This document shows, piece after piece, positions 1 to 64,000 of a DNA stretch of 64,000 nucleotides. Under the pieces are notes generated by a model. That model was given only the letters and a program-made list of their open reading frames with translations, did not search any database and had not been told where the DNA came from. A program made the translations under genes and the position numbers. Origin of the DNA: a virus; the IMG/VR virus record IMGVR_UViG_3300037258_000590, positions 124,001 through 188,000 of that record, one strand, 5' to 3'. Every line of letters begins with the position of its first letter. The stretch's first letter is position 1.

Positions 1-437
1 AGCACGGTAATCAGCCGCGGGCTGACCTCGGTGATTGAATGGGCCTGCGTGTGCCGGAGCCGGTGCACGCCGAACCGCTGGTGCCGGACGTGCCGCTTGA
101 CGGTCAGGTCAGCCGGGTCGTCATAGACGTCTTCCGCGTACCAGCCGAATTTCCAGCTCCAGAATGTCCGGGAATGGTCGTGCGGGTACTTCCGCTGGTC
201 GTCAGCCCTCCCGATCCGGGTGACATCGACTGAAGCCAGCGGAGTCCGGAAGACGATAAAGCGGGTCAGGAACCGCTCACCGTTGATATCAGAGGTATAC
301 GGCCAGTACAGCCGCAGACTGCCTTCGGCATCGATGCCTGCACCAAGGAGGGCCCAGCCGGGCATGCCACCGTGCTTGCGTACGGTCTTCGCAGTGACGC
401 TGGTATTCGCGGCCCTGCTGGATTCGGTTATCTTCAC
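1..437 (-). CDS. Cupin-like protein, 3' end outside window
   Basis: A GTG start at 437 follows GGAAAGGACT. 145 codons are visible and the frame is still open at base 1. The core reads FLTRFIVFRTP, then a histidine cluster PHDHSRTFWSWKFGWYAED, then RFGVHRLRHTQAHSITEVSPRL. This layout (HDH cluster, later AxxxHxIxEL-like segment) resembles from memory a family of cupin-like actinobacterial and phage proteins; metal binding by these histidines is inferred. It is the last visible gene of the leftward operon, 42 bp after the previous stop. The segment GAGIDAEGS looks like a LAGLIDADG box, but nothing else supports an endonuclease. Confidence 0.6.
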   Translation of the reverse strand, partial: MKITESSRAANTSVTAKTVRKHGGMPGWALLGAGIDAEGSLRLYWPYTSDINGERFLTRFIVFRTPLASVDVTRIGRADDQRKYPHDHSRTFWSWKFGWYAEDVYDDPADLTVKRHVRHQRFGVHRLRHTQAHSITEVSPRLITV

Positions 438-479
438 GGAGTCCTTTCCTGATCGTCTCGTGTGATACTCAGCGATTGC

Positions 480-749
480 CTACTCACGCCAGGCGGCGGT
501 CTCATCCTGGTAGGCCAGGAACGCTTCGGCGGCGGCTTCCTTCGCAGCACCAGCGTTCACGGCCATGTCGGTGATGTGCGTGCCCGCCTGCTCCAAGCCC
601 TGGCCGCCAGCCCACTCAGCCAGCTCGTCCAGCTTGCGGGCCAGGGTCTCGCAGAACCCCGGCAGGCCTTCGATAGTGGCATGCAGCTCCGCGGGGTCCT
701 CCGGGATGAACCCGGCGGCGACAGTCTCGGTCAGGTCATCGATCTTCAC
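480..749 (-). CDS. Small helical protein with one WxG-like module
   Basis: 89 aa, GTG start overlapping the upstream stop as GTGA, which suggests translational coupling. The sequence is one all-helical module: a GFIPED start, LARKLDELAEWAGGQGLEQ in the middle, and a C-terminal helix ending in W-R-E. The same module occurs twice in the next gene upstream. Length and central W-A-G fit the general layout of WXG100 proteins (two helices joined by a WxG turn), but no typical C-terminal secretion signal is seen. Function unknown. Confidence 0.7.
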   Translation of the reverse strand: MKIDDLTETVAAGFIPEDPAELHATIEGLPGFCETLARKLDELAEWAGGQGLEQAGTHITDMAVNAGAAKEAAAEAFLAYQDETAAWRE

Positions 750-1354
750 CGCAAGTGACTCCTTGCATCCAGCCAGAATGCGTTGGCGCTGTGATACGTT
801 CCGCGGGCCTCATCAGCGGCCTGGCCCATTGCGGTCATCATCCCGGCTAGGGCGCCGAGCTGGTCACCGGTAACCGGCCTGTCCAGCTCCTGTTCAGCCC
901 ACACAGCCATGCGGCGTAGTTCTTCAGCTAGCAGCCCGGCCAGCTGGGAGATGGAGCCGAGCGTATCGGCCAGGGCGAAGCCAGCCGGGAAAGTGCCGTC
1001 CGGGATGAAGCCTTCAGCGACGTCCTCGGCCAGCGTTTCCGCGGGCGCGTACGAGCAGTCTTCACCTTCGAGCCAGTGCGTATTATCCGCCCGGAACCTG
1101 GCGCTGCAGGTTTCAGCAGCCGTGGCGGCTTGCTGCGGATACGGGATAAGGGCCTGAATCAGGTCACCGGGCCTGCCGCCGACGCCCCGCAACGCGGCAG
1201 CCCATTCGGCCAGCTCCGGCAGTCCGGCTGCCATGGCGCGGAACACATCCGGCAGCACGGCCAGCGCGCCGGCCAGTTCACGCGCGGTACCTGGCTGCAG
1301 GCCCGCTGACGCGCTGTCGATCATTGCTTCGATGTTGTCGCTAGGGGCTAGCAC
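746..1354 (-). CDS. Tandem two-module helical protein
   Basis: 202 aa, GTG start overlapping the upstream stop by a few bases. It contains two copies of an ~90-residue helical module: first LPDVFRAMAAGLPELAEWAA and onward to FRADNTHWLEG, then GFIPDGTFPAGFALADTLGS and onward to FWLDARSHLR. Each has a central LAxWA and ends in FxxxxxxW. The downstream 89-aa gene is a third copy, so the locus arose by duplication and fusion. No enzyme motif is present. An assembly or effector-like role of WXG type is conceivable but unproven. Confidence 0.75.
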   Translation of the reverse strand: MLAPSDNIEAMIDSASAGLQPGTARELAGALAVLPDVFRAMAAGLPELAEWAAALRGVGGRPGDLIQALIPYPQQAATAAETCSARFRADNTHWLEGEDCSYAPAETLAEDVAEGFIPDGTFPAGFALADTLGSISQLAGLLAEELRRMAVWAEQELDRPVTGDQLGALAGMMTAMGQAADEARGTYHSANAFWLDARSHLR

Positions 1355-1551
1355 CGGGCGCCTCCGGTTTCAGGTGCGATCTCCGCGATGTCCCAGTCGT
1401 CTCCCCGGATGTAGCGTACGGAGTACCCGCTGGAATAGCGGTGGACCTCGGCGAAGTGCAGGCAGACGACTACCTCGTCATTAGCCATGATCTCCGGGCA
1501 CCAGCCACACTGCACGAGTCCTCCGAGGATGTGCGGCTGTGACAGCACCAT
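1348..1551 (-). CDS. Small protein with a CxxC motif
   Basis: 67 aa, ATG at 1551, four bases after the HNH gene. It contains CGWCPE near residue 15 and an EVHRYSSGYSVRYIRGDDWD segment typical of small beta-rich proteins. The spacing makes it part of the operon. The single CxxC pair is too little to call a zinc ribbon. Function unknown. Confidence 0.65.
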   Translation of the reverse strand: MVLSQPHILGGLVQCGWCPEIMANDEVVVCLHFAEVHRYSSGYSVRYIRGDDWDIAEIAPETGGARC

Positions 1552-1554
1552 CGG

Positions 1555-2205
1555 TCAGGCTCCCAGCGCCCAGGCGGCGCGCAGCAGGCGGAGCGGGTTC
1601 CACTGGCTGCGCCGCTCAGCAGCCAGGATTACCTCAGCTTGCTTCTCATTCGCCCAGCCGTCCCACGGGACGTAGACGGCGCGACCTGACCGGCGGTACC
1701 GCCAGTAGTTGCTCTTGGTCAGGTTACATGGCTTGCATAGCGCCCGGCAGTTGAACAAGGTAGTAAGCCCGCCGAGTGACCACGGCATCGTGTGATCAAC
1801 TTCCAGGTGGTCGGCGTGTACCATCAGCCGGGCCCGGCAGCTGACGCACCGGTTCCGGTCGGCAGCGAGGACGACACGGCGCAAGCCGGCGCTGATCCGC
1901 GCGGATCGCTGTTCTTCTCGCGGGCGCCGCTTACGGTACCGCTTGCGCCAGTCTCGGGGGACGCACCCGGCTCGCAGCAGTGCAGGCAGGAAGTACAAGC
2001 CTGCCAGCAGGAGCGCAGGGATCACGAACAGCCCGGCGGCGGCCATGGCGCCCAGCCCGGCCCAGCGGAACGGCTCGTGCAGGTCGTGCCAGCCCCACAG
2101 CGGCAGAGCGAGTGCCGGGCCGAACGTGACGACGTGGCTGACGTGATAACTGCGGTACCGGCGGTACTGGCGTGAGGCTGTGCTCCGGCGGCGGACGGCG
2201 GTCAT
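1555..2205 (-). CDS. Membrane-anchored HNH endonuclease
   Basis: 216 aa from an ATG at 2205 that overlaps the previous stop as ATGA; a more upstream in-frame ATG at 2253 is less likely. The N-terminal half is basic, then hydrophobic at about residues 24-38 and 47-78 (two to three membrane passes), followed by an arginine-rich linker. The C-terminal half is an HNH fold: C120-x2-C123, the core LEVDHTMPWSLGG with D137-H138, N152, and C157-x2-C160-N. HNH proteins cut DNA with one metal ion; the paired cysteines normally hold a structural zinc. Tethering such a nuclease to the membrane inside a conjugation operon suggests action on DNA at the transfer site or on incoming DNA (inference). Confidence 0.8.
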   Translation of the reverse strand: MTAVRRRSTASRQYRRYRSYHVSHVVTFGPALALPLWGWHDLHEPFRWAGLGAMAAAGLFVIPALLLAGLYFLPALLRAGCVPRDWRKRYRKRRPREEQRSARISAGLRRVVLAADRNRCVSCRARLMVHADHLEVDHTMPWSLGGLTTLFNCRALCKPCNLTKSNYWRYRRSGRAVYVPWDGWANEKQAEVILAAERRSQWNPLRLLRAAWALGA

Positions 2206-2504
2206 GCAGGCTCCTGACCGCGCCGGGTGGCGCTGCGGGCGATCGACCGGCACTGGTCTAGCAGGTTCCGGCCGAATTCGTTCATCTTCACGTACCGGAG
2301 CAGTTCGCGCAGCAGGTGGTCGTCCGGGTCAGGGAACACAGACCCTTCGCCTAGCGCAGCTTCCTGCACGGCGTACCGGATACAAGTCAGGGCGTGCGGG
2401 TTCAGGCGGCGCCACCAGGGGACCTGAGCGAGCTGCGCGTCGAACAGGTTCCCGGCTTCGATCCACCGCGGGTCGGTAATCCGCTGCGCGTAGGCCATGG
2501 CCAT
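2202..2504 (-). CDS. Hypothetical small protein
   Basis: 100 aa from ATG 2504 (a second ATG lies six bases later). The product begins MAMAYAQRITDPRWIEAGNL, includes VPWWRRLNPHALTCIRYAV, and ends basic. It overlaps the 3' end of the DUF4326 gene by about 100 bp in another frame, which is long for this operon and may mean that the DUF4326 tail is frame-shifted. It is coupled to the HNH gene by ATGA. No known domain recognised. Confidence 0.6.
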   Translation of the reverse strand: MAMAYAQRITDPRWIEAGNLFDAQLAQVPWWRRLNPHALTCIRYAVQEAALGEGSVFPDPDDHLLRELLRYVKMNEFGRNLLDQCRSIARSATRRGQEPA

Positions 2505-3046
2505 AACCTGGTAACCGCCTGAACGGTGTCTTCCGGGCTGCCGTAGTCGCCGTGCTCGGCGGCGTGCTGCGCTATCGTGTCCGCGGCGATGCACCAGGCC
2601 CATTCCGGCAGTGCGGTAACCGCCCGCAGGATTTCAGGCGCCCAGCCCGGCGCGACGTCAGCGTGGCCGGCCACCGCGATGGCGTGCCCGGTGAGGGCAG
2701 CCAGGAATCCGGCGTCGCCGCCCCCGCACAGCAGGCCGGCCCGCAGCGCATACCACCAGGCGGTGCAAGCAGTACCCGGGAGCAGGAACCTGGTGGCGTC
2801 GGCCAGCCGGGCCAGGACGTCACCGTGGCAGGGCAGCGGCGCGCAATGGCAGCCGAGGCGCAAGCCGCGCAGGGCCGGCAGCATGGCCATCAGGTCCTGG
2901 CGGTGCACGATGTAACGCCAGTACCGGGCGGTCACCTGTTCCCGGTTTCCGTGCTGCCCGATGACAAACGAGTTACCGAGCGGAGTAGTCCGGTCAATCA
3001 GGACGTCATACGGCTCGCGACAGCAGTTGACGACCCGGGTGGTCAT
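2402..3046 (-). CDS. DUF4326-domain protein
   Basis: 214 aa. The N-terminal ~85 residues match the DUF4326 pattern: VVNCCREPYDVLIDRTTPLG with GNSF, then YWRYI, and the signature LGCHCAPLPCHGDVL with its cysteines and histidine. The remaining ~130 residues are alanine- and tryptophan-rich and not recognised. The last ~35 residues (arginine/serine-rich, overlapping the next gene) look less like real coding sequence. ATG 3046 is coupled by ATGA to a 19-codon micro-ORF. DUF4326 is frequent in phages and mobile elements; its biochemical role is not established to my knowledge. Confidence 0.85.
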   Translation of the reverse strand: MTTRVVNCCREPYDVLIDRTTPLGNSFVIGQHGNREQVTARYWRYIVHRQDLMAMLPALRGLRLGCHCAPLPCHGDVLARLADATRFLLPGTACTAWWYALRAGLLCGGGDAGFLAALTGHAIAVAGHADVAPGWAPEILRAVTALPEWAWCIAADTIAQHAAEHGDYGSPEDTVQAVTRLWPWPTRSGLPTRGGSKPGTCSTRSSLRSPGGAA

Positions 3047-3102
3047 GATCCCGGCTCCGCGGCGTCGAGCAGGGCGACCAGGAACTTGTCCCGCAGCCTC
3101 AT
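3043..3102 (-). CDS. 19-aa coupled micro-ORF
   Basis: Encodes MRLRDKFLVALLDAAEPGS. Its ATG overlaps the previous stop as ATGA and its TGA overlaps the DUF4326 start as ATGA, so ribosomes would pass through it from one gene to the next. It may be a real small peptide or only a coupling device. Supported by the two exact overlaps, not by homology. Confidence 0.5.
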   Translation of the reverse strand: MRLRDKFLVALLDAAEPGS

Positions 3103-3437
3103 GACGCGTGGTCTCCGTTCCCGGTGAGCGCCGCGTAATACTGACCGGCGGCAGCTACGAAACCGGCCGGGCCGGGCCAGGCGAACGCGCTGCCAGCCCA
3201 CGCCGCCCGGCTGGCGGCATCAGTCAGGTTCGCCAGGTGCCGCCCGGCCGCGCGACGGCGATTATGGCGATCTTCGCTGTTATCCGGGCCGCCCAGCAGC
3301 CAGTCCAGGACGGGCCCGGTACTGGCGAGAACAGCTGCCGGGTCGGCTTGGCATGCTGCCGCGGTCAGCGCGGACCCGATCTTGAGGGCCAGGTACCGGC
3401 TGTCGCACCGGTCCTGCTCCGCTATCTCCTGCCTCAT
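3099..3437 (-). CDS. Hypothetical alanine-rich protein
   Basis: 112 aa; ATG 3437 has a GGAAGGAA ribosome-binding site at normal spacing. Mostly helical, with DRCDSRYLALKIGSALTAAA and PGFVAAAGQYYAAL segments. The gene lies directly after the NUDIX gene (15-bp gap) and is coupled to the micro-ORF. No family recognised. Confidence 0.7.
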   Translation of the reverse strand: MRQEIAEQDRCDSRYLALKIGSALTAAACQADPAAVLASTGPVLDWLLGGPDNSEDRHNRRRAAGRHLANLTDAASRAAWAGSAFAWPGPAGFVAAAGQYYAALTGNGDHAS

Positions 3438-3452
3438 CTGCCATTCCTTCCG

Positions 3453-4034
3453 TCAGGGCCTGGTGATCCCCCGGGCCTGCGCGCAGCACAAGGCGGCCAG
3501 CGTGAAGCCGTCCGTTATGTCTCCGGAGGCCACGTGCATCATCAGCTCGGGGACCGGCACCCAGGTGATCGCGCTGACCTCGCCAGCGTCGGCGGTGGCG
3601 AGCTGCTTCTCGTCGTACCCGGCGGCGAACATGTGCACGACGCTGGACAGCAGCCCGGAATCCGGGGTCATCTGGCCGAGCGGCGTGAGCCACTGCGGCG
3701 CGGCGCCGAGTTCTTCCAGCAGTTCTTCCCGGGCCGTGGCCTCCGGGTCAGGCCCGTGAGCGATCCCGCGCGGCAGCCCCCATTCCCACCTCCCGGCCGG
3801 GTAGCGGTAAACCCGGACCAGGCCGGCGTCTCCTCCCGACAGCGGCAGGACCACGACTCCAGGCAGGCCCCCCGGCCGGTCGACGCGCACGTACACCCCC
3901 GGGCGGCCTGCATCGCGGAAGTACACGTCATCGGCGAACACCATGATGAACGCGTTCTCGTACACCAGGCGCTCGCGCAGGCAGATAACCGGGCTTGCCG
4001 GGTCGAGCCGCTGATTACCGGGAAAACCGCTCAT
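3453..4034 (-). CDS. NUDIX hydrolase
   Basis: 193 aa. A NUDIX box is visible at about residues 107-128: GIAHGPDPEATAREELLEEL followed by GA, i.e. the G-x5-E-x7-REUxEExGU pattern with the usual EExG metal-binding core. Upstream VRVYRYPAGRWEWGLPRG resembles ADP-sugar or ADP-ribose pyrophosphatase-type members (proline/arginine before the box). Such enzymes hydrolyse nucleoside diphosphates linked to another moiety; the substrate here is unknown. ATG 4034 is coupled by ATGA to the upstream gene. Confidence 0.9.
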   Translation of the reverse strand: MSGFPGNQRLDPASPVICLRERLVYENAFIMVFADDVYFRDAGRPGVYVRVDRPGGLPGVVVLPLSGGDAGLVRVYRYPAGRWEWGLPRGIAHGPDPEATAREELLEELGAAPQWLTPLGQMTPDSGLLSSVVHMFAAGYDEKQLATADAGEVSAITWVPVPELMMHVASGDITDGFTLAALCCAQARGITRP

Positions 4035-4354
4035 CCGTAATTCCTTCCGCTTCTGCCGGACCGGACGGCCTGGTACTGCGCCGGCGCCAGGATGCGCGAG
4101 GCGAACCGCGGGTGAGCCTTACTGCCCTTGCAGCACCAGCAGTTGCCGAACGGGCGCTGGCTTTCGCTGCGGCCGAGCCGGGAGTAATTAGCCCCGGTAC
4201 CCCTGCAGGTCCGGCACGGCACGTACGGGCGCCGCCAGATGTCAAACCGGTAGTACACGCCGGCGACAGCAGCGCCGATCGCGACAGCGAACCAGCCGAG
4301 CCCGTGCGCCAGCCCGAAGGCCGTTACCCCCGCGAAAACGGCGAGCAGGATCAT
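4031..4354 (-). CDS. Membrane protein with DnaJ-type zinc ribbon
   Basis: 107 aa from ATG 4354 (GGGGTGAG upstream). N-terminal hydrophobic stretch MILLAVFAGVTAFGLAHGLG continuing to AAVAGVYYRF, then CRTCRGTG and CWCCKGSK about 20 residues apart. The paired CxxCxGxG-like repeats resemble the zinc-binding repeat of DnaJ. It probably sits in the membrane with the zinc module in the cytoplasm. Role unknown. Confidence 0.75.
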   Translation of the reverse strand: MILLAVFAGVTAFGLAHGLGWFAVAIGAAVAGVYYRFDIWRRPYVPCRTCRGTGANYSRLGRSESQRPFGNCWCCKGSKAHPRFASRILAPAQYQAVRSGRSGRNYG

Positions 4355-4361
4355 GGCGTGC

Positions 4362-4487
4362 TCACCCCGCCGAGCCGAAGAACGCGTGCCAGACGCGGTG
4401 GACATCTGCCGAGGCCGTATCCGGGTGGTTGATGGTCCAGATGACGATCCAGGTAAAAACAATCCAGCCGGTTATCTTCCAGAGCAT
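4362..4487 (-). CDS. 41-aa single-pass membrane protein
   Basis: MLWKITGWIVFTWIVIWTIN forms a membrane helix at the N-terminus, followed by a short polar tail ending FFGSAG. ATG 4487 overlaps the preceding stop as TAATG. The coupling and strong helix support a real gene. Confidence 0.7.
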   Translation of the reverse strand: MLWKITGWIVFTWIVIWTINHPDTASADVHRVWHAFFGSAG

Positions 4488-4885
4488 TACTCGTCCCTCT
4501 TCACCTGGTCCGGATTGATACTGCGATGGACCCGGCCGGTCATGGCCCGGGAAAGCAGCACGACGACTCCGGCGGCCCCGGCCAGGATAACCAGGCTGCC
4601 GGTGACCAGGGGCGCCAGTTCCCAGGCCAGGGCAGCGAGCACTGCGGCGCCGGCCAGCATGAGCTGCACCAGCAGCCGCCTCGGATGGTTCATCTTGTGC
4701 CACCGGCTGTCGTGGTCAGCTTCCGGGACCACGGTCGCCGGGCGGATCACGTGCAGCAGGATCAGGTGGCCACGGTGATCCTTGATGACGTGATACAGCC
4801 ACGCACCGGCCAGCACGACAGCGACGGCGGTGACCACCGGAGTGCTGACGCCGGTAGCCGTACCGCGCAGGGCAGCCGCATTCAT
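4487..4885 (-). CDS. Integral membrane protein
   Basis: 132 aa from ATG 4885. Three hydrophobic segments: PVVTAVAVVLAGAWLYHVI, LLVQLMLAGAAVLAALAWEL and VTGSLVILAGAAGVVVLLSR, with a charged loop between the first two. It overlaps the 29-codon ORF upstream (ATGA) and the 41-aa membrane gene downstream. Likely part of the conjugation or membrane block of the operon; no family recognised. Confidence 0.75.
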   Translation of the reverse strand: MNAAALRGTATGVSTPVVTAVAVVLAGAWLYHVIKDHRGHLILLHVIRPATVVPEADHDSRWHKMNHPRRLLVQLMLAGAAVLAALAWELAPLVTGSLVILAGAAGVVVLLSRAMTGRVHRSINPDQVKRDE

Positions 4886-4971
4886 GCCCAGGCTTCCTCG
4901 CCGGCCGCGGTCCGCTGCAGGGTGGTCATGCCAGCCCGGGAACCGGAGTACCCGATCGTGATCCAGGTCAT
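4882..4971 (-). CDS. 29-aa coupled small ORF
   Basis: Encodes MTWITIGYSGSRAGMTTLQR followed by TAAGEEAWA. Both ends are ATGA overlaps with the neighbouring genes, the pattern used throughout this operon. No homology known. Confidence 0.5.
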   Translation of the reverse strand: MTWITIGYSGSRAGMTTLQRTAAGEEAWA

Positions 4972-5231
4972 GCGCCCGGCCCCGCATCGTCAGACCGGTC
5001 ATCATAAACGGGATCTTCGGGAGAATCCCGGTCCTCAGCCCAGAGCCAGGACGCGTAAGCCCGCATAGCAGCTTCATCGCTGTCATGCCCGGCCAGCTTC
5101 CGGACGGGGCCAGGCGAGCTGGCCGCAAGATCAAGAGCAAACCCGGCTCCGAACCTGCAACGCAGCTCGGCCTGCCCAGGCGTCTCGCTGGCCTTCTGCC
5201 CCTCAGCCCACTCGCTGAATTTCGTGCCCAT
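4968..5231 (-). CDS. Hypothetical acidic protein
   Basis: 87 aa. Begins MGTKFSEWAEGQKASETPGQ and ends with acidic EDPVYDDRSDDAGPGA. It overlaps the 3' end of the upstream membrane protein by 29 bp. No motif recognised. Confidence 0.65.
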   Translation of the reverse strand: MGTKFSEWAEGQKASETPGQAELRCRFGAGFALDLAASSPGPVRKLAGHDSDEAAMRAYASWLWAEDRDSPEDPVYDDRSDDAGPGA

Positions 5232-5706
5232 GATCCTCTCCCTTCAAGCGCTGCTCAGCCGCATCAGCCAAGATGCCTGCCGGGATCTCCGGCGCCTGAT
5301 CATTCTCGCTGGCCATCTCAGGGGCAGGCTCAGCAGGAATCCTCGCCGGCGGTGACGCCAGCACCTCTTCGCACGCCCAGGCTGGCAGGTAATCGCCTCG
5401 CGCGGCCAGGATGACCGGGCTCTCGTACTCAGGTTCAGCCGGAGGTGCGGGTAGCGGCGTGCGGGCGACGATGCGCAGGGCCAGCCAGGCCAGCAGCCCC
5501 GCGGCGGCGCAGGCAACAGCAGCGATGGCGGCGCGCGCAGCCTGGGCTAGCCCCGCGGAGTGCGCGTGCGCCTCGTAACGCGTGCCGCCGGCGAGGATGA
5601 CGGCGATAACCAGCCCGGTCGCGATCCCGGTCCCGGTCATGCTGCACTGCGCGGTCCGGGCCTGGCGGCGGCACCAGGCGCTGTAGCGACCCCGCAGAGT
5701 CCGCAT
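5203..5706 (-). CDS. Membrane protein with proline-rich tail
   Basis: 167 aa. Two hydrophobic stretches (about residues 24-41 and 55-82, ending in GLLAWLALRIVA) are followed by a proline/glutamate-rich cytoplasmic-looking tail. The start overlaps the preceding stop as TAATG. The position directly behind the translocase and its winged-helix partner suggests a role in the transfer apparatus (inference). Confidence 0.7.
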   Translation of the reverse strand: MRTLRGRYSAWCRRQARTAQCSMTGTGIATGLVIAVILAGGTRYEAHAHSAGLAQAARAAIAAVACAAAGLLAWLALRIVARTPLPAPPAEPEYESPVILAARGDYLPAWACEEVLASPPARIPAEPAPEMASENDQAPEIPAGILADAAEQRLKGEDHGHEIQRVG

Positions 5707-6350
5707 TACGGCCGCCCCTCGATCAGCCCGGCCCAGATCCGGAACAGGCTGCTGTTCAAGCCCGGCCGGTACAGCGGGTCGCCACCGCAGATCTTGCCGC
5801 TGTGGTAGAGGACTTCCAGGAACGTGCGCGACGGCAGGCGGATGGCCCAGCTTCCAGGGTGCCGGAGGCCTGTGCCTGCATGGCCGGTGATGTCGAAGCT
5901 GCCGGCAGCCAGCTGGCGGATCACTTCCAGGGTGGCCTGGTCGGTGACCGCGTGCACGGCGCTGACGTCCTGGTTCTCATCCAGGTCAATCCGGGTGACC
6001 CGGAAGATGCCTGCTGCCACCGCAGTCTCCTGATCGCCGGTCTTATGTACGTCCTTTGCTGTAGTATAGCCGGTGCCCCCGAATCCGGGGATGCTGAACT
6101 CCTGCCCTTCGGGAAACTGCCAGATCCACCGGTCCTTGCCCTCCCGCCGCCTTGCGCGCAAGACGTATCCGTGCTGCTCCGCCCGGTTCAGCCAGGCGTG
6201 CACGGCCTGCCGGCCTGCAGTCAGGCCCTCGTTGTACAGCGCAGCCAGCAGCCAGGGCGCGGTACAGCCCGCAGAGCGGTGCTCGATCAGGAGCTGGTAC
6301 AGCCGCCTGCATGCCGGATGCAGCACCGGGATCTCCTCGTGGTCAGGCAT
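5706..6350 (-). CDS. Stand-alone winged-helix protein, paralogous to the translocase C-terminus
   Basis: 214 aa from ATG 6350, two bases after the translocase stop. Residues ~10-85 (RRLYQLLIEHRSAGCTAPWL, then RQAVHAWLNRAEQHGYV, RWIWQFPEGQEFSIPGF) are clearly related to the last ~80 residues of the translocase (RMYTLLIEAGGRGYTAGMLW ... RWIWQLPEGQEFDIPGF). In TraB/FtsK proteins this winged helix recognises the transfer or orientation sequence. The C-terminal ~120 residues (FRVTRIDLDENQDVSAVHAV onwards) are unrelated and unrecognised. It may bind the same DNA repeats as the translocase, as a loader or competitor. Confidence 0.8.
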   Translation of the reverse strand: MPDHEEIPVLHPACRRLYQLLIEHRSAGCTAPWLLAALYNEGLTAGRQAVHAWLNRAEQHGYVLRARRREGKDRWIWQFPEGQEFSIPGFGGTGYTTAKDVHKTGDQETAVAAGIFRVTRIDLDENQDVSAVHAVTDQATLEVIRQLAAGSFDITGHAGTGLRHPGSWAIRLPSRTFLEVLYHSGKICGGDPLYRPGLNSSLFRIWAGLIEGRP

Positions 6351-6352
6351 CG

Positions 6353-8998
6353 TCAGCTGAATCCGGGAATGTCGAACTCCTGGCCTTCGGGAAGCTGCCA
6401 GATCCACCGGGCCTTGCCGGACTGCGGCTTGCCGGTGGTGTATACGTAGCCCTGCTGGCGGGCCTGACTCAGCCAGGAGTGCACCGTCTGCCGGGTCACG
6501 CTCAGGTGCTCGTTTTCCAGCCTGGTCCACAGCATCCCGGCGGTGTAGCCCCGGCCGCCCGCCTCGATCAGCAGGGTATACATCCGCTTGCGGACCGGGT
6601 TCAGCTTGTGCCCAGGCTCGTCATCGTCCAGCAGGCCGCCGTCCAGGCCTGCCATGCCGCTCAGCAGCGGGTCGTTCTGCCAGATGGAGTCGAAGTCTTC
6701 CCCGGCCGGGCCGTCCGCCGGGTTACGGTCCGCGGCGCCACCGCCAGCGAGAACGGGGGCGGGGCGGTCCGCGATGCCTGCCTCAGTCTTCCACTGCGCC
6801 AGCAGGCCGGCGATATGCGGCTGCTCCCAGCGCTTGGCGTACGCGTCACCCATCGCGTCCGCAAGCAGTTTCTCCGGTGCCGGGCGCCGTTCCGCGGTGC
6901 TCAGCACGACCGGCGTGATCCGGTCCTCAGTCGGGTGCCCGTCATCATCGGGGCTGCCATCGGTGATGTTGTAGAAGTGGACCGGCGGGTACAGCTCGGA
7001 ACCGACCTTCGGGATGCCCGAGCCTTTGTCCTTCAGCTGGGCCAGCTGCCTGGCCGCGGGGTAGTCGTCGGGGAAAATCGCCTGGCCCTCGCCGATGGTG
7101 GCCACCTTCATCCCGATCCGGACTTCAGCCATGGCCTTGAGGCCGGAGTTACCGGTGACGTCGACTACCGCGCGGACCGCGGCGACCACCGGGTCAATGG
7201 CCACCGACCGGAATGTCTCGGCGATCTGCAGCAGCCGGGTGGCCAGCTGGGTGTTGGAGATGCTGTCCTCGCGGATGAAGTGCCCGGTCATGACCGCGGT
7301 CTCGTCGCAGATCACGATGACGGCCGGAGCCATCTGGCCGTCGTGCTGGATGCCGGGCCGCAGTTTCCGGGCGTACTTTCCCGATTCGGCTCGCGCGGTG
7401 CCGCCCGCCCACAGCGCATCGAGCATGATCTTAGCTTCCTCGCGGTTGGTGGCCAGCCAGTCAATCGGCGGCCGGTCCACATGCCCCTGCAGCCACGGCA
7501 TGAGCCACGCCCTGGCCTCCTGGCCGCCCTTGAGGTCGATCATGAAGATCAGCGCGTCAGGCATCCGGCACAGCTGCGCGATGAAGATATTCAGCAGGGT
7601 GGAGTTGTGCGTCGGTACGCACGCCTGCCCGGCCAGGTACAGGCTGCTCGGGCTGTCCACCTCGATGCATCGCACGGGAACGCTGGGCACGAGCCGGATG
7701 GCGCTGATGCACTGGTAATCCCCGTCTCGTGACCGGAACGGCGCTGCTGTCCTGATGCTGTACGGCACAGCAGTCAGCACTAGCTGTTCCGTCGTAAGAA
7801 CCCTGGGACAGCCGGCCGGGTGCTGCTCCTGCGGAGACCAGACCTGCCACTGATGAGCTGCATCGGCTGTGATCCGCTGGCCGCCGCTGAACTCAATCTC
7901 ATAGCAGCGCCTGCCGTGCAGGACGGCCGTCGTCGCGAGCACCCGGCAGGGCTGCCCGGCCTCATCGAACACCTGGTCTCCGGCCGTAATCTCGCCCATG
8001 GTGGTCCAGCCGGACGGCGTGGCGATCTTCGTATCCAGGGCCAGGGCCTTGCCGGACCCGCGGACCCCGCATATGAACACCACGACTTCGCGCAGTTTCA
8101 GGGCGAACTCGCGCCCGGTATCCAGCACGCCGATCCCGAACGGCCGGTTGACGGACAGCAGGCCGTTCCCCGCAGGCAGCCACCTGGCCACCCGCGGGCC
8201 GCGCAGCTCCCGGACGTGGATGATGAAATCCGCCGCCGAACCGCCAGCCGGCTCCTCCTCGATGTAGACGGCGCCCTTGGGCAGCCGCTTGTGGACGGCC
8301 AGCCGCATAGCCAGGTCCCGGATCGCGTCGTGGGTGAGGACCGCGTGGCCGTCGACCGCTTTGCCGTGCCTGCAGTGCACCTGGTAGCCGCCGTCGACCC
8401 GCAGGATGTCCCGGCAGATGACCCGCGGCACGTTGAGGCGGCCGAGCAGCGCTTCCCAGTACCGGCACTCACGGGTGTTCGTGCTGTCCCGGCCGGTCTC
8501 GGCGACCCGGTTCACCCGGTCCCGGAACCGGCGGATAACGGTAACCCCGGCCGGGGCCAGCATGACAACCGGAAGCAGCAACGCGAAAATCACGGTGCCG
8601 TTCCACGGGCCGGCCAGCCGCGCGGCAGTGAGCCACCCGGTCAGGCACATGCCCCAGATCCCCAGGTACCCGGCCATCGGCGCCGAATTGGTGAGCTGGT
8701 AAGAGGTGTACCAGATCACGGCGGTCATGACGCCCGCGAGGACGGAAAGCATCCACGTCGGAACGCTGTGCGGGACAGCGATCGCCGCGATCCAGGTGAG
8801 CACGGCCGCGGCGAAGCTGGTCTCCAGGACATGCAGCCACAGGCCGTCATCGGCGTGCTTGCCGGGCAGCGGCACATGTCCCGGCCGGTCCCGGCGCCGT
8901 GCCGGGCGCGAGTACGCATCCTCGGCCTGCTCGTCCACCCAGGCTGGCCGCTGCCCCTTCTCGTCCTGCTGTTCGCGGCCACCGTCGATGTCCTTCAC
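6353..8998 (-). CDS. TraB/FtsK-type DNA translocase interrupted by an intein
   Basis: 881-aa precursor. Hydrophobic segments lie at about 58-77, 80-98, 108-128 and 134-155. Walker A is VRGSGK at residues 312-317, interrupted at once by the intein (318-465) and completed by S466 TLLNIF. Walker B is AVIVICDE at 559-566. A linker (730-795) leads to a C-terminal winged helix (800-878). After removal of 148 residues the host protein is ~733 aa, normal for actinomycete conjugative translocases, which pump double-stranded DNA at the membrane. The position after DUF2637 and arginine-rich membrane genes supports conjugative transfer. Unspliced protein would lack a functional ATP site. Confidence 0.9.
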   Translation of the reverse strand: MKDIDGGREQQDEKGQRPAWVDEQAEDAYSRPARRRDRPGHVPLPGKHADDGLWLHVLETSFAAAVLTWIAAIAVPHSVPTWMLSVLAGVMTAVIWYTSYQLTNSAPMAGYLGIWGMCLTGWLTAARLAGPWNGTVIFALLLPVVMLAPAGVTVIRRFRDRVNRVAETGRDSTNTRECRYWEALLGRLNVPRVICRDILRVDGGYQVHCRHGKAVDGHAVLTHDAIRDLAMRLAVHKRLPKGAVYIEEEPAGGSAADFIIHVRELRGPRVARWLPAGNGLLSVNRPFGIGVLDTGREFALKLREVVVFICGVRGSGKALALDTKIATPSGWTTMGEITAGDQVFDEAGQPCRVLATTAVLHGRRCYEIEFSGGQRITADAAHQWQVWSPQEQHPAGCPRVLTTEQLVLTAVPYSIRTAAPFRSRDGDYQCISAIRLVPSVPVRCIEVDSPSSLYLAGQACVPTHNSTLLNIFIAQLCRMPDALIFMIDLKGGQEARAWLMPWLQGHVDRPPIDWLATNREEAKIMLDALWAGGTARAESGKYARKLRPGIQHDGQMAPAVIVICDETAVMTGHFIREDSISNTQLATRLLQIAETFRSVAIDPVVAAVRAVVDVTGNSGLKAMAEVRIGMKVATIGEGQAIFPDDYPAARQLAQLKDKGSGIPKVGSELYPPVHFYNITDGSPDDDGHPTEDRITPVVLSTAERRPAPEKLLADAMGDAYAKRWEQPHIAGLLAQWKTEAGIADRPAPVLAGGGAADRNPADGPAGEDFDSIWQNDPLLSGMAGLDGGLLDDDEPGHKLNPVRKRMYTLLIEAGGRGYTAGMLWTRLENEHLSVTRQTVHSWLSQARQQGYVYTTGKPQSGKARWIWQLPEGQEFDIPGFS
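7604..8047 (-). other. Mini-intein with class 3 features in the Walker A motif
   Basis: 148 residues (318-465 of the precursor). It begins with alanine (ALALDTKIATPSG), not Cys or Ser, and ends VPTHN before Ser. Block B reads ITADAAHQWQVW with H382 and W384; block F reads VRCIEVDSPSSLYL with C444; block G has T463-H464-N465. Trp (B:12), Cys (F:4) and Thr (G:5) are the WCT signature described for class 3 inteins such as the one in mycobacteriophage Bethlehem DnaB, where the block F cysteine is the first nucleophile. There is no homing endonuclease domain. Confidence 0.88.
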
Positions 8999-9000
8999 GG

Positions 9001-9297
9001 TCAGCCTCCTCCCGGCGGCTCGGTTGCCGCGCGTACCAGCAACGCGAACTCGTTAGCAGCGTCTGCCGGGCCTGTGCTGCTGGCCTTCAGCGACTCGGCG
9101 GGCGGGTAACCCTGCGCCAGGTCCTCGACCAGGTACTCCGGTGTCTGCCTGCACCCGGCGCACATCGCATCGAGCCCGCTGGTCAGGGCGAGATCTCCGT
9201 CACGGGCGATGCAGGGGGTCATGTCAGACCTGGCCCACGGGCAGCCGACGTACTCAGGATCGTCGTCGTACCGCCCGTAACCCGCAGGTCCCTTCAT
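9001..9297 (-). CDS. Cysteine-containing small protein
   Basis: 98 aa. Four cysteines in two groups: VGCPWARSDMTPCIARDGD and MCAGCRQTPEYL, consistent with a small zinc-binding fold. The C-terminus is helical (NEFALLVRAATEP). It lies two bases before the translocase and is very probably co-translated. Role unknown. Confidence 0.75.
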   Translation of the reverse strand: MKGPAGYGRYDDDPEYVGCPWARSDMTPCIARDGDLALTSGLDAMCAGCRQTPEYLVEDLAQGYPPAESLKASSTGPADAANEFALLVRAATEPPGGG

Positions 9298-9314
9298 CGC
9301 CTCAATCCTTCCTG

Positions 9315-9512
9315 TCAGCCGGGTCCGTGCCGGAATTCTCGTAGCCGGCCGCGGAGCCGGGACGCCGGCCGGGCCTTCGGCGTGACAGCGACTCGCATCA
9401 GCTCATGATGCGGCGCGACAGCCAGCCTCCTGGCATCAAGTTCAGCATCTTCGGCATACACGCCGGCCGCGGAACCGGGCTCAGTGCGGACAACGATCCA
9501 TACGCTGGCCAT
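9315..9512 (-). CDS. Hypothetical basic protein
   Basis: 65 aa. Starts MASVWIVVRTEPGSAAGVYA, a beta-hairpin-like start, and ends arginine-rich. Its ATG overlaps the preceding stop (TGATG). No family recognised. Confidence 0.65.
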   Translation of the reverse strand: MASVWIVVRTEPGSAAGVYAEDAELDARRLAVAPHHELMRVAVTPKARPASRLRGRLREFRHGPG

Positions 9513-9784
9513 CAGCCGCCTGGCCCGCGCATCACGCCGCCGGCGGTGACCTGTTCCAGGCTGTCGGCGATCCCGGCCATGCCGCCGGCTGCCTCCCGGG
9601 CCGCCTCACCGTACCGCGGGTGCACCCCGGTCTCATCGAATCGCTCGCCGTAGCCGTGCAGCACATCCTGAAGTGCCCCGACCAGTTCGTGCAGTCCGGT
9701 CAGGCTGTCGTGCACGTCTTGCGGATCGTGGAACTCCCGGCCGCCCAGCTCCCTGATCTGCTCGGCCATCGCTCCTGTATCCAT
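9512..9784 (-). CDS. 90-aa helical protein from an internal in-frame start
   Basis: An ATG at 9784 with a strong AGGAGGAAAC site lies inside the open frame of the arginine-rich protein, in the same frame. The resulting product MDTGAMAEQIRELGGREFHD ... VMRGPGG is helical and of normal composition, unlike everything before it. Its size and layout resemble small helical partners found beside FtsK-type genes in actinomycete elements. Either a separate gene whose upstream neighbour lost its stop codon, or the C-terminal domain of a fusion also made alone. Confidence 0.65.
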   Translation of the reverse strand: MDTGAMAEQIRELGGREFHDPQDVHDSLTGLHELVGALQDVLHGYGERFDETGVHPRYGEAAREAAGGMAGIADSLEQVTAGGVMRGPGG

Positions 9785-11401
9785 GTTTCCTCCTGACAGC
9801 GGCCACAACGGGCCGGATCTTCCTGGCATCCCCGCCGCGGAAGGCGCGGATGCGGTCTGCGGAACCGGGACGCCAGCCGGGCGGCGCTGGCGGGCCAGCC
9901 ACCGGTCCTGCCGGCGCCGGTCCAGGTTCCGCAGCCTGCTGGTGAGCCAGCTGTTGCGGTGCCGGCCGCCGTGCGCCCACGCCCTCGGAGGCCGCCGGTT
10001 GCGGCGGATCCGGCGGAACCAGGCCCGCACGGGCCGGCCGTGCCGGCTGAGGCCTGCCCGGGTGACGTGCCCGCCCAGGCCCGCCAGCCGGATCCGCAAC
10101 GGCACGTGCCGTCTGGTGCCGAGCCCGAGCCCGCGGTACTTCCGCCGCCGCAGCCAGAAACCGTGCCACCGGGTCGCTACCCTGGCCCGCCACGGCAGGC
10201 GCGTCCCGGCACGGCGGCGTTTCGCGATTGCGCGCCTGGCCTGCCGGCGGCGCATCGTAGCCCGCAAGCCGCCGCCGCGGGTCCAGATCCGCCACGGCGC
10301 CCACAACGGCACACGACGCCGGTACGGATTCCGCGCGGCTCGTTTACGCGCGGCCCGCAGCCTGACCCGGTGAGCCTTGCGCCTGCTCCGGAGATAGGCG
10401 CGCCGTTCCGGGCGGCCGATCACCTTCCAGGCCTGGCGGCGGAAAAACCCGGCCCGCTTCAGTCCGGCCGGACGGCGGAACCAGGTCCGCGGGCGGGCCA
10501 GGCGGCGGGCCCAGGTCCGCGGGCGGAACCAGGTCCGCGGGCGGAACCAGGTCCGCGGGCGGAACAGGCGGCGCAGGCGAGCTGTCCCGCCCGCGGCGCC
10601 AGCGGTACGCGGCCGTCGCCCGATGCGGAAGCGGCGCCTGCGCGCTGTCCCTCCCGCCGCCCCGCCGCCAGGACGACGGCCGCGCGGTCCGGTACCGGTG
10701 CGCGGCCGTCGCCAGGTGGACGGGCGGAGCAGGCGGCGGCGGGGAACGCGGGGAGCGGTGCCGCCTGCTCCAGTCCTTCGCCGGGTCCGGGGAGAACCCC
10801 CCGGAAGCCGGCGGATCCTGCGAAAAGCCGGCGAAGACCGCCTGGCAGTGCCGGGATTCCGCCTGGGGCCGCGGAACAGCGCTGCCCGGCGGCCGGCTCC
10901 GCTGCCGGAACGGCCGCCAGGCCCGCGCCGCGCCGCAGAACGCCTGTGCGCGCCACCGGAAGCCCCCGCACCTGTCCCGCGCCGGCGGGGGCCAGCCCCC
11001 AGCGAGCGCAGCGCACTGCGGCCCCGACCGCGGGCCCTGCTGAACATGGCACCGCCACCGCGATGCCCGGCCAGCTGGCGGAAACCCCTGCCGCGCTGGC
11101 CGGGCCAGTTGAGACTGCCGCTGGTCCGCGTCCGGGTCACCCGGGTCGAGGTCCTGGCCTGACGTTCCCGGCGGCCGAACGGATGGAAGTGCCGCTGCAA
11201 GTGCGGGTAACGGAACAAGCCGAGCAGCAGCAGCGCGCCACCCCCGGTGCCGGCCAGGACCCACATCGACAGCCGGCCGCCCATGGCATGCTCAGCGATC
11301 AGCAGGGCTCCGGCGGCGAGCAGGATAACGAGAATGACACGACGCCATCCGATCCTGCCCGCGGGGGGGTCCGGTGCGCTAGTCTCAGGACCTGTTGTCA
11401 T
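9512..11401 (-). CDS. Arginine-rich membrane protein (long frame)
   Basis: 629 aa from ATG 11401 (GGAGCTGGCC upstream); an ATG at 11461 is less likely. Two membrane helices occupy about residues 20-38 and 45-62. Then follow ~460 residues dominated by arginine, glycine and tryptophan, including a repeat RPRTWF-RPRTWF. The frame has far better third-position G/C than overlapping frames, so it is the best candidate despite its odd composition. The last 90 codons are a normal helical domain with its own start. The cytoplasmic tail would carry an extreme positive charge, suited to binding DNA or RNA at the membrane (inference). Confidence 0.6.
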   Translation of the reverse strand: MTTGPETSAPDPPAGRIGWRRVILVILLAAGALLIAEHAMGGRLSMWVLAGTGGGALLLLGLFRYPHLQRHFHPFGRRERQARTSTRVTRTRTSGSLNWPGQRGRGFRQLAGHRGGGAMFSRARGRGRSALRSLGAGPRRRGTGAGASGGAHRRSAARRGPGGRSGSGAGRRAALFRGPRRNPGTARRSSPAFRRIRRLPGGSPRTRRRTGAGGTAPRVPRRRLLRPSTWRRPRTGTGPRGRRPGGGAAGGTARRRRFRIGRRPRTAGAAGGTARLRRLFRPRTWFRPRTWFRPRTWARRLARPRTWFRRPAGLKRAGFFRRQAWKVIGRPERRAYLRSRRKAHRVRLRAARKRAARNPYRRRVPLWAPWRIWTRGGGLRATMRRRQARRAIAKRRRAGTRLPWRARVATRWHGFWLRRRKYRGLGLGTRRHVPLRIRLAGLGGHVTRAGLSRHGRPVRAWFRRIRRNRRPPRAWAHGGRHRNSWLTSRLRNLDRRRQDRWLARQRRPAGVPVPQTASAPSAAGMPGRSGPLWPLSGGNMDTGAMAEQIRELGGREFHDPQDVHDSLTGLHELVGALQDVLHGYGERFDETGVHPRYGEAAREAAGGMAGIADSLEQVTAGGVMRGPGG

Positions 11402-12422
11402 GGCCAGCTCCGTTCCGCTTAGCGCGGACTTCCTGCAGGACGCCTGCCGCGGTGCGGACACTGCCGTTCAGGCGGGCGTCATCCCTGGCCAGATGCCTGA
11501 CACTGGGCAGGGACTGCACGCCGAGGAGGTCCAGGACGACCTGCGCCCGGACTTCCGAAGCCACCGCCAGCCCCGCGGTACGGGCCGCGCGGCCGGGTAC
11601 CAGCCCGGCGCGGCTCCCGGTCCGTTGAGGACGGGGCTGACGGTGACGTCTCCGCGTGGCGGCCGGACCCGCTGCCTGCCCGGCGCCACGACTATCCAGG
11701 TGCTCCCTGGCAGTCTGAGTCTGGTTACCTGCGGGATGCCGCGTCAACTCACGCATGTCCCACTTCGGCGGGGCAACCAGCTTGATGGCCTCGGCGGGCC
11801 GGTTCTCGCCAGCCCACGCGGCCCGCCTGCGCACCTTCCAAGACAAGAACGGGTAGAAGAACGACCGCGTGAAACCGAGCCGGACGGCGTGGTCCTCGAT
11901 CTGGTCACAGGCCTTGAGGTCGTCACGGGACTCGCGGTTAGAGTGAATCCCCCACAGCACCGGGCTGAACACCGAGGCCACGCCGACCGCGATGGCAAAG
12001 GTATCGGGCCGCCAGCCCGGCTCACAGAAGTGGCTGTAATTCAAAGCGCCGATGCCGAGGCCGGTCAGGTAAGCCCCCAGCCGCAGCCGGAGCGCGGAGT
12101 CTCCCTTGAGCCGGGCGACGTGAGCCTGCCAGGCCAGGTAGACAGCGATGGATTCCAGCGCCGTAGCGACCACCGCGCTGACCGCGGACGGGATAGTGAC
12201 ACCCGGGACGGGATGCCGGTGCGACTGGAAGTACAAGAACTGCCCGTAGAACGCGACGAAGTTGACCAGGACGATCGGCACGGCTGCCAGCCACGCCCGG
12301 TGACTGCCGTGCTCCCGGGCGCGGCGGTTCTCAGCTCGCGTGCCAAGCACGAGAAGACCCGCGGTAACAACATCGCTCAGGCCTCGTGACCTGGGCCGGG
12401 AGTCCCGGTTAGGCTGTCCCAT
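11385..12422 (-). CDS. DUF2637 four-helix membrane protein (SpdB-like)
   Basis: 345 aa from ATG 12422, chosen because GGAGGT lies nine bases upstream; the frame continues to 12524 but overlaps inverted repeats. Membrane helices at about 44-66, 76-98, 112-131 and 141-160 match the DUF2637 pattern found with TraB in Streptomyces plasmids and integrative elements, where such spread proteins aid intramycelial transfer. A soluble, arginine-rich region follows (FFYPFLSWKVRRRAAWAG onwards). It overlaps the next gene by 17 bp. Confidence 0.82.
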   Translation of the reverse strand: MGQPNRDSRPRSRGLSDVVTAGLLVLGTRAENRRAREHGSHRAWLAAVPIVLVNFVAFYGQFLYFQSHRHPVPGVTIPSAVSAVVATALESIAVYLAWQAHVARLKGDSALRLRLGAYLTGLGIGALNYSHFCEPGWRPDTFAIAVGVASVFSPVLWGIHSNRESRDDLKACDQIEDHAVRLGFTRSFFYPFLSWKVRRRAAWAGENRPAEAIKLVAPPKWDMRELTRHPAGNQTQTAREHLDSRGAGQAAGPAATRRRHRQPRPQRTGSRAGLVPGRAARTAGLAVASEVRAQVVLDLLGVQSLPSVRHLARDDARLNGSVRTAAGVLQEVRAKRNGAGHDNRS

Positions 12423-12456
12423 GTCCGGTGCACCTCCAACCAGGTGGTCCGGGTCA

Positions 12457-12492
12457 GGGGGCGTGGACCCGGTAGGTCGGGACCACGCCCCC
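12457..12492 (-). promoter_or_regulatory. GC-rich hairpin upstream of DUF2637 gene
   Basis: GGGGGCGTGG and CCACGCCCCC form a perfect 10-bp stem, with a further CCCG/CGGG inside the loop. It lies 35 bp before the DUF2637 start. No T-run follows on either strand, so it is a terminator-like or attenuator-like structure, not a classical terminator. Confidence 0.6.
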
Positions 12493-12507
12493 GTGTTGAC
12501 TTCAGGT

Positions 12508-12541
12508 GACGGTAAGGGTATCACGCAGGACCCTTACCGTC
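12508..12541 (-). promoter_or_regulatory. 12-bp inverted repeat
   Basis: GACGGTAAGGGT and ACCCTTACCGTC are perfect inverted repeats separated by 10 bp. Its moderate GC stands out in this sequence. A repressor operator or leader hairpin for the transfer block is likely; 16 bp separate it from the GC-rich hairpin. Confidence 0.65.
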
Positions 12542-12608
12542 GTTAACTACTTACCCTGCCGCCGTGTTCCCCCTGGGCGTGACAGCCCTGGGAAACGCCT
12601 GTGCTGTT

Positions 12609-12734
12609 TCAGGAACGGCGTTCCATGCCGCTAGCTGACAGCAGCCTGGCGACAAGCCCTGTCGCGGACTGGGCCACTTCCGCGGCCTGATGCAGGGCTG
12701 CTGCGCCGTTGCTGGCCCCATTCGGGTTGTACAT
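12609..12734 (-). CDS. 41-aa small protein
   Basis: Encodes MYNPNGASNGAAALHQAAEV followed by AQSATGLVARLLSASGMERRS, an amphipathic helix. ATG 12734 has CAGGAGATCATC upstream, the same style of site as other genes here. Gaps of ~130-190 bp on both sides, holding inverted repeats on the downstream side, set it apart from the operon blocks. Confidence 0.65.
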   Translation of the reverse strand: MYNPNGASNGAAALHQAAEVAQSATGLVARLLSASGMERRS

Positions 12735-12862
12735 GATGATCTCCTGCCACGTCCCGGGCGGCCAGGCGGTTCCTGGCCGTTCTGCCGGATAATGCAACGA
12801 ACGCCTGCACGTGCACGAAACATTCCGCGCGTCAGCTGACGCAATCAGGTCACACGATCCGC

Positions 12863-13198
12863 TCAGGCAGCGCTCACCTTGTCGAACGTGTAGTACAGCT
12901 GAATAGGGGCGCTCACATCAGGCGGCACAGCCTCCATGTCGATCTGGCCACCCTGGAACACGCTGGCGTCGTCGGTCCCGAACACCGTGACCGGCTCGCC
13001 GTGAACGGCCGGATCGGGCCCGCGGCGGACACCAGTTATCTCCAGCTTGCCTCTCGTGAACCGCATTGTCGTAACCGGGTACGAGCGGCCGGCTACGACA
13101 ATGCGGCCCAGCGGCTGCCGCCCGCCCGGCAACTGCGGTACCTGCCCCGGCTTGCCTGCGCGGATCCGGCACCACTTACGCCAGGCCACCCGCTTCAC
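12863..13198 (-). CDS. Hypothetical protein
   Basis: 111 aa; GTG start overlaps the upstream stop as GTGA. A basic N-terminus (VAWRKWCRIRAGKPG) is followed by beta-type sequence such as RIVVAGRSYPVTTMRFTRGK and IDMEAVPPDVSAPIQLYYTF. No family recognised. Confidence 0.7.
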   Translation of the reverse strand: MKRVAWRKWCRIRAGKPGQVPQLPGGRQPLGRIVVAGRSYPVTTMRFTRGKLEITGVRRGPDPAVHGEPVTVFGTDDASVFQGGQIDMEAVPPDVSAPIQLYYTFDKVSAA

Positions 13199-13464
13199 TG
13201 TGCACCTCCGGCGTACGCAGTAATCAGCACGGCAATCTTATCCGCGGCTTCGTACGCCCCCGGCGGCCACTCGATCTCGAATACGGCCGGGCTCATCCCG
13301 CAATCGGTACTGACAATAAGCCGCCAGCCGCCCAGGCCGTCATGACAGCCAGCCAGGAAATGCGCCAGCTGCGGCAACGCGGCCAGGTCATCGGCAGCCA
13401 GCCAGATCCGGAACGGCCGCTCGCCGTGACCGCAGCAAGATTCAGCGGTCGCCAGGCCCGGCAC
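13195..13464 (-). CDS. Hypothetical protein, possible frameshifted C-terminal part
   Basis: 89 aa from GTG 13464. RPFRIWLAADDLAALPQLAH and the following ALITAYAGGAQ look like normal coding sequence. It overlaps the upstream zinc-finger gene by 172 bp in another frame, and the upstream frame turns into serine/tryptophan-rich nonsense exactly where this one begins. Either a late internal start or the second half of a gene split by a frameshift near 13440-13464. Confidence 0.6.
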   Translation of the reverse strand: MPGLATAESCCGHGERPFRIWLAADDLAALPQLAHFLAGCHDGLGGWRLIVSTDCGMSPAVFEIEWPPGAYEAADKIAVLITAYAGGAQ

Positions 13465-13748
13465 AGCGCGATCACCTCAGGATCGATGTCCGCGGGAGGC
13501 GTCCGCGCAGCGGTCTCCGCATCGTCGTCTTCGGGCAGCCTCGCTGAGGCATGGCGTTCCGGATCGGCGAGCCACGCCCGGAATGCCCGCCACCGCGCGG
13601 CATGGACCTCCGGTACCGGGTTCCCGGTCGCAGGCCCGTGCCGGGCGCTGTCACGATACGAGCGGCACGATTCGCCAGGCGCCGCACCGCAGCTGTCACA
13701 CCCGGCGACGGAACGAACCCGCGTGCGACGGCCGTAACTACGTGACAT
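13293..13748 (-). CDS. Small zinc-finger (CxxCxAxPGxxC) protein
   Basis: 151 aa from ATG 13748 (GGAGG just upstream). Residues ~15-55 contain CDSCGAAPGESC and then HAARW, the CxxCxAxPGxxC-HxxR arrangement also present at the C-terminus of the RepA-like helicase at 52.5 kb. This motif is common in small proteins of actinomycete phages and plasmids. From about residue 100 the sequence loses coding character where the next gene's frame takes over. Confidence 0.65.
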   Translation of the reverse strand: MSRSYGRRTRVRSVAGCDSCGAAPGESCRSYRDSARHGPATGNPVPEVHAARWRAFRAWLADPERHASARLPEDDDAETAARTPPADIDPEVIALCRAWRPLNLAAVTASGRSGSGWLPMTWPRCRSWRISWLAVMTAWAAGGLLSVPIAG

Positions 13749-13766
13749 CACGCCTCCGGTCCTGCG

Positions 13767-13913
13767 TTACGCGACACGGTGTCTCACATGACGCAGCCGG
13801 CCTGAATGCGAGCACCGGCACAGCAGTGTTCCGCCGGACATGGCGTGCCAGCGCCCGGCGGGCCGCAAGCGGCTGTCCCAGCCAAGCCACGTCCGGCGCT
13901 CCGGTGCTGTCAC
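13767..13913 (-). CDS. 48-aa small basic protein
   Basis: GTG start overlaps the stop of the upstream small gene (GTGA). Contains VTAPERRTWLGWDSRLRPAG and CRCSHSGR near the end. The competing TTG-started frame over the same bases has poorer codon use. Supported mainly by the coupling. Confidence 0.4.
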   Translation of the reverse strand: MTAPERRTWLGWDSRLRPAGRWHAMSGGTLLCRCSHSGRLRHVRHRVA

Positions 13914-14074
13914 GGCTGAGGTCTTCCGCAACGCTGGCACAACCCGGACCAGCCTCCGTCAACCCGCGACTGCGGACTGGCAGGCGGCCGGAAACGATGG
14001 GGCACGATACGCCAGAAGCGCCGCCGCCAGGATTTACCGGGAACCGGAAGGAAGTGCGGGCGTCTCCTGGTCAT
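13910..14074 (-). CDS. 54-aa small basic protein with CxxC
   Basis: Encodes MTRRRPHFLPVPGKSWRRRF ... GLCQRCGRPQP. ATG 14074 has GGGGTGG upstream, and the stop overlaps the next start as GTGA. Strongly basic with a single CQRC pair. Function unknown. Confidence 0.45.
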   Translation of the reverse strand: MTRRRPHFLPVPGKSWRRRFWRIVPHRFRPPASPQSRVDGGWSGLCQRCGRPQP

Positions 14075-14098
14075 GCCACCCCGCCGGGCCTCAGGCCG

Positions 14099-14521
14099 TC
14101 AGGCGGCTTCAGCATCAATGGTCATTCCTACGACGACACTGACCAGTACCCGGTCCTGATCCCGGGCAGCTGGCGTCAGGTCGTCCCAGTCCACCAGGTC
14201 AGGATGGGTCTTGGCCACCGGGTCCCGCGGGCCGCGCTGCCAGCCGCGACCCTCCAGGAACTCTCTCCACTCCTGGTGGTGGGTTCGCGCGGACAGCGGC
14301 CGGGACCCCACCCGGCGGATGCCCCGGACACCCGCGACCGCAGCATCCCACAAGTCCGGGTGCAGTTCCCGCTTGACGGCCAGGGCCTCGGCCGCCGCGA
14401 TGGTCAGGTCAGGATCCTGCAGGCGCATCAGCTGATGGACCCTCTGCAAGCTCATGATGGTGTCGTGGCCGACCAGAGCCACGAGCACGTCACTGTAACC
14501 GCCCCCGCGGTGATGATTCAC
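14099..14521 (-). CDS. RyR-domain protein
   Basis: 140 aa from GTG 14521 (GAGGAA upstream), overlapping the previous stop as GTGA. Residues ~75-135 read HHQEWREFLEGRGWQRGPRD, then KTHPDLVDWDDLTPAARDQD, matching the Pfam RyR pattern (HExW...GWxYG...KxHPxLxPYdxL...). RyR repeats in bacteria and phages occur in predicted sensor or conflict-related contexts; the ligand is unknown. The N-terminal ~70 residues are helical. Confidence 0.8.
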   Translation of the reverse strand: MNHHRGGGYSDVLVALVGHDTIMSLQRVHQLMRLQDPDLTIAAAEALAVKRELHPDLWDAAVAGVRGIRRVGSRPLSARTHHQEWREFLEGRGWQRGPRDPVAKTHPDLVDWDDLTPAARDQDRVLVSVVVGMTIDAEAA

Positions 14522-14793
14522 GCCATTCCTCGTTTCAGCTCTCCCGCCGGACAGCTTACGCCGTGCCCGGCCGATCCTGAGGCCGCTCTGCGCCGTAAGC
14601 GCGACGCATCCCGGATACGCCCCGGCGCACCCGCAGCACGTGCATCCTGCCCAGCACGCAACGCGGCGAAGGCCGCAAAACATCCCGCGCCCGGGCACTG
14701 ACTGATCGCCGCGGCCAGCCGCGCCTGTTGCGAGGAACGGCAGCTGAGCACAGCATGCGCAAAACCCGTATCGCGCAGCAGGCAGCCCCTCAC
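14518..14793 (-). CDS. Hypothetical cysteine- and alanine-rich protein
   Basis: 91 aa. Both ends overlap neighbours as GTGA (with the PadR stop upstream and the RyR start downstream), strong evidence that it is translated. The sequence (SCRSSQQARLAAAISQCPGA) has no recognisable domain. Confidence 0.55.
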   Translation of the reverse strand: MRGCLLRDTGFAHAVLSCRSSQQARLAAAISQCPGAGCFAAFAALRAGQDARAAGAPGRIRDASRLRRRAASGSAGHGVSCPAGELKRGMA

Positions 14794-15125
14794 CGGAAGT
14801 TCCTGGCCCCTGCAGGCGACGGCGGCCGGAGCTGAACAGCCAGCAGCTGGAGCTGATCGGCCAGCGCAGCCAGTTCCTCCCGGGCGAACCGCTCGCCAGC
14901 CCCGGTCAGCCGGTAATACACCCGCAGCGGGCGCCGCAGCGCGACCGGATCAGCCTGCTCGCGTTCTGAAATGAGCAGGCCTGCGGCTTCCAGGCGATTC
15001 AGGATCGGGAACAGCGTCCCGGAGCGCATGTCAAGATCGGCGCACAAGCCGGTTCCGTATCGCGGGAGCGCTGGGTCGTTCAGGAACGCCCGCAGTGGCT
15101 TCGCCGAACTGACGGTTAGCTTCAC
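14790..15125 (-). CDS. PadR-family transcriptional regulator
   Basis: 111 aa from GTG 15125. The winged helix is LRAFLNDPALPRYGTGLCAD, then MRSGTLFPILNRLEAAGLLI and a wing LRVYYRLTGAG, as in PadR; a C-terminal helix for dimer formation follows. TACAAT lies six bases before the GTG on the same strand, so the transcript would begin at or next to the start codon (leaderless). It opens the leftward operon and probably regulates it together with its own promoter. Confidence 0.85.
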   Translation of the reverse strand: MKLTVSSAKPLRAFLNDPALPRYGTGLCADLDMRSGTLFPILNRLEAAGLLISEREQADPVALRRPLRVYYRLTGAGERFAREELAALADQLQLLAVQLRPPSPAGARNFR

Positions 15126-15131
15126 ACCCCC

Positions 15132-15137
15132 ATTGTA
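15132..15137 (-). promoter_or_regulatory. Putative -10 box of the PadR operon
   Basis: TACAAT on the minus strand, six bases before the GTG, close to the sigma-70 consensus. No convincing -35 element is seen at 16-18 bp. This would give a leaderless transcript starting at the PadR start codon. Confidence 0.5.
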
Positions 15138-15172
15138 GCCATCCGTAAAAGCCTCCAGCTGGAACATCACGG

Positions 15173-15228
15173 TGTCGGCCGCACTGTCGGGCAGGCTGTC
15201 GGCCGCACTGTCGGCCGCACTGTCGGGC
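15173..15228. repeat. 12-bp tandem repeats upstream of PadR
   Basis: Several units of GTCGGCCGCACT or a close variant (GTCGGGCAGGCT) follow each other directly behind the PadR promoter. An open frame through them gives a low-complexity DSAAD repeat that I do not consider part of PadR. Might be a regulatory binding array. Confidence 0.55.
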
Positions 15229-15390
15229 AAGTACCGGGCAGCGCCCTGTCGGGTGTCGTGCGCCCAGCTCGGATGGCAGCGCGACCCCGCATACCCGGGC
15301 CGGCGGCGGGCCCATCCGACAGGCGACAGCACGACGCTCCTGCCAGGCATTACCCGACGTCAAGAGCGGCTCAGGAATGCCCGGAAGTAG

Positions 15391-15403
15391 TTAGCACAGC
15401 TAA
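15391..15403. promoter_or_regulatory. TTAGC-N3-GCTAA palindrome, isolated copy
   Basis: TTAGCACAGCTAA, the same 13-bp palindrome as the cluster 300 bp further right, and the copy nearest to the PadR operon. Candidate operator. Confidence 0.55.
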
Positions 15404-15660
15404 ACACCGCGCTGAGTAGCCAGACGACCACAAAATACCCCTGACCTGGAGCTTTAGAACACCTGTACGAAAAACTCGGCACCGTTCACATAACAGCCAG
15501 GTAACGCCCTGGAAGGCCTAGCTCGGGCGGCGTGTCGCCTTACACATAGCTTTACCATGACAGACTTTTTCTAACACGTATTCGAACGTTCCGCACGCGG
15601 TAATTTTCCGCGGGGGCAGAAACGCGTGAGGCAGGCATCCCCGCAGGCGCGCACCAAAAA

Positions 15661-15693
15661 ATCGAACATTTGTACACGAAACATACATTCGAT
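15661..15693. promoter_or_regulatory. Inverted repeat with LexA-box-like half
   Basis: ATCGAA (15661-15666) and TTCGAT (15688-15693) are inverted repeats around an AT-rich centre. The left half TCGAACATTTGTAC partly resembles the actinobacterial SOS box TCGAAC-N4-GTTCGA, but the right half does not match well. Confidence 0.3.
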
Positions 15694-15709
15694 TTCTACA
15701 CGGCTGCCA

Positions 15710-15833
15710 TTAGCCTCGCTAACTAAGCCATTAGCTAGGCTAACTACATGGGGGGTCCCGCTCCATTAGCGCGGCTAACTAAGCCATTAGCGAGGCTAAC
15801 TACATGGGGGTCCCGCTCCATTAGCGCGGCTAA
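15710..15833. repeat. Five TTAGC-N3-GCTAA palindromes in a 56-bp direct repeat
   Basis: Copies at 15710, 15731, 15766, 15787 and 15821 with central CTC, TAG, GCG, GAG and GCG. Spacing alternates 21 and ~35 bp, because a 55-56-bp unit (two palindromes plus ACATGGGGG-TCCCGCTCC) is repeated two and a half times. Helical spacing of two turns within a pair suits cooperative protein binding. Candidates: iterons of an origin, a partition centromere, or operators of the PadR protein or the HTH protein at 17.2 kb. Confidence 0.8.
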
Positions 15834-16184
15834 CAGTTGCCCGTAGGCACGTACAGCTACCTGGTCGCAAGATCGCCAGACGCACCCCCATGACAACCGC
15901 ACCGTGACAACCATCCATACCGGCGGCAATCGTGACGGTAACCACACAACGCCCGACGCTGGCAGGAGAGCATGCGTGTCACCAGCCACCGTCAACCAGC
16001 CACCGTCACCAGCCACCGTCACCAGCCAGCTCATCGGCAATACCGACATACCGGACATGCCTCTATACGGCTCTGAGTTGGCCGCTAACGGCTTGCACCC
16101 CCCGGTTGGCCGTATCACCCCACCTCTATGCTCTTATGCGTTTTGGCTGGTCAGGAGGCATGTTTAGCGAGCAACCAGGGCAGT

Positions 16185-16352
16185 GTGGCCGCGATGCCGC
16201 GCGACCAGGCCAAGCAGCCGTGGCCGCGATGCCGCGCGACCAGGCCAAGCAGCCGTGGCCGCGATGCCGCGCGACCAGGCCAAGCAGCCGTGGCCGCGAT
16301 GCCGCGCGACCAGGCCAAGCAGCCGTGGCCGCGATGCCGCGCGACCAGGCCA
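16185..16352. repeat. 35-bp tandem repeat, 4.8 units
   Basis: Units start at 16185, 16220, 16255, 16290 and 16325; the last is 28 bp. The unit begins GTGGCCGCGATGCCGCGCGA and ends AGGCCAAGCAGCC; TGGCC and GGCCA form an inverted repeat inside each. The units are practically identical and directly adjacent, so not CRISPR. The spacing of about 3.3 helical turns is iteron-like. Confidence 0.85.
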
Positions 16353-16382
16353 GACACGTACCCTGCCCGATATCGGGCAAGG

Positions 16383-16398
16383 TGTGACGGAGATCACA
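16383..16398. promoter_or_regulatory. CRP-like site TGTGA-N6-TCACA
   Basis: TGTGACGGAGATCACA is a perfect match to the CRP-family palindrome, followed by a further TCACA. It lies 30 bp after the 35-bp repeats. Binding by a host Crp/GlxR-type regulator would link the element to host metabolic state (inference). Confidence 0.55.
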
Positions 16399-16442
16399 AA
16401 AGTCACATAACAGCAGGTCAAAGCCATGTTGATCATGAGATT

Positions 16443-16457
16443 CCCACTAGTCGGAGC
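16443..16457 (+). repeat. First copy of the CCCACTRGTCGGAGC leader motif
   Basis: CCCACTAGTCGGAGC equals the core of hairpin 1 in the leader family further right (CCCACTGGTCGGAGC). It is not followed by a gene here. Confidence 0.5.
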
Positions 16458-16853
16458 ATTGTCACTTGATACCGCATAGGACGGTGTGCGACATTGGGGA
16501 CTCAATCAAATTTCATACCGAGACGGCGCGCGGTGCGAAGATCGGACGCGCTTAGCTCGCCGGCCGGAAAATTCAATAGTGAGGAGTAGGCCGGCAAACG
16601 CGCGGTTGAGCATGGTTCTCAGATTGCCACGATGCCGCACATGCGAACTACCGGCCGTAATCACGGGTGACTCTGCCCACGTACCTAGACGCGTAGCGAT
16701 TAGGTACGGCACGGGGCGCGGATGGCTAGCAACCATCGCGCGCACCAATGAAATTTCCAGGCCAGCTCTTGGCGTGTCCCGTTCTACCGCGCACCTCGCG
16801 CCCACGGTGACCAGATGATCTATCCGCCGGCCGGCCTGGCTTGCACGACATGC

Positions 16854-16974
16854 ACCGTCTGTTGGTGGCGGACCATGGCACGCACAGTGACGATTCCGCA
16901 AGGGCCGGCCTTCAGTGGTCCGTTGCACTTGCTTACCCGCACGCCGCGCACCATGGCCGGCCACGGCCAGATGG
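16854..16974 (+). repeat. Family B leader hairpin, copy 1 (diverged)
   Basis: Begins CCGTCTG and ends CAGATGG, which pair with one G-U; between them are GGTGGCGGACCATGG and CCATGGCCGGCCACGG. Longer than the other copies. It precedes the 34-aa membrane protein, whose ribosome-binding site follows after ~40 bp. Confidence 0.5.
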
Positions 16975-17021
16975 ATTGAGCCGGCCGCCAGCACCCAACC
17001 GCAAGATCAGGAGTCCGCATT

Positions 17022-17126
17022 ATGTCCACCCCCATGTTCTGGGAAATTACCGCCGCGATTGTCCTGACCGTATTCACCGGAATGTTTGTCTTGCCCGTAC
17101 TCAGCGCGTACCGCAAGCAGCGTTAG
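17022..17126 (+). CDS. 34-aa single-pass membrane protein
   Basis: Encodes MSTPMFWEITAAIVLTVFTG followed by MFVLPVLSAYRKQR: a membrane helix with a basic C-terminus that should stay inside. A CAGGAG site lies 8 bp upstream. First gene of the rightward array. Confidence 0.75.
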   Translation: MSTPMFWEITAAIVLTVFTGMFVLPVLSAYRKQR

Positions 17127-17173
17127 ACCCCGTGCATCAACCCGTTCACCAACCCAGATCAGGAGAAACCGTC

Positions 17174-18058
17174 ATGACCAGCAAGCCCAACACCAGCAAG
17201 CCCAACACCAGCAAGCCCAACACCAGCAAGCCCAACACCCCTGCCAAGCCGAACACCAGCAAGCCCAACACCAGCAAGCCCAACACCCCTGCCAAGCCGA
17301 ACACCAGCAAGCCCAACACCCCTGCCAAGCCGAAGATCGACCTGACCGCGTACAACAGCGCCGTCCGCACCGCTCGGGCCGCTGTTAAGCGCGCCGGTAT
17401 CGCCAACTGGGTTATCGGTGACGCCGCGCTTACCGTGGGCACCAAATACTCAGAGAACAAGCTCGGACAGTTTGCCGATGACATCGGAGTTGAGCTGCCA
17501 AGCGTGCGGAACATGCGCACCGTGAGCGCGGCGTACCAGGCCGACGCCATCGCTCGTGATCTCCAGTCATGGACGGTCTACGGGGTGTTCGCCTCTCAGG
17601 ATGACCGGTACGCGCTTATCGCGGCCGGCAATGACGGTAAGCCCTGGTCTGTGTCGGCCGCGCGTGCGCTGGTCAAGGGCCGGAATGAGTCGGCCGAGTC
17701 GCCGGCGGAAATGCCGGGCGGATCCGAGTCGGACGAGTCGCCGGCGGAAGTGTCGGATCTGGAGAAGGCCAGGGCCGAAGTTCAGCGGCTCGAAGGTGAA
17801 TTGCTGAAGGCACGCGCCAAGCTGGCCAAGCTGGAAGCTGGCATCAAGCAGCAACTTCCGATGCTGGCCGCTGACGGTACCGACTCGCTTGCGGCCACGG
17901 TTCCGGCGCCGATCCAGCACAGTGAACGCAGTGTGCCCGCACACGTGGCCGGCGACTTTCACGCCGCGTGCAAGCAGTGCCAGGCCGCTAAGGCATCTGC
18001 CACGGTGACCGAAATCAGCACGCCGCGCCGCGCGCGCAGTCGTAAGACTGCCGCATAA
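17174..18058 (+). CDS. HTH protein with SKPNT repeats and coiled coil
   Basis: 294 aa from ATG 17174 (AGGAGAAACC upstream). Residues 2-55 are about eight SKPNT or PAKPNT repeats from a 15-bp DNA repeat. Residues ~56-175 (WVIGDAALTVGTKY, LGQFADDIGVELPSVRNMR, SWTVYGVFASQDDRYALI, GKPWSVSAARALVKGR) resemble DUF6192-type actinobacterial HTH proteins (LADDIGlsyaTVxdYR). A heptad region LEKARAEVQRLEGELLKARA follows, then a basic tail with CKQC. Probably a DNA-binding dimer; beside the central repeats it could act in partition or in control of the array. Confidence 0.75.
   Translation: MTSKPNTSKPNTSKPNTSKPNTPAKPNTSKPNTSKPNTPAKPNTSKPNTPAKPKIDLTAYNSAVRTARAAVKRAGIANWVIGDAALTVGTKYSENKLGQFADDIGVELPSVRNMRTVSAAYQADAIARDLQSWTVYGVFASQDDRYALIAAGNDGKPWSVSAARALVKGRNESAESPAEMPGGSESDESPAEVSDLEKARAEVQRLEGELLKARAKLAKLEAGIKQQLPMLAADGTDSLAATVPAPIQHSERSVPAHVAGDFHAACKQCQAAKASATVTEISTPRRARSRKTAA
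17177..17336 (+). repeat. 15-bp tandem coding repeat (SKPNT)
   Basis: Units of AGCAAGCCCAACACC, interspersed with CCTGCCAAGCCGAACACC, encode SKPNT and PAKPNT. Such in-frame repeats change copy number easily. Confidence 0.8.
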
Positions 18059-18073
18059 CCCAGTCAGAACCTC

Positions 18074-18137
18074 CCGTCTGATGGTGGCCGGTCACAGTGC
18101 AGCGCTGCCTGTACCGTGACCGGCCACGGCCAGACGG
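18074..18137 (+). promoter_or_regulatory. Family B leader hairpin, copy 2
   Basis: Outer stem CCGTCTG/CAGACGG (7 bp) encloses a perfect 11-bp stem TGGCCGGTCAC/GTGACCGGCCA with a loop containing GCAGCGCTGC. The ribosome-binding site CAGGAG follows after 13 bp. Confidence 0.75.
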
Positions 18138-18165
18138 CCGGAACCAAGATCAGGAGAAGGCACCC

Positions 18166-18420
18166 GTGAGTTTGCTAGACAGATCCGACGCACCACGCAC
18201 GCGGCGAGACGTGTCTGACTACGCCGTTGACATGCCGGTCATGGACGGGCCGTACGGCAACACTGCCGATCATGCGGCCGGCCACCGGCCAGATGCCCGG
18301 GATTTTGAACTTTTCGCGGAAGCATCCCTTACTCACAGTAAAACCCTAGCGGACACGCTCCCGTTGCTACGGCCAACAACGGCCACCTGTACCCGTTGCG
18401 GCCCGACATGCGATCACTGA
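18166..18420 (+). CDS. Hypothetical protein
   Basis: 84 aa from GTG 18166, CAGGAGAAGG upstream, behind family B hairpin copy 2. Sequence VSLLDRSDAPRTRRDVSDYA, later FELFAEASLTHS; ends CTRCGPTCDH, a possible metal-binding tail. Stop overlaps the next start as TGATG. Confidence 0.6.
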   Translation: MSLLDRSDAPRTRRDVSDYAVDMPVMDGPYGNTADHAAGHRPDARDFELFAEASLTHSKTLADTLPLLRPTTATCTRCGPTCDH

Positions 18421-18521
18421 TGAACTACACAATTCTGCGCACATGGTCGGACGGCCGGACACGATGGTTCACGGTCGCATGGTCGGACGGGCGGCGTACC
18501 ACGCATTCCCTGCCCGCTTAA
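18420..18521 (+). CDS. 33-aa small protein
   Basis: Encodes MNYTILRTWSDGRTRWFTVA followed by WSDGRRTTHSLPA, with an internal WSDGR repeat suggesting a small beta sheet. ATG coupled to the preceding stop (TGATG). Confidence 0.5.
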   Translation: MNYTILRTWSDGRTRWFTVAWSDGRRTTHSLPA

Positions 18522-18581
18522 CGCCCCGCAACATTCTGACCAGTCAGCAATTCGGGCAGCTCTCAAGCAGGAGGCTTATCC

Positions 18582-19034
18582 ATGCGCACCAATGGCCGGC
18601 ACGTACGCGGCGTTATCCCGCCCGTGAACGGTAAGACGTTCGCAGCATTGCCGTTTATCGCCGGCGTCATACTGGGAGCAATCGCGGCGTTCACGCTAGC
18701 CGTAATGCCGGCGAACGCTGTAGCGCGCACCTCGCTGGCCACGGCCACGATAAGGTGCACCTTGGACGGCGGAGGATCCATAGCAGCCGGCGAGGTAGCG
18801 CACACTGATACCGGAACGTGGGCTTGCACCGAAGACAGAACACTCGTCCGCGCGCTCACGTGGCACCACCTCACGCACCTTTGCCACGCGCGTACCGTCC
18901 CGTGTACACGGGTTCCGGTTGCGGTACGCCGCGAGCTAGCCCTAGGCGGCCGGCCGGCGTTGCTGGTCATCGGTGCCACATCGTGGATTTATGTCCGCGC
19001 AGGCACGTGGGGTCTGGCGCTGTATGAGAGCTGA
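18582..19034 (+). CDS. Secreted or membrane-anchored protein
   Basis: 150 aa with AGGAGG upstream. A basic N-terminus is followed by a hydrophobic stretch TFAALPFIAGVILGAIAAFT ending MPANAVA, a signal peptide or anchor. The remainder has four cysteines (IRCTLDGG, WACTED, HLCHAR, VPCTRV) that could form disulfides outside the cell. No family recognised. Confidence 0.65.
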   Translation: MRTNGRHVRGVIPPVNGKTFAALPFIAGVILGAIAAFTLAVMPANAVARTSLATATIRCTLDGGGSIAAGEVAHTDTGTWACTEDRTLVRALTWHHLTHLCHARTVPCTRVPVAVRRELALGGRPALLVIGATSWIYVRAGTWGLALYES

Positions 19035-19060
19035 CCCCGGTAGCGAACGAGTACAACCCT

Positions 19061-19146
19061 CCGACTAGTCGGAGCATCTCCCCCGTCTGATGGTGGCCGG
19101 CCACGGTGTGACACGCGCTCGCATCGTGGCCGGCCACGGCCAGACG
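19061..19146 (+). promoter_or_regulatory. Palindrome CTCCGACTAGTCGGAG plus family B hairpin, copy 3
   Basis: CTCCGACTAGTCGGAG (19061-19076) is a perfect palindrome of the leader core. It is followed by CCGTCTG ... CAGACG (19083-19146) enclosing a 13-bp stem GTGGCCGGCCACG/CGTGGCCGGCCAC. Both leader families thus meet here, upstream of the gene at 19174. Confidence 0.7.
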
Positions 19147-19173
19147 ACCAGTAGCTAACGGCAGGAAACAATC

Positions 19174-19530
19174 ATGACTGGACACCTCCTCATTACCCGC
19201 GACACCCACGTAACCGTACGCACGGAGAAGATACGGACCTGGAACCCGGCCGCCGGTGAATGGGTGCTGACTACGGTACCTGTACCAGAGCCAGCGCCCC
19301 GACGCAGGCCAGCTGCACGTCGCGCGCCACGCGTAGGCGCACCGCGTAACCTGGCCGGCCTGTCTGATGGCGCACCAATCCCGTCGTGGTGGCGCTATAC
19401 CGCGTTCGCTCCTGGCACGCCGCTAGCCGACATGCGCAGCTATCTCCCGGCGCCGGCCATGCGTACGCACCGCGCGGCGGCGGTAGTACCAGCATCGCCA
19501 GAGGTGTACGCCCCGCCGCTCGCGCGCTGA
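19174..19530 (+). CDS. Hypothetical proline/arginine-rich protein
   Basis: 118 aa, GGCAGGAAACAATC upstream. N-terminal MTGHLLITRDTHVTVRTEKI and TWNPAAGEWVLTTVPVPEPA are beta-like; then a basic APRRRPAARRAPR linker and ISWWRYTAFAPGTP-like region. No domain recognised. Confidence 0.6.
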   Translation: MTGHLLITRDTHVTVRTEKIRTWNPAAGEWVLTTVPVPEPAPRRRPAARRAPRVGAPRNLAGLSDGAPIPSWWRYTAFAPGTPLADMRSYLPAPAMRTHRAAAVVPASPEVYAPPLAR

Positions 19531-19544
19531 AACGCTCCCGAAGC

Positions 19545-19577
19545 TCCGACCAGTCAGAACATCCAAGACAGGAGTCC
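19545..19577 (+). repeat. Short leader (hairpin 1 core and RBS)
   Basis: GCTCCGACCAGTCAGAACATC then GACAGGAG: only the core palindrome and the ribosome-binding site of the leader family. A similar one (AGCTCCAACCAGTCAGAACATC) lies at 19799-19820. Confidence 0.45.
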
Positions 19578-19581
19578 GTAA

Positions 19582-19764
19582 ATGGTTTTCCGCATCGTCA
19601 TGGCCGCGATGGCCGCGCTCATCGCAGGTCTCGCCATCAGCAGCGCCATCATGTTGGTCGTCGTGGGCGGCGACAAACCGCTGCACCACACGTACGCCTG
19701 TGACTTCTCCCGTGATTACCGGCAGGAAGTGCACTTGCCTCCGGCCGCTTGCAACACGCCTTAA
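19582..19764 (+). CDS. 60-aa membrane protein
   Basis: MVFRIVMAAMAALIAGLAIS continuing SAIMLVVVGG forms a membrane helix or signal anchor; the tail has two cysteines (ACDF, AACN). GACAGGAG upstream. Confidence 0.7.
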   Translation: MVFRIVMAAMAALIAGLAISSAIMLVVVGGDKPLHHTYACDFSRDYRQEVHLPPAACNTP

Positions 19765-19843
19765 CCGGGCTGTGCCAGTCGCACATTGCGTTAAGCCAGA
19801 AGCTCCAACCAGTCAGAACATCACCAGTTAGGGGATAACGATC

Positions 19844-20302
19844 ATGACTGCTGTGCCAAGCGTCATCGAGTACAGCATCGACGGGGGCCGGGCCTGGTTC
19901 CACGGCCGGACCATCGAAGCATGGGTGACCGCGCATAAGGCCACGCTTAGCAACCAGCGGGCCATCGTGCGCGGCTTTGCGCGGCAGGAGCTAGGCGCCG
20001 TCGAAGCGATCACTACCCGCGTGCTGGCGGCGGATGACCCGCGCGGCGTGCTGAACCAGCCGCCCGCGGCCAGGACCTGGACCCACGGCCAGGTTCTCCG
20101 CGCCGTCAGTGACGGTACCAGCCTGGTCACCGATGACCCGCAGCTTGGCGCTTGCGAACGTGAAACCGATCTAGTCAGCATGGCCGGCCGGGCGATCATG
20201 GCCATCCTGGCAGACCCGTCCGTCACGCTAGACACCGTGATGGACACCGATTACGCGGGCGGCGCGGCACACGTGCGCACGTGGTGGGACGGCTGGCGCT
20301 AA
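19844..20302 (+). CDS. Hypothetical protein
   Basis: 152 aa. VIEYSIDGGRAWFHGRTIEA and RAIVRGFARQELGAVEAITT suggest an alpha/beta fold; ends AHVRTWWDGWR. Behind a short leader. Not recognised. Confidence 0.7.
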   Translation: MTAVPSVIEYSIDGGRAWFHGRTIEAWVTAHKATLSNQRAIVRGFARQELGAVEAITTRVLAADDPRGVLNQPPAARTWTHGQVLRAVSDGTSLVTDDPQLGACERETDLVSMAGRAIMAILADPSVTLDTVMDTDYAGGAAHVRTWWDGWR

Positions 20303-20307
20303 GCCGA

Positions 20308-20355
20308 ACCCTCCCACCAGTGGGAGCTTACCGTCAGTAATCCACCAGACAGGAG
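20308..20355 (+). repeat. Short leader with CTCCCACCAGTGGGAG palindrome
   Basis: A near-perfect 16-bp palindrome, then GACAGGAG 28 bp later. Lacks the pseudoknot part. Confidence 0.5.
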
Positions 20356-20363
20356 CAATCGAG

Positions 20364-20429
20364 ATGCCCGCTTACAACGACAACCCGGCTGTGACCGGCT
20401 CAGGTCACCTACCCATGGTCGAGAGATAA
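20364..20429 (+). pseudogene. Truncated 5' copy of the gene at 21889
   Basis: Encodes MPAYNDNPAVTG, nearly identical to the start MPAYDDNPAVTG of the 173-aa gene at 21889, then SGHLPMVER and a stop. A good ribosome-binding site (GACAGGAG) remains. A recombination remnant, or a 21-aa peptide that keeps ribosomes moving to the next gene four bases later. Confidence 0.65.
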
Positions 20430-20433
20430 GCCC

Positions 20434-20718
20434 ATGTTTTTCAATGAAATACCGGACTCCGAAATTACCGGCTTCGCCAGCAAATCCGGGCTTTTCTACG
20501 AGTTCAGCGATTTCGTCGTCCTGTTGCATGGCGGCACCTACTACTGGTCCTCGGACAGTGGATGCTCGTGCCCTAGTCCGTTCGAGTCCCACCAATTCCC
20601 CGATGACTTCGGATCAGGGAACGCCGTCCAGGCGCTCAATGCCCTGGATGAATGGAGCCAGGGCACTCCGGTCGATGACGACGGCTTGCGTACCCGGCTA
20701 ATAAGCGCGCGGGCCTAG
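20434..20718 (+). CDS. Actinophage-type small protein with SGCSCPSPFE motif
   Basis: 94 aa. The segment GGTYYWSSDSGCSCPSPFES is a motif I recall from small proteins common in actinobacteriophages; flanking SDFVVLLHG and the acidic FPDDFG region fit. No enzymatic role known. It follows the truncated copy at 20364 without its own leader. Confidence 0.75.
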   Translation: MFFNEIPDSEITGFASKSGLFYEFSDFVVLLHGGTYYWSSDSGCSCPSPFESHQFPDDFGSGNAVQALNALDEWSQGTPVDDDGLRTRLISARA

Positions 20719-20762
20719 ACCACCCACCCGTCACAGGCAGCCCGGCGACCAGCCAGCAATTA

Positions 20763-20860
20763 GGCGAAACGTTCCCACTGGTCGGAGCTTTCCGGCCACG
20801 CGGGACGTCCACGGGAGGCTGACCACCCCGTGCCGAAGATGCCAGGTCACCAGACAGGAG
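20763..20860 (+). promoter_or_regulatory. Pseudoknot leader PK1
   Basis: GGCGAAACGTTCCC start. Hairpin 1 (TGGTCGGA/TCCGGCCA plus outer ACGTTCCC/GGGACGT), hairpin 2 CACGGG/CCCGTG with loop TGACC, which can pair with GGTCA (pseudoknot), then GACAGGAG. Confidence 0.8.
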
Positions 20861-20868
20861 CGAATGCA

Positions 20869-20982
20869 ATGGACGATAACCGCACAGACAGCCCCGGCCA
20901 AGGTTCCCGCCGGCCCGCGCTGGACACGTACGCCGACAGGGTGGCCGCCGCGGAAACCGTCATAGCCAATAACGGCTGGTAA
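20869..20982 (+). CDS. 37-aa small protein
   Basis: Encodes MDDNRTDSPGQGSRRPALDT then YADRVAAAETVIANNGW. Short and polar, but behind a complete leader with a correctly spaced ribosome-binding site. Confidence 0.6.
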   Translation: MDDNRTDSPGQGSRRPALDTYADRVAAAETVIANNGW

Positions 20983-21024
20983 TCGCCGGAAGATGCCGGA
21001 TAACACAGAGCAGGAGCTGTACCA

Positions 21025-21426
21025 ATGATCACCCGCGATGACGCGCTGACCGCCGGGGAATTCCACGAGGAGCACGAGCCGGCCGGCAAGGTCTACGCCT
21101 GGCGGCGTAACGGCCAGACGCAGATCACGATGACCCGCCCGGACGATTTCCGCGTACCGGTCACGTACGGCCTGCGATCTCACCACCAGATCACGCCGGA
21201 CAACGCGCACCGCTTCCACCGCGCGGACCAGTGCCTGACGCTACGCGTCCGCGTAGCCATCCCGGACGGCGGCGGCGAATGGTACGGGATCGTGATCGAA
21301 GAATTGCTGGCAGACAACGCCGGCTACGGCGTCACGCGCGTGCACGTAACCACACGCGGAGCATCGCGCTACCGCGTCGGCTCACAGGTCGACGTCCCGA
21401 CCAAGCGACTGACCTACCTGCAGTAA
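21025..21426 (+). CDS. Hypothetical protein
   Basis: 133 aa; CAGGAG upstream. EEHEPAGKVYAWRRNGQTQI and WYGIVIEELLADNAGYGVTR show alternating beta strands; ends VPTKRLTYLQ. Not recognised. Confidence 0.7.
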   Translation: MITRDDALTAGEFHEEHEPAGKVYAWRRNGQTQITMTRPDDFRVPVTYGLRSHHQITPDNAHRFHRADQCLTLRVRVAIPDGGGEWYGIVIEELLADNAGYGVTRVHVTTRGASRYRVGSQVDVPTKRLTYLQ

Positions 21427-21527
21427 GGCGAAACGTTCCCACTGGTCGGAGGTTGCTCCGGCCGGAGGGGGCGTCCACGGGCGCTGACCTTCCCGTGCCG
21501 ATGATGCCAGGTCAACCAGATGAGGAG
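21427..21527 (+). promoter_or_regulatory. Pseudoknot leader PK2
   Basis: Hairpin 1 CTGGTCGGAG/CTCCGGCCGG (two G-U pairs), hairpin 2 CACGGG/CCCGTG, loop TGACCT pairing AGGTCA, then TGAGGAG. Confidence 0.85.
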
Positions 21528-21536
21528 ACACCAGCC

Positions 21537-21773
21537 ATGCGCGGATTCATGTTCCCGGCCACGGCCGCCATCCTGCTGCGCGAGCGGACGTGGATGCCCG
21601 ACGTGGCGATCGCCAGCTGGCTCCGCAACTACGGCAAGTCGGGAGAGCGGTTCTTCATCCAGACCACGCGGCCCGGCAACGATCACTACCTGGTCCAGCC
21701 GGCTCCAGGCGGGTTCTGCATCGTGCCGTGCCGGATGGCCCCGGGCACGCCGGCCGGGTACGTCCTGGCCTGA
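21537..21773 (+). CDS. Hypothetical protein
   Basis: 78 aa from ATG 21537, ten bases after GAGGAG. MRGFMFPATAAILLRERTWM, a helical start, then SGERFFIQTTRPGNDHYLVQ. Not recognised. Confidence 0.65.
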   Translation: MRGFMFPATAAILLRERTWMPDVAIASWLRNYGKSGERFFIQTTRPGNDHYLVQPAPGGFCIVPCRMAPGTPAGYVLA

Positions 21774-21783
21774 CTGTCCGCCA

Positions 21784-21882
21784 GGCGAAACGTTCCGACC
21801 AGTGGGAGATTCCGGCCGGCCGGAACATCCGCGGGCAATGACCTCCCCGCGCTGACGATGCCAGGTCACGAAAGCTCAGGAG
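21784..21882 (+). promoter_or_regulatory. Pseudoknot leader PK3
   Basis: Core in the opposite form (CCGACCAGTGGGAG). Hairpin 1 GTTCCGACC/GGCCGGAAC, hairpin 2 CGCGGG/CCCGCG, loop TGACCT pairing AGGTCA. Confidence 0.85.
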
Positions 21883-21888
21883 ACAGAC

Positions 21889-22410
21889 ATGCCCGCATAC
21901 GACGACAACCCGGCCGTGACCGGGGATTACGTCTGGATCACGGCTGACGGCACGGCCGGGCGGCGTTCCCGCGCGGCGCAGGTCAACGCCGCCAAGCGCG
22001 CCTACGAACGCAGCCACGGCGTGACGCTGACGCTGCTTGCCAGGAGCTACAGCGAAACGTACGGCTTCTTGCACCGGTCAGCGTTCCGGTACGAGATCGG
22101 CCGGCCCGGCCAGTCTTTCACGATCACGTACATGTCCGTGCGATGCGAGGTATGGGACACCGAGCCGGGCACGTACCCGACCATGGCCGCAGCGCAAGCG
22201 CACGTACGGTCAGCGTTCCGAACCCTGTCATCATACTGCCGGGTACGGATCCACGCGCCGGCCGGCCGGCAGAGCCAGGTCGGCTCGCGTACCGGTCTCG
22301 GCCCCTGGTACTTCGAGCCGTGCCCGGCGGGCGGGCGCGTGACCCTGCGCTTCCCGGGATTCCCGCCCGTTACCTGCGCCGGCCCCTCCATCACCGCTAT
22401 CGACGCGTAA
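21889..22410 (+). CDS. Hypothetical protein
   Basis: 173 aa. Starts MPAYDDNPAVTGDYVWITAD; RSRAAQVNAAKRAYERSHGV is a helix; the rest is beta-rich with LGPWYFEPCPAGGRVTLRFP. A truncated duplicate of its start lies at 20364. Behind PK3. Not recognised. Confidence 0.7.
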   Translation: MPAYDDNPAVTGDYVWITADGTAGRRSRAAQVNAAKRAYERSHGVTLTLLARSYSETYGFLHRSAFRYEIGRPGQSFTITYMSVRCEVWDTEPGTYPTMAAAQAHVRSAFRTLSSYCRVRIHAPAGRQSQVGSRTGLGPWYFEPCPAGGRVTLRFPGFPPVTCAGPSITAIDA

Positions 22411-22509
22411 GGCGAAACGTTCCGGCCTGCCGGTTCTTCCCGCCGGCCGGAACGTCTGTGAGAGCTGACCTCCTCACACTGACGATGCCAGGTCACCAGA
22501 GATCAGGAG
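22411..22509 (+). promoter_or_regulatory. Pseudoknot leader PK4
   Basis: Hairpin 1 has a perfect 11-bp outer stem ACGTTCCGGCC/GGCCGGAACGT; hairpin 2 is GTGAG/CTCAC, a different sequence from other copies but still paired; loop TGACCT pairs AGGTCA. Confidence 0.88.
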
Positions 22510-22514
22510 ACACC

Positions 22515-22685
22515 ATGCCGAACGCCACCAGTGACCCGCGCGCCGTCGCCCGGTTCGCGACCATGCGCCGCATCCAGGCGGCTGACGCGCCGGCCCGGTA
22601 CACGCGCAGCCGTCGCCTGGCGGCCATGGGGAAGGGTTACCACGGACCGCTGACCCGCGCGGAGCTAGCCCGTCGAACGGCGTAA
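22515..22685 (+). CDS. 56-aa basic protein
   Basis: MPNATSDPRAVARFATMRRI followed by basic helices and GYHGPLTRAELARRTA. Small nucleic-acid-binding character, not recognised. Behind PK4. Confidence 0.6.
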   Translation: MPNATSDPRAVARFATMRRIQAADAPARYTRSRRLAAMGKGYHGPLTRAELARRTA

Positions 22686-22687
22686 CA

Positions 22688-22784
22688 GGCGAAACGTCCC
22701 ACTGATCGGAGGTTACTCCGGCCAGCCGGGACGTCCGCGGGCGCTGAGCACCCCGTACCGAAGAAGATGCCGGATCACCGGAGG
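22688..22784 (+). promoter_or_regulatory. Pseudoknot leader PK5 (degenerate loop)
   Basis: Hairpin 1 ACGTCCC/GGGACGT with inner CTGATCGGAG/CTCCGGCCAG is intact. Hairpin 2 stem is present, but loop TGAGCAC no longer matches GGATCA. RBS GGAGG. Confidence 0.65.
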
Positions 22785-22789
22785 TACAC

Positions 22790-23035
22790 GTGAAAATCCA
22801 GCAAGCCCACTACGACCACATGGTCACGGAGATAAATACAGCTGTAACCAGGATCGGGCCAGATAGGGTGGCCAGCTTCAAGACGCATGTATCGCCGAAA
22901 CGATACCGGTGGGACCTGCTGCGCGCCGCCAACCTCATCCCGTACGTGTGCAGCACGCTCTACCCGTACATGAAGGACGAGCACATAGACACCGCGCTGC
23001 GCCACATCGTAGCCGACCCGTCAAACAAGCTTTAG
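22790..23035 (+). CDS. Hypothetical small helical protein
   Basis: 81 aa from GTG 22790. MKIQQAHYDHMVTEINTAVT and YRWDLLRAANLIPYVCSTLY resemble small conserved actinophage proteins with a Y-D-H-M/L start that I recall, function unknown. Confidence 0.65.
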   Translation: MKIQQAHYDHMVTEINTAVTRIGPDRVASFKTHVSPKRYRWDLLRAANLIPYVCSTLYPYMKDEHIDTALRHIVADPSNKL

Positions 23036-23146
23036 GCGAAACGTCCGTTCCGCGCCTAGGCGAAACGTTCCGATCCTCCCACCGGTCGGAACGTCTACGG
23101 GAGCTGACCTACCCGCACTGAAGATGCCAGGTCACCAGATGAGGAG
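23035..23146 (+). promoter_or_regulatory. Pseudoknot leader PK6 with duplicated head
   Basis: GGCGAAACGTCCGTTCC is directly followed by a second GGCGAAACGTTCC, so the first 24 bp are repeated. Hairpin 2 CGGG/CCCG, loop TGACCT pairs AGGTCA, then GAGGAG. Confidence 0.75.
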
Positions 23147-23152
23147 ACGGCT

Positions 23153-23737
23153 ATGAGTGATCGTGAATGGATACCGGCGGCAGACGTCCAGGTCGGCGAC
23201 CAGCTGGCCCACAAGCTGTCGAACACACCGTGGACCTACACGCCGGTTACAGGCTGGTCGGACAAGGTTCTCCACCTCGGGGGCAGCCTCGGGAACGTCA
23301 CGCAGCGCCGGTTCACCGTATCCGGGGCGCCGTGGTGGGTCACCTCAGATGCGGCCAGTCTCTGGCATTCGCTGGACGGGCAAGCACTGGTCCTGAACCT
23401 GGGCAAATACCCCGAGCCTGAACCAATGCCCGAGCCCGAGCCCGAGCCCGAGCCTGTCACGCGCATCGTCCTGGGCGATGACTACTACGGGTTCCGCATG
23501 CCGGTACCGTCCGGCTTCACCGATTACCTGCTGGCCAGCACCGACGATAAATGGGCAGTCCTGGAGTCCATCGGCATCACGCGGCGCGATGACGTCTCCC
23601 CGCTGGCCGCGTGGCGCGACGCGGTAGCCGATGAGACCGGGATTCCCCGCGCGCAGCTAGACCCGGCCCAGGGCGGCGTATTCGACATCGGGTTTACGCC
23701 CGCGTACGTCCGCAAATTCGTGTTCTTCCTGGCCTGA
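23153..23737 (+). CDS. Hypothetical protein with PEPEPE linker
   Basis: 194 aa. Residues 1-80 (WIPAADVQVGDQLAHKLSNT) resemble a small beta barrel; residues ~85-100 are a proline/glutamate repeat EPEPMPEPEPEPEPEP; the C-terminal ~90 residues (FTDYLLASTDDKWAVLESIG) are mixed. Not recognised. Confidence 0.65.
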   Translation: MSDREWIPAADVQVGDQLAHKLSNTPWTYTPVTGWSDKVLHLGGSLGNVTQRRFTVSGAPWWVTSDAASLWHSLDGQALVLNLGKYPEPEPMPEPEPEPEPVTRIVLGDDYYGFRMPVPSGFTDYLLASTDDKWAVLESIGITRRDDVSPLAAWRDAVADETGIPRAQLDPAQGGVFDIGFTPAYVRKFVFFLA

Positions 23738-23740
23738 CCC

Positions 23741-23835
23741 GCAAAGACGTTTCCCGGCCCTTGATCCCCCGAAGCCGGCCGGGACGGCAACCCAGGGGGG
23801 CTAACACCACCCCGCTCAGGATCATGAGACAGGAG
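23741..23835 (+). promoter_or_regulatory. Diverged pseudoknot-type leader
   Basis: GACGTTTCCCGGCC and GGCCGGGACGGC form hairpin 1; GGGG/CCCC with loop GCTAACACC forms hairpin 2; GACAGGAG follows. The downstream loop partner is not conserved. Confidence 0.45.
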
Positions 23836-23844
23836 ACAGCAACC

Positions 23845-24417
23845 ATGATCAAGGTGCTAGTTCAGTCCGTCCCGGACGAAATTCCGGACGGCACGCGCTA
23901 CGAAGTCGCGGCCGGCCTGCCGGGAGACATGACCGGCTGGTTCCAGATCTCACACGCGGGCCTGGTGCTGGCCACGGGCGAGCACAACTACCACGATGAC
24001 AGCGACTTCTACGCAACCGTATGGGACGGCCAGGGGCCGCGCGAGATCACCTACGCCAGCACGCGCGGGTGGACCTATGCCAACAGTGCCACGGCAGACG
24101 CCACGCCGGAGGTACAGGCCGCCTACGGCGCGTGGCGCCAGGCCCGCGCGGGCGAGCGTCAGGCCGCAGCCACGGCAGCGGAGGCGGCCACGCCACGCGC
24201 CGGCAAGACAGTCCGGGTGGTCAGAGGCCGCAAGGTGCCCGTGGGCACTGTGGCGGAAGTCGTCTGGTACGGCGAGGGTAAGCGGTTCAGCCGCCATGCG
24301 CCAGTCCCGATGCGCGTTGGCCTGCTGACCGGCGACGAGCGCGTGTTTACTGATGCGGCCAACGTCGAAGTCGTGACGGCCGATGAGCCAGGCCACCCGA
24401 TGAGGAGACACCTGTGA
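23845..24417 (+). CDS. Hypothetical protein
   Basis: 190 aa from ATG 23845. MIKVLVQSVPDEIPDGTRYE, then DSDFYATVWDGQGPREITYA, an alanine-rich helix, and a C-terminal SH3-like segment KTVRVVRGRKVPVGTVAEVV. The last part resembles KOW/SH3-like barrels. Coupled to the next gene by GTGA. Confidence 0.65.
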   Translation: MIKVLVQSVPDEIPDGTRYEVAAGLPGDMTGWFQISHAGLVLATGEHNYHDDSDFYATVWDGQGPREITYASTRGWTYANSATADATPEVQAAYGAWRQARAGERQAAATAAEAATPRAGKTVRVVRGRKVPVGTVAEVVWYGEGKRFSRHAPVPMRVGLLTGDERVFTDAANVEVVTADEPGHPMRRHL

Positions 24418-24755
24418 AAGTCATCAAAGAGATTGACCACGATCCCCGCACTGTTCGCGAGGTCCGTGTGTTCGTCCGTCAGTACATTTTCGTTGACGGT
24501 GTATCCAGCTACGACGTCCACCTGTCCGAGCTGCGGTACCGCAGCTCAGACGGTGAGCTGACCGACTGCCTGACACTGGACGACAGCTTTAGCCACGTGC
24601 CCGGAGACGCTGAAATAGAAGCCCTGCCGTACATCGCTCCCAGCGTACGGCGCGAGGCCCCCGGGGTGTTCTACATCCTGACCGGGCCTTACCGGAAAGG
24701 CCCGTACGCAAACCGCAGGGAGGCTAACGCGGACATCAGGGCTGGCCGCTGGTAA
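24414..24755 (+). CDS. Hypothetical protein
   Basis: 113 aa, GTG start overlapping the previous stop. REVRVFVRQYIFVDGVSSYD and GVFYILTGPYRKGPYANRRE; mixed alpha/beta. Not recognised. Confidence 0.65.
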   Translation: MKVIKEIDHDPRTVREVRVFVRQYIFVDGVSSYDVHLSELRYRSSDGELTDCLTLDDSFSHVPGDAEIEALPYIAPSVRREAPGVFYILTGPYRKGPYANRREANADIRAGRW

Positions 24756-24779
24756 CCCCCTGCGCACTACCACTAGCCA

Positions 24780-24867
24780 GGCGAAACATTTCGATTCTCC
24801 CACTGGTCGGAACGTCCGCGAGAGCTAACCTGCCCGCGCCGATGATGCCAGGTCACGAGATAAGGAG
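24780..24867 (+). promoter_or_regulatory. Pseudoknot leader PK7 (short hairpin 1)
   Basis: GGCGAAACATTTCG, then the core CCCACTGGTCGGAACGTCC without the full hairpin 1; hairpin 2 begins CGCG and ends CGCG; loop ACCTG pairs CAGGT; RBS AAGGAG. Confidence 0.7.
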
Positions 24868-24876
24868 ACAGGTTCT

Positions 24877-25056
24877 GTGATCTACCAGGTCGGCCGGTTC
24901 ACCCGCGACCAGTTCACATCGGACGCCGCTTTCCACGCGGCGATCAGGTGCCAGATGATCAGTTGCCCCGAGCTGTACCCCGAGCTGGCAGAGGCCGCCG
25001 CCGAGACCGAGCGGCTGGCACCCAAGATCCGCAAGACCGGAAAGAAGACATCATGA
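24877..25056 (+). CDS. 59-aa small protein
   Basis: From GTG 24877. VIYQVGRFTRDQFTSDAAFH, then MISCPELYPELAEAAAETER and a basic tail. Coupled to the next ORF by ATGA. Behind PK7. Confidence 0.6.
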   Translation: MIYQVGRFTRDQFTSDAAFHAAIRCQMISCPELYPELAEAAAETERLAPKIRKTGKKTS

Positions 25057-25169
25057 ACCCCTACCTGGTCCGCGACGAGAACGGCGAGCCGGTCATGCGG
25101 TTGGTCGAACGTGACCGCTACGGCCGGTTCTGCCGACCTTACTACGCCTACATCTGGAAGACATCATGA
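25053..25169 (+). CDS. 38-aa small protein
   Basis: MNPYLVRDENGEPVMRLVER followed by DRYGRFCRPYYAYIWKTS. ATGA overlaps at both ends (preceding and following gene). Confidence 0.55.
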   Translation: MNPYLVRDENGEPVMRLVERDRYGRFCRPYYAYIWKTS

Positions 25170-26473
25170 GCGTCAGCCTTAGCGCGGCAGCATCGGTCCG
25201 GCAGCACGCGGAGCGCCTGGAGAAGGATATCCGCAACCAGGCCAAAACCGTAGCCTACGACCTGACCATGTGCGCCCAAGCCGTGTTACGCGTGCGATCA
25301 GCCGGTCAAGTAACCCAGGAAGAAGAGAAGGCTATGGAAGCTAGCAAACTGAGCGCCGCCTACACCAGCGGCCCGCCGCACCCGCTCGCCGCCCGGCCGC
25401 GCGAGTACACCGGCCCGATGGCCCCGGACCACAAGCTGGGCGGCATCTACGCCATCATGGACCGGCACGGCATGCTGCCGGACGGACCGGGCGGGATCGC
25501 CTGCCTGCGGTGCGCGAAGCCGCTCAACGCTGACGGCGGCCACCCCGCTGAGCTGTACGCCGGGACATACAACGGCCTGTGCTACCCGTGCACCTCGGCG
25601 CCGGCATTCGTGGCCCGCACGGCCGTCCTGGACGGCGCCCGGGAGGTGTCCTGGCCGCCGCACTGCCCGTCGTGGCGCCGGGACCGCGAGAAGCACATTG
25701 CCTATGAAGGCTGCCCGGCCTGCGACGGCCTAGGCATCACCCTGGGCACCCGGACCTACAGCAGCGGCGGCCGGTCATGCGAGCCGTGCCGGACCCGGTT
25801 CTGCGGCCACCCGGTACGCGCGGCGGCCAGCCGGTGGAACGAGCAGGCCATGCGGTCTTGCCAGGCCGCCTTCGACCAGGCCATCGACCAGGCCGCGGGC
25901 GTGCCAGCACGATGCACCAGGAAACGTCGCACCGAGCTGCGTGAGGCGTTCATCGGCCTCGCCGGGAACGGCCGCTCGCCGGAATGCGAAGCGCTGCGCC
26001 TGGCTCACCTGGCTGGCTACTGGCGCATCCGCGCGCTTATCCGCGCGCACTTCGAGGCGCGAGGCTGGAACCAGTGGTCAGATACCAGCAACGATGAGGC
26101 GTGGGCCAGGGCGTACTGCACCTGGCGCGGACTGGATTATGACGCGCTGGCCGCCGGCGAGCCCCAGCCCGGACCGCCTGAGCCCCAGCCCGAACCGCCT
26201 GGGCCGGAAAACCCGCAAGCCGGGCGGATCGCCGTGCTACGGGCCCTGACCTTCGAGCGGGCCGAGGAGTGGTGGCGTACCGGCCGGATCAGTACCGACG
26301 AGTGGGAGGCGTTCGGTTACGCCTGGCGGCGCGGCGCCGTCCGCTTCTCCGGCGTCGGCGCCGGTTTCGAGCACCCCGTCTCGCAAAAGGTGCGCGAGCT
26401 GGGCAACGCCATCATGGGCGGCAATGCACCAGGCACCTGCCCGTGCCCGGCGGGCGAGAACTGCACCCTGTGA
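25166..26473 (+). CDS. Multi-cysteine zinc-ribbon protein
   Basis: 435 aa, one of the largest in the array. N-terminal helix region, then three cysteine pairs: ACLRCAKPLN with GLCYPC, GCPACDGLG, and SCEPCRTRFCGH, likely two zinc ribbons. A proline-rich EPQPGPPEPQPEPPGPE linker precedes a helical C-terminus (FERAEEWWRTGRISTDEWEA), and the end is CPCPAGENC. Coupled by ATGA to the 38-aa gene. Probably nucleic-acid binding; not recognised. Confidence 0.7.
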   Translation: MSVSLSAAASVRQHAERLEKDIRNQAKTVAYDLTMCAQAVLRVRSAGQVTQEEEKAMEASKLSAAYTSGPPHPLAARPREYTGPMAPDHKLGGIYAIMDRHGMLPDGPGGIACLRCAKPLNADGGHPAELYAGTYNGLCYPCTSAPAFVARTAVLDGAREVSWPPHCPSWRRDREKHIAYEGCPACDGLGITLGTRTYSSGGRSCEPCRTRFCGHPVRAAASRWNEQAMRSCQAAFDQAIDQAAGVPARCTRKRRTELREAFIGLAGNGRSPECEALRLAHLAGYWRIRALIRAHFEARGWNQWSDTSNDEAWARAYCTWRGLDYDALAAGEPQPGPPEPQPEPPGPENPQAGRIAVLRALTFERAEEWWRTGRISTDEWEAFGYAWRRGAVRFSGVGAGFEHPVSQKVRELGNAIMGGNAPGTCPCPAGENCTL

Positions 26474-26514
26474 AGCGACCCAGCATCACCCCGTAACTAC
26501 CGAAAGGCCCTGAA

Positions 26515-26763
26515 ATGTCTGACCGGTCTGAGCTGGCTACTCCATCCGGGTACGCCGGCGTTGAATACACGGACGGTAAGGTGCACGCCATCGACCTGGA
26601 CACGCTGCACGGTGAGACGCCGGCGTACCCGCGCGGGATGCCGTTGTGGCGCGAACCCGTGGTGTGCGGGGCCGCTAGTGGCGTGTCCAGCGATGAGGGC
26701 GGTCCTGCCGCGTTGCACCGCAAGACGCTCACCTGCTGGATGTGCGTCTCCATCCTGGCCTGA
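26515..26763 (+). CDS. Hypothetical protein
   Basis: 82 aa; GAAAGG upstream. Contains SGYAGVEYTDGKVHAIDLDT and ends TCWMCVSILA with a CxxC. Not recognised. Confidence 0.6.
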   Translation: MSDRSELATPSGYAGVEYTDGKVHAIDLDTLHGETPAYPRGMPLWREPVVCGAASGVSSDEGGPAALHRKTLTCWMCVSILA

Positions 26764-26810
26764 GATCTTCCCACTGGTCGGAGCTTCCGGCCGGGCTGCT
26801 TACGACAGGA
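26764..26810 (+). repeat. Short leader
   Basis: CCCACTGGTCGGAGCTTCCGGCC core (hairpin 1 inner stem) followed by GACAGGA; no pseudoknot part. Confidence 0.5.
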
Positions 26811-26817
26811 AAACCAC

Positions 26818-27060
26818 ATGACTGAATTCATCAGCGGCTACCGGGACCGCGCGGGCATTGACTCACGCGCCAATTCCGCGCTACTGCGCATTGCCGCGAT
26901 CAGCGCGGACGTGTACGTGCCGGCCGCCGTGCGTCTCGCGCAGGTCGCGCAGGTCATGGCGGGCGAGCCGATCCTCACGGACCCGTGCCCGGCCGCACGC
27001 ACCGTACGCGCGGAGCTTGCCGGCCGCACCGCTCTGCAAGACAGAGGGCTGACCTCATGA
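26818..27060 (+). CDS. Hypothetical helical protein
   Basis: 80 aa. MTEFISGYRDRAGIDSRANS then a helix YVPAAVRLAQVAQVMAGEPI. Coupled by ATGA to an 18-aa ORF. Confidence 0.6.
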   Translation: MTEFISGYRDRAGIDSRANSALLRIAAISADVYVPAAVRLAQVAQVMAGEPILTDPCPAARTVRAELAGRTALQDRGLTS

Positions 27061-27113
27061 AACTACACGCGGTAATCGAGCAGCCGTCACTGACCGTGGA
27101 ACAGCAACAATGA
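27057..27113 (+). CDS. 18-aa coupled micro-ORF
   Basis: MKLHAVIEQPSLTVEQQQ. ATGA overlap with the preceding gene; its stop lies inside the ribosome-binding region of the next gene. Possibly only a coupling peptide. Confidence 0.4.
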   Translation: MKLHAVIEQPSLTVEQQQ

Positions 27114-27124
27114 CAGGAGATCCC

Positions 27125-27589
27125 GTGAACCAGCCCGTACCTCCGCGCAAGCGGACCCTTTCCGACCTGGAGATCAACCGGTACGCCATGTTCCTGCCGT
27201 ACCTGCCAGCCGAGGAAAACAACGACGCGGAAGCGATGCCGTGCATCGTGCTGGGCAGCGACGAGGACGGCAACGGCGGCGTGCAGGTGTACGCCTACTC
27301 CGAGAACGGCGTAGTCCGGATCAGCGTGCACACCTACTCAGCCGGACCAGACGAGAACGGGGACGGCCCGTGGGCTTACTACGACCAGGGGCATGAGCGC
27401 GTGATCCCGGTCGTCATCGACGTCTACGACGCAGTGCCTGTAGGGCAGGCGACAGCTGAGGTGAACCCGCTCGGGCAGCCGCTCTGGGTGCCGTCAGCCG
27501 GGCTGGCCTACGCGGGCGTGCCACTGGACCAGATCCCGGACGACGGCCAGCGTGCCGCCGTGGCGCGTCACCGCGAGGCGGACCTGTGA
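27125..27589 (+). CDS. Acidic protein with shared GLAYAGVPLDQIPDDG tail
   Basis: 154 aa from GTG 27125, five bases after ACAGGAG (an in-frame ATG at 27110 lies before it). Acidic beta-rich body MPCIVLGSDEDGNGGVQVYA and YAYSENGVVRISVHTYSAGP. The C-terminal ~25 residues LAYAGVPLDQIPDDGQRAAV are shared, almost base for base, with the gene at 51384. Confidence 0.7.
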   Translation: MNQPVPPRKRTLSDLEINRYAMFLPYLPAEENNDAEAMPCIVLGSDEDGNGGVQVYAYSENGVVRISVHTYSAGPDENGDGPWAYYDQGHERVIPVVIDVYDAVPVGQATAEVNPLGQPLWVPSAGLAYAGVPLDQIPDDGQRAAVARHREADL

Positions 27590-27780
27590 GCGGCAGGGAC
27601 AAGCTCAACGCCCAACCGGACGAGGACCCGGCACTGAACACGCGTATCGCAGAGCTGGAAGCCGAACAGCAGGCCGCGATCACGGCTGGCACGATCAGCG
27701 CATGGGAGCGGACGCCGGCATGCGCAGAACTGGACCGGCTGCGCGACGAGCGCGGCTACCGGCCGGGTACTGCCGGATAG
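27586..27780 (+). CDS. 64-aa helical protein
   Basis: GTG start overlapping the previous stop (GTGA). NTRIAELEAEQQAAITAGTI is a coiled-coil-like helix. Not recognised. Confidence 0.6.
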   Translation: MSGRDKLNAQPDEDPALNTRIAELEAEQQAAITAGTISAWERTPACAELDRLRDERGYRPGTAG

Positions 27781-27876
27781 GCGAAACGTCCAGCCGGCAG
27801 GAAACTTCCGGCTCGCAGGAACATCCATGAGAGCTGACCGTCTCACGGAGATGATGCCAGGTCACCACGACAGGAG
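27780..27876 (+). promoter_or_regulatory. Pseudoknot leader PK8
   Basis: Hairpin 1 around GCCGG-CAGGAAACTT-CCGGC; hairpin 2 TGAGA/TCTCA; loop TGACC pairs GGTCA; then GACAGGAG. Confidence 0.78.
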
Positions 27877-27881
27877 CTGAC

Positions 27882-28436
27882 ATGAGACTGCACACGAACC
27901 TGACCGCAGACAATATCCGGACATGCCTGGACCAGGCCAAGGCAGGCGACATACCCAGTGACATCGTGTTCGACGTATTCGGTGAAACCGGTTCCAGGTC
28001 GCATCCGCACGGCTTCGAGGTCCACCTGGCCAGCACGCAGAAGAACACGCGCGATGATGGCGTGACCCGTAGGACCAACCCCATGGCCAGGCACGACGGC
28101 CCGCGCTACGCCGCGAGCTACGACGAATGGGGCTGGTTCCTAGCCGAGCTGTTCGCGGCAGACCGGGCCGCCAAAGCAGGCCCGTACAAGAACGAAGACG
28201 ATTTCCACGTCAAGACCAGGCACGCCTATACGCCCATGGGCAGGGCCCAGCTGCCGCCGGACCACGCGGGCGACCTGGAGCCGGCCCGCGCCGAGCCGGA
28301 CACCGAGCCGGTCAGCGACGCGAGGCTGCCCGTCATCGAGCGGATCGATGCCGTACTGGCCGATTACCCGCCTGACCCGGTTGTGTTCGGATCCAGCCCA
28401 GCACACCTCTCGTTGCGTCCGCGGATGCCGGTATGA
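27882..28436 (+). CDS. Hypothetical protein
   Basis: 184 aa. N-terminal MRLHTNLTADNIRTCLDQAK and a helix-rich centre RYAASYDEWGWFLAELFAAD, a pattern I associate with small actinobacterial plasmid proteins; the C-terminus is acidic and proline-rich. Function unknown. Confidence 0.7.
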   Translation: MRLHTNLTADNIRTCLDQAKAGDIPSDIVFDVFGETGSRSHPHGFEVHLASTQKNTRDDGVTRRTNPMARHDGPRYAASYDEWGWFLAELFAADRAAKAGPYKNEDDFHVKTRHAYTPMGRAQLPPDHAGDLEPARAEPDTEPVSDARLPVIERIDAVLADYPPDPVVFGSSPAHLSLRPRMPV

Positions 28437-28489
28437 GATTACGGTCAGCCCGCGACAAAAGCACAGCAGTGAAAAAGGAAGAGACGATC

Positions 28490-28894
28490 ATGGTGATGAA
28501 CATCCAGGAAGAGGCAGCCAGTCTCAACGATGAACAGCTCGGGCGAGAGGTTGGCGCTATGGCGCTAGCTCGCGCCCTGGATACGCGAAAGGGATCGCGC
28601 GAGCGGGCGTTCCTTGACGAGATCCACCAGCGGCATCCCGAGCTGTGCCGGTGTCCGGCCCGGGAGCGGTCTCACTGGCTACACCAGCGGGTTAACGACC
28701 CGTACGGCACCAGCAACCGTCACCCGTTCTGGGAGACGGTCAGCTTCGAGCAGGTAGGCCCGTGGCGCATCTTCAAGCGGGATGCCGCCTGGTACGGCTA
28801 CGAGACCCGGCAGAACGCGTGGACGACCGCCCGGCCATCCCGCGATGACATCATCAAGCATGCCGCCGGGCCGCACGTTGATATCTGGGCCTGA
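28490..28894 (+). CDS. Hypothetical protein
   Basis: 134 aa from ATG 28490 (GGAAGAGACGATC upstream); the frame is open back to 28433, where an ATGA overlap with the previous gene would add 19 residues. EEAASLNDEQLGREVGAMAL, FLDEIHQRHPELCRCP and TVSFEQVGPWRIFKRDAAWY. Not recognised. Confidence 0.6.
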   Translation: MVMNIQEEAASLNDEQLGREVGAMALARALDTRKGSRERAFLDEIHQRHPELCRCPARERSHWLHQRVNDPYGTSNRHPFWETVSFEQVGPWRIFKRDAAWYGYETRQNAWTTARPSRDDIIKHAAGPHVDIWA

Positions 28895-28932
28895 CCGCTG
28901 ACCGACAGGCCGCGCAAGCGCGCCGCGGCGCT

Positions 28933-28983
28933 AGCGCAACGTTCTAACCGGTCGGAGCTTTTCCGGCCGCTCAACGACAGGAG
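28933..28983 (+). repeat. Short leader
   Basis: CGCAACGTTCTAACCGGTCGGAGC then TTTTCCGGCCGC and GACAGGAG: hairpin 1 inner stem CCGGTCGGA/TCCGGCCG, no pseudoknot part. Confidence 0.5.
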
Positions 28984-28991
28984 ACTGATGC

Positions 28992-29561
28992 GTGATGAAG
29001 ACCGTGCAGACCGTACCTGATGCGCTGGCCAGCGTGAACGCAGCTCAAAGCGCACCCGTGCAATTCGAGCCAGGGCCTCTCCATACACTGGTCGCACTGC
29101 GTCACATAGCCCGTGAGCTGACCGCGCTGCGTGACCTGGCCGCAGCGGTGCGAGCCGCGCTGGCCGTACCGTCTGACGCAGATGAGCTGGCCGACGCGGC
29201 GGACCGGGAAGCACGCAGCATGGCCCCGCCCGTACCCGGTGTTACCCGCGTGGGCGGCTACGTGGTCCGGGCACTCATCACGACCCCCGGCCGGAACACC
29301 GCATGGTTCGTCGCGGCCGAAGGTGACAGCGAGCACAGCACCGGACGCTGGTCCACCTGGCGGGCCGAGCAGGATTCCACCGGGCACCTGCTGTTCAGCT
29401 GCGCCCGGTTCTTTAACGTCCGGGCGGGGCTGACCGCGGCGGATATCCAGGCTGACTTGCACAATGAGCCTGAAACCTGGCGCCCCGACAGGCCGCACAA
29501 CCGCACCGCGGCGCTAGCCAGCCTGGCCGGACGAGCGGGCATCACGCCGGCCGCGGAATAG
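28992..29561 (+). CDS. Protein with a MAPPVPxVTR domain
   Basis: 189 aa, GTG 28992 (ATG directly follows). The helical N-terminus RHIARELTALRDLAAAVRAA leads into REARSMAPPVPGVTRVGGYV, then VRALITTPGRNTAWFVAAEG and TAALASLAGRAG. The same ~120-residue domain forms the C-terminal part of the 389-aa gene at 35117, so it is a reused module. Function unknown. Confidence 0.7.
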   Translation: MMKTVQTVPDALASVNAAQSAPVQFEPGPLHTLVALRHIARELTALRDLAAAVRAALAVPSDADELADAADREARSMAPPVPGVTRVGGYVVRALITTPGRNTAWFVAAEGDSEHSTGRWSTWRAEQDSTGHLLFSCARFFNVRAGLTAADIQADLHNEPETWRPDRPHNRTAALASLAGRAGITPAAE

Positions 29562-29611
29562 GCGAAACGCCCCCGCCAGCCGGGGTTTTTCCGGCCGCGC
29601 TATGACAGGAG
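29561..29611 (+). repeat. Leader PK9, lacking hairpin 2
   Basis: GGCGAAACGCCCCC, hairpin 1 remnant CCAGCCGG ... CCGGCCG, then directly TATGACAGGAG. Confidence 0.5.
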
Positions 29612-29622
29612 AACAGCACACC

Positions 29623-30009
29623 ATGGACGAAACCCCTGGCCGAACCGAGGTGTTCCGCGTCCCGGACAACACGCCGGCTCCAGACCAGGCGTTCTACACA
29701 ATCACCCCCGAAGATGCCGGCCAGCACGAAATCCGCACCACCGCCGGGGTTATCGAAGTCCCCGATGGCATCTCTCCCGCCCGGACGGGACCTTTCCAGC
29801 TCGCAGACGCCGGAACGCGCCTGTACGGCATGGCGAGCCAAGCCTGGCCCGGCACGGGCTGGTACTGGACGACCACGCCTCATGAAACCTGCGCAGTATG
29901 CGGAAGCCAGCTAGACCATACCGGCATCCGCGGACGCAACGATGAGTTCGTGCACCTGGATGACGACCACGAGGATCACGCCCCGGTCCGGCTCCGTTCT
30001 GAGCAGTAG
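29623..30009 (+). CDS. Small protein with C-terminal CxxC/HxDDxH zinc-like motif
   Basis: 128 aa from ATG 29623. Residues ~87-120: ETCAVCGSQLDHTGIRGRND then EFVHLDDDHEDHAP, which could hold one zinc ion (two Cys plus His/Asp). The N-terminal part is beta-rich (QHEIRTTAGVIEVPDGI). Not recognised further. Confidence 0.65.
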   Translation: MDETPGRTEVFRVPDNTPAPDQAFYTITPEDAGQHEIRTTAGVIEVPDGISPARTGPFQLADAGTRLYGMASQAWPGTGWYWTTTPHETCAVCGSQLDHTGIRGRNDEFVHLDDDHEDHAPVRLRSEQ

Positions 30010-30064
30010 TCACAGTAACCGCTGAATACTGCGGCCGGATACGGACGTAGACGACCAGACGATA

Positions 30065-30161
30065 GGCGAAACGTTCTGGCCAGCCGGAAATTTCCGCGTG
30101 GCCAGAACGTCCGCGGGGGCTGACCTCCTCGCGCTGATGATGTCAGGTCATAGAACAGGAG
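30065..30161 (+). promoter_or_regulatory. Pseudoknot leader PK10 (clearest copy)
   Basis: Hairpin 1 has a perfect 12-bp outer stem ACGTTCTGGCCA/TGGCCAGAACGT and a CGGAA/TTCCG tip. Hairpin 2 begins CGCGGGG and ends CCTCGCG; loop TGACCT pairs AGGTCA; GAACAGGAG follows. Confidence 0.9.
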
Positions 30162-30167
30162 CTGATC

Positions 30168-30356
30168 ATGTCGACTAAGCACAACACCCGGCATCCGGAC
30201 CGGAACGCCAGCCGGTATCCGGCGCGACTGCACCAGCGCGGCCTTTCCAAGACTCCGCCGATGGCGTCAGCTGAGAGCCTGCGTACCGTGCAGGAGCGCC
30301 GGGCCAGGGAGACGGGCTCGCCGTGGGCACCGGCTCAGGCGGCCGAAGCCAGCTGA
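30168..30356 (+). CDS. 62-aa basic protein
   Basis: MSTKHNTRHPDRNASRYPAR followed by LHQRGLSKTPPMASAESLRT. Polar and basic, unrecognised; real because a full leader and ribosome-binding site precede it. Confidence 0.55.
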   Translation: MSTKHNTRHPDRNASRYPARLHQRGLSKTPPMASAESLRTVQERRARETGSPWAPAQAAEAS

Positions 30357-30366
30357 CAGTCCATCA

Positions 30367-30463
30367 GGCGAAACGTTCTGACCAGCCGGAGATTTTCCGC
30401 GTGGCCAGGACGTCCGCGGAGGCTGACCGCCTCGCGCTGATGATGCCAGGTCACGAACAGGAG
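30367..30463 (+). promoter_or_regulatory. Pseudoknot leader PK11
   Basis: Hairpin 1 ACGTTCTGACCA/TGGCCAGGACGT, differing from PK10 at two positions (one G-U pair, one A/C mismatch); hairpin 2 CGCGGAGG/GCCTCGCG (C/C and A/T compatible); loop TGACC pairs GGTCA. Confidence 0.88.
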
Positions 30464-30471
30464 CGCAGATC

Positions 30472-30687
30472 ATGCTGAAGGCATTCCGCCAGGACGGCAC
30501 CGAAGTCCGGCCGGGCGACATCATAACCGATTTTCGCAGTGAGACGGCGACCTTCGAGCGTGCTACCCGCGCGCCGCACGGCCACCGGACGGGCAGAATC
30601 CAGGTGGATGGCCCGCACGGGAGCGAGTTCTACATGACGGTGTTCAACCTAGACGTCCGCGAGGTGCCGGACGCAAACCCCGCCTGA
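30472..30687 (+). CDS. 71-aa small protein
   Basis: MLKAFRQDGTEVRPGDIITD and GRIQVDGPHGSEFYMTVFNL: a small beta-barrel-like protein. Not recognised. Behind PK11. Confidence 0.65.
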   Translation: MLKAFRQDGTEVRPGDIITDFRSETATFERATRAPHGHRTGRIQVDGPHGSEFYMTVFNLDVREVPDANPA

Positions 30688-30691
30688 CGTC

Positions 30692-30844
30692 GTGGCGCAG
30701 CAGCAACAGGTGAGCAAGCGCGCCGCCGCACGGCAGGCTACATCGCGGCGCCGTGACAATACGGCTGAGCCGGAGCCGGCTGACTGGCGCCCGCCCTGGT
30801 ACATACCGCCCGCCCGGCGGGCAGCACGGAGGAAACGATCATGA
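30692..30844 (+). CDS. Tentative 50-aa basic protein
   Basis: GTG 30692 has no clear ribosome-binding site, but the frame ends exactly in the ATGA of the next gene. VAQQQQVSKRAAARQATSRR, then DWRPPWYIPPARRAARRKRS: very basic. Fills the only gap here. Confidence 0.4.
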   Translation: MAQQQQVSKRAAARQATSRRRDNTAEPEPADWRPPWYIPPARRAARRKRS

Positions 30845-31068
30845 CAGACGCCGCTAACCAGCGCACTCGCTACGCGCTGATCGCCATTGAGGTACGCGTG
30901 CCTGTGGACCTGCGCCACGACCCGCACGTAGCCAGCGAGATCGCGCTGGCCGCGCAGGAGTACGCCAACGAGACTTACGGCCGTGACTATGACGGCAGCG
31001 AACCTGAGCCGGTCAGCGCTCCAGCAGGCCGGGCCGACGAACAACACAGAGGAAACGCCCGTGACTGA
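30841..31068 (+). CDS. Hypothetical protein
   Basis: 75 aa; GGAGG upstream. RYALIAIEVRVPVDLRHDPH then IALAAQEYANETYGRDYDG. Overlaps the next start by 8 bp. Confidence 0.6.
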   Translation: MTDAANQRTRYALIAIEVRVPVDLRHDPHVASEIALAAQEYANETYGRDYDGSEPEPVSAPAGRADEQHRGNARD

Positions 31069-31516
31069 CAAGAATACCGCTGGCACGCCTAAGCTTCCTG
31101 GCGGCCTGGACGCCCGCGTGCGCCTGGTCAGCCAGCAGCGTGCCGGCATGGGCGGTTACGCCACGCTGAGCCTGTACGGCACGGCTGCCGCACCGCAGCT
31201 GTACGCGGACACCCCGGATACGTTCAGCGGAGTCAGCGTGGCGCCGGATCCGGCTGACCTGATCCGGTTCGCCCGCGGACTGCTGGCTTTCCTGGGCGAG
31301 AACTACGGTGTGCAGCTGCCGCCGTGGCGCCCGGCCAGCAACGGCGCAGGCAAGCGGCACTGGTTCCTGACCCGGTACAGCGGTCACGATGATCAGAGCG
31401 TGCCGCTGGCTGACCGCTACCACTTCGGAGGCGGCGGCCAGCTGGTGCGCTATGCCACCTGCGAGTCGGCGCAACGCGCGGCCAGCAAGCTAAACGCCGC
31501 CGAGGTGACGCCATGA
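31061..31516 (+). CDS. Hypothetical protein
   Basis: 151 aa from GTG 31061 (AGAGGAAACG upstream). MGGYATLSLYGTAAAPQLYA and VAPDPADLIRFARGLLAFLG; the C-terminus contains RHWFLTRYSGHDDQSVPLAD. Coupled to the next gene by ATGA. Not recognised. Confidence 0.65.
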   Translation: MTDKNTAGTPKLPGGLDARVRLVSQQRAGMGGYATLSLYGTAAAPQLYADTPDTFSGVSVAPDPADLIRFARGLLAFLGENYGVQLPPWRPASNGAGKRHWFLTRYSGHDDQSVPLADRYHFGGGGQLVRYATCESAQRAASKLNAAEVTP

Positions 31517-31851
31517 GCTGGACACCAGAGCAGCTGCGTGCGCTAAACGACGAGCGCGCACGCAAGCAGGCCATGCGGGACACCGGGGTTGACCCGGCTG
31601 AACGCGAAGCGGAGGACGTGCCCCCCGGTTCGCTTGAATGGCACCCGAGCACGGCGTTTCCCGAGCACCAGCAGCGCGATCTGCACGATTCCCCGTACTG
31701 GGCTGAGGTAAGCCCAGACGGGTCGTGGGGCATCTTGTCTCCAGACCAGGACGGCGACGTTACTTCTGGCCGCGCAGCCGATATGACCACAGCTAAGCAC
31801 GCTGTGGCGAACTGGGAAACCGCTCACCAGCAGGCCGCCGGATCCAGCTGA
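31513..31851 (+). CDS. Hypothetical protein
   Basis: 112 aa. MSWTPEQLRALNDERARKQA helix, then SPYWAEVSPDGSWGILSPDQ with regularly spaced W, like small SH3 or WW-type beta sheets. Not recognised. Confidence 0.65.
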   Translation: MSWTPEQLRALNDERARKQAMRDTGVDPAEREAEDVPPGSLEWHPSTAFPEHQQRDLHDSPYWAEVSPDGSWGILSPDQDGDVTSGRAADMTTAKHAVANWETAHQQAAGSS

Positions 31852-31885
31852 CCGCACTATCCACCCCTTACGGCAGGAGCCGATT

Positions 31886-32590
31886 ATGAATTACAGCGAG
31901 ATCCTGGATACGCAGGGCCGGTACCGGGCCCGGCTGGTGCTGGACGAGGACGCAGGCGAGCGGTATGACGACGGCGCTTCGCCACTACTGCGCATTGACA
32001 GCGGCGCCAGGGCTACGCATGTTATGGCTACCGGCCGGCCGCTGGACGCAGACGAAACAGTGGAGCAGGCCATCTCGTACTGGCATACCACGCCCGGCGA
32101 CAGTAACTGGCGGCTGATTGAACGCTACCTGCGGGCCTTTCACGGCGTGACCCAGATCGAGACGTGGCACAGCGGATCGTACTGGTACGTGACGTACGAC
32201 AGCGCGGCCTGGCGCGAGTACGCCGGCGCGCCGCCGGGCAGCGCGGACATGTCCGAGTACCGCGCCTGGTGCGAGGGCGACGTGTGGGGCTGGGTCGTGG
32301 AGAAACTCGTGCTCTGGACCACTGCGGACGCGGCGGTCTCCCCCGCGTTCAAGGACGAATGGGAGCACGTCAACTCGTGCTGGGGCTACTACGGCAACGG
32401 CGAGTACCTGAAGCAATGCGCTCGCGAGGCCCTGGCGTATGAAGCCGAACACGGCGATGACCTGCCGCACGAGCCTGCCGCGCCCGGCACAGGCGATGAC
32501 ACGCTCACGCCAGAGCGAATCGCCGCAGCAGTAGCGGACATGCAACGCGTACAGCGCAACCTGGACGCCGACCGCAACAAGGAGGGCTGA
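31886..32590 (+). CDS. Actinophage-type protein with GDVWGWVVEK motif
   Basis: 234 aa; GGCAGGAGCC upstream. Residues ~60-170: RLIERYLRAFHGVTQIETWH, YWYVTYDSAAWREY, then YRAWCEGDVWGWVVEKLVLW and SCWGYYGNGEYLKQCAREAL. This order resembles a family of small actinobacteriophage proteins of unknown function, from memory. The C-terminal helix carries basic residues. Confidence 0.7.
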   Translation: MNYSEILDTQGRYRARLVLDEDAGERYDDGASPLLRIDSGARATHVMATGRPLDADETVEQAISYWHTTPGDSNWRLIERYLRAFHGVTQIETWHSGSYWYVTYDSAAWREYAGAPPGSADMSEYRAWCEGDVWGWVVEKLVLWTTADAAVSPAFKDEWEHVNSCWGYYGNGEYLKQCAREALAYEAEHGDDLPHEPAAPGTGDDTLTPERIAAAVADMQRVQRNLDADRNKEG

Positions 32591-32594
32591 ACTC

Positions 32595-32945
32595 ATGAGA
32601 ATCACCCAGAAAACTGTCGGGCACCTGGCCGCCGAGGTGGAACGACTATCCGGCCGGGCGCCCGTAACCGTCATCAGCCGGCCTGGTGACGGCCGCACCC
32701 GTTACGTAATGTCCGAGTCGCTGACGAGCGTCTATTGCGGTGCCCGGCAGGCATGTGCGTACCTGCTCGGCATCCTGGCGGGGCTGGATCCGGACGGGCC
32801 GGTGCACCACGTGGACGCCCGGCAGCAATGGGTCGCGGACGTCGATGCGGCATACGCGTACGGCCGGATCCCGGTTGCGGAGCGCACGGCTCGTGCGAAC
32901 GGCAGACGGTACGGCGAGTACCTGCGCACGTACGTCATGCGCTAA
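32595..32945 (+). CDS. Hypothetical protein
   Basis: 116 aa, four bases after the preceding stop. RITQKTVGHLAAEVERLSGR then YCGARQACAYLLGILAGLDP. Small alpha/beta. Similar small proteins occur in actinophages. Confidence 0.65.
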   Translation: MRITQKTVGHLAAEVERLSGRAPVTVISRPGDGRTRYVMSESLTSVYCGARQACAYLLGILAGLDPDGPVHHVDARQQWVADVDAAYAYGRIPVAERTARANGRRYGEYLRTYVMR

Positions 32946-32946
32946 A

Positions 32947-33035
32947 GGAACGTCCGACCAGTCGGAACTTCCGGCTGGCCGGCACACCCCGCAGGCACTA
33001 ACCGGCCTGTGATGCCGGGTCAGCTAAGACAGGAG
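32947..33035 (+). promoter_or_regulatory. Pseudoknot leader PK12 (diverged)
   Basis: GGAACGTCCGACCAGTCGGAAC start; hairpin 2 GCAGGC/GCCTGT, different in sequence but paired; downstream CCGGGTCA can pair only partly with loop TAACCGG; GACAGGAG follows. Confidence 0.65.
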
Positions 33036-33041
33036 CAGGTT

Positions 33042-33620
33042 ATGCCAGTAAGCAAGCCGGATATCCGGTTCGCGGTCGCGATCACTGAATCCGCATACGG
33101 CGGCGGGTCGCGATACGTGCATTTCACGGCACAGGCGATGATCGCCGCCATCGGCCGGTTCGGCAGCGATGAGGGCAAACCGGGCCTGTTCAGCCCGGCC
33201 AGCTACGAGCTGCCGTTCGATCCGGACGTCAAGGCGCTAGCGGGCCTGGAGATTTCCGCGCAGGCAGATGAGAACACCATGCGCAAGACCGGTCAGGAAT
33301 TCTACGGCTGGTCGGTGGCTTACCAGCGCCGGTCGGTAGAACTGGCCGACGCGGAAGCCATGGTCAGGGTCCTGCGCAAGATCGGCCGGGGGATGACCCG
33401 GCTGTCTGGCGAGCTGGGCAGGCCGGTGACGCTCGCGCAGTTCGCGACGCACGCCGTCCGGGCGCTCACCGCTGAACGCGCGCCGTTCACCCGACACGTC
33501 GAAGACAACCACGACTTCGGGGGGACCGGGTACCGGTCGATGGACCCGGCCGCGCTGGATCACTACATCTGGTCCGAGTGCGCCGCGTGGCGCGAGCGCT
33601 ACGGCGTCCAGGTCACGTAA
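33042..33620 (+). CDS. Hypothetical protein
   Basis: 192 aa from ATG 33042. PDIRFAVAITESAYGGGSRY and YVHFTAQAMIAAIGRFGSDE, a long middle helix EAMVRVLRKIGRGMTRLSGE, and WSECAAWRERYGVQVT at the end. Not recognised. Confidence 0.7.
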   Translation: MPVSKPDIRFAVAITESAYGGGSRYVHFTAQAMIAAIGRFGSDEGKPGLFSPASYELPFDPDVKALAGLEISAQADENTMRKTGQEFYGWSVAYQRRSVELADAEAMVRVLRKIGRGMTRLSGELGRPVTLAQFATHAVRALTAERAPFTRHVEDNHDFGGTGYRSMDPAALDHYIWSECAAWRERYGVQVT

Positions 33621-33660
33621 GACAACACCCGCACCGCAAACAAGACAGGAGCCCGTCAGC

Positions 33661-34722
33661 ATGTCAGGAATTTCCCTGCACGTATCTGTCCGGTCAATAC
33701 AAGATCTGCTCGCAGATGTGCCGCGGCTGACTGGTTTCACGCCAGCCAACAGCCTGGTCATCATCGGAGCAAAGCCCCCGCATGACCGCGTGTGCGTCAC
33801 GCTCCGGTACGACATGCCCGCCGGCGCCGAGACGATAGCCGGGACGCTTGCGCACGCCAGCGACGTCCTGGCCGGCGCGGATGCCACCAGCGTGGCCGCG
33901 GTGATCTACGGAACGCAGGAGCAGGCGGCGCCGATCGTGGCCGGACTGGCCAGCCTGACGGAACTCCAGGCAGAACTCCAGGTCACCGAGGTCATCAGGG
34001 TAGACGCAGGCCGGTACTGGTCGTATACCTGCGATGACCCTGATTGCTGCCCGCCAGAAGGCACCAAGTTCACTGTTGGCGACGTTGCCGGCCTGGCAGT
34101 CCCGGTACTGGCTGACCGGGAAACGCTGGCGGCCACGCTGGCGCCGGTCACGGGAGCGAGTGCGGAATCGATGCGGGCAGCAACGCAAAAGGCCGAGCAG
34201 CCTGTCAGCTTGCCGTCAACCGTACACGCCGGGGCAGCCCGTGCATGGCAGCGTGCTACCGCAACTAGCGGGCTGCGTAACAGCCAGGATCTTCTCCGGC
34301 GCTACCGCGCAGGCAATTACGTCATGTCCGACGACGAGGCAGCGCGGATCACGGTGGCGCTGAGCAGCCTGCGGGTTCGCGATGACTTGTGGGCAAGGAT
34401 GGACCCCGCCCACGCCAAAGCTCACCTCGTGCTGCTCACCGACCTGACCCGGCGCGCTCAGCCAGGATACGTAGCAGCCCCGGCAGGCGTACTCGCATTC
34501 GTCGCCTGGCAGTCCGGGAACGGTGCGCTAGCCAATATCGCACTAGACCGGGCGCTGGCCGACCAGCCCAGGTATTCAATGGCGCAGCTGCTGCGCCAGG
34601 TCATCACCGCCGGGGCACCGCCTTCGATGGCCCGGCTGCCGATGACACCAGAGGAGGTTGCCCTCACCTTCGATGAGATGGATGACGAAGCCGACCTAGA
34701 GGACGAGGCCAGCGAAGAGTAA
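33661..34722 (+). CDS. DUF4192 protein
   Basis: 353 aa; GACAGGAGCCC upstream. Diagnostic features of DUF4192: the N-terminal ISLHVSVRSIQDLLADVPRL with FTPANSLVIIG, the centre RYWSYTCDDPDCCPPEGTKF, and a helical C-terminal half (VLAFVAWQSGNGALANIALD). Length is typical (~350). DUF4192 is widespread in actinobacteria, also on plasmids and phages; its function is not known to me. It is the best conserved gene of this part of the array. Confidence 0.9.
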   Translation: MSGISLHVSVRSIQDLLADVPRLTGFTPANSLVIIGAKPPHDRVCVTLRYDMPAGAETIAGTLAHASDVLAGADATSVAAVIYGTQEQAAPIVAGLASLTELQAELQVTEVIRVDAGRYWSYTCDDPDCCPPEGTKFTVGDVAGLAVPVLADRETLAATLAPVTGASAESMRAATQKAEQPVSLPSTVHAGAARAWQRATATSGLRNSQDLLRRYRAGNYVMSDDEAARITVALSSLRVRDDLWARMDPAHAKAHLVLLTDLTRRAQPGYVAAPAGVLAFVAWQSGNGALANIALDRALADQPRYSMAQLLRQVITAGAPPSMARLPMTPEEVALTFDEMDDEADLEDEASEE

Positions 34723-34723
34723 A

Positions 34724-34824
34724 GGTGAAACGTCCCGCTGGCCGGAGCTTCCGGCCGGCGGGGCGTCCGCGAGAGCCAGCCGCCTCGCCGACCTGAACCG
34801 CTCGGAGGATGCCGCAAAGGAAGG
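34724..34824 (+). promoter_or_regulatory. Pseudoknot leader PK13 (loop partner lost)
   Basis: Hairpin 1 is long: ACGTCCCGCTGGCCGGA pairs with TCCGGCCGGCGGGGCGT (few G-U pairs). Hairpin 2 GCGAG/CTCGC remains; the AGGTCA segment is replaced. Confidence 0.7.
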
Positions 34825-34832
34825 ACTGACCT

Positions 34833-35102
34833 GTGAGCACAGACCACGAATTCAGCCCGTGGAAGTTCAACACCGAGTACGCCCCCGTCCGGTGGGCGCG
34901 ACGATGCAGGACCTGCCACCTCGGCCTGGGTCACGCCGAGGTCAGCCCGTCGCCTCTGCCGCCAGCGTCGGCGCTCGCCGAGATGCCGGAGTGGGAGCGC
35001 GCAGCGGTAGAGGGCCTTTCAGCGGCGTACTGGGTGACCGCCGCCGCAAGCAGCAGCGGGATCCGGGAACGGTCCGGCTTCCCGGACTGGCTCAACAAGT
35101 AA
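34833..35102 (+). CDS. Hypothetical protein with CxxC
   Basis: 89 aa from GTG 34833. EYAPVRWARRCRTCHLGLGH suggests part of a metal site; the remainder is helical, ending GFPDWLNK. Confidence 0.65.
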   Translation: MSTDHEFSPWKFNTEYAPVRWARRCRTCHLGLGHAEVSPSPLPPASALAEMPEWERAAVEGLSAAYWVTAAASSSGIRERSGFPDWLNK

Positions 35103-35116
35103 AGGAGCACCCGACC

Positions 35117-36286
35117 ATGCACAACACCGGACTAGAAAGCGCAGAGATCCCTGACCCGATAGAGGAAGCGCGCAGGCTGGACGGGCGCGCCTCCCGCCAG
35201 GAAGCGCTGGCGCTAGAGCAGGCCCTGCGCCGCGAAGGCTGGCAGCACACGTTCGCTGCCTACCGCGGCGAAAATTACGACCGGATGTCCGGCCCGCTCT
35301 CAACATCGGTGTCCGGAGCCGGGTACTGGGACCACCCGGACCACCCCGGCGTCGTGATCAGGGCCGGGGAGGGCATCAACTACCGGGCGGGGACCTCGTG
35401 GGGGGAAGTCTGCATCCTGGCCGGCGAGCGGCTGGCCTCGGTGCAGGCCGAGATCGCGACGGAGCGGGAACGCCGCGCCGCCCTGGCCGCCGAAGACGCG
35501 CGCCTCGCCGCCCTTCCCTCCGTCGCCATCCCCGGTGCCAGCGACACCGATATAGCCGCCCTGTACCGTGCCGTCGGCGAAACGCTCGCCGGCCTCAATG
35601 ACGCGTGCTCAGAGGCGGGCCGCGCGGACCAGCTGTACGGCAACCGGGAAGTATCCCTGCAATGGGATGCCACCAAGGAAGCCGTCTACGCCGCCCGGCA
35701 AGCGGCGGACACGCTCCATCAGCGGCTCATGGTGGCGCAGATCCACCGCGAATCCCTCGCCCGGTCCGAACTCCAGTCCCTGGCTCCTTACATAGAGGCT
35801 GGTGACACCGAGCTGCTGGAAGCGAGCGGCGTGCCCGAAGGCTACGCGGATGAGCTGGCCGCCGAGGCCGAGCACGCCGCCCGCACGATGGCCCCGCCCG
35901 TGCCGGACGTGACGCGAAACGCGGGCTACACCGTGCGCGCGGTCATGCCTGGCCACCCGGCCGGGAACGACCTGCTGGCCAGCTGGTGGGTAGCAGCCGA
36001 AGACATAGCGGACGGCGGATGGGTGACCTGGGAAGCCTACGCACTGAACGGCGAGCAGGCAGGACAGCTGAGTTACAACGCCGGCCACTACTTCGACGGC
36101 ACGGATCAGGCCGTGAACCGGCGCGGCGCGCTGGCGAACCTGGCTGTCCGGGCCGGCACGATGCCGGAAATGGCCCACCTCATCGCGGCTGAGGTCATGC
36201 GGTACGCCGGGAACATACTCCCGCCGTCCGTTAAAGCCGAGGACCAGCGGATGGCGTCCCGCCTGCGCAAGTGGGCTTCGCGCTGA
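35117..36286 (+). CDS. Two-domain protein with C-terminal MAPPVPxVTR domain
   Basis: 389 aa from ATG 35117 (AAAGGAG upstream). N-terminal region EEARRLDGRASRQEALALEQ and REGWQHTFAAYRGENYD; a coiled-coil region AEIATERERRAALAAEDARL; then the domain AARTMAPPVPDVTRNAGYTV through GALANLAVRAG that is shared with the gene at 28992. A decayed copy of the stretch around ILAGERLASVQAEIATERER lies at 43400-43530. Function unknown. Confidence 0.7.
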   Translation: MHNTGLESAEIPDPIEEARRLDGRASRQEALALEQALRREGWQHTFAAYRGENYDRMSGPLSTSVSGAGYWDHPDHPGVVIRAGEGINYRAGTSWGEVCILAGERLASVQAEIATERERRAALAAEDARLAALPSVAIPGASDTDIAALYRAVGETLAGLNDACSEAGRADQLYGNREVSLQWDATKEAVYAARQAADTLHQRLMVAQIHRESLARSELQSLAPYIEAGDTELLEASGVPEGYADELAAEAEHAARTMAPPVPDVTRNAGYTVRAVMPGHPAGNDLLASWWVAAEDIADGGWVTWEAYALNGEQAGQLSYNAGHYFDGTDQAVNRRGALANLAVRAGTMPEMAHLIAAEVMRYAGNILPPSVKAEDQRMASRLRKWASR

Positions 36287-36318
36287 GCGCCGGAACTACT
36301 GACAGACAGGAGACGGTC

Positions 36319-37056
36319 ATGACCGATAACACGATCACCCAGCCCGCGCCCGCACCGCGCGATGGAGACGCAGCTGAAATCCGCGAGCTGCTAGCTGAAC
36401 TGTCCGGCGCCCTGGATGGCGACTTCGGTGACTGGCCGCAAGGTCGCAGCCTGGTGCGCCAGGTGACCGCGTACCTGGACGGCGAGGCGAGCCGCCTGCC
36501 TGCGCGGGCTGGTTCCCCGGCCCTGCGGGTGATCGCGGCCATCCCGCAGGGCACGGGCCGGGAGATCATCGCGGTGGTGGAGCAGCCGGGCCCGTATCCG
36601 GGCGGCCAGCGTTACGGGACGGTCCGCGGGTACCGGAACGACCTGGATGACGGGACGGTGCGGTGGTCGGCGGAGGCCGGGCATTACGACTACCTGGACC
36701 TAACCCGGGCGCTGCGCGGCATGTGCAGCCGGGCGGGAATAAAGGTGGTGTGGCCGGATCCGGCAGCACTGACGCCGGACATGGTGCTGGCCCAGCGGAT
36801 GGCGGAAACGATGTGGGCGATCGCGACCAGCACGAACCACGCCATCGCGGTGTACAGCACGCCGGTCTACCTGCACATGGAACAGGCGTTCCTGAGCGCG
36901 GTACAGGTGGCCTACAGCTGCTCGCGACTAACCGCGCGGCGGGTGCGGGATCTGCTGGCCGAGTACGGGCCGGATGAGTCTCTGCAGGGCACGTCCGGTA
37001 GCGGCGTGTGGAGCTACGTCCGGTTCGCGCAGGACCGGGCCAACCGGCGCTACTGA
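36319..37056 (+). CDS. Hypothetical protein
   Basis: 245 aa from ATG 36319, GACAGGAGACG upstream. Acidic N-terminus, central beta region EIIAVVEQPGPYPGGQRYGT and VRWSAEAGHYDYLDLTRALR, helical C-terminus with AFLSAVQVAYSCSRLTARRV. Not recognised. Confidence 0.7.
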   Translation: MTDNTITQPAPAPRDGDAAEIRELLAELSGALDGDFGDWPQGRSLVRQVTAYLDGEASRLPARAGSPALRVIAAIPQGTGREIIAVVEQPGPYPGGQRYGTVRGYRNDLDDGTVRWSAEAGHYDYLDLTRALRGMCSRAGIKVVWPDPAALTPDMVLAQRMAETMWAIATSTNHAIAVYSTPVYLHMEQAFLSAVQVAYSCSRLTARRVRDLLAEYGPDESLQGTSGSGVWSYVRFAQDRANRRY

Positions 37057-37087
37057 CAACAGAACATCACCGGAGAGCAGGCTAGCA

Positions 37088-37621
37088 GTGAAATCAGTCC
37101 CGATGAAAACCAGTGAGCTAGGCCATTTCATATGCGCAGCGCATGGCGGCTGCCTACACCAGGATCGCACCATCTACTCCAGCGGAGTCTGGGTGCAGTA
37201 CACCCTCGGGGGGATAACGCGCCACGGCAGTAGCGCCCATCAAGACTGTTTCGAGGCATGGGCACTCCGGGAAGCCGCACCAGTTGATCAGATGCCGCAG
37301 AGCGCGCCCGCAGAACCCGGCGTCAAGAACGAGCCGTGGCCGATAGCTAACGCCATCGCCTGCCTAGAAGAGGTGCGCGACCGCGAGAGCGGCAGCAACG
37401 CTGATCCCGCGCGTGCCGAGACAGTACGGCTGACCATCGATTACGCCATCGAGGTGGTCAAGGCCCTCAACACGATGCGCGAGCCGCAGCCGCCGGACCC
37501 GGCCGAGGAGGCACGCAAGGCAGTCCGCAAGTTCGCAGGCGAGCTGGGCCAGGCGATCGAGAACCTGGGGCTGGCCATGCAGGACATCGCTGACGGGAAC
37601 ATCCCGGAACGCGACGGCTAA
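37088..37621 (+). CDS. Hypothetical protein with N-terminal C/H residues
   Basis: 177 aa from GTG 37088 (ATG 37103 is an alternative). HFICAAHGGCLHQDRTIYSS and SAHQDCFEAWALREA could form a metal site; the C-terminal half is helical (KAVRKFAGELGQAIENLGLA). Not recognised. Confidence 0.65.
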   Translation: MKSVPMKTSELGHFICAAHGGCLHQDRTIYSSGVWVQYTLGGITRHGSSAHQDCFEAWALREAAPVDQMPQSAPAEPGVKNEPWPIANAIACLEEVRDRESGSNADPARAETVRLTIDYAIEVVKALNTMREPQPPDPAEEARKAVRKFAGELGQAIENLGLAMQDIADGNIPERDG

Positions 37622-37640
37622 CCGGAGACAGGAGACCCAG

Positions 37641-38015
37641 TTGAGCAACGCCGACGTCGGCGCGATCACCCCGCAAGACGTAGAAGCCTTTACCTCCGGC
37701 GCCTGCGGGCTGCTGGCTGAGGCGATCCATGAGACAACCGGCTGGGAACCGGCGTGTTTCTGGAACGGGTTCAGCGCATGCGGGCATGCGTTCGTGCGAA
37801 TGCCGGATGGTTTGTACCTGGATATCCGCGGAGTGCATACGCACCGGGAGATGCTGGACAGCCACTGGGGGCAGCCAGGAAAACGGCACGGCCGCCGCGG
37901 GGTCACCACGGCACACTACGCCAGCCCGCTTGCGCTTGGTGACCAGGCGGCCCTGACAGCGCGCGCCCGGCAGCTCGTGCCCGCCGTACTAGCCCTGGCA
38001 GCGCAGCCCGGCTGA
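37641..38015 (+). CDS. Hypothetical protein
   Basis: 124 aa, TTG start behind ACAGGAGACCCAG. GLLAEAIHETTGWEPACFWN, then ACGHAFVRMPDGLYLDIRGV and the W-G sequence HWGQPG. The order (catalytic-type Cys/His, HAFVRxPDGxYLDIxG) recalls small cysteine-protease or papain-like folds of phage origin, only a suggestion. Confidence 0.65.
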   Translation: MSNADVGAITPQDVEAFTSGACGLLAEAIHETTGWEPACFWNGFSACGHAFVRMPDGLYLDIRGVHTHREMLDSHWGQPGKRHGRRGVTTAHYASPLALGDQAALTARARQLVPAVLALAAQPG

Positions 38016-38024
38016 CCAGTTTCC

Positions 38025-38123
38025 GGCGAAACGTCCCGCCGGCCGGAACTTCCGGATAGCGGGGCGTCCGCGGGGGATAGCCGCCTCGCGCTGATGATGC
38101 CGAACCGTTTTTTATGACAGGAG
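38025..38123 (+). promoter_or_regulatory. Pseudoknot leader PK14 (loop partner lost)
   Basis: Hairpin 1 ACGTCCCGC/GCGGGGCGT and CCGGAACTTCCGG tip; hairpin 2 begins CGCGGGGG and ends CCTCGCG; GATGATGCC is kept but GGTCA is replaced by GAACC. Then TATGACAGGAG. Confidence 0.7.
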
Positions 38124-38131
38124 TGCTGATC

Positions 38132-38224
38132 GTGATCGGTATTTGCATCGGGTTTACGCGAATCGGTGAGGCGGCGACATGGCGGGAGGCCATGGCCGCT
38201 TGCACGACCTGGGCGAGTTCATGA
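38132..38224 (+). CDS. 30-aa ORF directly behind leader PK14
   Basis: GTG start with ideal spacing after GACAGGAG: VIGICIGFTRIGEAATWREA then MAACTTWASS. Very short; probably the start of a gene cut by a frameshift, the following 55-aa frame being its rest. Confidence 0.4.
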   Translation: MIGICIGFTRIGEAATWREAMAACTTWASS

Positions 38225-38346
38225 AGTCGGCGGCCGGTTTCGAACAGCGGGGCTGGCACGGGTTCGCCGCGGACTCGGCGGTCAGCGGGGTTCTGGTCCG
38301 GCTGATCGATGACGAGACGGTGCAGACCGGTTTCGCGGTGAGCTGA
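38179..38346 (+). CDS. 55-aa protein, possibly frameshift product
   Basis: ATG 38179 with AGGCGG upstream. MAGGHGRLHDLGEFMKSAAG, later GWHGFAADSAVSGVLVRLID. Overlaps the 30-aa frame by 46 bp. Internally sensible sequence. Confidence 0.5.
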   Translation: MAGGHGRLHDLGEFMKSAAGFEQRGWHGFAADSAVSGVLVRLIDDETVQTGFAVS

Positions 38347-38347
38347 G

Positions 38348-38659
38348 ATGACCACCGCGAAGACAAGCATGGTGCACTGCGGCGTGCCCCGGTGGGATGC
38401 CCGCGTGACAGACGCTGCCGGGAAGCCGGTGCCCGCATGGTACCCGCCATGGTCGCGCAGGTGGTTCATCATCCGCCGGGCGGCCGGAGAAGCCGGGGTG
38501 ACACTGGAAACCAGGATCCCGGGATGGCCCAGCGGAATAGCAAAGCACGATAACCAGGCTGCGGCCGAGATGGCGGCACGCGAAACCTGGCGCGGATACG
38601 CGGCAGAGGTGACCAGGATCACCGGCCGGGAACAGGAGAGCGAACCATGGACGAGCTGA
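38348..38659 (+). CDS. Hypothetical protein
   Basis: 103 aa. MTTAKTSMVHCGVPRWDARV then WYPPWSRRWFIIRRAAGEAG. Aromatic and basic. Next gene overlaps by 13 bp. Confidence 0.6.
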   Translation: MTTAKTSMVHCGVPRWDARVTDAAGKPVPAWYPPWSRRWFIIRRAAGEAGVTLETRIPGWPSGIAKHDNQAAAEMAARETWRGYAAEVTRITGREQESEPWTS

Positions 38660-38841
38660 TGGCCCCGGATGATGTCGTGACCCGGATAACCGAAGCAGCC
38701 GCTGATGCGGACGCGCTGGCGATCATGCGCGGCGTTCCGCACGCAATGCTGCTGGCCGTGGCGGACCTGCTGCACATCGACCCGTACGGCCACCACGACC
38801 CGTGGCTGCGCAAGGCCATCGTGACCGAAGCCAGGACCTGA
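38647..38841 (+). CDS. 64-aa helical protein
   Basis: MDELMAPDDVVTRITEAAAD then AMLLAVADLLHIDPYGHHDP. CAGGAG precedes the ATG (GAACAGGAGAGCGAACC). Not recognised. Confidence 0.6.
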   Translation: MDELMAPDDVVTRITEAAADADALAIMRGVPHAMLLAVADLLHIDPYGHHDPWLRKAIVTEART

Positions 38842-38848
38842 TGAGGAG

Positions 38849-39523
38849 ATGAACATTCCCGTGACCAGCGAGAAAACCGCTCTCGGCAGCTACACCGTAT
38901 GCGACCCCCCGTTCGACACGTATGGCAGCACCACCGTACCGCTGCGCACGCCGCACGGACCGGTAACGCTGCACGTCACCGACGACAGCCATGTATACGC
39001 CGACTCCAGCTACCGGGCGCGCGAGTATGACAGCAGCCCGAGCCTGAACGCGACAGTGGAGTGCTTTACCTGGAAAGGCGCCGATGTGATCGGCTCTGCG
39101 AACTTCTACGCTGACACCGGCTGGATGCCTAAATGCGACGAGCACTTCTCCGGGCGCGGACGAAATATCACCGCGAAGATGACCGCGGAAATCATCGCGC
39201 ACTGGTCAGCGGTGATAACGCGGTACATGACAGAGAACCCGCTGATCCCGGTGCACGCCGGATTCCGGGCTCAAGTGCTGGCCATGGGCAAGAAAAGCGC
39301 GGAGATCCGCAAGACCACGGAGGTACTGGCCGCATTGCGGGCCGATCACGCCAGGCTGCGCCGCGCGGTACGCCAGGCGCTTGCCGCCGAGCGCACTCTG
39401 CGCGAACCAGGCGGGATGAACGAGCCGCGCCCGTACGCCGATTACCAGAGCCACTACGCCAGCGGTTACGTCGTAGAGCTGGAGCAAGATGCAGCTCGCA
39501 AGGAGCACGACGCGAAATCGTGA
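38849..39523 (+). CDS. Hypothetical protein
   Basis: 224 aa; GAGGAG upstream. PFDTYGSTTVPLRTPHGPVT and TLHVTDDSHVYADSSYRARE in a beta-rich first half; helical second half AEIRKTTEVLAALRADHARL. Not recognised. Confidence 0.7.
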   Translation: MNIPVTSEKTALGSYTVCDPPFDTYGSTTVPLRTPHGPVTLHVTDDSHVYADSSYRAREYDSSPSLNATVECFTWKGADVIGSANFYADTGWMPKCDEHFSGRGRNITAKMTAEIIAHWSAVITRYMTENPLIPVHAGFRAQVLAMGKKSAEIRKTTEVLAALRADHARLRRAVRQALAAERTLREPGGMNEPRPYADYQSHYASGYVVELEQDAARKEHDAKS

Positions 39524-39563
39524 CCGGAGCCAAGACCCGCCGTACTGAGAACAGGAGACAGGC

Positions 39564-40178
39564 ATGCCCGGAATGACCCCCGCCGAACAACGTGACAAGC
39601 AGTACCGGGAGCTGGCGGCGACCATCGCGAGCCAGGCCCAGGCCATCGCGGACGGCACGCTGACCGGACCGTGTTACGCCCATGCGCGATTGATCCTGCG
39701 CAACGCTGAGCAGCTTGCAGCCGAGACGCCGGATGACCGGAGCGGCATGCCCGCCGCGGAACCCGGACCGGGTACCGGCACGCTAACCGAACGACGCAAG
39801 GCCGACCGCGCGCTGATGGCCGGCAGCGTAGCCGAGCTGGCCCGCCAGTACGGACTGCGCGCCGTGGTAACAGGCGAGCAGCACGGATCGCGGGAAACGT
39901 CTGTCAACCTGTCCGGCCCGCACGAACTGAAACTAACTGTGCACTTCCGCGGCGATTCTGTGCAACCAGATACCCACGTACTGATCTGGTACAGGGTGGA
40001 CCACCCGGTACCAGGCTCAGGTATCCAGTTGAACCCGGCGGTTTTCCGCAACGTCGATGCGCATCACGGCGCGGATGCCGCCGATGTCGTGCACGGATTC
40101 CAGGCGCTGTGCGAACTGCTGAAGCAGCGGTTCGCGGCCATCGCGGACGGGCGTGCGTTCATCATCCCTGACCGCTGA
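39564..40178 (+). CDS. Hypothetical protein
   Basis: 204 aa; ACAGGAGACAGGC upstream. Helical start EQRDKQYRELAATIASQAQA, then beta-type GPHELKLTVHFRGDSVQPDT and HVLIWYRVDHPVPGSGIQLN. Not recognised. Confidence 0.7.
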   Translation: MPGMTPAEQRDKQYRELAATIASQAQAIADGTLTGPCYAHARLILRNAEQLAAETPDDRSGMPAAEPGPGTGTLTERRKADRALMAGSVAELARQYGLRAVVTGEQHGSRETSVNLSGPHELKLTVHFRGDSVQPDTHVLIWYRVDHPVPGSGIQLNPAVFRNVDAHHGADAADVVHGFQALCELLKQRFAAIADGRAFIIPDR

Positions 40179-40185
40179 CGGATGC

Positions 40186-40338
40186 GGCGAAACGTCCCGC
40201 CGGCCGGAACTTCCGGATAACGGGGCGTCCCTGAGGGCCGGCCGCCTGCCGGACGGCAGCCTGTACGTCGTGATCCTGAGCACCCTGGACCAGCGCACCA
40301 GCACGTAAGTCAGCACCAGCAGCAGCACAAGACAGGAG
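40186..40338 (+). promoter_or_regulatory. Pseudoknot leader PK15 with insertion
   Basis: Hairpin 1 almost identical to PK14 (ACGTCCCGC ... CCGGAACTTCCGG ... GGGGCGT). The remainder is enlarged and lacks the GCTGACC loop and GGTCA; ends GACAGGAG. Confidence 0.55.
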
Positions 40339-40346
40339 AACCCGTA

Positions 40347-40823
40347 ATGATCGGGCTTGAACCGGAAGACGAGATCACCAGCGATGAAGACCTGATCCTC
40401 CTCGCAGAGGTCCGGGCGCGGATCGCGGCCCTGAAGCCGTACCACGTGGAAGACACGCGGATTCTGCGCCGGTTTGCCGAAGAGGCATTCGGCACGCGGG
40501 AAACCGCGGATAGCTGGCTGGCCGGGCAGGAAGCTGACCTCCGGCCGCACCTGGAAGTGGTGACGTGGAGCGCCGAGGAAGAGGAGCTGCTGGCGCTAAA
40601 GGCGCTGGAAGCGGCGATGGCAGCACTGGGCGAAAACACGACCGCGATCAACGAGGGCTACGTGCGCACGGTTGTCGAAGACGACACCGAGGACATCACC
40701 GGTGCCGTTGCCATCGAGATCCTGGGCGAGTACGTGGACTGGGAGCGGATGACCGAAGACCGCAAAGCGGTGCTGACCCAGGTCATGTACCGCGGCACCG
40801 GCTTCTACCTGGAAGGACGCTGA
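40347..40823 (+). CDS. Acidic hypothetical protein
   Basis: 158 aa. MIGLEPEDEITSDEDLILLA, EEEELLALKALEAAMAALGE, then YVDWERMTEDRKAVLTQVMY. Predominantly helical and negatively charged; such acidic small proteins sometimes mimic DNA, which is speculative here. Confidence 0.65.
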   Translation: MIGLEPEDEITSDEDLILLAEVRARIAALKPYHVEDTRILRRFAEEAFGTRETADSWLAGQEADLRPHLEVVTWSAEEEELLALKALEAAMAALGENTTAINEGYVRTVVEDDTEDITGAVAIEILGEYVDWERMTEDRKAVLTQVMYRGTGFYLEGR

Positions 40824-40825
40824 TC

Positions 40826-41248
40826 ATGCTTGTCACAATTGTCCAGAATTCAGACGAGTACGCGCTCGTGCACCGAGCGGGGTGCACGGATATCAAGCGC
40901 CGGGAAATGCGGCAGCGAGCGTACCTGAGCCAGTGGGATGCCGACGTGGCAACTCAGCAGGAAGCAGCGAATGACGCCTGGTCGGATTTCATCGCTGAAG
41001 ACATGACCGAGGAGGCCGCCCTGGGCTACACCACATTCCTGCCCTGCTGCGCTGAACTGCCCGCAGCAGCGATTACCGTGCCGTGGGACCAAGCGCAGAC
41101 GAACATCGCAGCGCTAGCCCTGCACCGGATGGCGTTCTCGGCGCCGGATTCCGAAGTATCGGCGGAGATGCGCGAGACCGCGCGGGCAGCACACCAGACA
41201 CTGCGAACGGTCCTGGACGCGACCAGGCCCGGAGCCGGCGCGTCATGA
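40826..41248 (+). CDS. Hypothetical protein
   Basis: 140 aa. MLVTIVQNSDEYALVHRAGC then TTFLPCCAELPAAAITVPWD. The VHRAGCxDI type of start is found in small actinophage proteins (from memory). Ends in ATGA overlap with an 11-aa ORF. Confidence 0.65.
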   Translation: MLVTIVQNSDEYALVHRAGCTDIKRREMRQRAYLSQWDADVATQQEAANDAWSDFIAEDMTEEAALGYTTFLPCCAELPAAAITVPWDQAQTNIAALALHRMAFSAPDSEVSAEMRETARAAHQTLRTVLDATRPGAGAS

Positions 41249-41322
41249 CAGCGGAGCAGCTGCTCGTCAAAAACGCCTGATCAGCTCTTACCAAGAACCA
41301 TTTCCAGACAGGAGACACCACG

Positions 41323-41697
41323 ATGCAGCAGCACGTCACGATCAGCAAGCGCCGGGAAAGCCGAGAGGGCATTGAACGGGCGCTGACTCATCACGCAGAA
41401 CATGGCCGGATCGGTGTCTGGAGCCGCGGAGCGCACGACAGTGGCCACACGATATGCCTGATCGGCGGTCGCTGGCTGGAAACGCGCTCGCTGCGGGAGA
41501 CGGCGCTGGTCGTGCTCGCGCTGGCCAGTGCGGAGCAGGGCAGCCGTCCGCGGAAGCTGAGTGACATGGACCCCGCTGAGCAGCACCAGGTGGCAAAACG
41601 GGCGATGGCGCAAATCGGGGCTGAACTGCAGGCTGCCGCGCCGCAGATCAGCGCGATCATGACCGGCCAGGCCGTGCCGGAGACCAGGACCCTATGA
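41323..41697 (+). CDS. Hypothetical protein
   Basis: 124 aa; ACAGGAGACACC upstream. RREGIERALTHHAEHGRIGV-type helix, HDSGHTICLIGGRWLETRSL and a helical C-terminus. Its last bases are part of the 44-bp duplication. Confidence 0.65.
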   Translation: MQQHVTISKRRESREGIERALTHHAEHGRIGVWSRGAHDSGHTICLIGGRWLETRSLRETALVVLALASAEQGSRPRKLSDMDPAEQHQVAKRAMAQIGAELQAAAPQISAIMTGQAVPETRTL

Positions 41698-41720
41698 GGA
41701 GAAAGACAATGGATGATGAG
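41677..41720 (+). repeat. 44-bp direct repeat, copy 1
   Basis: CCGGAGACCAGGACCCTATG and onward to GACAATGGATGATGAG, identical to 42789-42832. It covers a gene end, an AGGAG site and a start codon (ATG 41709), but the frame that follows here is short and low in coding character. Confidence 0.85.
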
Positions 41721-41814
41721 GGCGCTGGGGAAGCTCTGACGGCCCGGAACCGGGCAACTGGCCGGTTCCGGACGGGGAAGCTTCCCCAGCCATCACGACG
41801 GGAGACTGAGCACC

Positions 41815-42045
41815 ATGCGTATCCACCCGCGCTACCTGCAACTCCGTGACCTCGCGGACCGGGCTGGCATCCACCCGTCACGCTGCTGGCGATGCAAGAA
41901 CGACAACAGCGGCTGGAAGATCGGTGAGGATGACGGCCGCGATCCGGACTACGTGGGCTGGCAATGCCAGCGCTGCGGCGCCGCGAACGGCCTGAGCCGG
42001 GGCGCCATCCGCGCTCGCATCCGCAGGGCTGCGGACAAGCAATGA
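41815..42045 (+). CDS. Zinc-ribbon protein
   Basis: 76 aa; GACGGGAGAC upstream. SRCWRCKNDNSGWK and QCQRCGAANGLSRGAIRARI give a Cys4 zinc ribbon about 30 residues apart, followed by a basic helix. The DNA of the last third (from CCAGCGCTGCGG) is duplicated at 42693-42756. Probably nucleic-acid binding. Confidence 0.75.
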   Translation: MRIHPRYLQLRDLADRAGIHPSRCWRCKNDNSGWKIGEDDGRDPDYVGWQCQRCGAANGLSRGAIRARIRRAADKQ

Positions 42046-42071
42046 CCACCGGGACGGCAAGGAGGACGCGC

Positions 42072-42212
42072 GTGCCAGACGACCCGTACGGCGATCCTGA
42101 CGGCCTTACCTCCCGGTGGGTGTCCGCGGGCGAGCCTGATCACCCCTTCAAGGGCGACGGCAAACGGCGCGGCGAATGCGGGTGCACTCGCCGCGCCAGT
42201 CAGCACGACTAA
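42072..42212 (+). CDS. 46-aa small protein
   Basis: GTG 42072 with AAGGAGG at ideal distance; the frame also contains ATG 42042 (ATGA overlap). VPDDPYGDPDGLTSRWVSAG then GDGKRRGECGCTRRASQHD. Confidence 0.6.
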   Translation: MPDDPYGDPDGLTSRWVSAGEPDHPFKGDGKRRGECGCTRRASQHD

Positions 42213-42232
42213 CCAGAACAGGAGGCCCGGCC

Positions 42233-42523
42233 ATGCCGAGGTCGCAAATCACCGTCAACACGAATTGCGTAGCGGGTCAGCACGCCAGCGAGAAGAACAT
42301 CGAATTCAGCTCGCCGGTCGGCGGGGGGCTGATCAACTTCGAGATCACTCCTGATGACCAGCTGAAAGTGCACATCTGCCGGCAGGACCTCACGGTGCAG
42401 GTCTCGGCGGGCGAGCCAGGCCGGCCGGTTCGCTACGGCAATCTGCGCCTGGACCGGGCGCTGTACCGCGCCGCTAAGGCGTTCGTCACCGACTACGAGG
42501 CAAGACAGGAGAACGCGACGTGA
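42233..42523 (+). CDS. Hypothetical protein
   Basis: 96 aa; ACAGGAGGCC upstream. ITVNTNCVAGQHASEKNIEF, GGGLINFEITPDDQLKVHIC and a C-terminal helix: a small beta sandwich type. GTGA overlap with the next gene. Confidence 0.65.
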   Translation: MPRSQITVNTNCVAGQHASEKNIEFSSPVGGGLINFEITPDDQLKVHICRQDLTVQVSAGEPGRPVRYGNLRLDRALYRAAKAFVTDYEARQENAT

Positions 42524-42720
42524 TCTCAGACCTGACCGCTACCGACCGCGCCGTCAATGCGGCCCGCATCCTTGAGGTGCAGCAGCCTATCCGCGAAGGC
42601 AAGGACCCTGATGAGTCCGCGAGGCTCACCGAGCCCGAGCCTATGTGGAACACGAAGGTCGCCGTCGTGATGAACCTGCGAGCCAAGGATGCCAGCGCTG
42701 CGGGGCGGCGAACGGCCTGA
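42520..42720 (+). CDS. Chimeric 66-aa protein
   Basis: GTG 42520. MISDLTATDRAVNAARILEV and MWNTKVAVVMNLRAKDA look normal, then the frame enters the duplicated zinc-ribbon DNA out of phase (SAAGRRTA) and stops. The original C-terminus was lost in the recombination. Confidence 0.55.
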   Translation: MISDLTATDRAVNAARILEVQQPIREGKDPDESARLTEPEPMWNTKVAVVMNLRAKDASAAGRRTA

Positions 42721-42756
42721 GCCGGTCCGCTATCCGCGCTCGCATCCGCAGGACAA
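42693..42756 (+). repeat. Partial duplicate of zinc-ribbon gene 3' part
   Basis: CCAGCGCTGCGGGGCGGCGA onward to CGCTCGCATCCGCAGGACAA matches 41968-42036 closely. Not in frame with a start of its own. Confidence 0.75.
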
Positions 42757-42788
42757 GGAGCGCAGAACGATAAGCATCCCCTACGAGC

Positions 42789-42832
42789 CCGGAGACCAGG
42801 ACCCTATGAGGAGAAAGACAATGGATGATGAG
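42789..42832 (+). repeat. 44-bp direct repeat, copy 2
   Basis: Identical to 41677-41720. Here it supplies the ribosome-binding site and first codons (MDDE) of a real gene, so copy 1 is likely the derived one. Confidence 0.85.
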
Positions 42833-43081
42833 ATAGCGGCGGAACTGACAGCCCCAGAACGCGATGCCCTCTGGGGCATCCTGAACAGCCGCAGATACGT
42901 ACCCGCGTATGACCTTTGGGTCAGCCTAGAGGATCGCGGGCTGATCGGCCCGGGTCCCCGCCCTGACCTCGTGGACCCGACTCCGCTGGGCCGCGCGGTC
43001 TGGCACCGGCTGTTCGTCCCCGCAGGAGTGCGGGAGGCCAACGCCCGATTCGCCCGGCACTATGCCGAGTGGCAGGCATGA
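42821..43081 (+). CDS. Hypothetical winged-helix-like protein
   Basis: 86 aa from ATG 42821. MDDEIAAELTAPERDALWGI, then YDLWVSLEDRGLIGPGPRPD and TPLGRAVWHRLFV: the pattern LTxxExxALxxL ... LxxRGLI ... TPxGRAV resembles a small winged helix. DNA binding is possible. Confidence 0.65.
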   Translation: MDDEIAAELTAPERDALWGILNSRRYVPAYDLWVSLEDRGLIGPGPRPDLVDPTPLGRAVWHRLFVPAGVREANARFARHYAEWQA

Positions 43082-43126
43082 GCCCTGCCAGGGTAGCGGC
43101 CCCATGCCTAAGAGAGGGAGTACGAG

Positions 43127-43399
43127 ATGAGCGAGACCGCAGCCGCACTCGCGGCAGCGAAAGACATCCTCGAAAAAAGCAAGTGGCCCGCTGCCGCGCT
43201 GGACAGGGGGAACTTCGCCCCCGGCTGGGGCGTCGTGGACGGCCGGGGCAACTGGCTCGGCTGGTTCAGGATCAGAACCCCGGGCGGAGACGCCACGTGG
43301 ACCTACAGCGACCCCGGCGGGATCGCGGAGAAGATGGCCAGCAAGTGGGAGATAGCCCCCGGCGCGGTCCCTTACCTCGCTGGGACCTCGCCGACCTGA
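43127..43399 (+). CDS. Hypothetical protein
   Basis: 90 aa. AKDILEKSKWPAAALDRGNF then GRGNWLGWFRIRTPGGDATW, ends KWEIAPGAVPYLAGTSPT. Weak AGAGGGAG site. Followed by gene debris. Confidence 0.6.
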   Translation: MSETAAALAAAKDILEKSKWPAAALDRGNFAPGWGVVDGRGNWLGWFRIRTPGGDATWTYSDPGGIAEKMASKWEIAPGAVPYLAGTSPT

Positions 43400-43553
43400 A
43401 CCGCTCGGGCGCTCCCCGGCCAGGATGCAGACCTCTCCCCCAGGAGGCTCGCGCAAGTACAAGCCGAGATCACGGGGGAACGGGAGCGCCGGGCCGGCCT
43501 TGGACGCCGAGGACGCGCGTCTTTGCCGCCAGCGGGATATCAGCCAGCCCGAG
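43400..43553 (+). pseudogene. Decayed fragment of a 35117-type gene
   Basis: GCGCAAGTACAAGCCGAGAT and the bases up to GACGCGCGTCTTTGCCGCC correspond to the VQAEIATERERRAALAAEDA region of the 389-aa gene, but with frameshifts. No intact frame. Confidence 0.6.
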
Positions 43554-43570
43554 ACAGGAGAAATGTGATA

Positions 43571-43870
43571 ATGCAAACCATTCTTACCGTCATCGTCACC
43601 ACGCCCGACGACACTCCGGCGAACGTGGCCGACGCCATCGCCTACGCACTGGACAACCCCGCGAACTACCCGGATGACGCGGAGGACGTAAGCGGGTGGG
43701 ATGTCTATGTCGGTCCCGCAAGCTCCGGCTCTCCCCTCTACCTCTGGGAAGAGATCAAGCCGATCATCCACTCGGACGGGGCTTGGCCCGGCGACGACCT
43801 GGTTCCCGTAGTCGACCTGTGGCTGCAAAAGGCCGGGATCGACACCGGGTGGACACCGGACCCCGAGTAA
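43571..43870 (+). CDS. Hypothetical protein
   Basis: 99 aa from ATG 43571 (GTG 43565 possible; ACAGGAG ends at 43560). MQTILTVIVTTPDDTPANVA, DNPANYPDDAEDVSGWDVYV. Alpha/beta; not recognised. Confidence 0.65.
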   Translation: MQTILTVIVTTPDDTPANVADAIAYALDNPANYPDDAEDVSGWDVYVGPASSGSPLYLWEEIKPIIHSDGAWPGDDLVPVVDLWLQKAGIDTGWTPDPE

Positions 43871-43961
43871 ACCTCTAGTGCCTCCCGGCCGCTGGCTGCG
43901 GCGTCTGCCGCCCTGGCGGACGCTGCGGAACGACCAGGACCCGAGAAAAGGAAATCACCTG

Positions 43962-44246
43962 ATGGCTACATTCGCAGTGACCTACTGGCAGTCACATCAG
44001 TACAGCCTCACCGTGGACACGGCTGAGGTCATCCCGGCCGTACGCGACTGGGCCGGAAAAGCTAGCGACCCGGACGGGCGTATCGCGCGCACGCTCGCTG
44101 ACCTTGAGGCCGGGTGCATCCCGTCTGACCTTTACATCGTGGCCGAAGCGCTCGAAGAGGACGGCCAGCTGGTGGCCGCCGATGACGCGGAGCCGGACAG
44201 CTCGGACGAGCCCAGCGACTACAACGTGGAAGTTGTGGCGAAATGA
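43962..44246 (+). CDS. Hypothetical protein
   Basis: 94 aa; AAAAGGAAAT upstream. MATFAVTYWQSHQYSLTVDT, then DLYIVAEALEEDGQLVAADD with an acidic tail. The start is similar in style to small actinobacterial proteins on plasmids. ATGA overlap to next. Confidence 0.65.
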   Translation: MATFAVTYWQSHQYSLTVDTAEVIPAVRDWAGKASDPDGRIARTLADLEAGCIPSDLYIVAEALEEDGQLVAADDAEPDSSDEPSDYNVEVVAK

Positions 44247-44584
44247 ATCCCGCCGAGCGGCACCAGGCCCAGGCGCGGGCCGCGGAGCCGCTGATGGAAA
44301 ACTTGCTGGCCCGCCTGCGCAACCTCGCGGGCGAGCTGGAATCCCGGGGCTGGCAGTGCGAGGTCATTGACGGTTCATGGGTCTTCACGCTGCCGCAGAA
44401 GGGCCACGCAATGGCCCCGGGTGACACCGTAATCCGGGCAGACGACAGTGGCCTGGTCCCGCTCACCGGTGAAGTAACCGGCTGGGCCACGCGGGATCAC
44501 GAGAAGGTTTACGTGCTGTGGGGCACCGCAGACACGGCAACCGCCGAATACGCCAGCAAGCTGCGCGTAGTAACCCCCGGCTGA
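44243..44584 (+). CDS. Hypothetical protein
   Basis: 113 aa. RLRNLAGELESRGWQCEVID helix-strand, then HAMAPGDTVIRADDSGLVPL and KVYVLWGTADTATAEYASKL, an SH3-like tail. Not recognised. Confidence 0.65.
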   Translation: MNPAERHQAQARAAEPLMENLLARLRNLAGELESRGWQCEVIDGSWVFTLPQKGHAMAPGDTVIRADDSGLVPLTGEVTGWATRDHEKVYVLWGTADTATAEYASKLRVVTPG

Positions 44585-44605
44585 AACACAGACAGGAGCA
44601 TGACC

Positions 44606-45568
44606 ATGAGAACTGACTCGCTAGCCGTCGCAGAGCACGAAGCACGAGCCTATGCAGCGTGGCTGATCGCGCACGGCTACCACGAGGCCACCACATGGCG
44701 GTTCAGCACAGCGCTAAACAACTACGGGCTAGGCCACAGCCGCGCGATCTGTGCAACGGGCTACGCGGTCCGGTACGCGGGCACGCTGGTCCGGGACAAC
44801 GGCAGCACAGCGGAATACCCGACCGCGGGGGTCACGGTGTTCTGCCAGGATGATCAGCTGCCCATCAGCGAGCTGATCCAGGACGGCCGTGCGCTGGCCG
44901 CGTTCAGCAGCGATTCGGGTGCCACAGACGCGTTCCTGAGCTACACACCGTACTACGTAGCCAGCTGGAACCCGCGCGAGACGGATCTCCAGCGGAATCC
45001 AGCGGTCAACCCGGGCACCCTCCCGCTGGTGATCCTGCATGAACTGACCCCTGGGATCGCCGGAGACGGGCCGATGCGGTTCTTCGACCTGCGGCTGGTC
45101 CCAGCCGGTGACCTGGCCACAGGTGACCGGGTGCGCGTCGTGTCGGGCACGCACGGCGGCCTGCAAGGCGTCATCACGCACCCTGACGCACGACGACCGA
45201 TGGTGGAACTGGACCCGGTGTACGACCCGGCTGCGAACACCACCCGGCCATGGGGATCGCTGCACCAGGTCTCCCGGGCTGACCTGGAGCCGGGTGATAC
45301 GTGCGCGGACGGGCATGCGTTGCGGTGGGACGCGGAAAGCTACGCCACCCCGCGCTGGGTGCACGTCAGCGGTGCGGACCTGATGACGTGCACCACGGTC
45401 ATGGCCGATCCAGGCAGCCTGGCCCGCACGATGCCCGACTACGGCGACAACTGGCCAGCGAACCAGCCCGCCGCCTGCCGTCAGCACCCGGATTACTGCG
45501 TGAACTACCCGGACAACGATCACGGCCAGACCACCGCAATACCCTCGGCAGACGACATAGACGGCTAG
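44606..45568 (+). CDS. Large hypothetical protein with KOW-like segment
   Basis: 320 aa from ATG 44606 (8 bp after ACAGGAG; ATG 44600 would be too close). N-terminal EHEARAYAAWLIAHGYHEAT; central LATGDRVRVVSGTHGGLQGV with ITHPDARRPMVELDP resembles a KOW/SH3 barrel; C-terminal cysteines at CADG, MTCTT, ACRQHPDYC. Not recognised as a whole. Confidence 0.65.
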   Translation: MRTDSLAVAEHEARAYAAWLIAHGYHEATTWRFSTALNNYGLGHSRAICATGYAVRYAGTLVRDNGSTAEYPTAGVTVFCQDDQLPISELIQDGRALAAFSSDSGATDAFLSYTPYYVASWNPRETDLQRNPAVNPGTLPLVILHELTPGIAGDGPMRFFDLRLVPAGDLATGDRVRVVSGTHGGLQGVITHPDARRPMVELDPVYDPAANTTRPWGSLHQVSRADLEPGDTCADGHALRWDAESYATPRWVHVSGADLMTCTTVMADPGSLARTMPDYGDNWPANQPAACRQHPDYCVNYPDNDHGQTTAIPSADDIDG

Positions 45569-45680
45569 GCGTCGCATCCCGCGTAAGCGGGTTCGCAGGC
45601 CGGGCCTGGCCAGGCCCCCGTATCTCCTGCGCCTGCGCTGCGGCGCTGAGCAGAATATACGGGCTGAAAACGCAGCAGCC
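45569..45680 (+). other. Intergenic stretch with inverted repeat
   Basis: No gene. GGGCCTGGCCAGGCCC-type palindrome (45602-45617) without T-run and a GCAGCG-rich tract; could act as a weak terminator. Confidence 0.4.
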
Positions 45681-45721
45681 AGCGAAACTTCCAGCCAGTC
45701 AGGCAATCAGCACGACAGGAG
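45681..45721 (+). repeat. Short leader (41 bp), copy A
   Basis: AGCGAAACTTCCAGCCAGTC to CACGACAGGAG; differs from copy B at 47884 by one base. Confidence 0.75.
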
Positions 45722-45730
45722 ACAGGCATC

Positions 45731-46240
45731 ATGCCAGCTGAGACATTCGATGAGTTCATGGCCCGGTACAACCCAGGCGGCACGCACCCGGTCACCGAGA
45801 TCACTGCGCCGCTCAGCGCGGAGCGGAACACGAGCCCGTTCGTCATCGTGCGGGCGGGCCGGTACACGGCAATCGTCAACCCGCTGCCATTCGAGGAATA
45901 CCTGGATATCGACGTGCACTCGTTCGCAGACGGCCGGAAAGCAGCAGCCGGAGTGCTGGGCATGACGCAGGGACGCCGGGTCGCACTGCAGCCGACCGGG
46001 CTGACCAGCGCTGGAGCGCCAGCGGCCGGACTGGTCATCGTGCTGATCGGGGAGCAGGGCACCGAGCCGGTCGCGCAGACGCTGAACGTGAGCATCCCGC
46101 TCACCAGCACGATGCGCACGCCGGACGATCTGGCTGACGCGCTGCGGCAAATCGCCTCTGCGGTCCAGTCAGGAACCGGCACCGGCCAGATCCGCGGGAA
46201 GACGGGCAGCAGCGCGGGCAGCTTCGACATCACCGGCTGA
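45731..46240 (+). CDS. Hypothetical protein
   Basis: 169 aa. AETFDEFMARYNPGGTHPVT and RAGRYTAIVNPLPFEEYLDI, beta-rich; C-terminal helix DDLADALRQIASAVQ. Not recognised. Confidence 0.7.
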   Translation: MPAETFDEFMARYNPGGTHPVTEITAPLSAERNTSPFVIVRAGRYTAIVNPLPFEEYLDIDVHSFADGRKAAAGVLGMTQGRRVALQPTGLTSAGAPAAGLVIVLIGEQGTEPVAQTLNVSIPLTSTMRTPDDLADALRQIASAVQSGTGTGQIRGKTGSSAGSFDITG

Positions 46241-46265
46241 CACATCAGCAAGACAGGAGATCACC

Positions 46266-47408
46266 GTGGACAACACCCTCACCCTGGCTGACGCTGGCTC
46301 GCTGGCCGCGATCCTGCACGCAGCGCAGCGCAAGTCGGTCGTCGGGCGGCTAGCCCCAGACGGACAACCAGCATTGATCGGCACGGCCCGGTACATCGGC
46401 TGTGTCTGGTCCCTGGCAGGGGGACGACCCGATTACGCGGCAGAGGCCGGCACGGACGTACTAGACATGAACCTGTACGTCCAGTCAGGCAGCGGTACCA
46501 CCTGGATCTGGCCAGTGCGCCAGCTGATCGCGGAATCGCGCACCGACGCGTTCATCCCGGACTTCGACGTGGCGGCGTTCGAGGCGGCAGGCGGCCAGGC
46601 AGCAGTCCCGGCGTCGGTGGCCGCGTGGAAAACTAGCCAGCCCGTCCGGCCACCCTGCCAGCCGGATAACGCTGACCTGCGCAACTGGCCGGCTGAAGAC
46701 CTGCTCCGGCTCGCGCGGGCGGCCGGGCAGCTGTGGCACAGCACCGGGGGCAGTGATCCGCACGACGTGCTGAACGACAGGCAGCGCACGCTGTTCGATC
46801 GCGCAGCTGCCAGCTACCTGACGGCAGGGACGCCGGATGGCCGATCCGGGCTGAGCCCGGCGCACCCTGATCCTCATGCCGGAAAGCCGCTATTCGCGGC
46901 GGAATTGGCCACTGCGGCAGCAACCAGGCACCCGGACAGCACCGCAACTGCGCCGCTCGGCAGCCAGCCGTTCAAACGAGGCGATGTCGTGGAATACGAC
47001 CTGGCTACTGATAGCCAGCAGGTCACCGCGATCTTCGCCAGCTACCCGGATAACAATCCGGAAGCGGTGTACGCCCACGTCGTGCCTCTCGGCACGCGTG
47101 TCCGCGTGCAAATACGGCAGAGCTGTCTCCGGCACGCCGGCCCGGCGCTGATCAGCGCGGCGCGGTCCTGGGCGGCGGACTGCCAGTGGGAGGACATCAA
47201 TTACGAGGAGGACACCGCGGGCCTATCTGACGGTCAGGTAGTACACGGCGTGAACGAGCACTATGCCGGCGGCTGGGAACAGTTCGTTCGCGACGGCAGT
47301 GAAACCCGTTCAGGCTGGTTATTCCCACTGGTCGGAACATCACCTGCGCCAGGTGAGATGCCCTTACCCGGCGCAGGCAGTACCAGGTCACGAGACAGGA
47401 GCCAGTGA
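46266..47408 (+). CDS. Hypothetical protein reading through a leader element
   Basis: 380 aa from GTG 46266 (GACAGGAGATCACC upstream). DAGSLAAILHAAQRKSVVGR, then RNWPAEDLLRLARAAGQLWH; segment FKRGDVVEYDLATDSQQVTA. The last ~27 residues (PLVGTSPAPGEMPLPGAGST) are encoded by a leader element, so the original stop has probably been lost and the protein extended. Confidence 0.65.
   Translation: MDNTLTLADAGSLAAILHAAQRKSVVGRLAPDGQPALIGTARYIGCVWSLAGGRPDYAAEAGTDVLDMNLYVQSGSGTTWIWPVRQLIAESRTDAFIPDFDVAAFEAAGGQAAVPASVAAWKTSQPVRPPCQPDNADLRNWPAEDLLRLARAAGQLWHSTGGSDPHDVLNDRQRTLFDRAAASYLTAGTPDGRSGLSPAHPDPHAGKPLFAAELATAAATRHPDSTATAPLGSQPFKRGDVVEYDLATDSQQVTAIFASYPDNNPEAVYAHVVPLGTRVRVQIRQSCLRHAGPALISAARSWAADCQWEDINYEEDTAGLSDGQVVHGVNEHYAGGWEQFVRDGSETRSGWLFPLVGTSPAPGEMPLPGAGSTRSRDRSQ
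47331..47401 (+). promoter_or_regulatory. Leader element inside a coding frame
   Basis: Core CCCACTGGTCGGAAC, then an unusual hairpin CCTGCGCC/GGCGCAGG, CCAGGTCACGAGACAGGAG at the end. Lies within the open frame of the preceding gene. Confidence 0.65.
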
Positions 47409-47415
47409 TCATGAC

Positions 47416-47880
47416 ATGACCGGACGACGGAAAAAGCGCGGGGCGGTCTATCTGCTGTGCTGGGCCAAGACGCCGTACAAGCACGCCGGGCACTATCTGG
47501 GTTTCGCCTACCCGGATGACCCGGCTCATGCCGATGAGAGCATCCTGGCTGAAGTCCGGGCAGCTCTGCACACCCGGGTCAGCTGCCGCTACCTGACAGC
47601 GGAACAGGCCGCCGGGGTGGCTGCCCGGATCGCCCAGCACCGTGCCGGGCACGGCGCCAGGCTGACGGCGGTCATCAGCACAGCAGGGATCGAATTCACG
47701 ATCGTCCGGGTATGGGCCAGCGGGACCGAGGGAACCGAGAAGGCCCTGAAAGACCTGAACGACAGGCGCAGGCTATGCCCGCTGTGCACACCAGGCAGCC
47801 AGGCGGGCACGGTCATCACGCCGAAACGGTACCGGCGTGCTCGCTCGCGCAAGCCGGCACCGCAGGCTCTGGCCGCCTGA
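47416..47880 (+). CDS. GIY-YIG-like nuclease
   Basis: 154 aa from ATG 47416. GAVYLLCWAKTPYKHAGHYL with GFAYP corresponds to the GIY...YIG strands; RIAQHRAGHGARLTAVI is the helix with the conserved arginine; EKALKDLNDRRRLCPLC fits the ExxLK...LCPxC tail of a small actinobacterial GIY-YIG-like group. These are usually single-domain proteins of unknown role; GIY-YIG enzymes cut DNA with one metal ion. RBS GACAGGAG lies rather far (15 bp). Confidence 0.75.
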   Translation: MTGRRKKRGAVYLLCWAKTPYKHAGHYLGFAYPDDPAHADESILAEVRAALHTRVSCRYLTAEQAAGVAARIAQHRAGHGARLTAVISTAGIEFTIVRVWASGTEGTEKALKDLNDRRRLCPLCTPGSQAGTVITPKRYRRARSRKPAPQALAA

Positions 47881-47883
47881 ACC

Positions 47884-47924
47884 AGCGAAACTTCCGGCCA
47901 GTCAGGCAATCAGCACGACAGGAG
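47884..47924 (+). repeat. Short leader (41 bp), copy B
   Basis: AGCGAAACTTCCGGCCAGTC to CACGACAGGAG, one base different from copy A 2.2 kb upstream, so recently copied. Confidence 0.75.
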
Positions 47925-47932
47925 AACCCGTC

Positions 47933-48493
47933 ATGGCCACATGGTTCGTGATCAAGTTCGAAGGCAAACCCACTGAAGCCGACTTTGCCCGGGTCGCTGA
48001 GCTAGCCGCCCAGGGTTACACCAGCGGCAAGCTGACCAATGAACCCGGCGCCGAGCGTGCTGAAAACGCAGCCTCCAGCTACTTCGCCGAGCCGCTTATG
48101 CACGGTGCGGCAAGGACTGCCATGGACGCGCAGCAGCGGCGTTTCCGTCACTTCACCCAAGATCAGCTCACGACGTGGCTGCGCCGGCGCGGCCTGGATG
48201 TCAGGTGCACCGACCCGGCCACGCTGCGGGCGGCGGCTGGCATCGCGGTCGAGGCGCTGCGGCGCTGTCAGGCCACGGCCGGCAGTGAGAACCCGCCTGC
48301 CTGGCAGGCCGAGGTGCTGTTTACCGGAGATGCCCGGAGAACGACGTTCTACTACCACGAACCAGCCGAACTGGCCAAAGGGATTACCGCGCTGCGCAAT
48401 GACCTGGCCGCTGGCGTGATAGCCGAGCTGAGGGTAAGCAGCCCTGACAGCAAGGTCATCTTCGACAGCACAACCAGCAGCGGCAAGCAGTAG
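47933..48493 (+). CDS. Hypothetical protein
   Basis: 186 aa from ATG 47933. MATWFVIKFEGKPTEADFAR, then a charged helix region RFRHFTQDQLTTWLRRRGLD, and TFYYHEPAELAKGITALRND. Not recognised. Confidence 0.7.
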   Translation: MATWFVIKFEGKPTEADFARVAELAAQGYTSGKLTNEPGAERAENAASSYFAEPLMHGAARTAMDAQQRRFRHFTQDQLTTWLRRRGLDVRCTDPATLRAAAGIAVEALRRCQATAGSENPPAWQAEVLFTGDARRTTFYYHEPAELAKGITALRNDLAAGVIAELRVSSPDSKVIFDSTTSSGKQ

Positions 48494-48495
48494 CC

Positions 48496-48537
48496 GGCAA
48501 AACTTCCCGCCAGCCGGGCAATTCAATGCGACAGGAG
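48496..48537 (+). repeat. Short leader, third variant
   Basis: CGGCAAAACTTCCCGCCAGC to GCGACAGGAG; same family as copies A and B. Confidence 0.6.
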
Positions 48538-48545
48538 CACTGCCC

Positions 48546-49439
48546 ATGACTGCATACAGCTCGTACATCTTCCGGATGCCGGAAGGCTGCCCGTACCTGG
48601 ATTTCACCAGCCTGAAAGCGTACATCCGCGCCGCGTACAACAGCGAGGGCCTGCATTTCACCGACCATGCGGAGATCGGCACGACCGTCCGTGTCGTCTG
48701 GCACGGCAGCCGGCGCCCCCGCCTGGAACTGCCGCCATCTATAGCGTTCGAGCTGTACGGCTTCACCGCGGCGGAGATCTACCCGGACCGGGTGGGGTTC
48801 GCGGCGGCCGATGACCCGCACATGGCGACGACCGCGTGGCTGAGCAGGATCGTCTACGACAACGCGATCGGTCATGGTGTCAGCCGGGTCCGGCGCCGGA
48901 AGGCGGACGGCGAAGGGCCGCCGATTGCGCGCGGCCACGCTGGCCTGCTGGTGATCGACGGGAACCGGGATAAGCTGGTTACCGGCCAGTCCTACCCGGT
49001 GGGCGACATCGAGAGCCAGCGGCGCAAGGATGCTGAACAGCAGACCGCGCGGGCTGCTGCGCGCGAACGCTACGCTGAGGAGTCCCGGCAGCGGGAAGCG
49101 CTGAAAACCTGGCGGCACCCGCAGTACGGCTGGCTCTACGCGGTCGAGGAACACCACCTGGATCACGGCTACCACTGGCGTGTCATGGACAGTACGTTCT
49201 GCGACACGATCGGCTATATCCGGGACTGCAGGGTCGGCCCTGGGCAGCCAGCGCATCAGGCGTCTCCGTACCCGGGCAGCAAGATCCCGCTGCTCACGAC
49301 TCTCGCAGGCGGGGATGCCGCGTGGCTCCCGGTGTTCACTGCCTTCGCGGGCGGCGCAGATCACCGCCAGGACGCGCTAGGCACCTTCTGCACGATAGCC
49401 GAAGCACTGGCCGCCATAGCCGGTGCGCAGCCAGCCTGA
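48546..49439 (+). CDS. Hypothetical protein
   Basis: 297 aa. SSYIFRMPEGCPYLDFTSLK; central beta region; helical QRRKDAEQQTARAAARERYA followed by KTWRHPQYGWLYAVEEHHLD and a C-terminal helical end. Not recognised. Confidence 0.7.
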   Translation: MTAYSSYIFRMPEGCPYLDFTSLKAYIRAAYNSEGLHFTDHAEIGTTVRVVWHGSRRPRLELPPSIAFELYGFTAAEIYPDRVGFAAADDPHMATTAWLSRIVYDNAIGHGVSRVRRRKADGEGPPIARGHAGLLVIDGNRDKLVTGQSYPVGDIESQRRKDAEQQTARAAARERYAEESRQREALKTWRHPQYGWLYAVEEHHLDHGYHWRVMDSTFCDTIGYIRDCRVGPGQPAHQASPYPGSKIPLLTTLAGGDAAWLPVFTAFAGGADHRQDALGTFCTIAEALAAIAGAQPA

Positions 49440-49490
49440 TGCCCGCGGCGGTCGCCGTGGCTAGTACCGAGGGAACACGAAAGGCAGCGC

Positions 49491-49667
49491 ATGAACGAGG
49501 CAAGAACCTACGGAACCGTCACCGACTACACGACCGGCGCGGCCCTTCGCCCGGCCACGGCCAGCGAACTGGCGCGCACCGAGGCCAAGATGGCCTCCGG
49601 CGACTCCGACGCCTGCACAGGTGCGTGGCGCGACGCTGACGGGCGCATCGTCTTTGTCGATGCCTGA
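49491..49667 (+). CDS. 58-aa small protein
   Basis: MNEARTYGTVTDYTTGAALR, then ATASELARTEAKMASGDSDA and GAWRDADGRIVFVDA. The TDYxTGxxLRPATxxEL...GAWxxxDGRxVFVD order is a recurrent small actinobacterial protein pattern (from memory). AAGGCAG upstream. Confidence 0.65.
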   Translation: MNEARTYGTVTDYTTGAALRPATASELARTEAKMASGDSDACTGAWRDADGRIVFVDA

Positions 49668-49692
49668 ACACCTGGCCGGAAGAGGCAAACCC

Positions 49693-50022
49693 GTGACTGA
49701 CGTCCCCGGCACCCCGTCGCTAGCGGCATGGGATGAGCAGCTGATCGCGCGTGCGGAGGAGCTGGCGGCGTGCGAAGATGCGGCGCAGATCCTGGCCTTC
49801 TACCGCCGGGCATACGGTGACGAGCACGCGGAGCTGCTAAGCCGCACGCCGTATCCAGCCGCGTTCGGACGGCTGGCCGGGATGACGCAGACGCTGACCG
49901 GGATCATCCGCGGGTTTCAGCGTGAGCGAGCTGCCGGAGAACACTACGGGCCGGCCGCGGATGCCGCCACGGCCGGCCCGGCTGCGAACGCCCTGCCGCA
50001 TCCAGGTCACGGACAGGAGTAA
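49693..50022 (+). CDS. Hypothetical protein
   Basis: 109 aa from GTG 49693 (GGAAGAGG upstream; ATG 49660 is possible). DEQLIARAEELAACEDAAQI then QTLTGIIRGFQRERAAGEHY. Helical. Confidence 0.6.
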   Translation: MTDVPGTPSLAAWDEQLIARAEELAACEDAAQILAFYRRAYGDEHAELLSRTPYPAAFGRLAGMTQTLTGIIRGFQRERAAGEHYGPAADAATAGPAANALPHPGHGQE

Positions 50023-50101
50023 GCGACCCGGGCGCCTGGCAGGCGCATCCCACGATAACAGCAGCCGTACGGCTGGCATGCCCGTAACAGAGGAGAACAT
50101 C

Positions 50102-50296
50102 ATGGACAAGCTGATCGCCCGCGTAGCAGAGCTGACGTCGGAAGGCATCTACGAGCCCGGCCAGTACACGAGACAAGGCGGCCTGTCGGCAAGCGCGCTG
50201 ACAACGCACACCGATGGCAGCATGAGTTTCTCGGTGTTTACAACGTTCCCGAACATGGACCGGGAAACCGTCAAGGTCACTATCAGCCGTCCGTGA
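50102..50296 (+). CDS. 64-aa small protein
   Basis: GAGGAGAACATC upstream. MDKLIARVAELTSEGIYEPG then SMSFSVFTTFPNMDRETVKV. Not recognised. Confidence 0.6.
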   Translation: MDKLIARVAELTSEGIYEPGQYTRQGGLSASALTTHTDGSMSFSVFTTFPNMDRETVKVTISRP

Positions 50297-50379
50297 CCTG
50301 AGCGGCCCGAACGTTACTTTCAGCCCGGCGTGCGGGCGTCAGCCGCATCGTCTTCCGAGCCAAGAACTAGGAGGTCCAA

Positions 50380-50745
50380 ATGAGCGGATGCTACGAAGCG
50401 CGGGACGGTTCTGTCTGGCGTGACGGGGAAATCATCCTGACCCTGGCCGGGGCAGGCTGGGAGGCCGCGGATGCGGTTGCCTCAGCCCTGCGCAACGAGC
50501 GCGTGAAGACGGCTGAGGCAATCGCGGACATGATCCGGCACGAGCGCAACGGCCTTGACAACGAGGATCAGGCGTCTGTCACGCCCGGCTGGATGAGCCA
50601 CGCACGGGCCAGGAAATGGCGTGACCAGGACCGGGCCAAGATCAGCGGTTACCGGATTGCGCTGAGCTACGCGCTCGGATACCCAATGGACTTCAGCAAG
50701 ACCGACGCGTTCATCGACAAGAAAGACTACTGGGAGGCGCTGTGA
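50380..50745 (+). CDS. Hypothetical protein
   Basis: 121 aa, AGGAGGTCCAA upstream. GSVWRDGEIILTLAGAGWEA, helical centre, and KISGYRIALSYALGYPMDFS. GTGA overlap with the next gene. Confidence 0.65.
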   Translation: MSGCYEARDGSVWRDGEIILTLAGAGWEAADAVASALRNERVKTAEAIADMIRHERNGLDNEDQASVTPGWMSHARARKWRDQDRAKISGYRIALSYALGYPMDFSKTDAFIDKKDYWEAL

Positions 50746-50963
50746 GCAAGGACAGCGGGCCGGTCATGCCCCTAGAGCAAAGGTGCGTCAGGCCGGGTCG
50801 CTGGGTCATCGAAGGCTGGGATGTGCGCAAGGAGGCGAAGCACCCGCATTACGGCTACTGGGTGGCCCGCCGGTTCGGCGAAGTTTTCGAGCAGCGCACC
50901 CTGGCCGGCGTGCGAGAAGAAGTCCGGGAGCGGAGGGACGATCATGACCCTGCTGGATACTGA
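50742..50963 (+). CDS. PGRWxIEG small protein, paralogue 1
   Basis: 73 aa. VMPLEQRCVRPGRWVIEGWD is shared with the gene at 59202 (VMPLEQRCLYPGRWIIEGYG). Predicted small beta sheet with a C-terminal helix. Overlaps the next start. Confidence 0.65.
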   Translation: MSKDSGPVMPLEQRCVRPGRWVIEGWDVRKEAKHPHYGYWVARRFGEVFEQRTLAGVREEVRERRDDHDPAGY

Positions 50964-51249
50964 ACAGGCAGCGGCCGGCCTGCGTACCGGGTTCACGGCC
51001 ACGTTTCCGTGCCACGCCTACGCTGTCCAGTTCCTGGAAGCCATGGCGGGAAACACGCAGGTCACGAGCACCCGGCTCAACCGGCGGAATGGCCGCGTGG
51101 TGTCTTTCGAAGCGCCAGCGGGCAGCCGGGGTGACCTGGCCAGGATTATCGGCGACATCGGGTCCACGCCTGGCGATGCTGACGGCTCGCACACGGCATA
51201 CCTGGACGAGGAGGCGTGTGCGCCGCCAGATGGCTGCCTCCGAAGGTGA
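50944..51249 (+). CDS. Hypothetical protein
   Basis: 101 aa from ATG 50944. MTLLDTEQAAAGLRTGFTAT, AVQFLEAMAGNTQVTSTRLN: alpha/beta; ends with two cysteines. Not recognised. Confidence 0.6.
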   Translation: MTLLDTEQAAAGLRTGFTATFPCHAYAVQFLEAMAGNTQVTSTRLNRRNGRVVSFEAPAGSRGDLARIIGDIGSTPGDADGSHTAYLDEEACAPPDGCLRR

Positions 51250-51299
51250 CGTATCCCCGGCCCCAGGCCGCCACGCAAGTTTCCTAGCGCTGACCTGGC

Positions 51300-51383
51300 G
51301 TTAAACGCGTGCGGCCTAGGCCGGAGTTGCGCGATATGTATACGCCATGAGACAATACTCATACGAGACAGGAGACCGCCAGC
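51300..51383 (+). promoter_or_regulatory. Possible promoter region
   Basis: Locally AT-richer. TTGCGC and, 18 bp later, GACAAT could be -35 and -10 elements, followed by GAGACAGGAG before the gene. One of few places in the array with such sequence. Confidence 0.35.
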
Positions 51384-51731
51384 ATGACTACGACGACTCC
51401 GGCTGAGATCAGGGAAAAGATCGATCGCGCATTGCGTGACCGTGCCATCGGCATACGGCACGAAGCCGCACTGCGCGGCAATTCCGGCGAGCACAACGCG
51501 GCGTACCGCGCTAGCCTGCGTGCCGAGGCGCAGCTCTGCGAAGACCTCGCGCACGTTGTAGCGCACACGGACCCGCAGCGGCTGGCGCAGGCACTGGATA
51601 CGGGCAAGCCAGACCAGATTCCTGCGTGGCTGGCCTACGCGGGCGTGCCGCTGGACCAGATCCCGGACGACGGCCAGCGTGCCGCCGTGCGGGCGCATCG
51701 TGCAATCGCAGCAGACTCCGGGCCGTCATGA
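51384..51731 (+). CDS. Hypothetical helical protein with shared tail
   Basis: 115 aa. Helical body TPAEIREKIDRALRDRAIGI and EAQLCEDLAHVVAHTDPQRL, then WLAYAGVPLDQIPDDGQRAA, the same tail as the gene at 27125. A helical body and an acidic beta body sharing one tail suggests a mobile tag-like segment. Confidence 0.7.
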   Translation: MTTTTPAEIREKIDRALRDRAIGIRHEAALRGNSGEHNAAYRASLRAEAQLCEDLAHVVAHTDPQRLAQALDTGKPDQIPAWLAYAGVPLDQIPDDGQRAAVRAHRAIAADSGPS

Positions 51732-51789
51732 GGAAATCGCCGTACATCACGCGTGCCTTCCGGTCAGACGAACCAGGAGCCCCACGGCC

Positions 51790-52212
51790 ATGACTCAGGC
51801 AATTTCACCTAGCGCCATTACTCCTGGCCTGCCGTGCCGTACCTGCCAGGGAGCGTCGTTCTTCGATCGTGAGATAGGCAGCGCATGCCCGGCGTGCGGT
51901 GGCCGCGGCCAGGGTTCGGCGGTGCTGCTGCCATTCAGCTGCCTGGCTGAGATCACGCCCGGACTGGCGGGCTGGGCCTGGACGATCCTGTGCGAGGGAA
52001 CCCCAGTCGACGGCGGCGTCCGGGCCACTGAGGAAGCCGCCTTGGCGGCCGTAGCCGGATGGGCCGCAGCGGATAAGGCCCGGAAGGCAGACGCGATAAC
52101 AGCGGAGATCCTGTCCGACGCTATCAGCGCACTCGGATTCACCGAGCAGGCGTTCGCTGCCGCGTTCGCGGCGGTGGCGTTGTCGAGTGCATTTCAAGAG
52201 GAGGAAAGCTGA
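51790..52212 (+). CDS. Zinc-ribbon protein of DnaJ type
   Basis: 140 aa from ATG 51790. PCRTCQGASFFDREIGSACP with ACGGRGQG is a CxxCxG ... CxxCxGxG pair, then a helical tail (TEEAALAAVAGWAAADKARK). Possible zinc-dependent interaction module. The next gene starts two bases after its stop. Confidence 0.7.
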   Translation: MTQAISPSAITPGLPCRTCQGASFFDREIGSACPACGGRGQGSAVLLPFSCLAEITPGLAGWAWTILCEGTPVDGGVRATEEAALAAVAGWAAADKARKADAITAEILSDAISALGFTEQAFAAAFAAVALSSAFQEEES

Positions 52213-52213
52213 C

Positions 52214-52462
52214 ATGACGGTCGAGCACCGTGAACACCGCGAGCTGAAGGTTAATCCTGAAGGGGTGGAGGATGTGCTGCCGCGTACGTTCCGGCTGGAC
52301 GCATTCACGGCCGCGCAGCGCCGGGACGGCCGCCAGAGAACATGGCTGGACGAGACCCCGCGCCAGCGGACCACACTGGCTGAAGGGATCACCCGTCCGG
52401 AAGCCGTAGACCTGATCAGCCAGCTGGCGGACTGGCTGGCCTGGGACGGGAAAAACGGCTGA
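52214..52462 (+). CDS. Hypothetical protein
   Basis: 82 aa from ATG 52214. VEHREHRELKVNPEGVEDVL and LAEGITRPEAVDLISQLADW. Directly upstream of the RepA-like gene. Confidence 0.6.
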   Translation: MTVEHREHRELKVNPEGVEDVLPRTFRLDAFTAAQRRDGRQRTWLDETPRQRTTLAEGITRPEAVDLISQLADWLAWDGKNG

Positions 52463-52526
52463 CCCGCCGCTGGCAATGCCGGGCCAGCACGAGAACACGC
52501 AAGACACGCAGACAGGAGAAGCATTC

Positions 52527-53867
52527 ATGACGCTCGTTCACGCCAGCCGGCTAGACACCAGCCCGCCGGAATACACGGTAGAAGCCATGCTCCCGGATAT
52601 GGGGGTGGGCTTCGGCTACGGCAATTCGTATACGGGCAAGACGATGGTGCTCGGGATCGAGCTGTGCCTGGCCATCGCCAACGGCGTGCCGTTTTTCGGC
52701 CGCGAAAGCGTATACGGGAGCGCCGCGTGGTGCCTCGGCGAGGGGCTGCCGGACGCGGGCGTGCGGATCAAGGCGCGGCTGATCCGCGAAGCCCACGACC
52801 GGCAGCTCCAGGCGGCGCAGATCGCCAGGAAGGACGGTGACGCCGCGGCACAGGAGTGGCTGGCGGCGTTGCCGACGTACAGCGATGACCGGATGTTCGT
52901 CAAGACAACGGCATTCCAGGTCCCGTTCATCGCGGCTAACGAACCGCCGGAAGACCTGCAGCAGGCGGCCCGCGAACTGGGCCTGATCGAAGACCTTCGG
53001 CTGGTCGTGCTGGACACCGCACGCCGGTTCTCCAGCCTGTCGCTGTCGAACGGCACGACGAGCAACCGGTTCATGCTGGGCATGAGCTGGCTGGCCGCGC
53101 AGCTGCAGTGCACGGTACTGGCCATCGCGCACCCGGTCAGCAAAGGCCGCGGCGAAGTAGGCCTGCCCGGTGACACCCTGTTCGGGGCATCGGACTTCGT
53201 ATGGCGGTTCCAGTCGGCCGACGACAGCACGCCGGACGCGCCGGCCGCCATGATCATCGCGGAGAAGGTCAAGAGCGGGCCGCTATTCGACCCGATTCCG
53301 TATGAACTAGAGCGGATCAAGTGGCGTCAGCCGCCCACCGACCCGGAGACCGGCGAGGACATCCAAGGTGCCGAGCTGCTTGAGGTCAAGTCCGCTACAG
53401 TCCGGCAGCGTGAGAGCCGGCAGGCGCCTGTGAGTGCGATGCTGCTGCCGGGGATGACGCCCCGGAGGACAATGCGGCTGCCGCAGGCCGAACCGGTACC
53501 GCCGTCCAGGCCCCGGCGCCGGACCGGCATTCTCCCGGACACGTCGTTCCGCGCGGTGGTCGCGCCTGCCGAGACCGCGGTCCCGGACCCGGCCGCGGGC
53601 GCACTGGTCGCGGCCCTGATCTCGGGCGCGTGCCCGGAGAGCGCCTGCGCCGCGCTGCCTGGCGCGAGCTGCAACCCGGGCGTCCGGGGCAGCGGCGTCG
53701 TCATGCTGGACCGCGAGCCGCTGATAGCCGCGCACGTCGCGCGGATGGACGAGCGCATCACGGCCGGGACGGCCTCCCTGGACGCGGTGCTGGCCCAGTT
53801 CCCCGAAGGCACGGCTCCGGCGCTGCTGGCCCAGCGTGCGGACGAGCTGACCGGAGTGCAGGCGTGA
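52527..53867 (+). CDS. RepA-type hexameric AAA ATPase/helicase
   Basis: 446 aa from ATG 52527, GACAGGAGAAGC upstream. Walker A GNSYTGKT (residues 32-39), Walker B RLVVLDT (158-164), and CTVLAIAHPVSKG (195-207) as the sensor strand with His202: the RSF1010 RepA/AAA_25 layout. The C-terminal ~150 residues are a variable linker and CPESACAALPGASC with HVARMDE, the CxxxxCxxxPGxxC zinc-like motif seen also at 13.7 kb. Such proteins unwind DNA at plasmid origins or in phage replication. With the repeats at 15.7-16.4 kb it forms the best candidate for the element's replication machinery. Confidence 0.85.
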   Translation: MTLVHASRLDTSPPEYTVEAMLPDMGVGFGYGNSYTGKTMVLGIELCLAIANGVPFFGRESVYGSAAWCLGEGLPDAGVRIKARLIREAHDRQLQAAQIARKDGDAAAQEWLAALPTYSDDRMFVKTTAFQVPFIAANEPPEDLQQAARELGLIEDLRLVVLDTARRFSSLSLSNGTTSNRFMLGMSWLAAQLQCTVLAIAHPVSKGRGEVGLPGDTLFGASDFVWRFQSADDSTPDAPAAMIIAEKVKSGPLFDPIPYELERIKWRQPPTDPETGEDIQGAELLEVKSATVRQRESRQAPVSAMLLPGMTPRRTMRLPQAEPVPPSRPRRRTGILPDTSFRAVVAPAETAVPDPAAGALVAALISGACPESACAALPGASCNPGVRGSGVVMLDREPLIAAHVARMDERITAGTASLDAVLAQFPEGTAPALLAQRADELTGVQA

Positions 53868-54106
53868 CCGTGATGGCGGCTGTCACGCAGCAGCCCGCCG
53901 CGCCAGGTTTCTGGCTGGCGCGACGGGACAGCAGAGAGCCGGTCGCTGAGTGGGCGCTCCGGATGGCCGCGGGTTACGCCGCGGAGAACCCGGCCGCACT
54001 GGCCCGCCTGGCGCTGGCCGACGTCATAGACGACCAGGCGCAATCCCCCTGCCGGCCGGAACATCCCGGTCATCACAGCAACAGCAGTAACGGAGGTACC
54101 CGATGA
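53864..54106 (+). CDS. Hypothetical protein
   Basis: 80 aa, GTG coupled to the helicase stop (GTGA); GTG 53870 and ATG 53873 are alternatives. FWLARRDSREPVAEWALRMA helical; the tail is asparagine/serine-rich. ATGA-type overlap to the next gene. Confidence 0.6.
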   Translation: MTVMAAVTQQPAAPGFWLARRDSREPVAEWALRMAAGYAAENPAALARLALADVIDDQAQSPCRPEHPGHHSNSSNGGTR

Positions 54107-54651
54107 CACGCAGCCCAGCCACGCTGGACATCAACCTCGGCAGCAGTAACTGCCGGCTAGAAGCCCTGGACGACGCGGTGGACCTGGCCCGTTTCCAGCA
54201 CGCGCGTACCGTGATTACATCATTCAGCACGGCCATCGCCGCAGTCGTCACTGCCGAGGACCTGGCGCAGCTGCAAGACCTGGACGCTCAGGCTGCGGCA
54301 GGCGCGGGCCCGGAAACCGGGGAATCCGGGCCGGCCGGGATAAATCCGGTCAGCGCGAAGACGGCTGGCGCGGAGCCACCGCCAGAGCGAACCTGGCTCG
54401 CTGAGCAGATCCTGTCCGCGCTGACCGGCCGGATCTTCCCCGCGCCCGTAGCTACCCCGGAAAGCTGCCGCACCGTAGACGTCATGCGGGCGCACGCGCC
54501 TGAACCTGACGCCATCAGCCGGATCGCCTCGCTGTTCAGCGCGCTAGCTGATACCGCGACGCCATTCGGCGTGAGCCTGCGCGACGCCATCGGCGACACC
54601 AGCCGCGCCTTCTCAGCCGAGGGCATCGAACAGTGGCTGCGTAATGGGTAA
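54103..54651 (+). CDS. Protein carrying the dispersed module, copy 1
   Basis: 182 aa. N-terminal LDINLGSSNCRLEALDDAVD; then the module ESGPAGINPVSAKTAGAEPP-PERTWLAEQILSALTGR (residues ~73-110); helical C-terminus. The module's DNA recurs at 62113 and 63248. Not recognised. Confidence 0.65.
   Translation: MTRSPATLDINLGSSNCRLEALDDAVDLARFQHARTVITSFSTAIAAVVTAEDLAQLQDLDAQAAAGAGPETGESGPAGINPVSAKTAGAEPPPERTWLAEQILSALTGRIFPAPVATPESCRTVDVMRAHAPEPDAISRIASLFSALADTATPFGVSLRDAIGDTSRAFSAEGIEQWLRNG
54319..54432 (+). repeat. Dispersed 114-bp module, copy 1
   Basis: GGGGAATCCGGGCCGGCCGG to CTGACCGGCCGG. In frame within the host gene. Matches 63248-63361 over the whole length and 62113-62190 over the first 78 bp. 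Confidence 0.85.
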
Positions 54652-54736
54652 CTTCACGCCGACCCCGGACGAGCGCCGGTTCCTGCGCGGGATCACCACG
54701 GTAAGCCCGGATCGCAGACCGGGTGCAGCAGGCTAA
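54644..54736 (+). CDS. Tentative 30-aa ORF
   Basis: MGNFTPTPDERRFLRGITTV followed by SPDRRPGAAG; ATG overlaps the previous gene's end. It may be a remnant, since no ribosome-binding site of its own is clear. Confidence 0.35.
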   Translation: MGNFTPTPDERRFLRGITTVSPDRRPGAAG

Positions 54737-54827
54737 CGGTCTCCGGGCGGCCGGGACATCCCGGCAGCCAGGACCTCTGCCTGCGCTCCGGCGCGGACAA
54801 GAACAACGTCTACCAGGAGGAACTCCG

Positions 54828-55199
54828 ATGACACGAATTCAGATCGGCACGGTACAGGTCATCCGGACCCGGAGTTACTGCCTAGACCCGTACGCAGGTG
54901 ACATCCCGGGATTCATCCCGTCCGAGGTCCTGGTAGAGCCAGGTGAGTACCCGCTCTACCAGGACGGCCTGAGCCGGTACTGGCGGATGACCGGCGTCCT
55001 GAACCGCAATATCAACCGGATGGGCGACGGCCTGTTCAGCTTTCCTGCGAACGGCAGTGACATGCGCAGCGACGACGACGTGGTGTTCTACTCGCGCCGG
55101 TACGGGCCCGACGACTGGGCCCTCCTGGTCAGCGGCTTCCAGTCCGAGAAGGATCCTGCGCTGGTGTTCAGCATCATTGAAGCGGTATCCGGTGCCTGA
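54828..55199 (+). CDS. Hypothetical protein
   Basis: 123 aa, AGGAGGAACTCCG upstream. VQVIRTRSYCLDPYAGDIPG, then RYWRMTGVLNRNINRMGDGL and VVFYSRRYGPDDWALLVSGF: beta-rich single domain. Not recognised. Confidence 0.65.
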   Translation: MTRIQIGTVQVIRTRSYCLDPYAGDIPGFIPSEVLVEPGEYPLYQDGLSRYWRMTGVLNRNINRMGDGLFSFPANGSDMRSDDDVVFYSRRYGPDDWALLVSGFQSEKDPALVFSIIEAVSGA

Positions 55200-55599
55200 C
55201 CTGAACCTGGACGCACGGGTAACGATAGAGCGGCTGACCAGCCTGGTCTCGGCCATCGCGCTGGGGATCCAGCTCCCGGCAGCGGAAACAATTCCAGCGC
55301 ACTCACTGCCGGGCTACCTCCCTGCCGGAACAGGGGCGGTAACCCGCGCACGCGCAGCACTGACGCGTGCGTTCAGCGTGACCTGGCCGCACCCTGACTG
55401 GGGAACGATCATCCCGGCCCTGGCCGAAGCCGAACAGTACCTGCGTGACGCCGGGCTGATGCGCAAGCCGGAGCTTATGCAGTTCGTGCACCTGGCTGCG
55501 CGAGCTGCCAGCCAGCGCCGGGGCGACGACACCCGGGCGTACATCGATAACATCCGCGGCTACCTGCCAGCTGAAGACAACGAAAAAGAGGGCCCATGA
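55192..55599 (+). CDS. Hypothetical protein
   Basis: 135 aa from GTG 55192. TIERLTSLVSAIALGIQLPA, GTIIPALAEAEQYLRDAGLM; helical. Coupled by ATGA to the Toprim gene, so likely produced with it. Confidence 0.6.
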   Translation: MPDLNLDARVTIERLTSLVSAIALGIQLPAAETIPAHSLPGYLPAGTGAVTRARAALTRAFSVTWPHPDWGTIIPALAEAEQYLRDAGLMRKPELMQFVHLAARAASQRRGDDTRAYIDNIRGYLPAEDNEKEGP

Positions 55600-57668
55600 G
55601 CAAGGTCTGCTACGAACAGCAGCGGTTCACCGATGCCGCCGGGGACGTCATCACCCAGGCTGAGGCGTTCTGCGCGCAATACGCAGCCCAGGGCTGGGAG
55701 CTAACGCTGCGCCAGCTGTACTACCGGTTCATCGCCACCAACACTTTCCCGGACAGCCGGACCGATCCGGTGTCGGGCACTAAGAACACCGAGCGGAATT
55801 ACAAGTGGCTGGGCGACCTGGTATCCAAGGCACGGGTGGGCGGCCTGATCGACTGGCGGCATATCACCGACAGGGGACGGGGGACAGCAGGCGGAGACAG
55901 CGGCTGGCAAAGCCCGGAGTCGATGCTGCGCAGCGCAGCGCGCGGCTACGGGATCACCCACTGGGACGGCCAGCCAGAGTACATCGAGTGCCTGCCACCT
56001 GATCAGGTGATCATCACCAGCGAGGGCGTAAAACCAGTCATCAAAGTGGAAGCCGGCGATCTCGTCCTGACCGGCAAAGGCCGGTTCCGCCCGGTGACCC
56101 GGGTCCTGGCACACGAATACGACGGACCGATGATGACGATCCGCGCAACCGGGCTGCTTCCGTTCCAGGTAACCGCCAACCACCCGGTCTGGACAGCTCA
56201 CTACGACACCTCCAAGCCGGGCTGCAAAGGCGCGACCCGGAAATTCAGCGCAGAGGGATTCGACCGGGCCGACAGCTTGCGCCCGTTTGACCTGCTAGCC
56301 GTCCCGGCACTATCCGAAACCCGCGCAGTCGGACCGGTCACCATGCGGACCAGCGGTAGCCGGGCACGGGTACTCACCATGCCGTGGAACACCAGCTTGC
56401 AAGCACTCATCGGCCTGTACCTGGCCGAAGGCTGCATCCGCAAGGACGGCCGCACCGTCCAGTTCACCATCGGCATGCACGAGCCTGAGCACTGGACCGC
56501 ACTGACAAGCTGGGCCGAGTCCGCCGGTGTCAGCACAAGCACTGCGGTGGACGGCGGCGCGCGACAGGTCTACCTGTATTCAGCCAGCCTGGCTGAATGG
56601 CTGCGCGAGCAATTCGACTGCGGCGCGCGGAACAAGCGCATCCCGCGCTGGCTGCTGGAAGCCCCCAGCGAGGAGCAGATGGAGGTCCTGCGCTGGTACT
56701 ACCGGGGCGACGGGACCGTGGACTACAGCACCAGCAACAGCCTGGTCGCCACCACCCGCAGCCTGCACCTAGCCCACCAGGTCGCGCTGATCCTGATCCG
56801 CAACGGCTACCTGCCCCGCGTGCAGAGCACCCAAGACCACGGCGATCCCCGGTACAGCATGGCGGTAAGCGGCCAGTCCGGTGCGGACCTGATGCGGCGC
56901 TGGGGTCACGAACCCCGCTCGCGAACCTACTCGTACAACCACATGCGAGCCGGAGACGGCCACATGGCCGCGCCCGTCCGGTCAGTCACGACCGAGCATT
57001 ACTCCGGGCTGGTCTACAACCTGGAAGTAGCGGACGACCACACTTACTGTGTGTCAGCGACCGTACACAATTGTTGGGTGGAGAAGGACGCACTATCCCA
57101 GATTATCGACCGGGCAGCCACGCGGTGGGACGTCACCTCATTCGCGTGCAAGGGCTCGCCGTCTACTTCAGCGATGCACGACGCGGCCTTGCGCCTGCGC
57201 GAGCAGGAACGTAACGGCAAGAAAACCACGGTCATCTACCTGGGTGACCATGACCCGACCGGGATCGACATCAGCCGTGACGTACAGGCCCGGCTAACCC
57301 TGTTCCGTTCGAGTGCGTACGTGGACCGGATCGCGCTGAACATGGATCAGGTACTGGAGCTGAACCCGCCGCCGAGCCCGGTCAAGGTCACCGACAGCCG
57401 GACTAACGGCTATGTCGAGACTTTCGGCACAGAGGAGTGCTGGGAGCTGGACGCGATCGAGCCGGCTGACCTGGACACCCTGATCGAAACAGCCATCTTG
57501 TCCCACCTGGACCTGGACCTGCGCCAGGCCCGGCTGGACCGCGAGGAGCAGGAGCGGGCCATCCTGACCGCCATTTACGAGAACTTCAGCCTTGTCCGCG
57601 GGTACCTGCGCGATGAAGGCCTGGCAGGCGATGAAGACGGCAACTACGACGATGACGAGGACAGCTGA
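55596..57668 (+). CDS. Topoisomerase VI-A/Spo11-like Toprim protein with intein
   Basis: 690-aa precursor. N-extein 1-131: ELTLRQLYYRFIATNTFPDS is the winged-helix part (position of the catalytic tyrosine pair in Spo11-like proteins), then the linker to QPEYIE. C-extein 493-690 begins CWVEKDALSQII and contains VIYLGDHDPTGIDI (D551, D553). Joined, YIE-CWVEKDAL is the conserved VEKxA glutamate motif and GDHDPTG the DxD motif of Toprim. The host protein of ~329 aa agrees with single-chain topo VI-A-like proteins of phages and plasmids. Expected role: DNA breakage or processing; no B subunit gene is seen. Acidic C-terminus. Confidence 0.85.
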   Translation: MSKVCYEQQRFTDAAGDVITQAEAFCAQYAAQGWELTLRQLYYRFIATNTFPDSRTDPVSGTKNTERNYKWLGDLVSKARVGGLIDWRHITDRGRGTAGGDSGWQSPESMLRSAARGYGITHWDGQPEYIECLPPDQVIITSEGVKPVIKVEAGDLVLTGKGRFRPVTRVLAHEYDGPMMTIRATGLLPFQVTANHPVWTAHYDTSKPGCKGATRKFSAEGFDRADSLRPFDLLAVPALSETRAVGPVTMRTSGSRARVLTMPWNTSLQALIGLYLAEGCIRKDGRTVQFTIGMHEPEHWTALTSWAESAGVSTSTAVDGGARQVYLYSASLAEWLREQFDCGARNKRIPRWLLEAPSEEQMEVLRWYYRGDGTVDYSTSNSLVATTRSLHLAHQVALILIRNGYLPRVQSTQDHGDPRYSMAVSGQSGADLMRRWGHEPRSRTYSYNHMRAGDGHMAAPVRSVTTEHYSGLVYNLEVADDHTYCVSATVHNCWVEKDALSQIIDRAATRWDVTSFACKGSPSTSAMHDAALRLREQERNGKKTTVIYLGDHDPTGIDISRDVQARLTLFRSSAYVDRIALNMDQVLELNPPPSPVKVTDSRTNGYVETFGTEECWELDAIEPADLDTLIETAILSHLDLDLRQARLDREEQERAILTAIYENFSLVRGYLRDEGLAGDEDGNYDDDEDS
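55989..57071 (+). other. LAGLIDADG intein in the Toprim motif
   Basis: 361 residues, C132 to N492, followed by Cys493. Block A CLPPDQVIITSEGVKPVIKV; block B QVTANHPVW with H196; endonuclease motifs ALIGLYLAEGCI (~270-281) and VLRWYYRGDGTVD (~364-376); block F LVYNLEVADDHTYCVSA; block G VHN. All residues for standard (class 1) splicing are present and the endonuclease helices keep acidic residues (E278, D372), so it may still be mobile. Confidence 0.92.
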
Positions 57669-57670
57669 CC

Positions 57671-58180
57671 ATGACCATCCGTGAGCACATCACGCACGCC
57701 GAGACCGACCTGACCAGGCAGCGCCAGTTCAGCGTCGGTTCACAGGCATACCAGGCTGTGACCCTATCGGCGATCGCGCACGTCCTGACCGCGATTTCCC
57801 TGCAGCTGGCGGAAGCCGAGCGCCCGGCTATCCCGGGCCTGCCGCCAGGCTACAGACTGGACACCGGCCAGGACCCGGCGGGCGAGCATCGGTGGGCGTA
57901 CACGGTGACCACGCCGGACGGACGGACCATGACCACGCGGCATCTGTGGACGGCGTACGCGGGCGCCCTGGGTGCTGGCCTGGATGTGGCCCGGGAACAC
58001 GCTGCGGGCATGGCACGAGAGCACGCCGCAGCAAAGGCCGCCGCGGCGTCCGCGAACAGCTGCGAGCACGGACCAGGAGCCTGTCCGCAGGGCTGCGGCT
58101 GCCGGTGCGCTACCTGCATGCGCCAGATGAAACTGAGCCCGGCGTACCCGGGCGGCGCAACGGACGCGCGGTCATCATGA
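57671..58180 (+). CDS. Hypothetical protein with C-terminal cysteine cluster
   Basis: 169 aa. Helical start REHITHAETDLTRQRQFSVG, centre YRLDTGQDPAGEHRWAYTVT, alanine-rich helix, then NSCEHGPGACPQGCGCRCAT with CMRQ: six cysteines within ~20 residues, a likely zinc site. ATGA overlap to next. Confidence 0.65.
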   Translation: MTIREHITHAETDLTRQRQFSVGSQAYQAVTLSAIAHVLTAISLQLAEAERPAIPGLPPGYRLDTGQDPAGEHRWAYTVTTPDGRTMTTRHLWTAYAGALGAGLDVAREHAAGMAREHAAAKAAAASANSCEHGPGACPQGCGCRCATCMRQMKLSPAYPGGATDARSS

Positions 58181-58407
58181 CGGCCAGCCACGACATGCCG
58201 CTATCCAGCGAGCAGTGGCCCGCGGGGCACCGGAGCCACACGGGCACCTGGCACACCGGCCAGACTGGCAGGGGCCAGATTTTCTGCAGCACCCGGGAAA
58301 GTGCGCTGGGCCGGGCGGTGCAGCTGGCTTCGATCGGCGGGCCGCTGCGGCTCAAGCACGAGATCATCAGTTACGAGGAGGTGCTGGCTCATGTGCAGCG
58401 CCCTTGA
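58177..58407 (+). CDS. Hypothetical protein
   Basis: 76 aa from ATG 58177 (ATGA). GHRSHTGTWHTGQTGRGQIF then EIISYEEVLAHVQRP. Beta-type. Overlaps the next small ORF. Confidence 0.6.
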   Translation: MTASHDMPLSSEQWPAGHRSHTGTWHTGQTGRGQIFCSTRESALGRAVQLASIGGPLRLKHEIISYEEVLAHVQRP

Positions 58408-58477
58408 AAGCGAACTCGCAGTCTGCATAGTCCTCCTGTTCGCCATCTACATAGCCATCCTCTACAAAAAGCCCTGA
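58391..58477 (+). CDS. 28-aa membrane peptide
   Basis: MCSALESELAVCIVLLFAIY then IAILYKKP: a single membrane helix with basic end. ATG overlaps the 3' end of the preceding gene (GAGGAGG 12 bp upstream). Confidence 0.65.
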   Translation: MCSALESELAVCIVLLFAIYIAILYKKP

Positions 58478-58527
58478 AAAGGCAGACCTGACATAAAAAG
58501 CAATACAAAAAGAAAGGCAGGCCTGCC

Positions 58528-59205
58528 GTGAAAAGCACAGAAAATCCTGTTACCGGCGAAGACGGATCCGAGCACCACCCGGCCTTCGGGATGGCTCGCG
58601 TCGGCCGGATCATGTCTACCCCGGGACAGGTGCTGTTCCAGTCGGATATCCGGCACGGCGAATACATAGAAATAACCGTGAGCGAGGCATCGCGCCGCCG
58701 CGATCTCAAACACGATTGGGTACATCCTGAGCAGGTACTCATCAAGTTCTGCCTGTCGATAGCACAATTCGCCTCGTTCATCGCCAGCAGCAGTACCGAA
58801 GGTGTTCCTGTCACGATCGGTTACGATCACGGCGACCGCCCGGGACTGCCTGCCGGATCCCGGCTTGCCCTGACCAGCACGGAAGTACACGCAGCAGCTC
58901 ATGAGGCGTTCCGGCACATCCAGGAAGCTGAAGCAGCCTACGAGGAAGCGCTGACAGGAAAAGCACCGGCAGCAGAACGCAAACGCCTCCTGGCAAACCT
59001 GCGCGCTGCGATCAGGGGTGCGGTGCCTAACGTGGATTACGCGGCTGACCAGCTGACCAGGCACGCAGAAGAAGTCGTGGAGAAATCCCGCGCGGACATC
59101 GAGGCAATGGCTGCTGCCGCCAGGAACCGGCCGCAGCTGCCCGCGCAGGAGACACCGCAGCTGCTGCACGCAGAAGCATCCCCGGCAGAATGCCAGCCGC
59201 GATGA
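58528..59205 (+). CDS. Phage-type conserved protein
   Basis: 225 aa from GTG 58528, preceded by an unusually A-rich stretch and GAAAGGCAGG. GRIMSTPGQVLFQSDIRHGE, RRRDLKHDWVHPEQVLIKFC and SIAQFASFIASSSTEGVPVT follow the order GRI..sG..LF.S...H...I..I..A...RDL..DW......LI...lS.aQfA.fi.S...GvPvTI that I recall from small conserved proteins of many phages. The C-terminal half is a long helical region. Function unknown. Confidence 0.75.
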   Translation: MKSTENPVTGEDGSEHHPAFGMARVGRIMSTPGQVLFQSDIRHGEYIEITVSEASRRRDLKHDWVHPEQVLIKFCLSIAQFASFIASSSTEGVPVTIGYDHGDRPGLPAGSRLALTSTEVHAAAHEAFRHIQEAEAAYEEALTGKAPAAERKRLLANLRAAIRGAVPNVDYAADQLTRHAEEVVEKSRADIEAMAAAARNRPQLPAQETPQLLHAEASPAECQPR

Positions 59206-59411
59206 ACAGACGCGAGCAAGGCAAAGTAATGCCGCTGGAACAACGATGCCTGTACCCCGGACGATGGATAATCGAAGGTTACGGTGTATACCAGCGCAAA
59301 GGCCGCAGAGCAGTGAACTGGCAATCCGAATGGCACGTCATCGGACACCCAGGCGTGATCCGGCGAACCCTGCCAGAAATCAGGGACTGGATCCGGGAGC
59401 AGGCGCAATGA
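59202..59411 (+). CDS. PGRWxIEG small protein, paralogue 2
   Basis: 69 aa (ATGA overlap). VMPLEQRCLYPGRWIIEGYG as in the gene at 50742; the rest has diverged (WQSEWHVIGHPGVIRRTLPE). Confidence 0.65.
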   Translation: MNRREQGKVMPLEQRCLYPGRWIIEGYGVYQRKGRRAVNWQSEWHVIGHPGVIRRTLPEIRDWIREQAQ

Positions 59412-59794
59412 CCAGGCAGCTAGGCAGTTATTACACGGTCACCCCTGGCCAGGGCGAGCCGGAGTTCTTCGATCGCGCGAACGGCCTGAAGGGCCTGGGG
59501 CTGGCCATGGGCCGCGCCGCGCACCTGTCGATGGCCGGGATCGCACAGCAGGTGACGGTGACCGCGAACGGTACCGCCAAAGTAATTTTCGAGTACCGGG
59601 AAGGCAGGGAAACATTGCGCTCGTGCACGGGATTTGTCCCGGCCGGGAAAACGATACCAGCTCCGCCGGTAACGGCTGAAACCGTGATCACAGACCTGGC
59701 GGCCCGTCGCCGGTCCCGGCCGCGCAGGCGCCCGGCCAAGGCAACGTGGCCCGGCCTGGACCTGGCCGACCCGCCATGCAACCGCACAGGCTGA
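59408..59794 (+). CDS. Hypothetical protein
   Basis: 128 aa (ATGA overlap). LGSYYTVTPGQGEPEFFDRA, QQVTVTANGTAKVIFEYREG, then a basic tail RRRSRPRRRPAK. Not recognised. Confidence 0.6.
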   Translation: MTRQLGSYYTVTPGQGEPEFFDRANGLKGLGLAMGRAAHLSMAGIAQQVTVTANGTAKVIFEYREGRETLRSCTGFVPAGKTIPAPPVTAETVITDLAARRRSRPRRRPAKATWPGLDLADPPCNRTG

Positions 59795-59796
59795 TC

Positions 59797-60102
59797 ATGC
59801 GCACCAGCGAGAGGCTGCTAGCCCGGCTGCAGGAAGCTGGCGCGGACTTGCCGCCGTGCACCGAACTGCGGCGCACGTACCGGAACCGGCAGACCGGGAT
59901 CGGTGCCTGGTCGTGGTTCGCGTACTGCCCGCTGTCCCTGGCTGACCCGGAGCACGGACGGCACGTGGACTTGCACGTGGGCTCGCACTGGCCGATGGCC
60001 GCCCTGCTGGCCAGCGAAGGATTCACCTTCCAGGAACTGGACTGCGGCGGCATCTGCGTAGACCCTGCACTGACAGCGAACGACAGGAGAACAACCCCGT
60101 GA
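59797..60102 (+). CDS. Hypothetical protein
   Basis: 101 aa from ATG 59797 (ATG 59776 is an alternative). MRTSERLLARLQEAGADLPP, GAWSWFAYCPLSLADPEHGR; ends in GTGA overlap with the next. Confidence 0.6.
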   Translation: MRTSERLLARLQEAGADLPPCTELRRTYRNRQTGIGAWSWFAYCPLSLADPEHGRHVDLHVGSHWPMAALLASEGFTFQELDCGGICVDPALTANDRRTTP

Positions 60103-60503
60103 CCACCGCACCGCAGCCCAGCTGGATACCGGAGATTGCCGCGTCCGAACCGTACCGCGTACCGGTAATGGCCTGTGACATGCTCGCGTGGCGCCTGCGC
60201 CAGATCGGGGTCAGCGCTGCCCTGATCAGCCAGGTAGCCGCGCTGAGCCAGGCGATCCGCACTGAGCTGGGCAACTCCGGCTCAGTGCCCGCAGAACTTC
60301 CCCGGTACGCCATCGGCACGATGATCGAGCACCGCCTGGTGCCCGCGTTCGCGATACGCGTGGAAGCGGTTCGCGAGTGCGAGATCAGCCCGAGCCGCCC
60401 CGGACCGCACCTGGCCTACCGGGTCACTGACCTGGCGGGAAACCCGAACTGGCTATGCGCGTACGACGTGCAGCTGCCGGGCCAGAACCTGCCCTGGGCG
60501 TGA
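60099..60503 (+). CDS. Hypothetical protein
   Basis: 134 aa, GTG. Helical VMACDMLAWRLRQIGVSAAL and AALSQAIRTELGNSGSVPAE, beta C-terminus. Not recognised. Confidence 0.65.
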   Translation: MTTAPQPSWIPEIAASEPYRVPVMACDMLAWRLRQIGVSAALISQVAALSQAIRTELGNSGSVPAELPRYAIGTMIEHRLVPAFAIRVEAVRECEISPSRPGPHLAYRVTDLAGNPNWLCAYDVQLPGQNLPWA

Positions 60504-60507
60504 TCTC

Positions 60508-60765
60508 ATGACCGAACCGTTCCCGTCCGCCGTAGTCGCTGAGCTGAACCAGCGGCTAGCCGGGTGGAACGAAAGCCTGGACCGGTGGATAACCGTATTC
60601 CGGGAACAGGCGGCTAAAACCGGCGAGCAGCAGGCCCGTGCCAACGCCGGGCTTACGTTGTCCTATTTCGACGCCGATACGAAAGACTCGCTGCTGCTAA
60701 CCGCCCTCATCCGGCTAGCCGAGATGGAGCGCGGCGGAACGCGGCAAGAAAACCGGGAAACGTGA
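60508..60765 (+). CDS. Helical small protein
   Basis: 85 aa. VVAELNQRLAGWNESLDRWI and VFREQAAKTGEQQARANAGL. GTGA overlap to next. Confidence 0.6.
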   Translation: MTEPFPSAVVAELNQRLAGWNESLDRWITVFREQAAKTGEQQARANAGLTLSYFDADTKDSLLLTALIRLAEMERGGTRQENRET

Positions 60766-61184
60766 CCTACGACGACGCGTGGCGCCCGGCCGTGCCGGAC
60801 TGGAACCCGCCCGGCCCGGGTACCTACGTGTATTACCTGGAGGTCCGTTACCCACCTGGCTCATTCGAGCCGGGCTGGCGGCCAGACTTCTGGTCTGACC
60901 CGGCGTTCCTGGCCAGCTTGTCCCGCAAAGGACGCAAAGCGCTGGCGAAGCAGACGTTCAGGTGGCCGCGGGAGCACCTGTACCTGTCGGCTTCTGGCGC
61001 GGCCAAGCGGGCCGGGACGCTGCGCTGGTTCGGCGCCGAGGTGGCGGTGCGCCGGTCAGTGCCGGTCAGGTGGCCGGTACCTGGCCCGGAGACCTGGATC
61101 ATCGACCTGAAAGTGCCCGGCACGGAATGGCCCGGGAACCCTTACCCGGAAGAATTCGACGCGTCCGGGTTGCCGAAGACCTGA
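60762..61184 (+). CDS. Hypothetical protein
   Basis: 140 aa, GTG. TYVYYLEVRYPPGSFEPGWR, KQTFRWPREHLYLSASGAAK, RWFGAEVAVRRSVPVRWPVP; ends WIIDLKVPGTEWPGNPYPEE-FDASGLPKT. The DNA of this tail is duplicated in decayed form at 62190-62280. Confidence 0.65.
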   Translation: MTYDDAWRPAVPDWNPPGPGTYVYYLEVRYPPGSFEPGWRPDFWSDPAFLASLSRKGRKALAKQTFRWPREHLYLSASGAAKRAGTLRWFGAEVAVRRSVPVRWPVPGPETWIIDLKVPGTEWPGNPYPEEFDASGLPKT

Positions 61185-61202
61185 CGACAGGAAGAAACGA
61201 CC

Positions 61203-61964
61203 ATGCCGGAGACGGAAGTTATCCTCGATATCTGCATGCCGGAAGGGAAGACCTGGCTGGCGCGCATTACCGGGCCAGACGAGCGCTGGGGTGTAGTGCG
61301 TGCATTCATCAACCCGGTCAGTACAAGCACGTCGAAATCAGGCCGGACCGGCCAGGCCACCTACCTGATCGGTCCCGGCATCTACGAGCGGCACGAAGGC
61401 CGCCGGAACCTGGCCGGGTTCAACGGGTTCTTCCAGGTAACCGGTGCCGGCCAGGTCGTGCCACTGAACTCAGCGGCGGAAAGCCTGAACGTCCTGGCAG
61501 CGCCAGCAGCCTGGCCAGCGAGCGATCCTGCGTTCAGGGGGGAATCCGGCCTGGACGGCCATCACGCTATCACGCCGGACGGCGCATTCACCGAGCCGGC
61601 TGCGGCAACGGAAGATCAGCTGCTAGCCGAGATAGCCAGCCTGGAGGACCAGCTGGACCGGGCGCATGCAGCACTCCAGGCCGAGCGCTTCAAAGACGTC
61701 CCGCGGTATAGCAAGGGCGACATCATACTGGTACCGCGCAAGCTGTTCGGCAAAATAACGCCGTGGGCAGCCCAGATCGCTACCGTGCACCTGGACTATA
61801 GCGCAGGTGCGGTACGCGGCGGAAAACGCTGGGAGACCCGCCTCGTCTCCTACAGTGTCTTTCTCCGGCGGCCAGACGGCACATTCGGCGGCGCCAGCGA
61901 AGGCTACCGGCACGACGAGGTGCGCCTGGCACCACAGGAACCCGCTGAGGAGCACCATGATTAG
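61203..61964 (+). CDS. Hypothetical protein
   Basis: 253 aa; GACAGGAAGAAACG upstream. VILDICMPEGKTWLARITGP and YLIGPGIYERHEGRRNLAGF; a coiled-coil EDQLLAEIASLEDQLDRAHA and a beta C-terminal part RYSKGDIILVPRKLFGKITP. Contains the bases AGGGGGGAATCCGG, a short match to the dispersed module. Not recognised. Confidence 0.65.
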   Translation: MPETEVILDICMPEGKTWLARITGPDERWGVVRAFINPVSTSTSKSGRTGQATYLIGPGIYERHEGRRNLAGFNGFFQVTGAGQVVPLNSAAESLNVLAAPAAWPASDPAFRGESGLDGHHAITPDGAFTEPAAATEDQLLAEIASLEDQLDRAHAALQAERFKDVPRYSKGDIILVPRKLFGKITPWAAQIATVHLDYSAGAVRGGKRWETRLVSYSVFLRRPDGTFGGASEGYRHDEVRLAPQEPAEEHHD

Positions 61965-62223
61965 CCCGGATCAGCGCGCTGGTGAACTAGCCCGGCAGTA
62001 CGAGGAAGGCGGCATCACCGCCAGGGCGGCCCGCGGCGGCGGCATCATCTACGCCAGGGACACCGAAACTGAGGCCGTACTGCGGCAGCTATCCAGGAAT
62101 CGCGCACCCAGGGGGGAATCCGGGCCGGCCGCGATAGATCCGGTCAGCGCGAAGATGGCTGGCGCAGAGCCACCGCCGAAGCGAACCTGGGTCATTGACC
62201 TGAAGGTGCCCGGCGCGGAATGA
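61957..62223 (+). CDS. Chimeric protein with module copy 2
   Basis: 88 aa from ATG 61957. Body MISPDQRAGELARQYEEGGI then module ESGPAAIDPVSAKMAGAEPP, and finally WVIDLKVPGAE copied from the gene at 60762, cut by an early stop. Three sources are joined in one short frame. Confidence 0.6.
   Translation: MISPDQRAGELARQYEEGGITARAARGGGIIYARDTETEAVLRQLSRNRAPRGESGPAAIDPVSAKMAGAEPPPKRTWVIDLKVPGAE
62113..62190 (+). repeat. Dispersed module, copy 2 (78 bp)
   Basis: GGGGAATCCGGGCCGGCCGC to AAGCGAACCTGG; at the right end it joins the duplicated IDLKVPG tail. Confidence 0.85.
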
Positions 62224-62280
62224 CCTGGCAACCCGTATCCGGAAGAATTCGACGCCTCCGGGATACCGAGAACCTGACGA
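62190..62280 (+). pseudogene. Duplicate of the 3' end of the 60762 gene
   Basis: GTCATTGACCTGAAGGTGCC to GGGATACCGAGAACCTGACG matches 61095-61187 with about 85-90% identity by eye, but a change creates an early TGA at 62221. Remnant. Confidence 0.75.
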
Positions 62281-62294
62281 CAGGAGAAACGCTC

Positions 62295-62453
62295 ATGCCA
62301 CCCGCGGAAAACGAAAAAAGAAAGAACGCGCTGCCTGCCATTCAGCTGATTGTGTACATCAACGACGCCCTGGCCGCGATAGCTGCTCAGCTAGAGGCAG
62401 CAGGCGTAAGCTCCGCAACCGTAAGAAAACTGCGGAACGCGGGCTTCACCTGA
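62295..62453 (+). CDS. 52-aa helical protein
   Basis: ATG 62295, CAGGAGAAACGCTC upstream. NALPAIQLIVYINDALAAIA-AQLEAAG, then SSATVRKLRNAGFT. Not recognised. Confidence 0.6.
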   Translation: MPPAENEKRKNALPAIQLIVYINDALAAIAAQLEAAGVSSATVRKLRNAGFT

Positions 62454-62502
62454 GCAGCGGCGTATAACAGGACGACAACGTACACGAGGAACAGGAGACA
62501 CA

Positions 62503-62892
62503 GTGGAAGACATCACATGCCTGGGCGGCGCGCCCCGGTACATCAACATGGACGCCGGGCCAGCCGAAGATATCACCCGCGACATCGCCGGGGCCATCGG
62601 CGCGGCCCGCGACGGCAGCCGTACCCTGATCCGCTGGGAGGGAAAGACGCTCGCCGTGATCAGCCCGGTGGCGGGCAGCCCCGGCGCGGAGACCGTCACC
62701 GTCACGGTCAGGTTCGCCGACCGGGCCGAGGCCATCCCGCTGGCCGTGAGCCGGGCCCGCGAGCTGTACGGCGACGACGCTCCCCTTACCGTGGTCAGTG
62801 TCGGGAAGATCTGGTCCGGGAACGGGCCGTCCAGGTTCCTGGCCGACGTCACCCTGCGCTGCGATGAGCTGCCCGCGGAGCTGGCCCCGTGA
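62503..62892 (+). CDS. Hypothetical protein
   Basis: 129 aa, GTG; ACAGGAGACACA upstream. GPAEDITRDIAGAIGAARDG and RTLIRWEGKTLAVISPVAGS; VTVTVRFADRAEAIPLAVSR. Alpha/beta, GTGA overlap to next. Confidence 0.65.
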   Translation: MEDITCLGGAPRYINMDAGPAEDITRDIAGAIGAARDGSRTLIRWEGKTLAVISPVAGSPGAETVTVTVRFADRAEAIPLAVSRARELYGDDAPLTVVSVGKIWSGNGPSRFLADVTLRCDELPAELAP

Positions 62893-63272
62893 GGCCGCGG
62901 GTCCCCGCGCGGCGCGCCGGGAGCATCGTCACCCCGCACGAGGTCAAGGTGCGCCGGTACCTGGAAGGCCAGGGGTACAGTGCCGACGAGGCACACATGG
63001 CCGTCGCGCGGGCCATCACCAGCGAGACCGGCAGCTACCCGCTGCGCGACCACTACGTCTACTTCAACGGCATCCAGTACGCGTCCGGCCCGGCGGCGGT
63101 GCTGACGGCCGCTGACATCGCCGCTGCCGAGGCCCGCAGCCTGGACGCCGCGGTCAGCCGTGCGGTCAGCGGCCGGTACCCGACCGCCAGTTCCTCCTAC
63201 AGGAAGCTGGGCGAGGAGTTCGGCGAGCTGGGAACTCCGCACCCAGGGGGGAATCCGGGCCGGCCGCGATAA
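62889..63272 (+). CDS. Hypothetical protein with repeat-derived tail
   Basis: 127 aa, GTG. PHEVKVRRYLEGQGYSADEA and DHYVYFNGIQYASGPAAVLT. The last ~13 residues (PHPGGNPGRPR) come from module copy 3 read in another frame, so its original end was replaced. Confidence 0.6.
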   Translation: MRPRVPARRAGSIVTPHEVKVRRYLEGQGYSADEAHMAVARAITSETGSYPLRDHYVYFNGIQYASGPAAVLTAADIAAAEARSLDAAVSRAVSGRYPTASSSYRKLGEEFGELGTPHPGGNPGRPR

Positions 63273-63361
63273 GTCCGGTCAGCGCGAAGACGGCTGGCGC
63301 GGAGCCACCGCCGGAGCGAACCTGGCTCGCTGAGCAGATCCTGTCCGCACTGGCCGGCCGG
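63248..63361 (+). repeat. Dispersed 114-bp module, copy 3
   Basis: GGGGAATCCGGGCCGGCCGC to CACTGGCCGGCCGG. Contains a stop in the frame used by copies 1 and 2 (GCGATAAGTCC is still open, but no start precedes it), so it is a non-coding or remnant copy. Confidence 0.85.
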
Positions 63362-63390
63362 AACCGTACGCGGGCCTGCTGCTGGCAGAA

Positions 63391-63504
63391 ATGGCCGCTA
63401 GGCACCTGGTATACGCGCGTCCTGAGCGAAACCGCATTACCTGGTTCCTGGCAGGCACGGCAGTGCCCGCGAGAAGGAGAAGCGATAATGATACTGAAAC
63501 GTAA
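63391..63504 (+). pseudogene. 37-codon remnant frame
   Basis: MAARHLVYARPERNRITWFL continuing AGTAVPARRRSDNDTET; open also upstream from the module (PEPYAGLLLAEMAARHLVYA). It runs into the start of the next gene. Probably the end of a gene whose front was replaced by the module. Confidence 0.4.
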
Positions 63505-64000
63505 GATCACCGGCCCGGACGGAGACCGGGTACTCACGGTCATCCGCGCGGCGGGCGGGCGGCCGGTGCTGGCCGGCGGCTGCGTGCGGGATGCGATCCT
63601 GCACCCGGGGCGGCCTGCGAAAGACATCGACATCGAGGTTTTCGGCCCCGCGGACTTCGAGCGGCTGGCGTACGCGCTCACTGAGGCCGGATTCGCGCCG
63701 GGCCTGACCGGAGTCAGCTTCAGCGTCATCAAGATCCGCAGCAGCGGCACTGAGTTCGATATTGCTCTCGCGCGCCAGGATTCCAAGACCGGGCCGGGCC
63801 ACCGCGGGTTCGACGTCATTCCCGATGGGCTTCTCGGGTTCGCAGCGGCGAGTGCGCGCCGGGACTTCACGGTCAACGCGCTGATGGCCGACCCGGATAC
63901 CGGTGAGGTGACCGATTGCCACCACGGACTGGATGACCTGCGCGCGGGCGTCCTGCGGCATACCTCAGGCGCATTCACGGAAGACCCGCTGCGGGTGCTG
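63488..64000 (+). CDS. tRNA nucleotidyltransferase/poly(A) polymerase family, partial
   Basis: 171 codons, open at the right edge; ATG 63488 follows GAAGGAGAAGCGATA. Head domain motifs: VLAGGCVRDAIL, AKDIDIEVFG (the metal-binding DxD), ARRDFTVNALMADP, and GAFTEDPLRVL at the edge. This is the class II nucleotidyltransferase head of CCA-adding enzymes and poly(A) polymerases. Copies on plasmids and phages may repair or modify tRNA ends during host conflict (inference). A C-terminal HD domain cannot be checked. Confidence 0.88.
   Translation, partial: MILKRKITGPDGDRVLTVIRAAGGRPVLAGGCVRDAILHPGRPAKDIDIEVFGPADFERLAYALTEAGFAPGLTGVSFSVIKIRSSGTEFDIALARQDSKTGPGHRGFDVIPDGLLGFAAASARRDFTVNALMADPDTGEVTDCHHGLDDLRAGVLRHTSGAFTEDPLRVL

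Follow-up and report, generated by a model that had tools for sequence, protein, structure and literature searches.

The window analysed here is a stretch of 64,000 nucleotides (positions 124,001 to 188,000) of the 210,383-bp virus record IMGVR_UViG_3300037258_000590. It contains an open reading frame of 881 aa for an FtsK/SpoIIIE-like translocase, which is interrupted by an intein of 148 aa (residues 318-465; DNA 7604-8047, minus strand). The intein is flanked by Lys317 (8048-8050) and Ser466 (7601-7603), i.e., it sits in the Walker A motif at CGVRGSGK-STLLNIF, where the hyphen marks the interrupted bond. The features of the locus are as follows.

11385..12350, minus strand: gene for a DUF2637-like membrane protein (weak match), upstream of the FtsK-like gene; the cassette is kept in related phages
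6353..8998, minus strand: precursor open reading frame, 881 aa, FtsK/SpoIIIE-like translocase split by the intein (phrog_31069, E 1.3e-25)
8048..8998, minus strand: N-extein, 317 aa, hydrophobic and probably membrane-spanning N-terminal part (membrane part judged by eye), ending in GVRGSGK (Walker A)
7604..8047, minus strand: class 3 type mini-intein, 148 aa (ALALDTKIATPSGWTTMG...PSVPVRCIEVDSPSSLYLAGQACVPTHN)
8045..8047, minus strand: Ala1, non-nucleophilic first intein residue
7904..7906, minus strand: Cys48, counterpart of the redox partner Cys48 in M. smegmatis DnaBi1 (PMC6195587)
7862..7864, minus strand: Asp62, block B DxxH motif (PMC6195587)
7853..7855, minus strand: His65, block B:10
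7847..7849, minus strand: Trp67, block B:12, W of the WCT set
7667..7669, minus strand: Cys127, block F:4, C of the WCT set, predicted to start splicing as the nucleophile
7610..7612, minus strand: Thr146, block G:5, T of the WCT set
7604..7609, minus strand: His147-Asn148, C-terminal cleavage residues
7601..7603, minus strand: Ser+1, putative second nucleophile, and the Walker A serine once spliced
6353..7603, minus strand: C-extein, 416 aa, beginning STLLNIFI, with a Walker B-like IVICDE and a C-terminal winged helix-like DNA-binding domain (by eye)
5706..6350, minus strand: gene downstream of the translocase, whose product resembles in its N-terminal part the translocase C-terminus (52% over 89 residues)

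Class 3 inteins are defined by Trp at B:12, Cys at F:4 and Thr at G:5 (PMC5222942, PMC6195587). The window intein carries this set as Trp67, Cys127 and Thr146 (W384, C444 and T463 in the numbering of the open reading frame), together with Ala rather than Ser, Thr or Cys at position 1, the terminal pair His147-Asn148 and Ser at +1. In a phmmer search of PDB sequences the best match was 6bs8 (E 2.2e-33, with essentially all 148 residues aligned), followed by 6rix and 6riy; all three are mycobacterial class 3 DnaB inteins. An AlphaFold model of the intein, computed from an alignment of 16 mini-inteins, had a mean pLDDT of 91.4, and the best seven Foldseek matches to this predicted fold were all class 3 mycobacterial DnaB inteins. 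Residues invariant in the alignment of 16 were Ala1, Cys48, His65, Trp67, Cys127, Thr146, His147 and Asn148. The sequence-only reading had called the insert a mini-intein of class 3 type that carries the WCT set, and had named a comparison with known inteins as a check; residues, phmmer kinship with the solved class 3 DnaB inteins and predicted fold all bear this out, and the class 3 identity is right as an assignment from sequence. Assignment to class 1 was rejected, since Ala1 offers no nucleophile and the class 1 route is thereby ruled out, and class 2 was disfavoured with the WCT set complete. A Pfam scan of the whole 881-aa open reading frame gave no match, and hence no homing endonuclease domain was recognised in the intein, while the same Pfam library detects LAGLIDADG in related inteins.

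The boundaries were examined against relatives of the translocase. A profile scan of viral contigs, based on an alignment, recovered 37 FtsK-like relatives; a scan with the single protein gave no hits, probably since the patterns it used covered variable peptides. After in silico removal of the intein from the query, tblastn alignments ran unbroken through the P-loop of two phage orthologues: L118, aligned at 40% over 688 aa, and L117, aligned at 38% over 703 aa. Their P-loops read GVRGSGKSNLL and GVIGSGKSNLL, respectively. The P-loop is likewise uninterrupted in L179, L188, L154, L119, L120 and L162, and the insert is absent from every other viral relative with a readable P-loop. These empty-site orthologues confirm, at the level of sequence, the intein boundaries and the exact product predicted from splicing; an artefact or wrongly drawn boundaries were ruled out by them. 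The coordinates 7604-8047 and the placement between Lys and Ser of GSGKS, both given in the earlier reading, match exactly. The reading frame is intact through the intein, and its base composition resembles that of the exteins.

The host protein had been described as a conjugation translocase. Other stretches of the source record encode terminase, portal, HK97-type major capsid, tail and primase genes, and the record is a large actinobacterial phage. The extein matches phrog_31069, a family of phage FtsK/SpoIIIE-like proteins, with the E value given above (1e-86 for the best of its relatives), and a profile of the extein relatives matches FtsK structures (2iuu, E 4.7e-11). The score of the window protein against NCBIfam plasmid_TraB (NF041214) was 12.1 bits, whereas the curated equivalog cut-off is 800 bits; the best relative reached E 6.4e-19, still under the cut-off. 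In the strongest rival reading, the host would be a TraB-like conjugation translocase of a phage-plasmid or integrative element, and splicing would license conjugative DNA transfer. Consistent with this are the TraB/FtsK-like domain plan (a membrane part at the N-terminus, a RecA-type motor and a DNA-binding region at the C-terminus), the matches of translocase relatives to plasmid_TraB down to E 6e-19, the presence of such relatives on Streptomyces plasmids, and the DUF2637-like gene that precedes the translocase gene. However, the record is a phage with terminase, portal, capsid and tail genes, the TraB cut-off is missed by far, and many viral contigs hold relatives of the translocase; FtsK-like genes are also known in mycobacteriophages, where their role is unclear (PMC3706429). 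We consider the conjugation reading unlikely, and it was set aside as unproven once the whole record turned out to be phage. The phage gene set and the TraB match below cut-off point to a conjugation link that would be one of distant kinship and is no evidence of transfer. The cassette of DUF2637-like and FtsK-like genes is common to L117 and L118. In the downstream gene (5706-6350, minus strand), the product repeats the helix-turn-helix-like region at the C-terminus of the translocase.

A scan with the pattern GSGKALALDT returned 49 viral and 30 genome stretches. Together with loci added later, these yielded 91 class 3 type inteins, a set biased by the GSGKALALDT DNA pattern and counting a few overlapping loci, and nearly all of them lie at GK-S/T. 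Their hosts are terminases, DnaB, chromosomal FtsK, other FtsK-like proteins, the coupling proteins TraD and DotL, and other P-loop proteins. W, C and T were all present in 89 of the 91, a frequency biased upwards because retrieval relied mainly on that pattern. Class 3 inteins at the P-loop Lys-Ser/Thr bond are common. A chromosomal FtsK of Trebonia kvetii (L097), with alpha, motor and gamma domains, is interrupted by a class 3 intein, and FtsK-like proteins L076, L086 and L088 also hold class 3 type inteins. LAGLIDADG was found in all Pfam-scanned inteins of the FtsK, FtsK-like and TraD/DotL group; the intein of DotL measures just 150 aa. The sequence-only reading had thought a class 3 intein unusual in such a protein, a view not supported in the light of the inteins of TraD, DotL, chromosomal FtsK and another phage FtsK-like protein, and of the IcmO precedent (PMC5222942). 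At title and abstract level in the open-access literature, no report was found of inteins in TraB, TraD, FtsK, coupling proteins or DNA translocases, the IcmO paper being the sole one with a related host; the phage FtsK-like translocase is apparently an unreported host family for class 3 inteins.

Several of these loci deserve separate mention. In Streptosporangiales, class 3 inteins split the cell-division FtsK within its Walker A motif (L097, L081, L091 and L095). Another type of phage FtsK-like protein (L180:5397-8363, plus strand) adjoins a DUF2637-like gene and holds a class 3 P-loop intein of about 355 aa, of which the C-terminal 35 residues are 77% identical to the window intein. Class 3 type inteins also lie at GSGK-T of type IV coupling proteins, namely TraD of pKAZ5 (L066, 3617-6589), where a LAGLIDADG domain is present, and DotL of a Pseudomonas plasmid (L065, 2602-5697); similar matches occur on Klebsiella, Citrobacter and Enterobacter plasmids, and no literature report of TraD or DotL inteins was found.

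The closest structural parallels are the DnaB inteins of M. smegmatis (DnaBi1) and M. chimaera (DnaB-1) (6bs8, 6rix, 6riy; PMC6195587, PMC5222942), which resemble the window intein in the WCT set, Cys48, the lack of an endonuclease, the GK-S site and the predicted fold. DnaBi1 has its WCT set at Trp67, Cys118 and Thr137, and it shares the positions of Asp62 and His65 with the window intein. The mycobacterial DnaB inteins differ in their host, the replicative helicase DnaB, in the linker between blocks B and F, and in sequence (about 45% identity). The Streptosporangiales FtsK inteins share the GSGK-S bond and the extein superfamily with the window intein, to which the nearest are 55% identical, but their host acts in cell division and complete inteins are 440-494 aa long, with LAGLIDADG shown for L097. 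The TerL1-a inteins of mycobacteriophages also occupy a phage protein at a P-loop Lys-Thr bond, although that protein is a terminase (PMC5050341); Kelley et al. describe the Lys-Thr position in TerL as the classic P-loop insertion (PMC5050341). Bvi IcmO, a class 3 intein of a coupling-protein-like host on a plasmid, published in 2016, is proven to splice (PMC5222942), and IcmO, TraD of pKAZ5 (IncC) and Pseudomonas DotL likewise represent class 3 type inteins in plasmid coupling-type ATPases, those of TraD and DotL at GSGK-T. In contrast to the window protein, these hosts are Gram-negative type IV secretion proteins, the inteins form a distant branch, and IcmO is interrupted at ARSLGF-CITFA and not at a P-loop.

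In a tree of splicing-domain residues, the window intein grouped with the actinobacterial DnaB and FtsK P-loop inteins (SH-aLRT 94; the tree has few columns and the end branch of the window intein is long, 0.93, which leaves its exact placement unsure). The nearest rows were the chromosomal FtsK inteins, and the TerL and exonuclease inteins of the same phage genome fell elsewhere, so that a copy of another intein within the phage genome was disfavoured. Short and long-branched as it is, the tree supports separate acquisition and names no donor. Taken together, we read the locus, with a probability of roughly 0.85, as a class 3 type mini-intein, able to splice and derived from actinobacterial P-loop inteins, in the Walker A motif of a phage FtsK/SpoIIIE-like DNA translocase, having lost its endonuclease and splicing constitutively. 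Its ancestor would most likely have carried a homing endonuclease and moved between P-loop genes in actinobacteria and in the phages that infect them, the endonuclease being lost later in the lineage of the window intein. One and the same bond has been invaded repeatedly, in TerL, DnaB, FtsK, TraD and DotL, and homing into a conserved P-loop fits this better than regulation of the host protein. Class 3 P-loop inteins are thereby extended to phage FtsK-like motors, and related inteins in host FtsK and phage FtsK-like genes, beside intein-free orthologues, allow the exchange of inteins between phages and bacteria to be put to the test.

By class 3 chemistry, Cys127 would attack the Lys-Ala1 bond after translation, the N-extein would then move to Ser+1, and cyclisation of Asn148 with an O-to-N acyl shift would give back GVRGSGKS. 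In model precursors, splicing is poor for some class 3 inteins (PMC5222942). The proposal that no precursor can bind ATP is supported in that a precursor very probably cannot use ATP, given the insertion in Walker A and the analogy with a P-loop RadA intein, which disrupts ATPase as cited in PMC6195587. The further claim that splicing serves as a switch for DNA transfer fares less well: the orthologues examined are all intein-free, which leaves a conserved splicing switch unsupported. Constitutive splicing, together with the need of the motor for splicing, would explain why the window intein is maintained.

A redox switch is the next alternative, in which oxidation would form a Cys48-Cys127 disulphide and block splicing, leaving the translocase unable to use ATP until the cell is reduced. 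The insertion in Walker A suits such control, and the intein shares Cys48 with M. smegmatis DnaBi1, where a Cys48-Cys118 disulphide stops splicing (PMC6195587). However, Cys48 occurs in 80 of the 91 related inteins, those of terminases included, and changes to it abolish splicing of DnaBi1 (PMC6195587); being so widespread and needed for DnaBi1 splicing, Cys48 may be structural. The translocase relatives examined, moreover, are all without an intein, which argues that the family does not need control of this kind. We regard the switch as quite improbable, and its elaboration into a timer, gated by redox state or stress, for a phage DNA motor bound to the membrane, with the Cys48-Cys127 pair delaying P-loop maturation until conditions are permissive, as very improbable. 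Least credible is a decayed intein that has lost splicing and left the translocase dead in this phage, as the long end branch and missing endonuclease might suggest, because every known catalytic residue is in place, the frame is open and the fold is predicted with confidence.

The FtsK-like gene is one of several in this phage to carry an intein. At least seven inteins lie in six genes of the 210-kb genome, i.e., terminase, portal, exonuclease (two inteins), a tail-region protein, topoisomerase and the FtsK-like gene (loci L012:7012-9819, L012:1545-4136, L007:569-3451 and L009:11038-12690, all minus strand, and window 55596-57668, plus strand, and 7604-8047, minus strand); the portal and tail-region inteins and the one at the first exonuclease position are less certain, having been identified by reading the sequence. 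Interest in the locus is modest and lies in the host family and this intein load. The terminase intein (L012:8455-9486, minus strand) has the WCT set and Cys at +1, with an N-terminal boundary unsure by at least one residue. The second exonuclease intein (L007:971-2005, minus strand) shows class 3 kinship and keeps Cys F:4, has Gly1 and Cys+1, is without the Trp and Thr of the WCT set and ends in VHN; judged by these residues, it is a variant or decaying class 3 intein. Elsewhere in the window, the protein encoded at 17174-18058 (plus strand) starts with a low-complexity TSKPNTSKPNTPAKPNT repeat. The phage also encodes an adenylosuccinate synthetase (L012:10899-12185, minus strand; PF00709, E 1.8e-56), an enzyme known from phages with 2-aminoadenine DNA.
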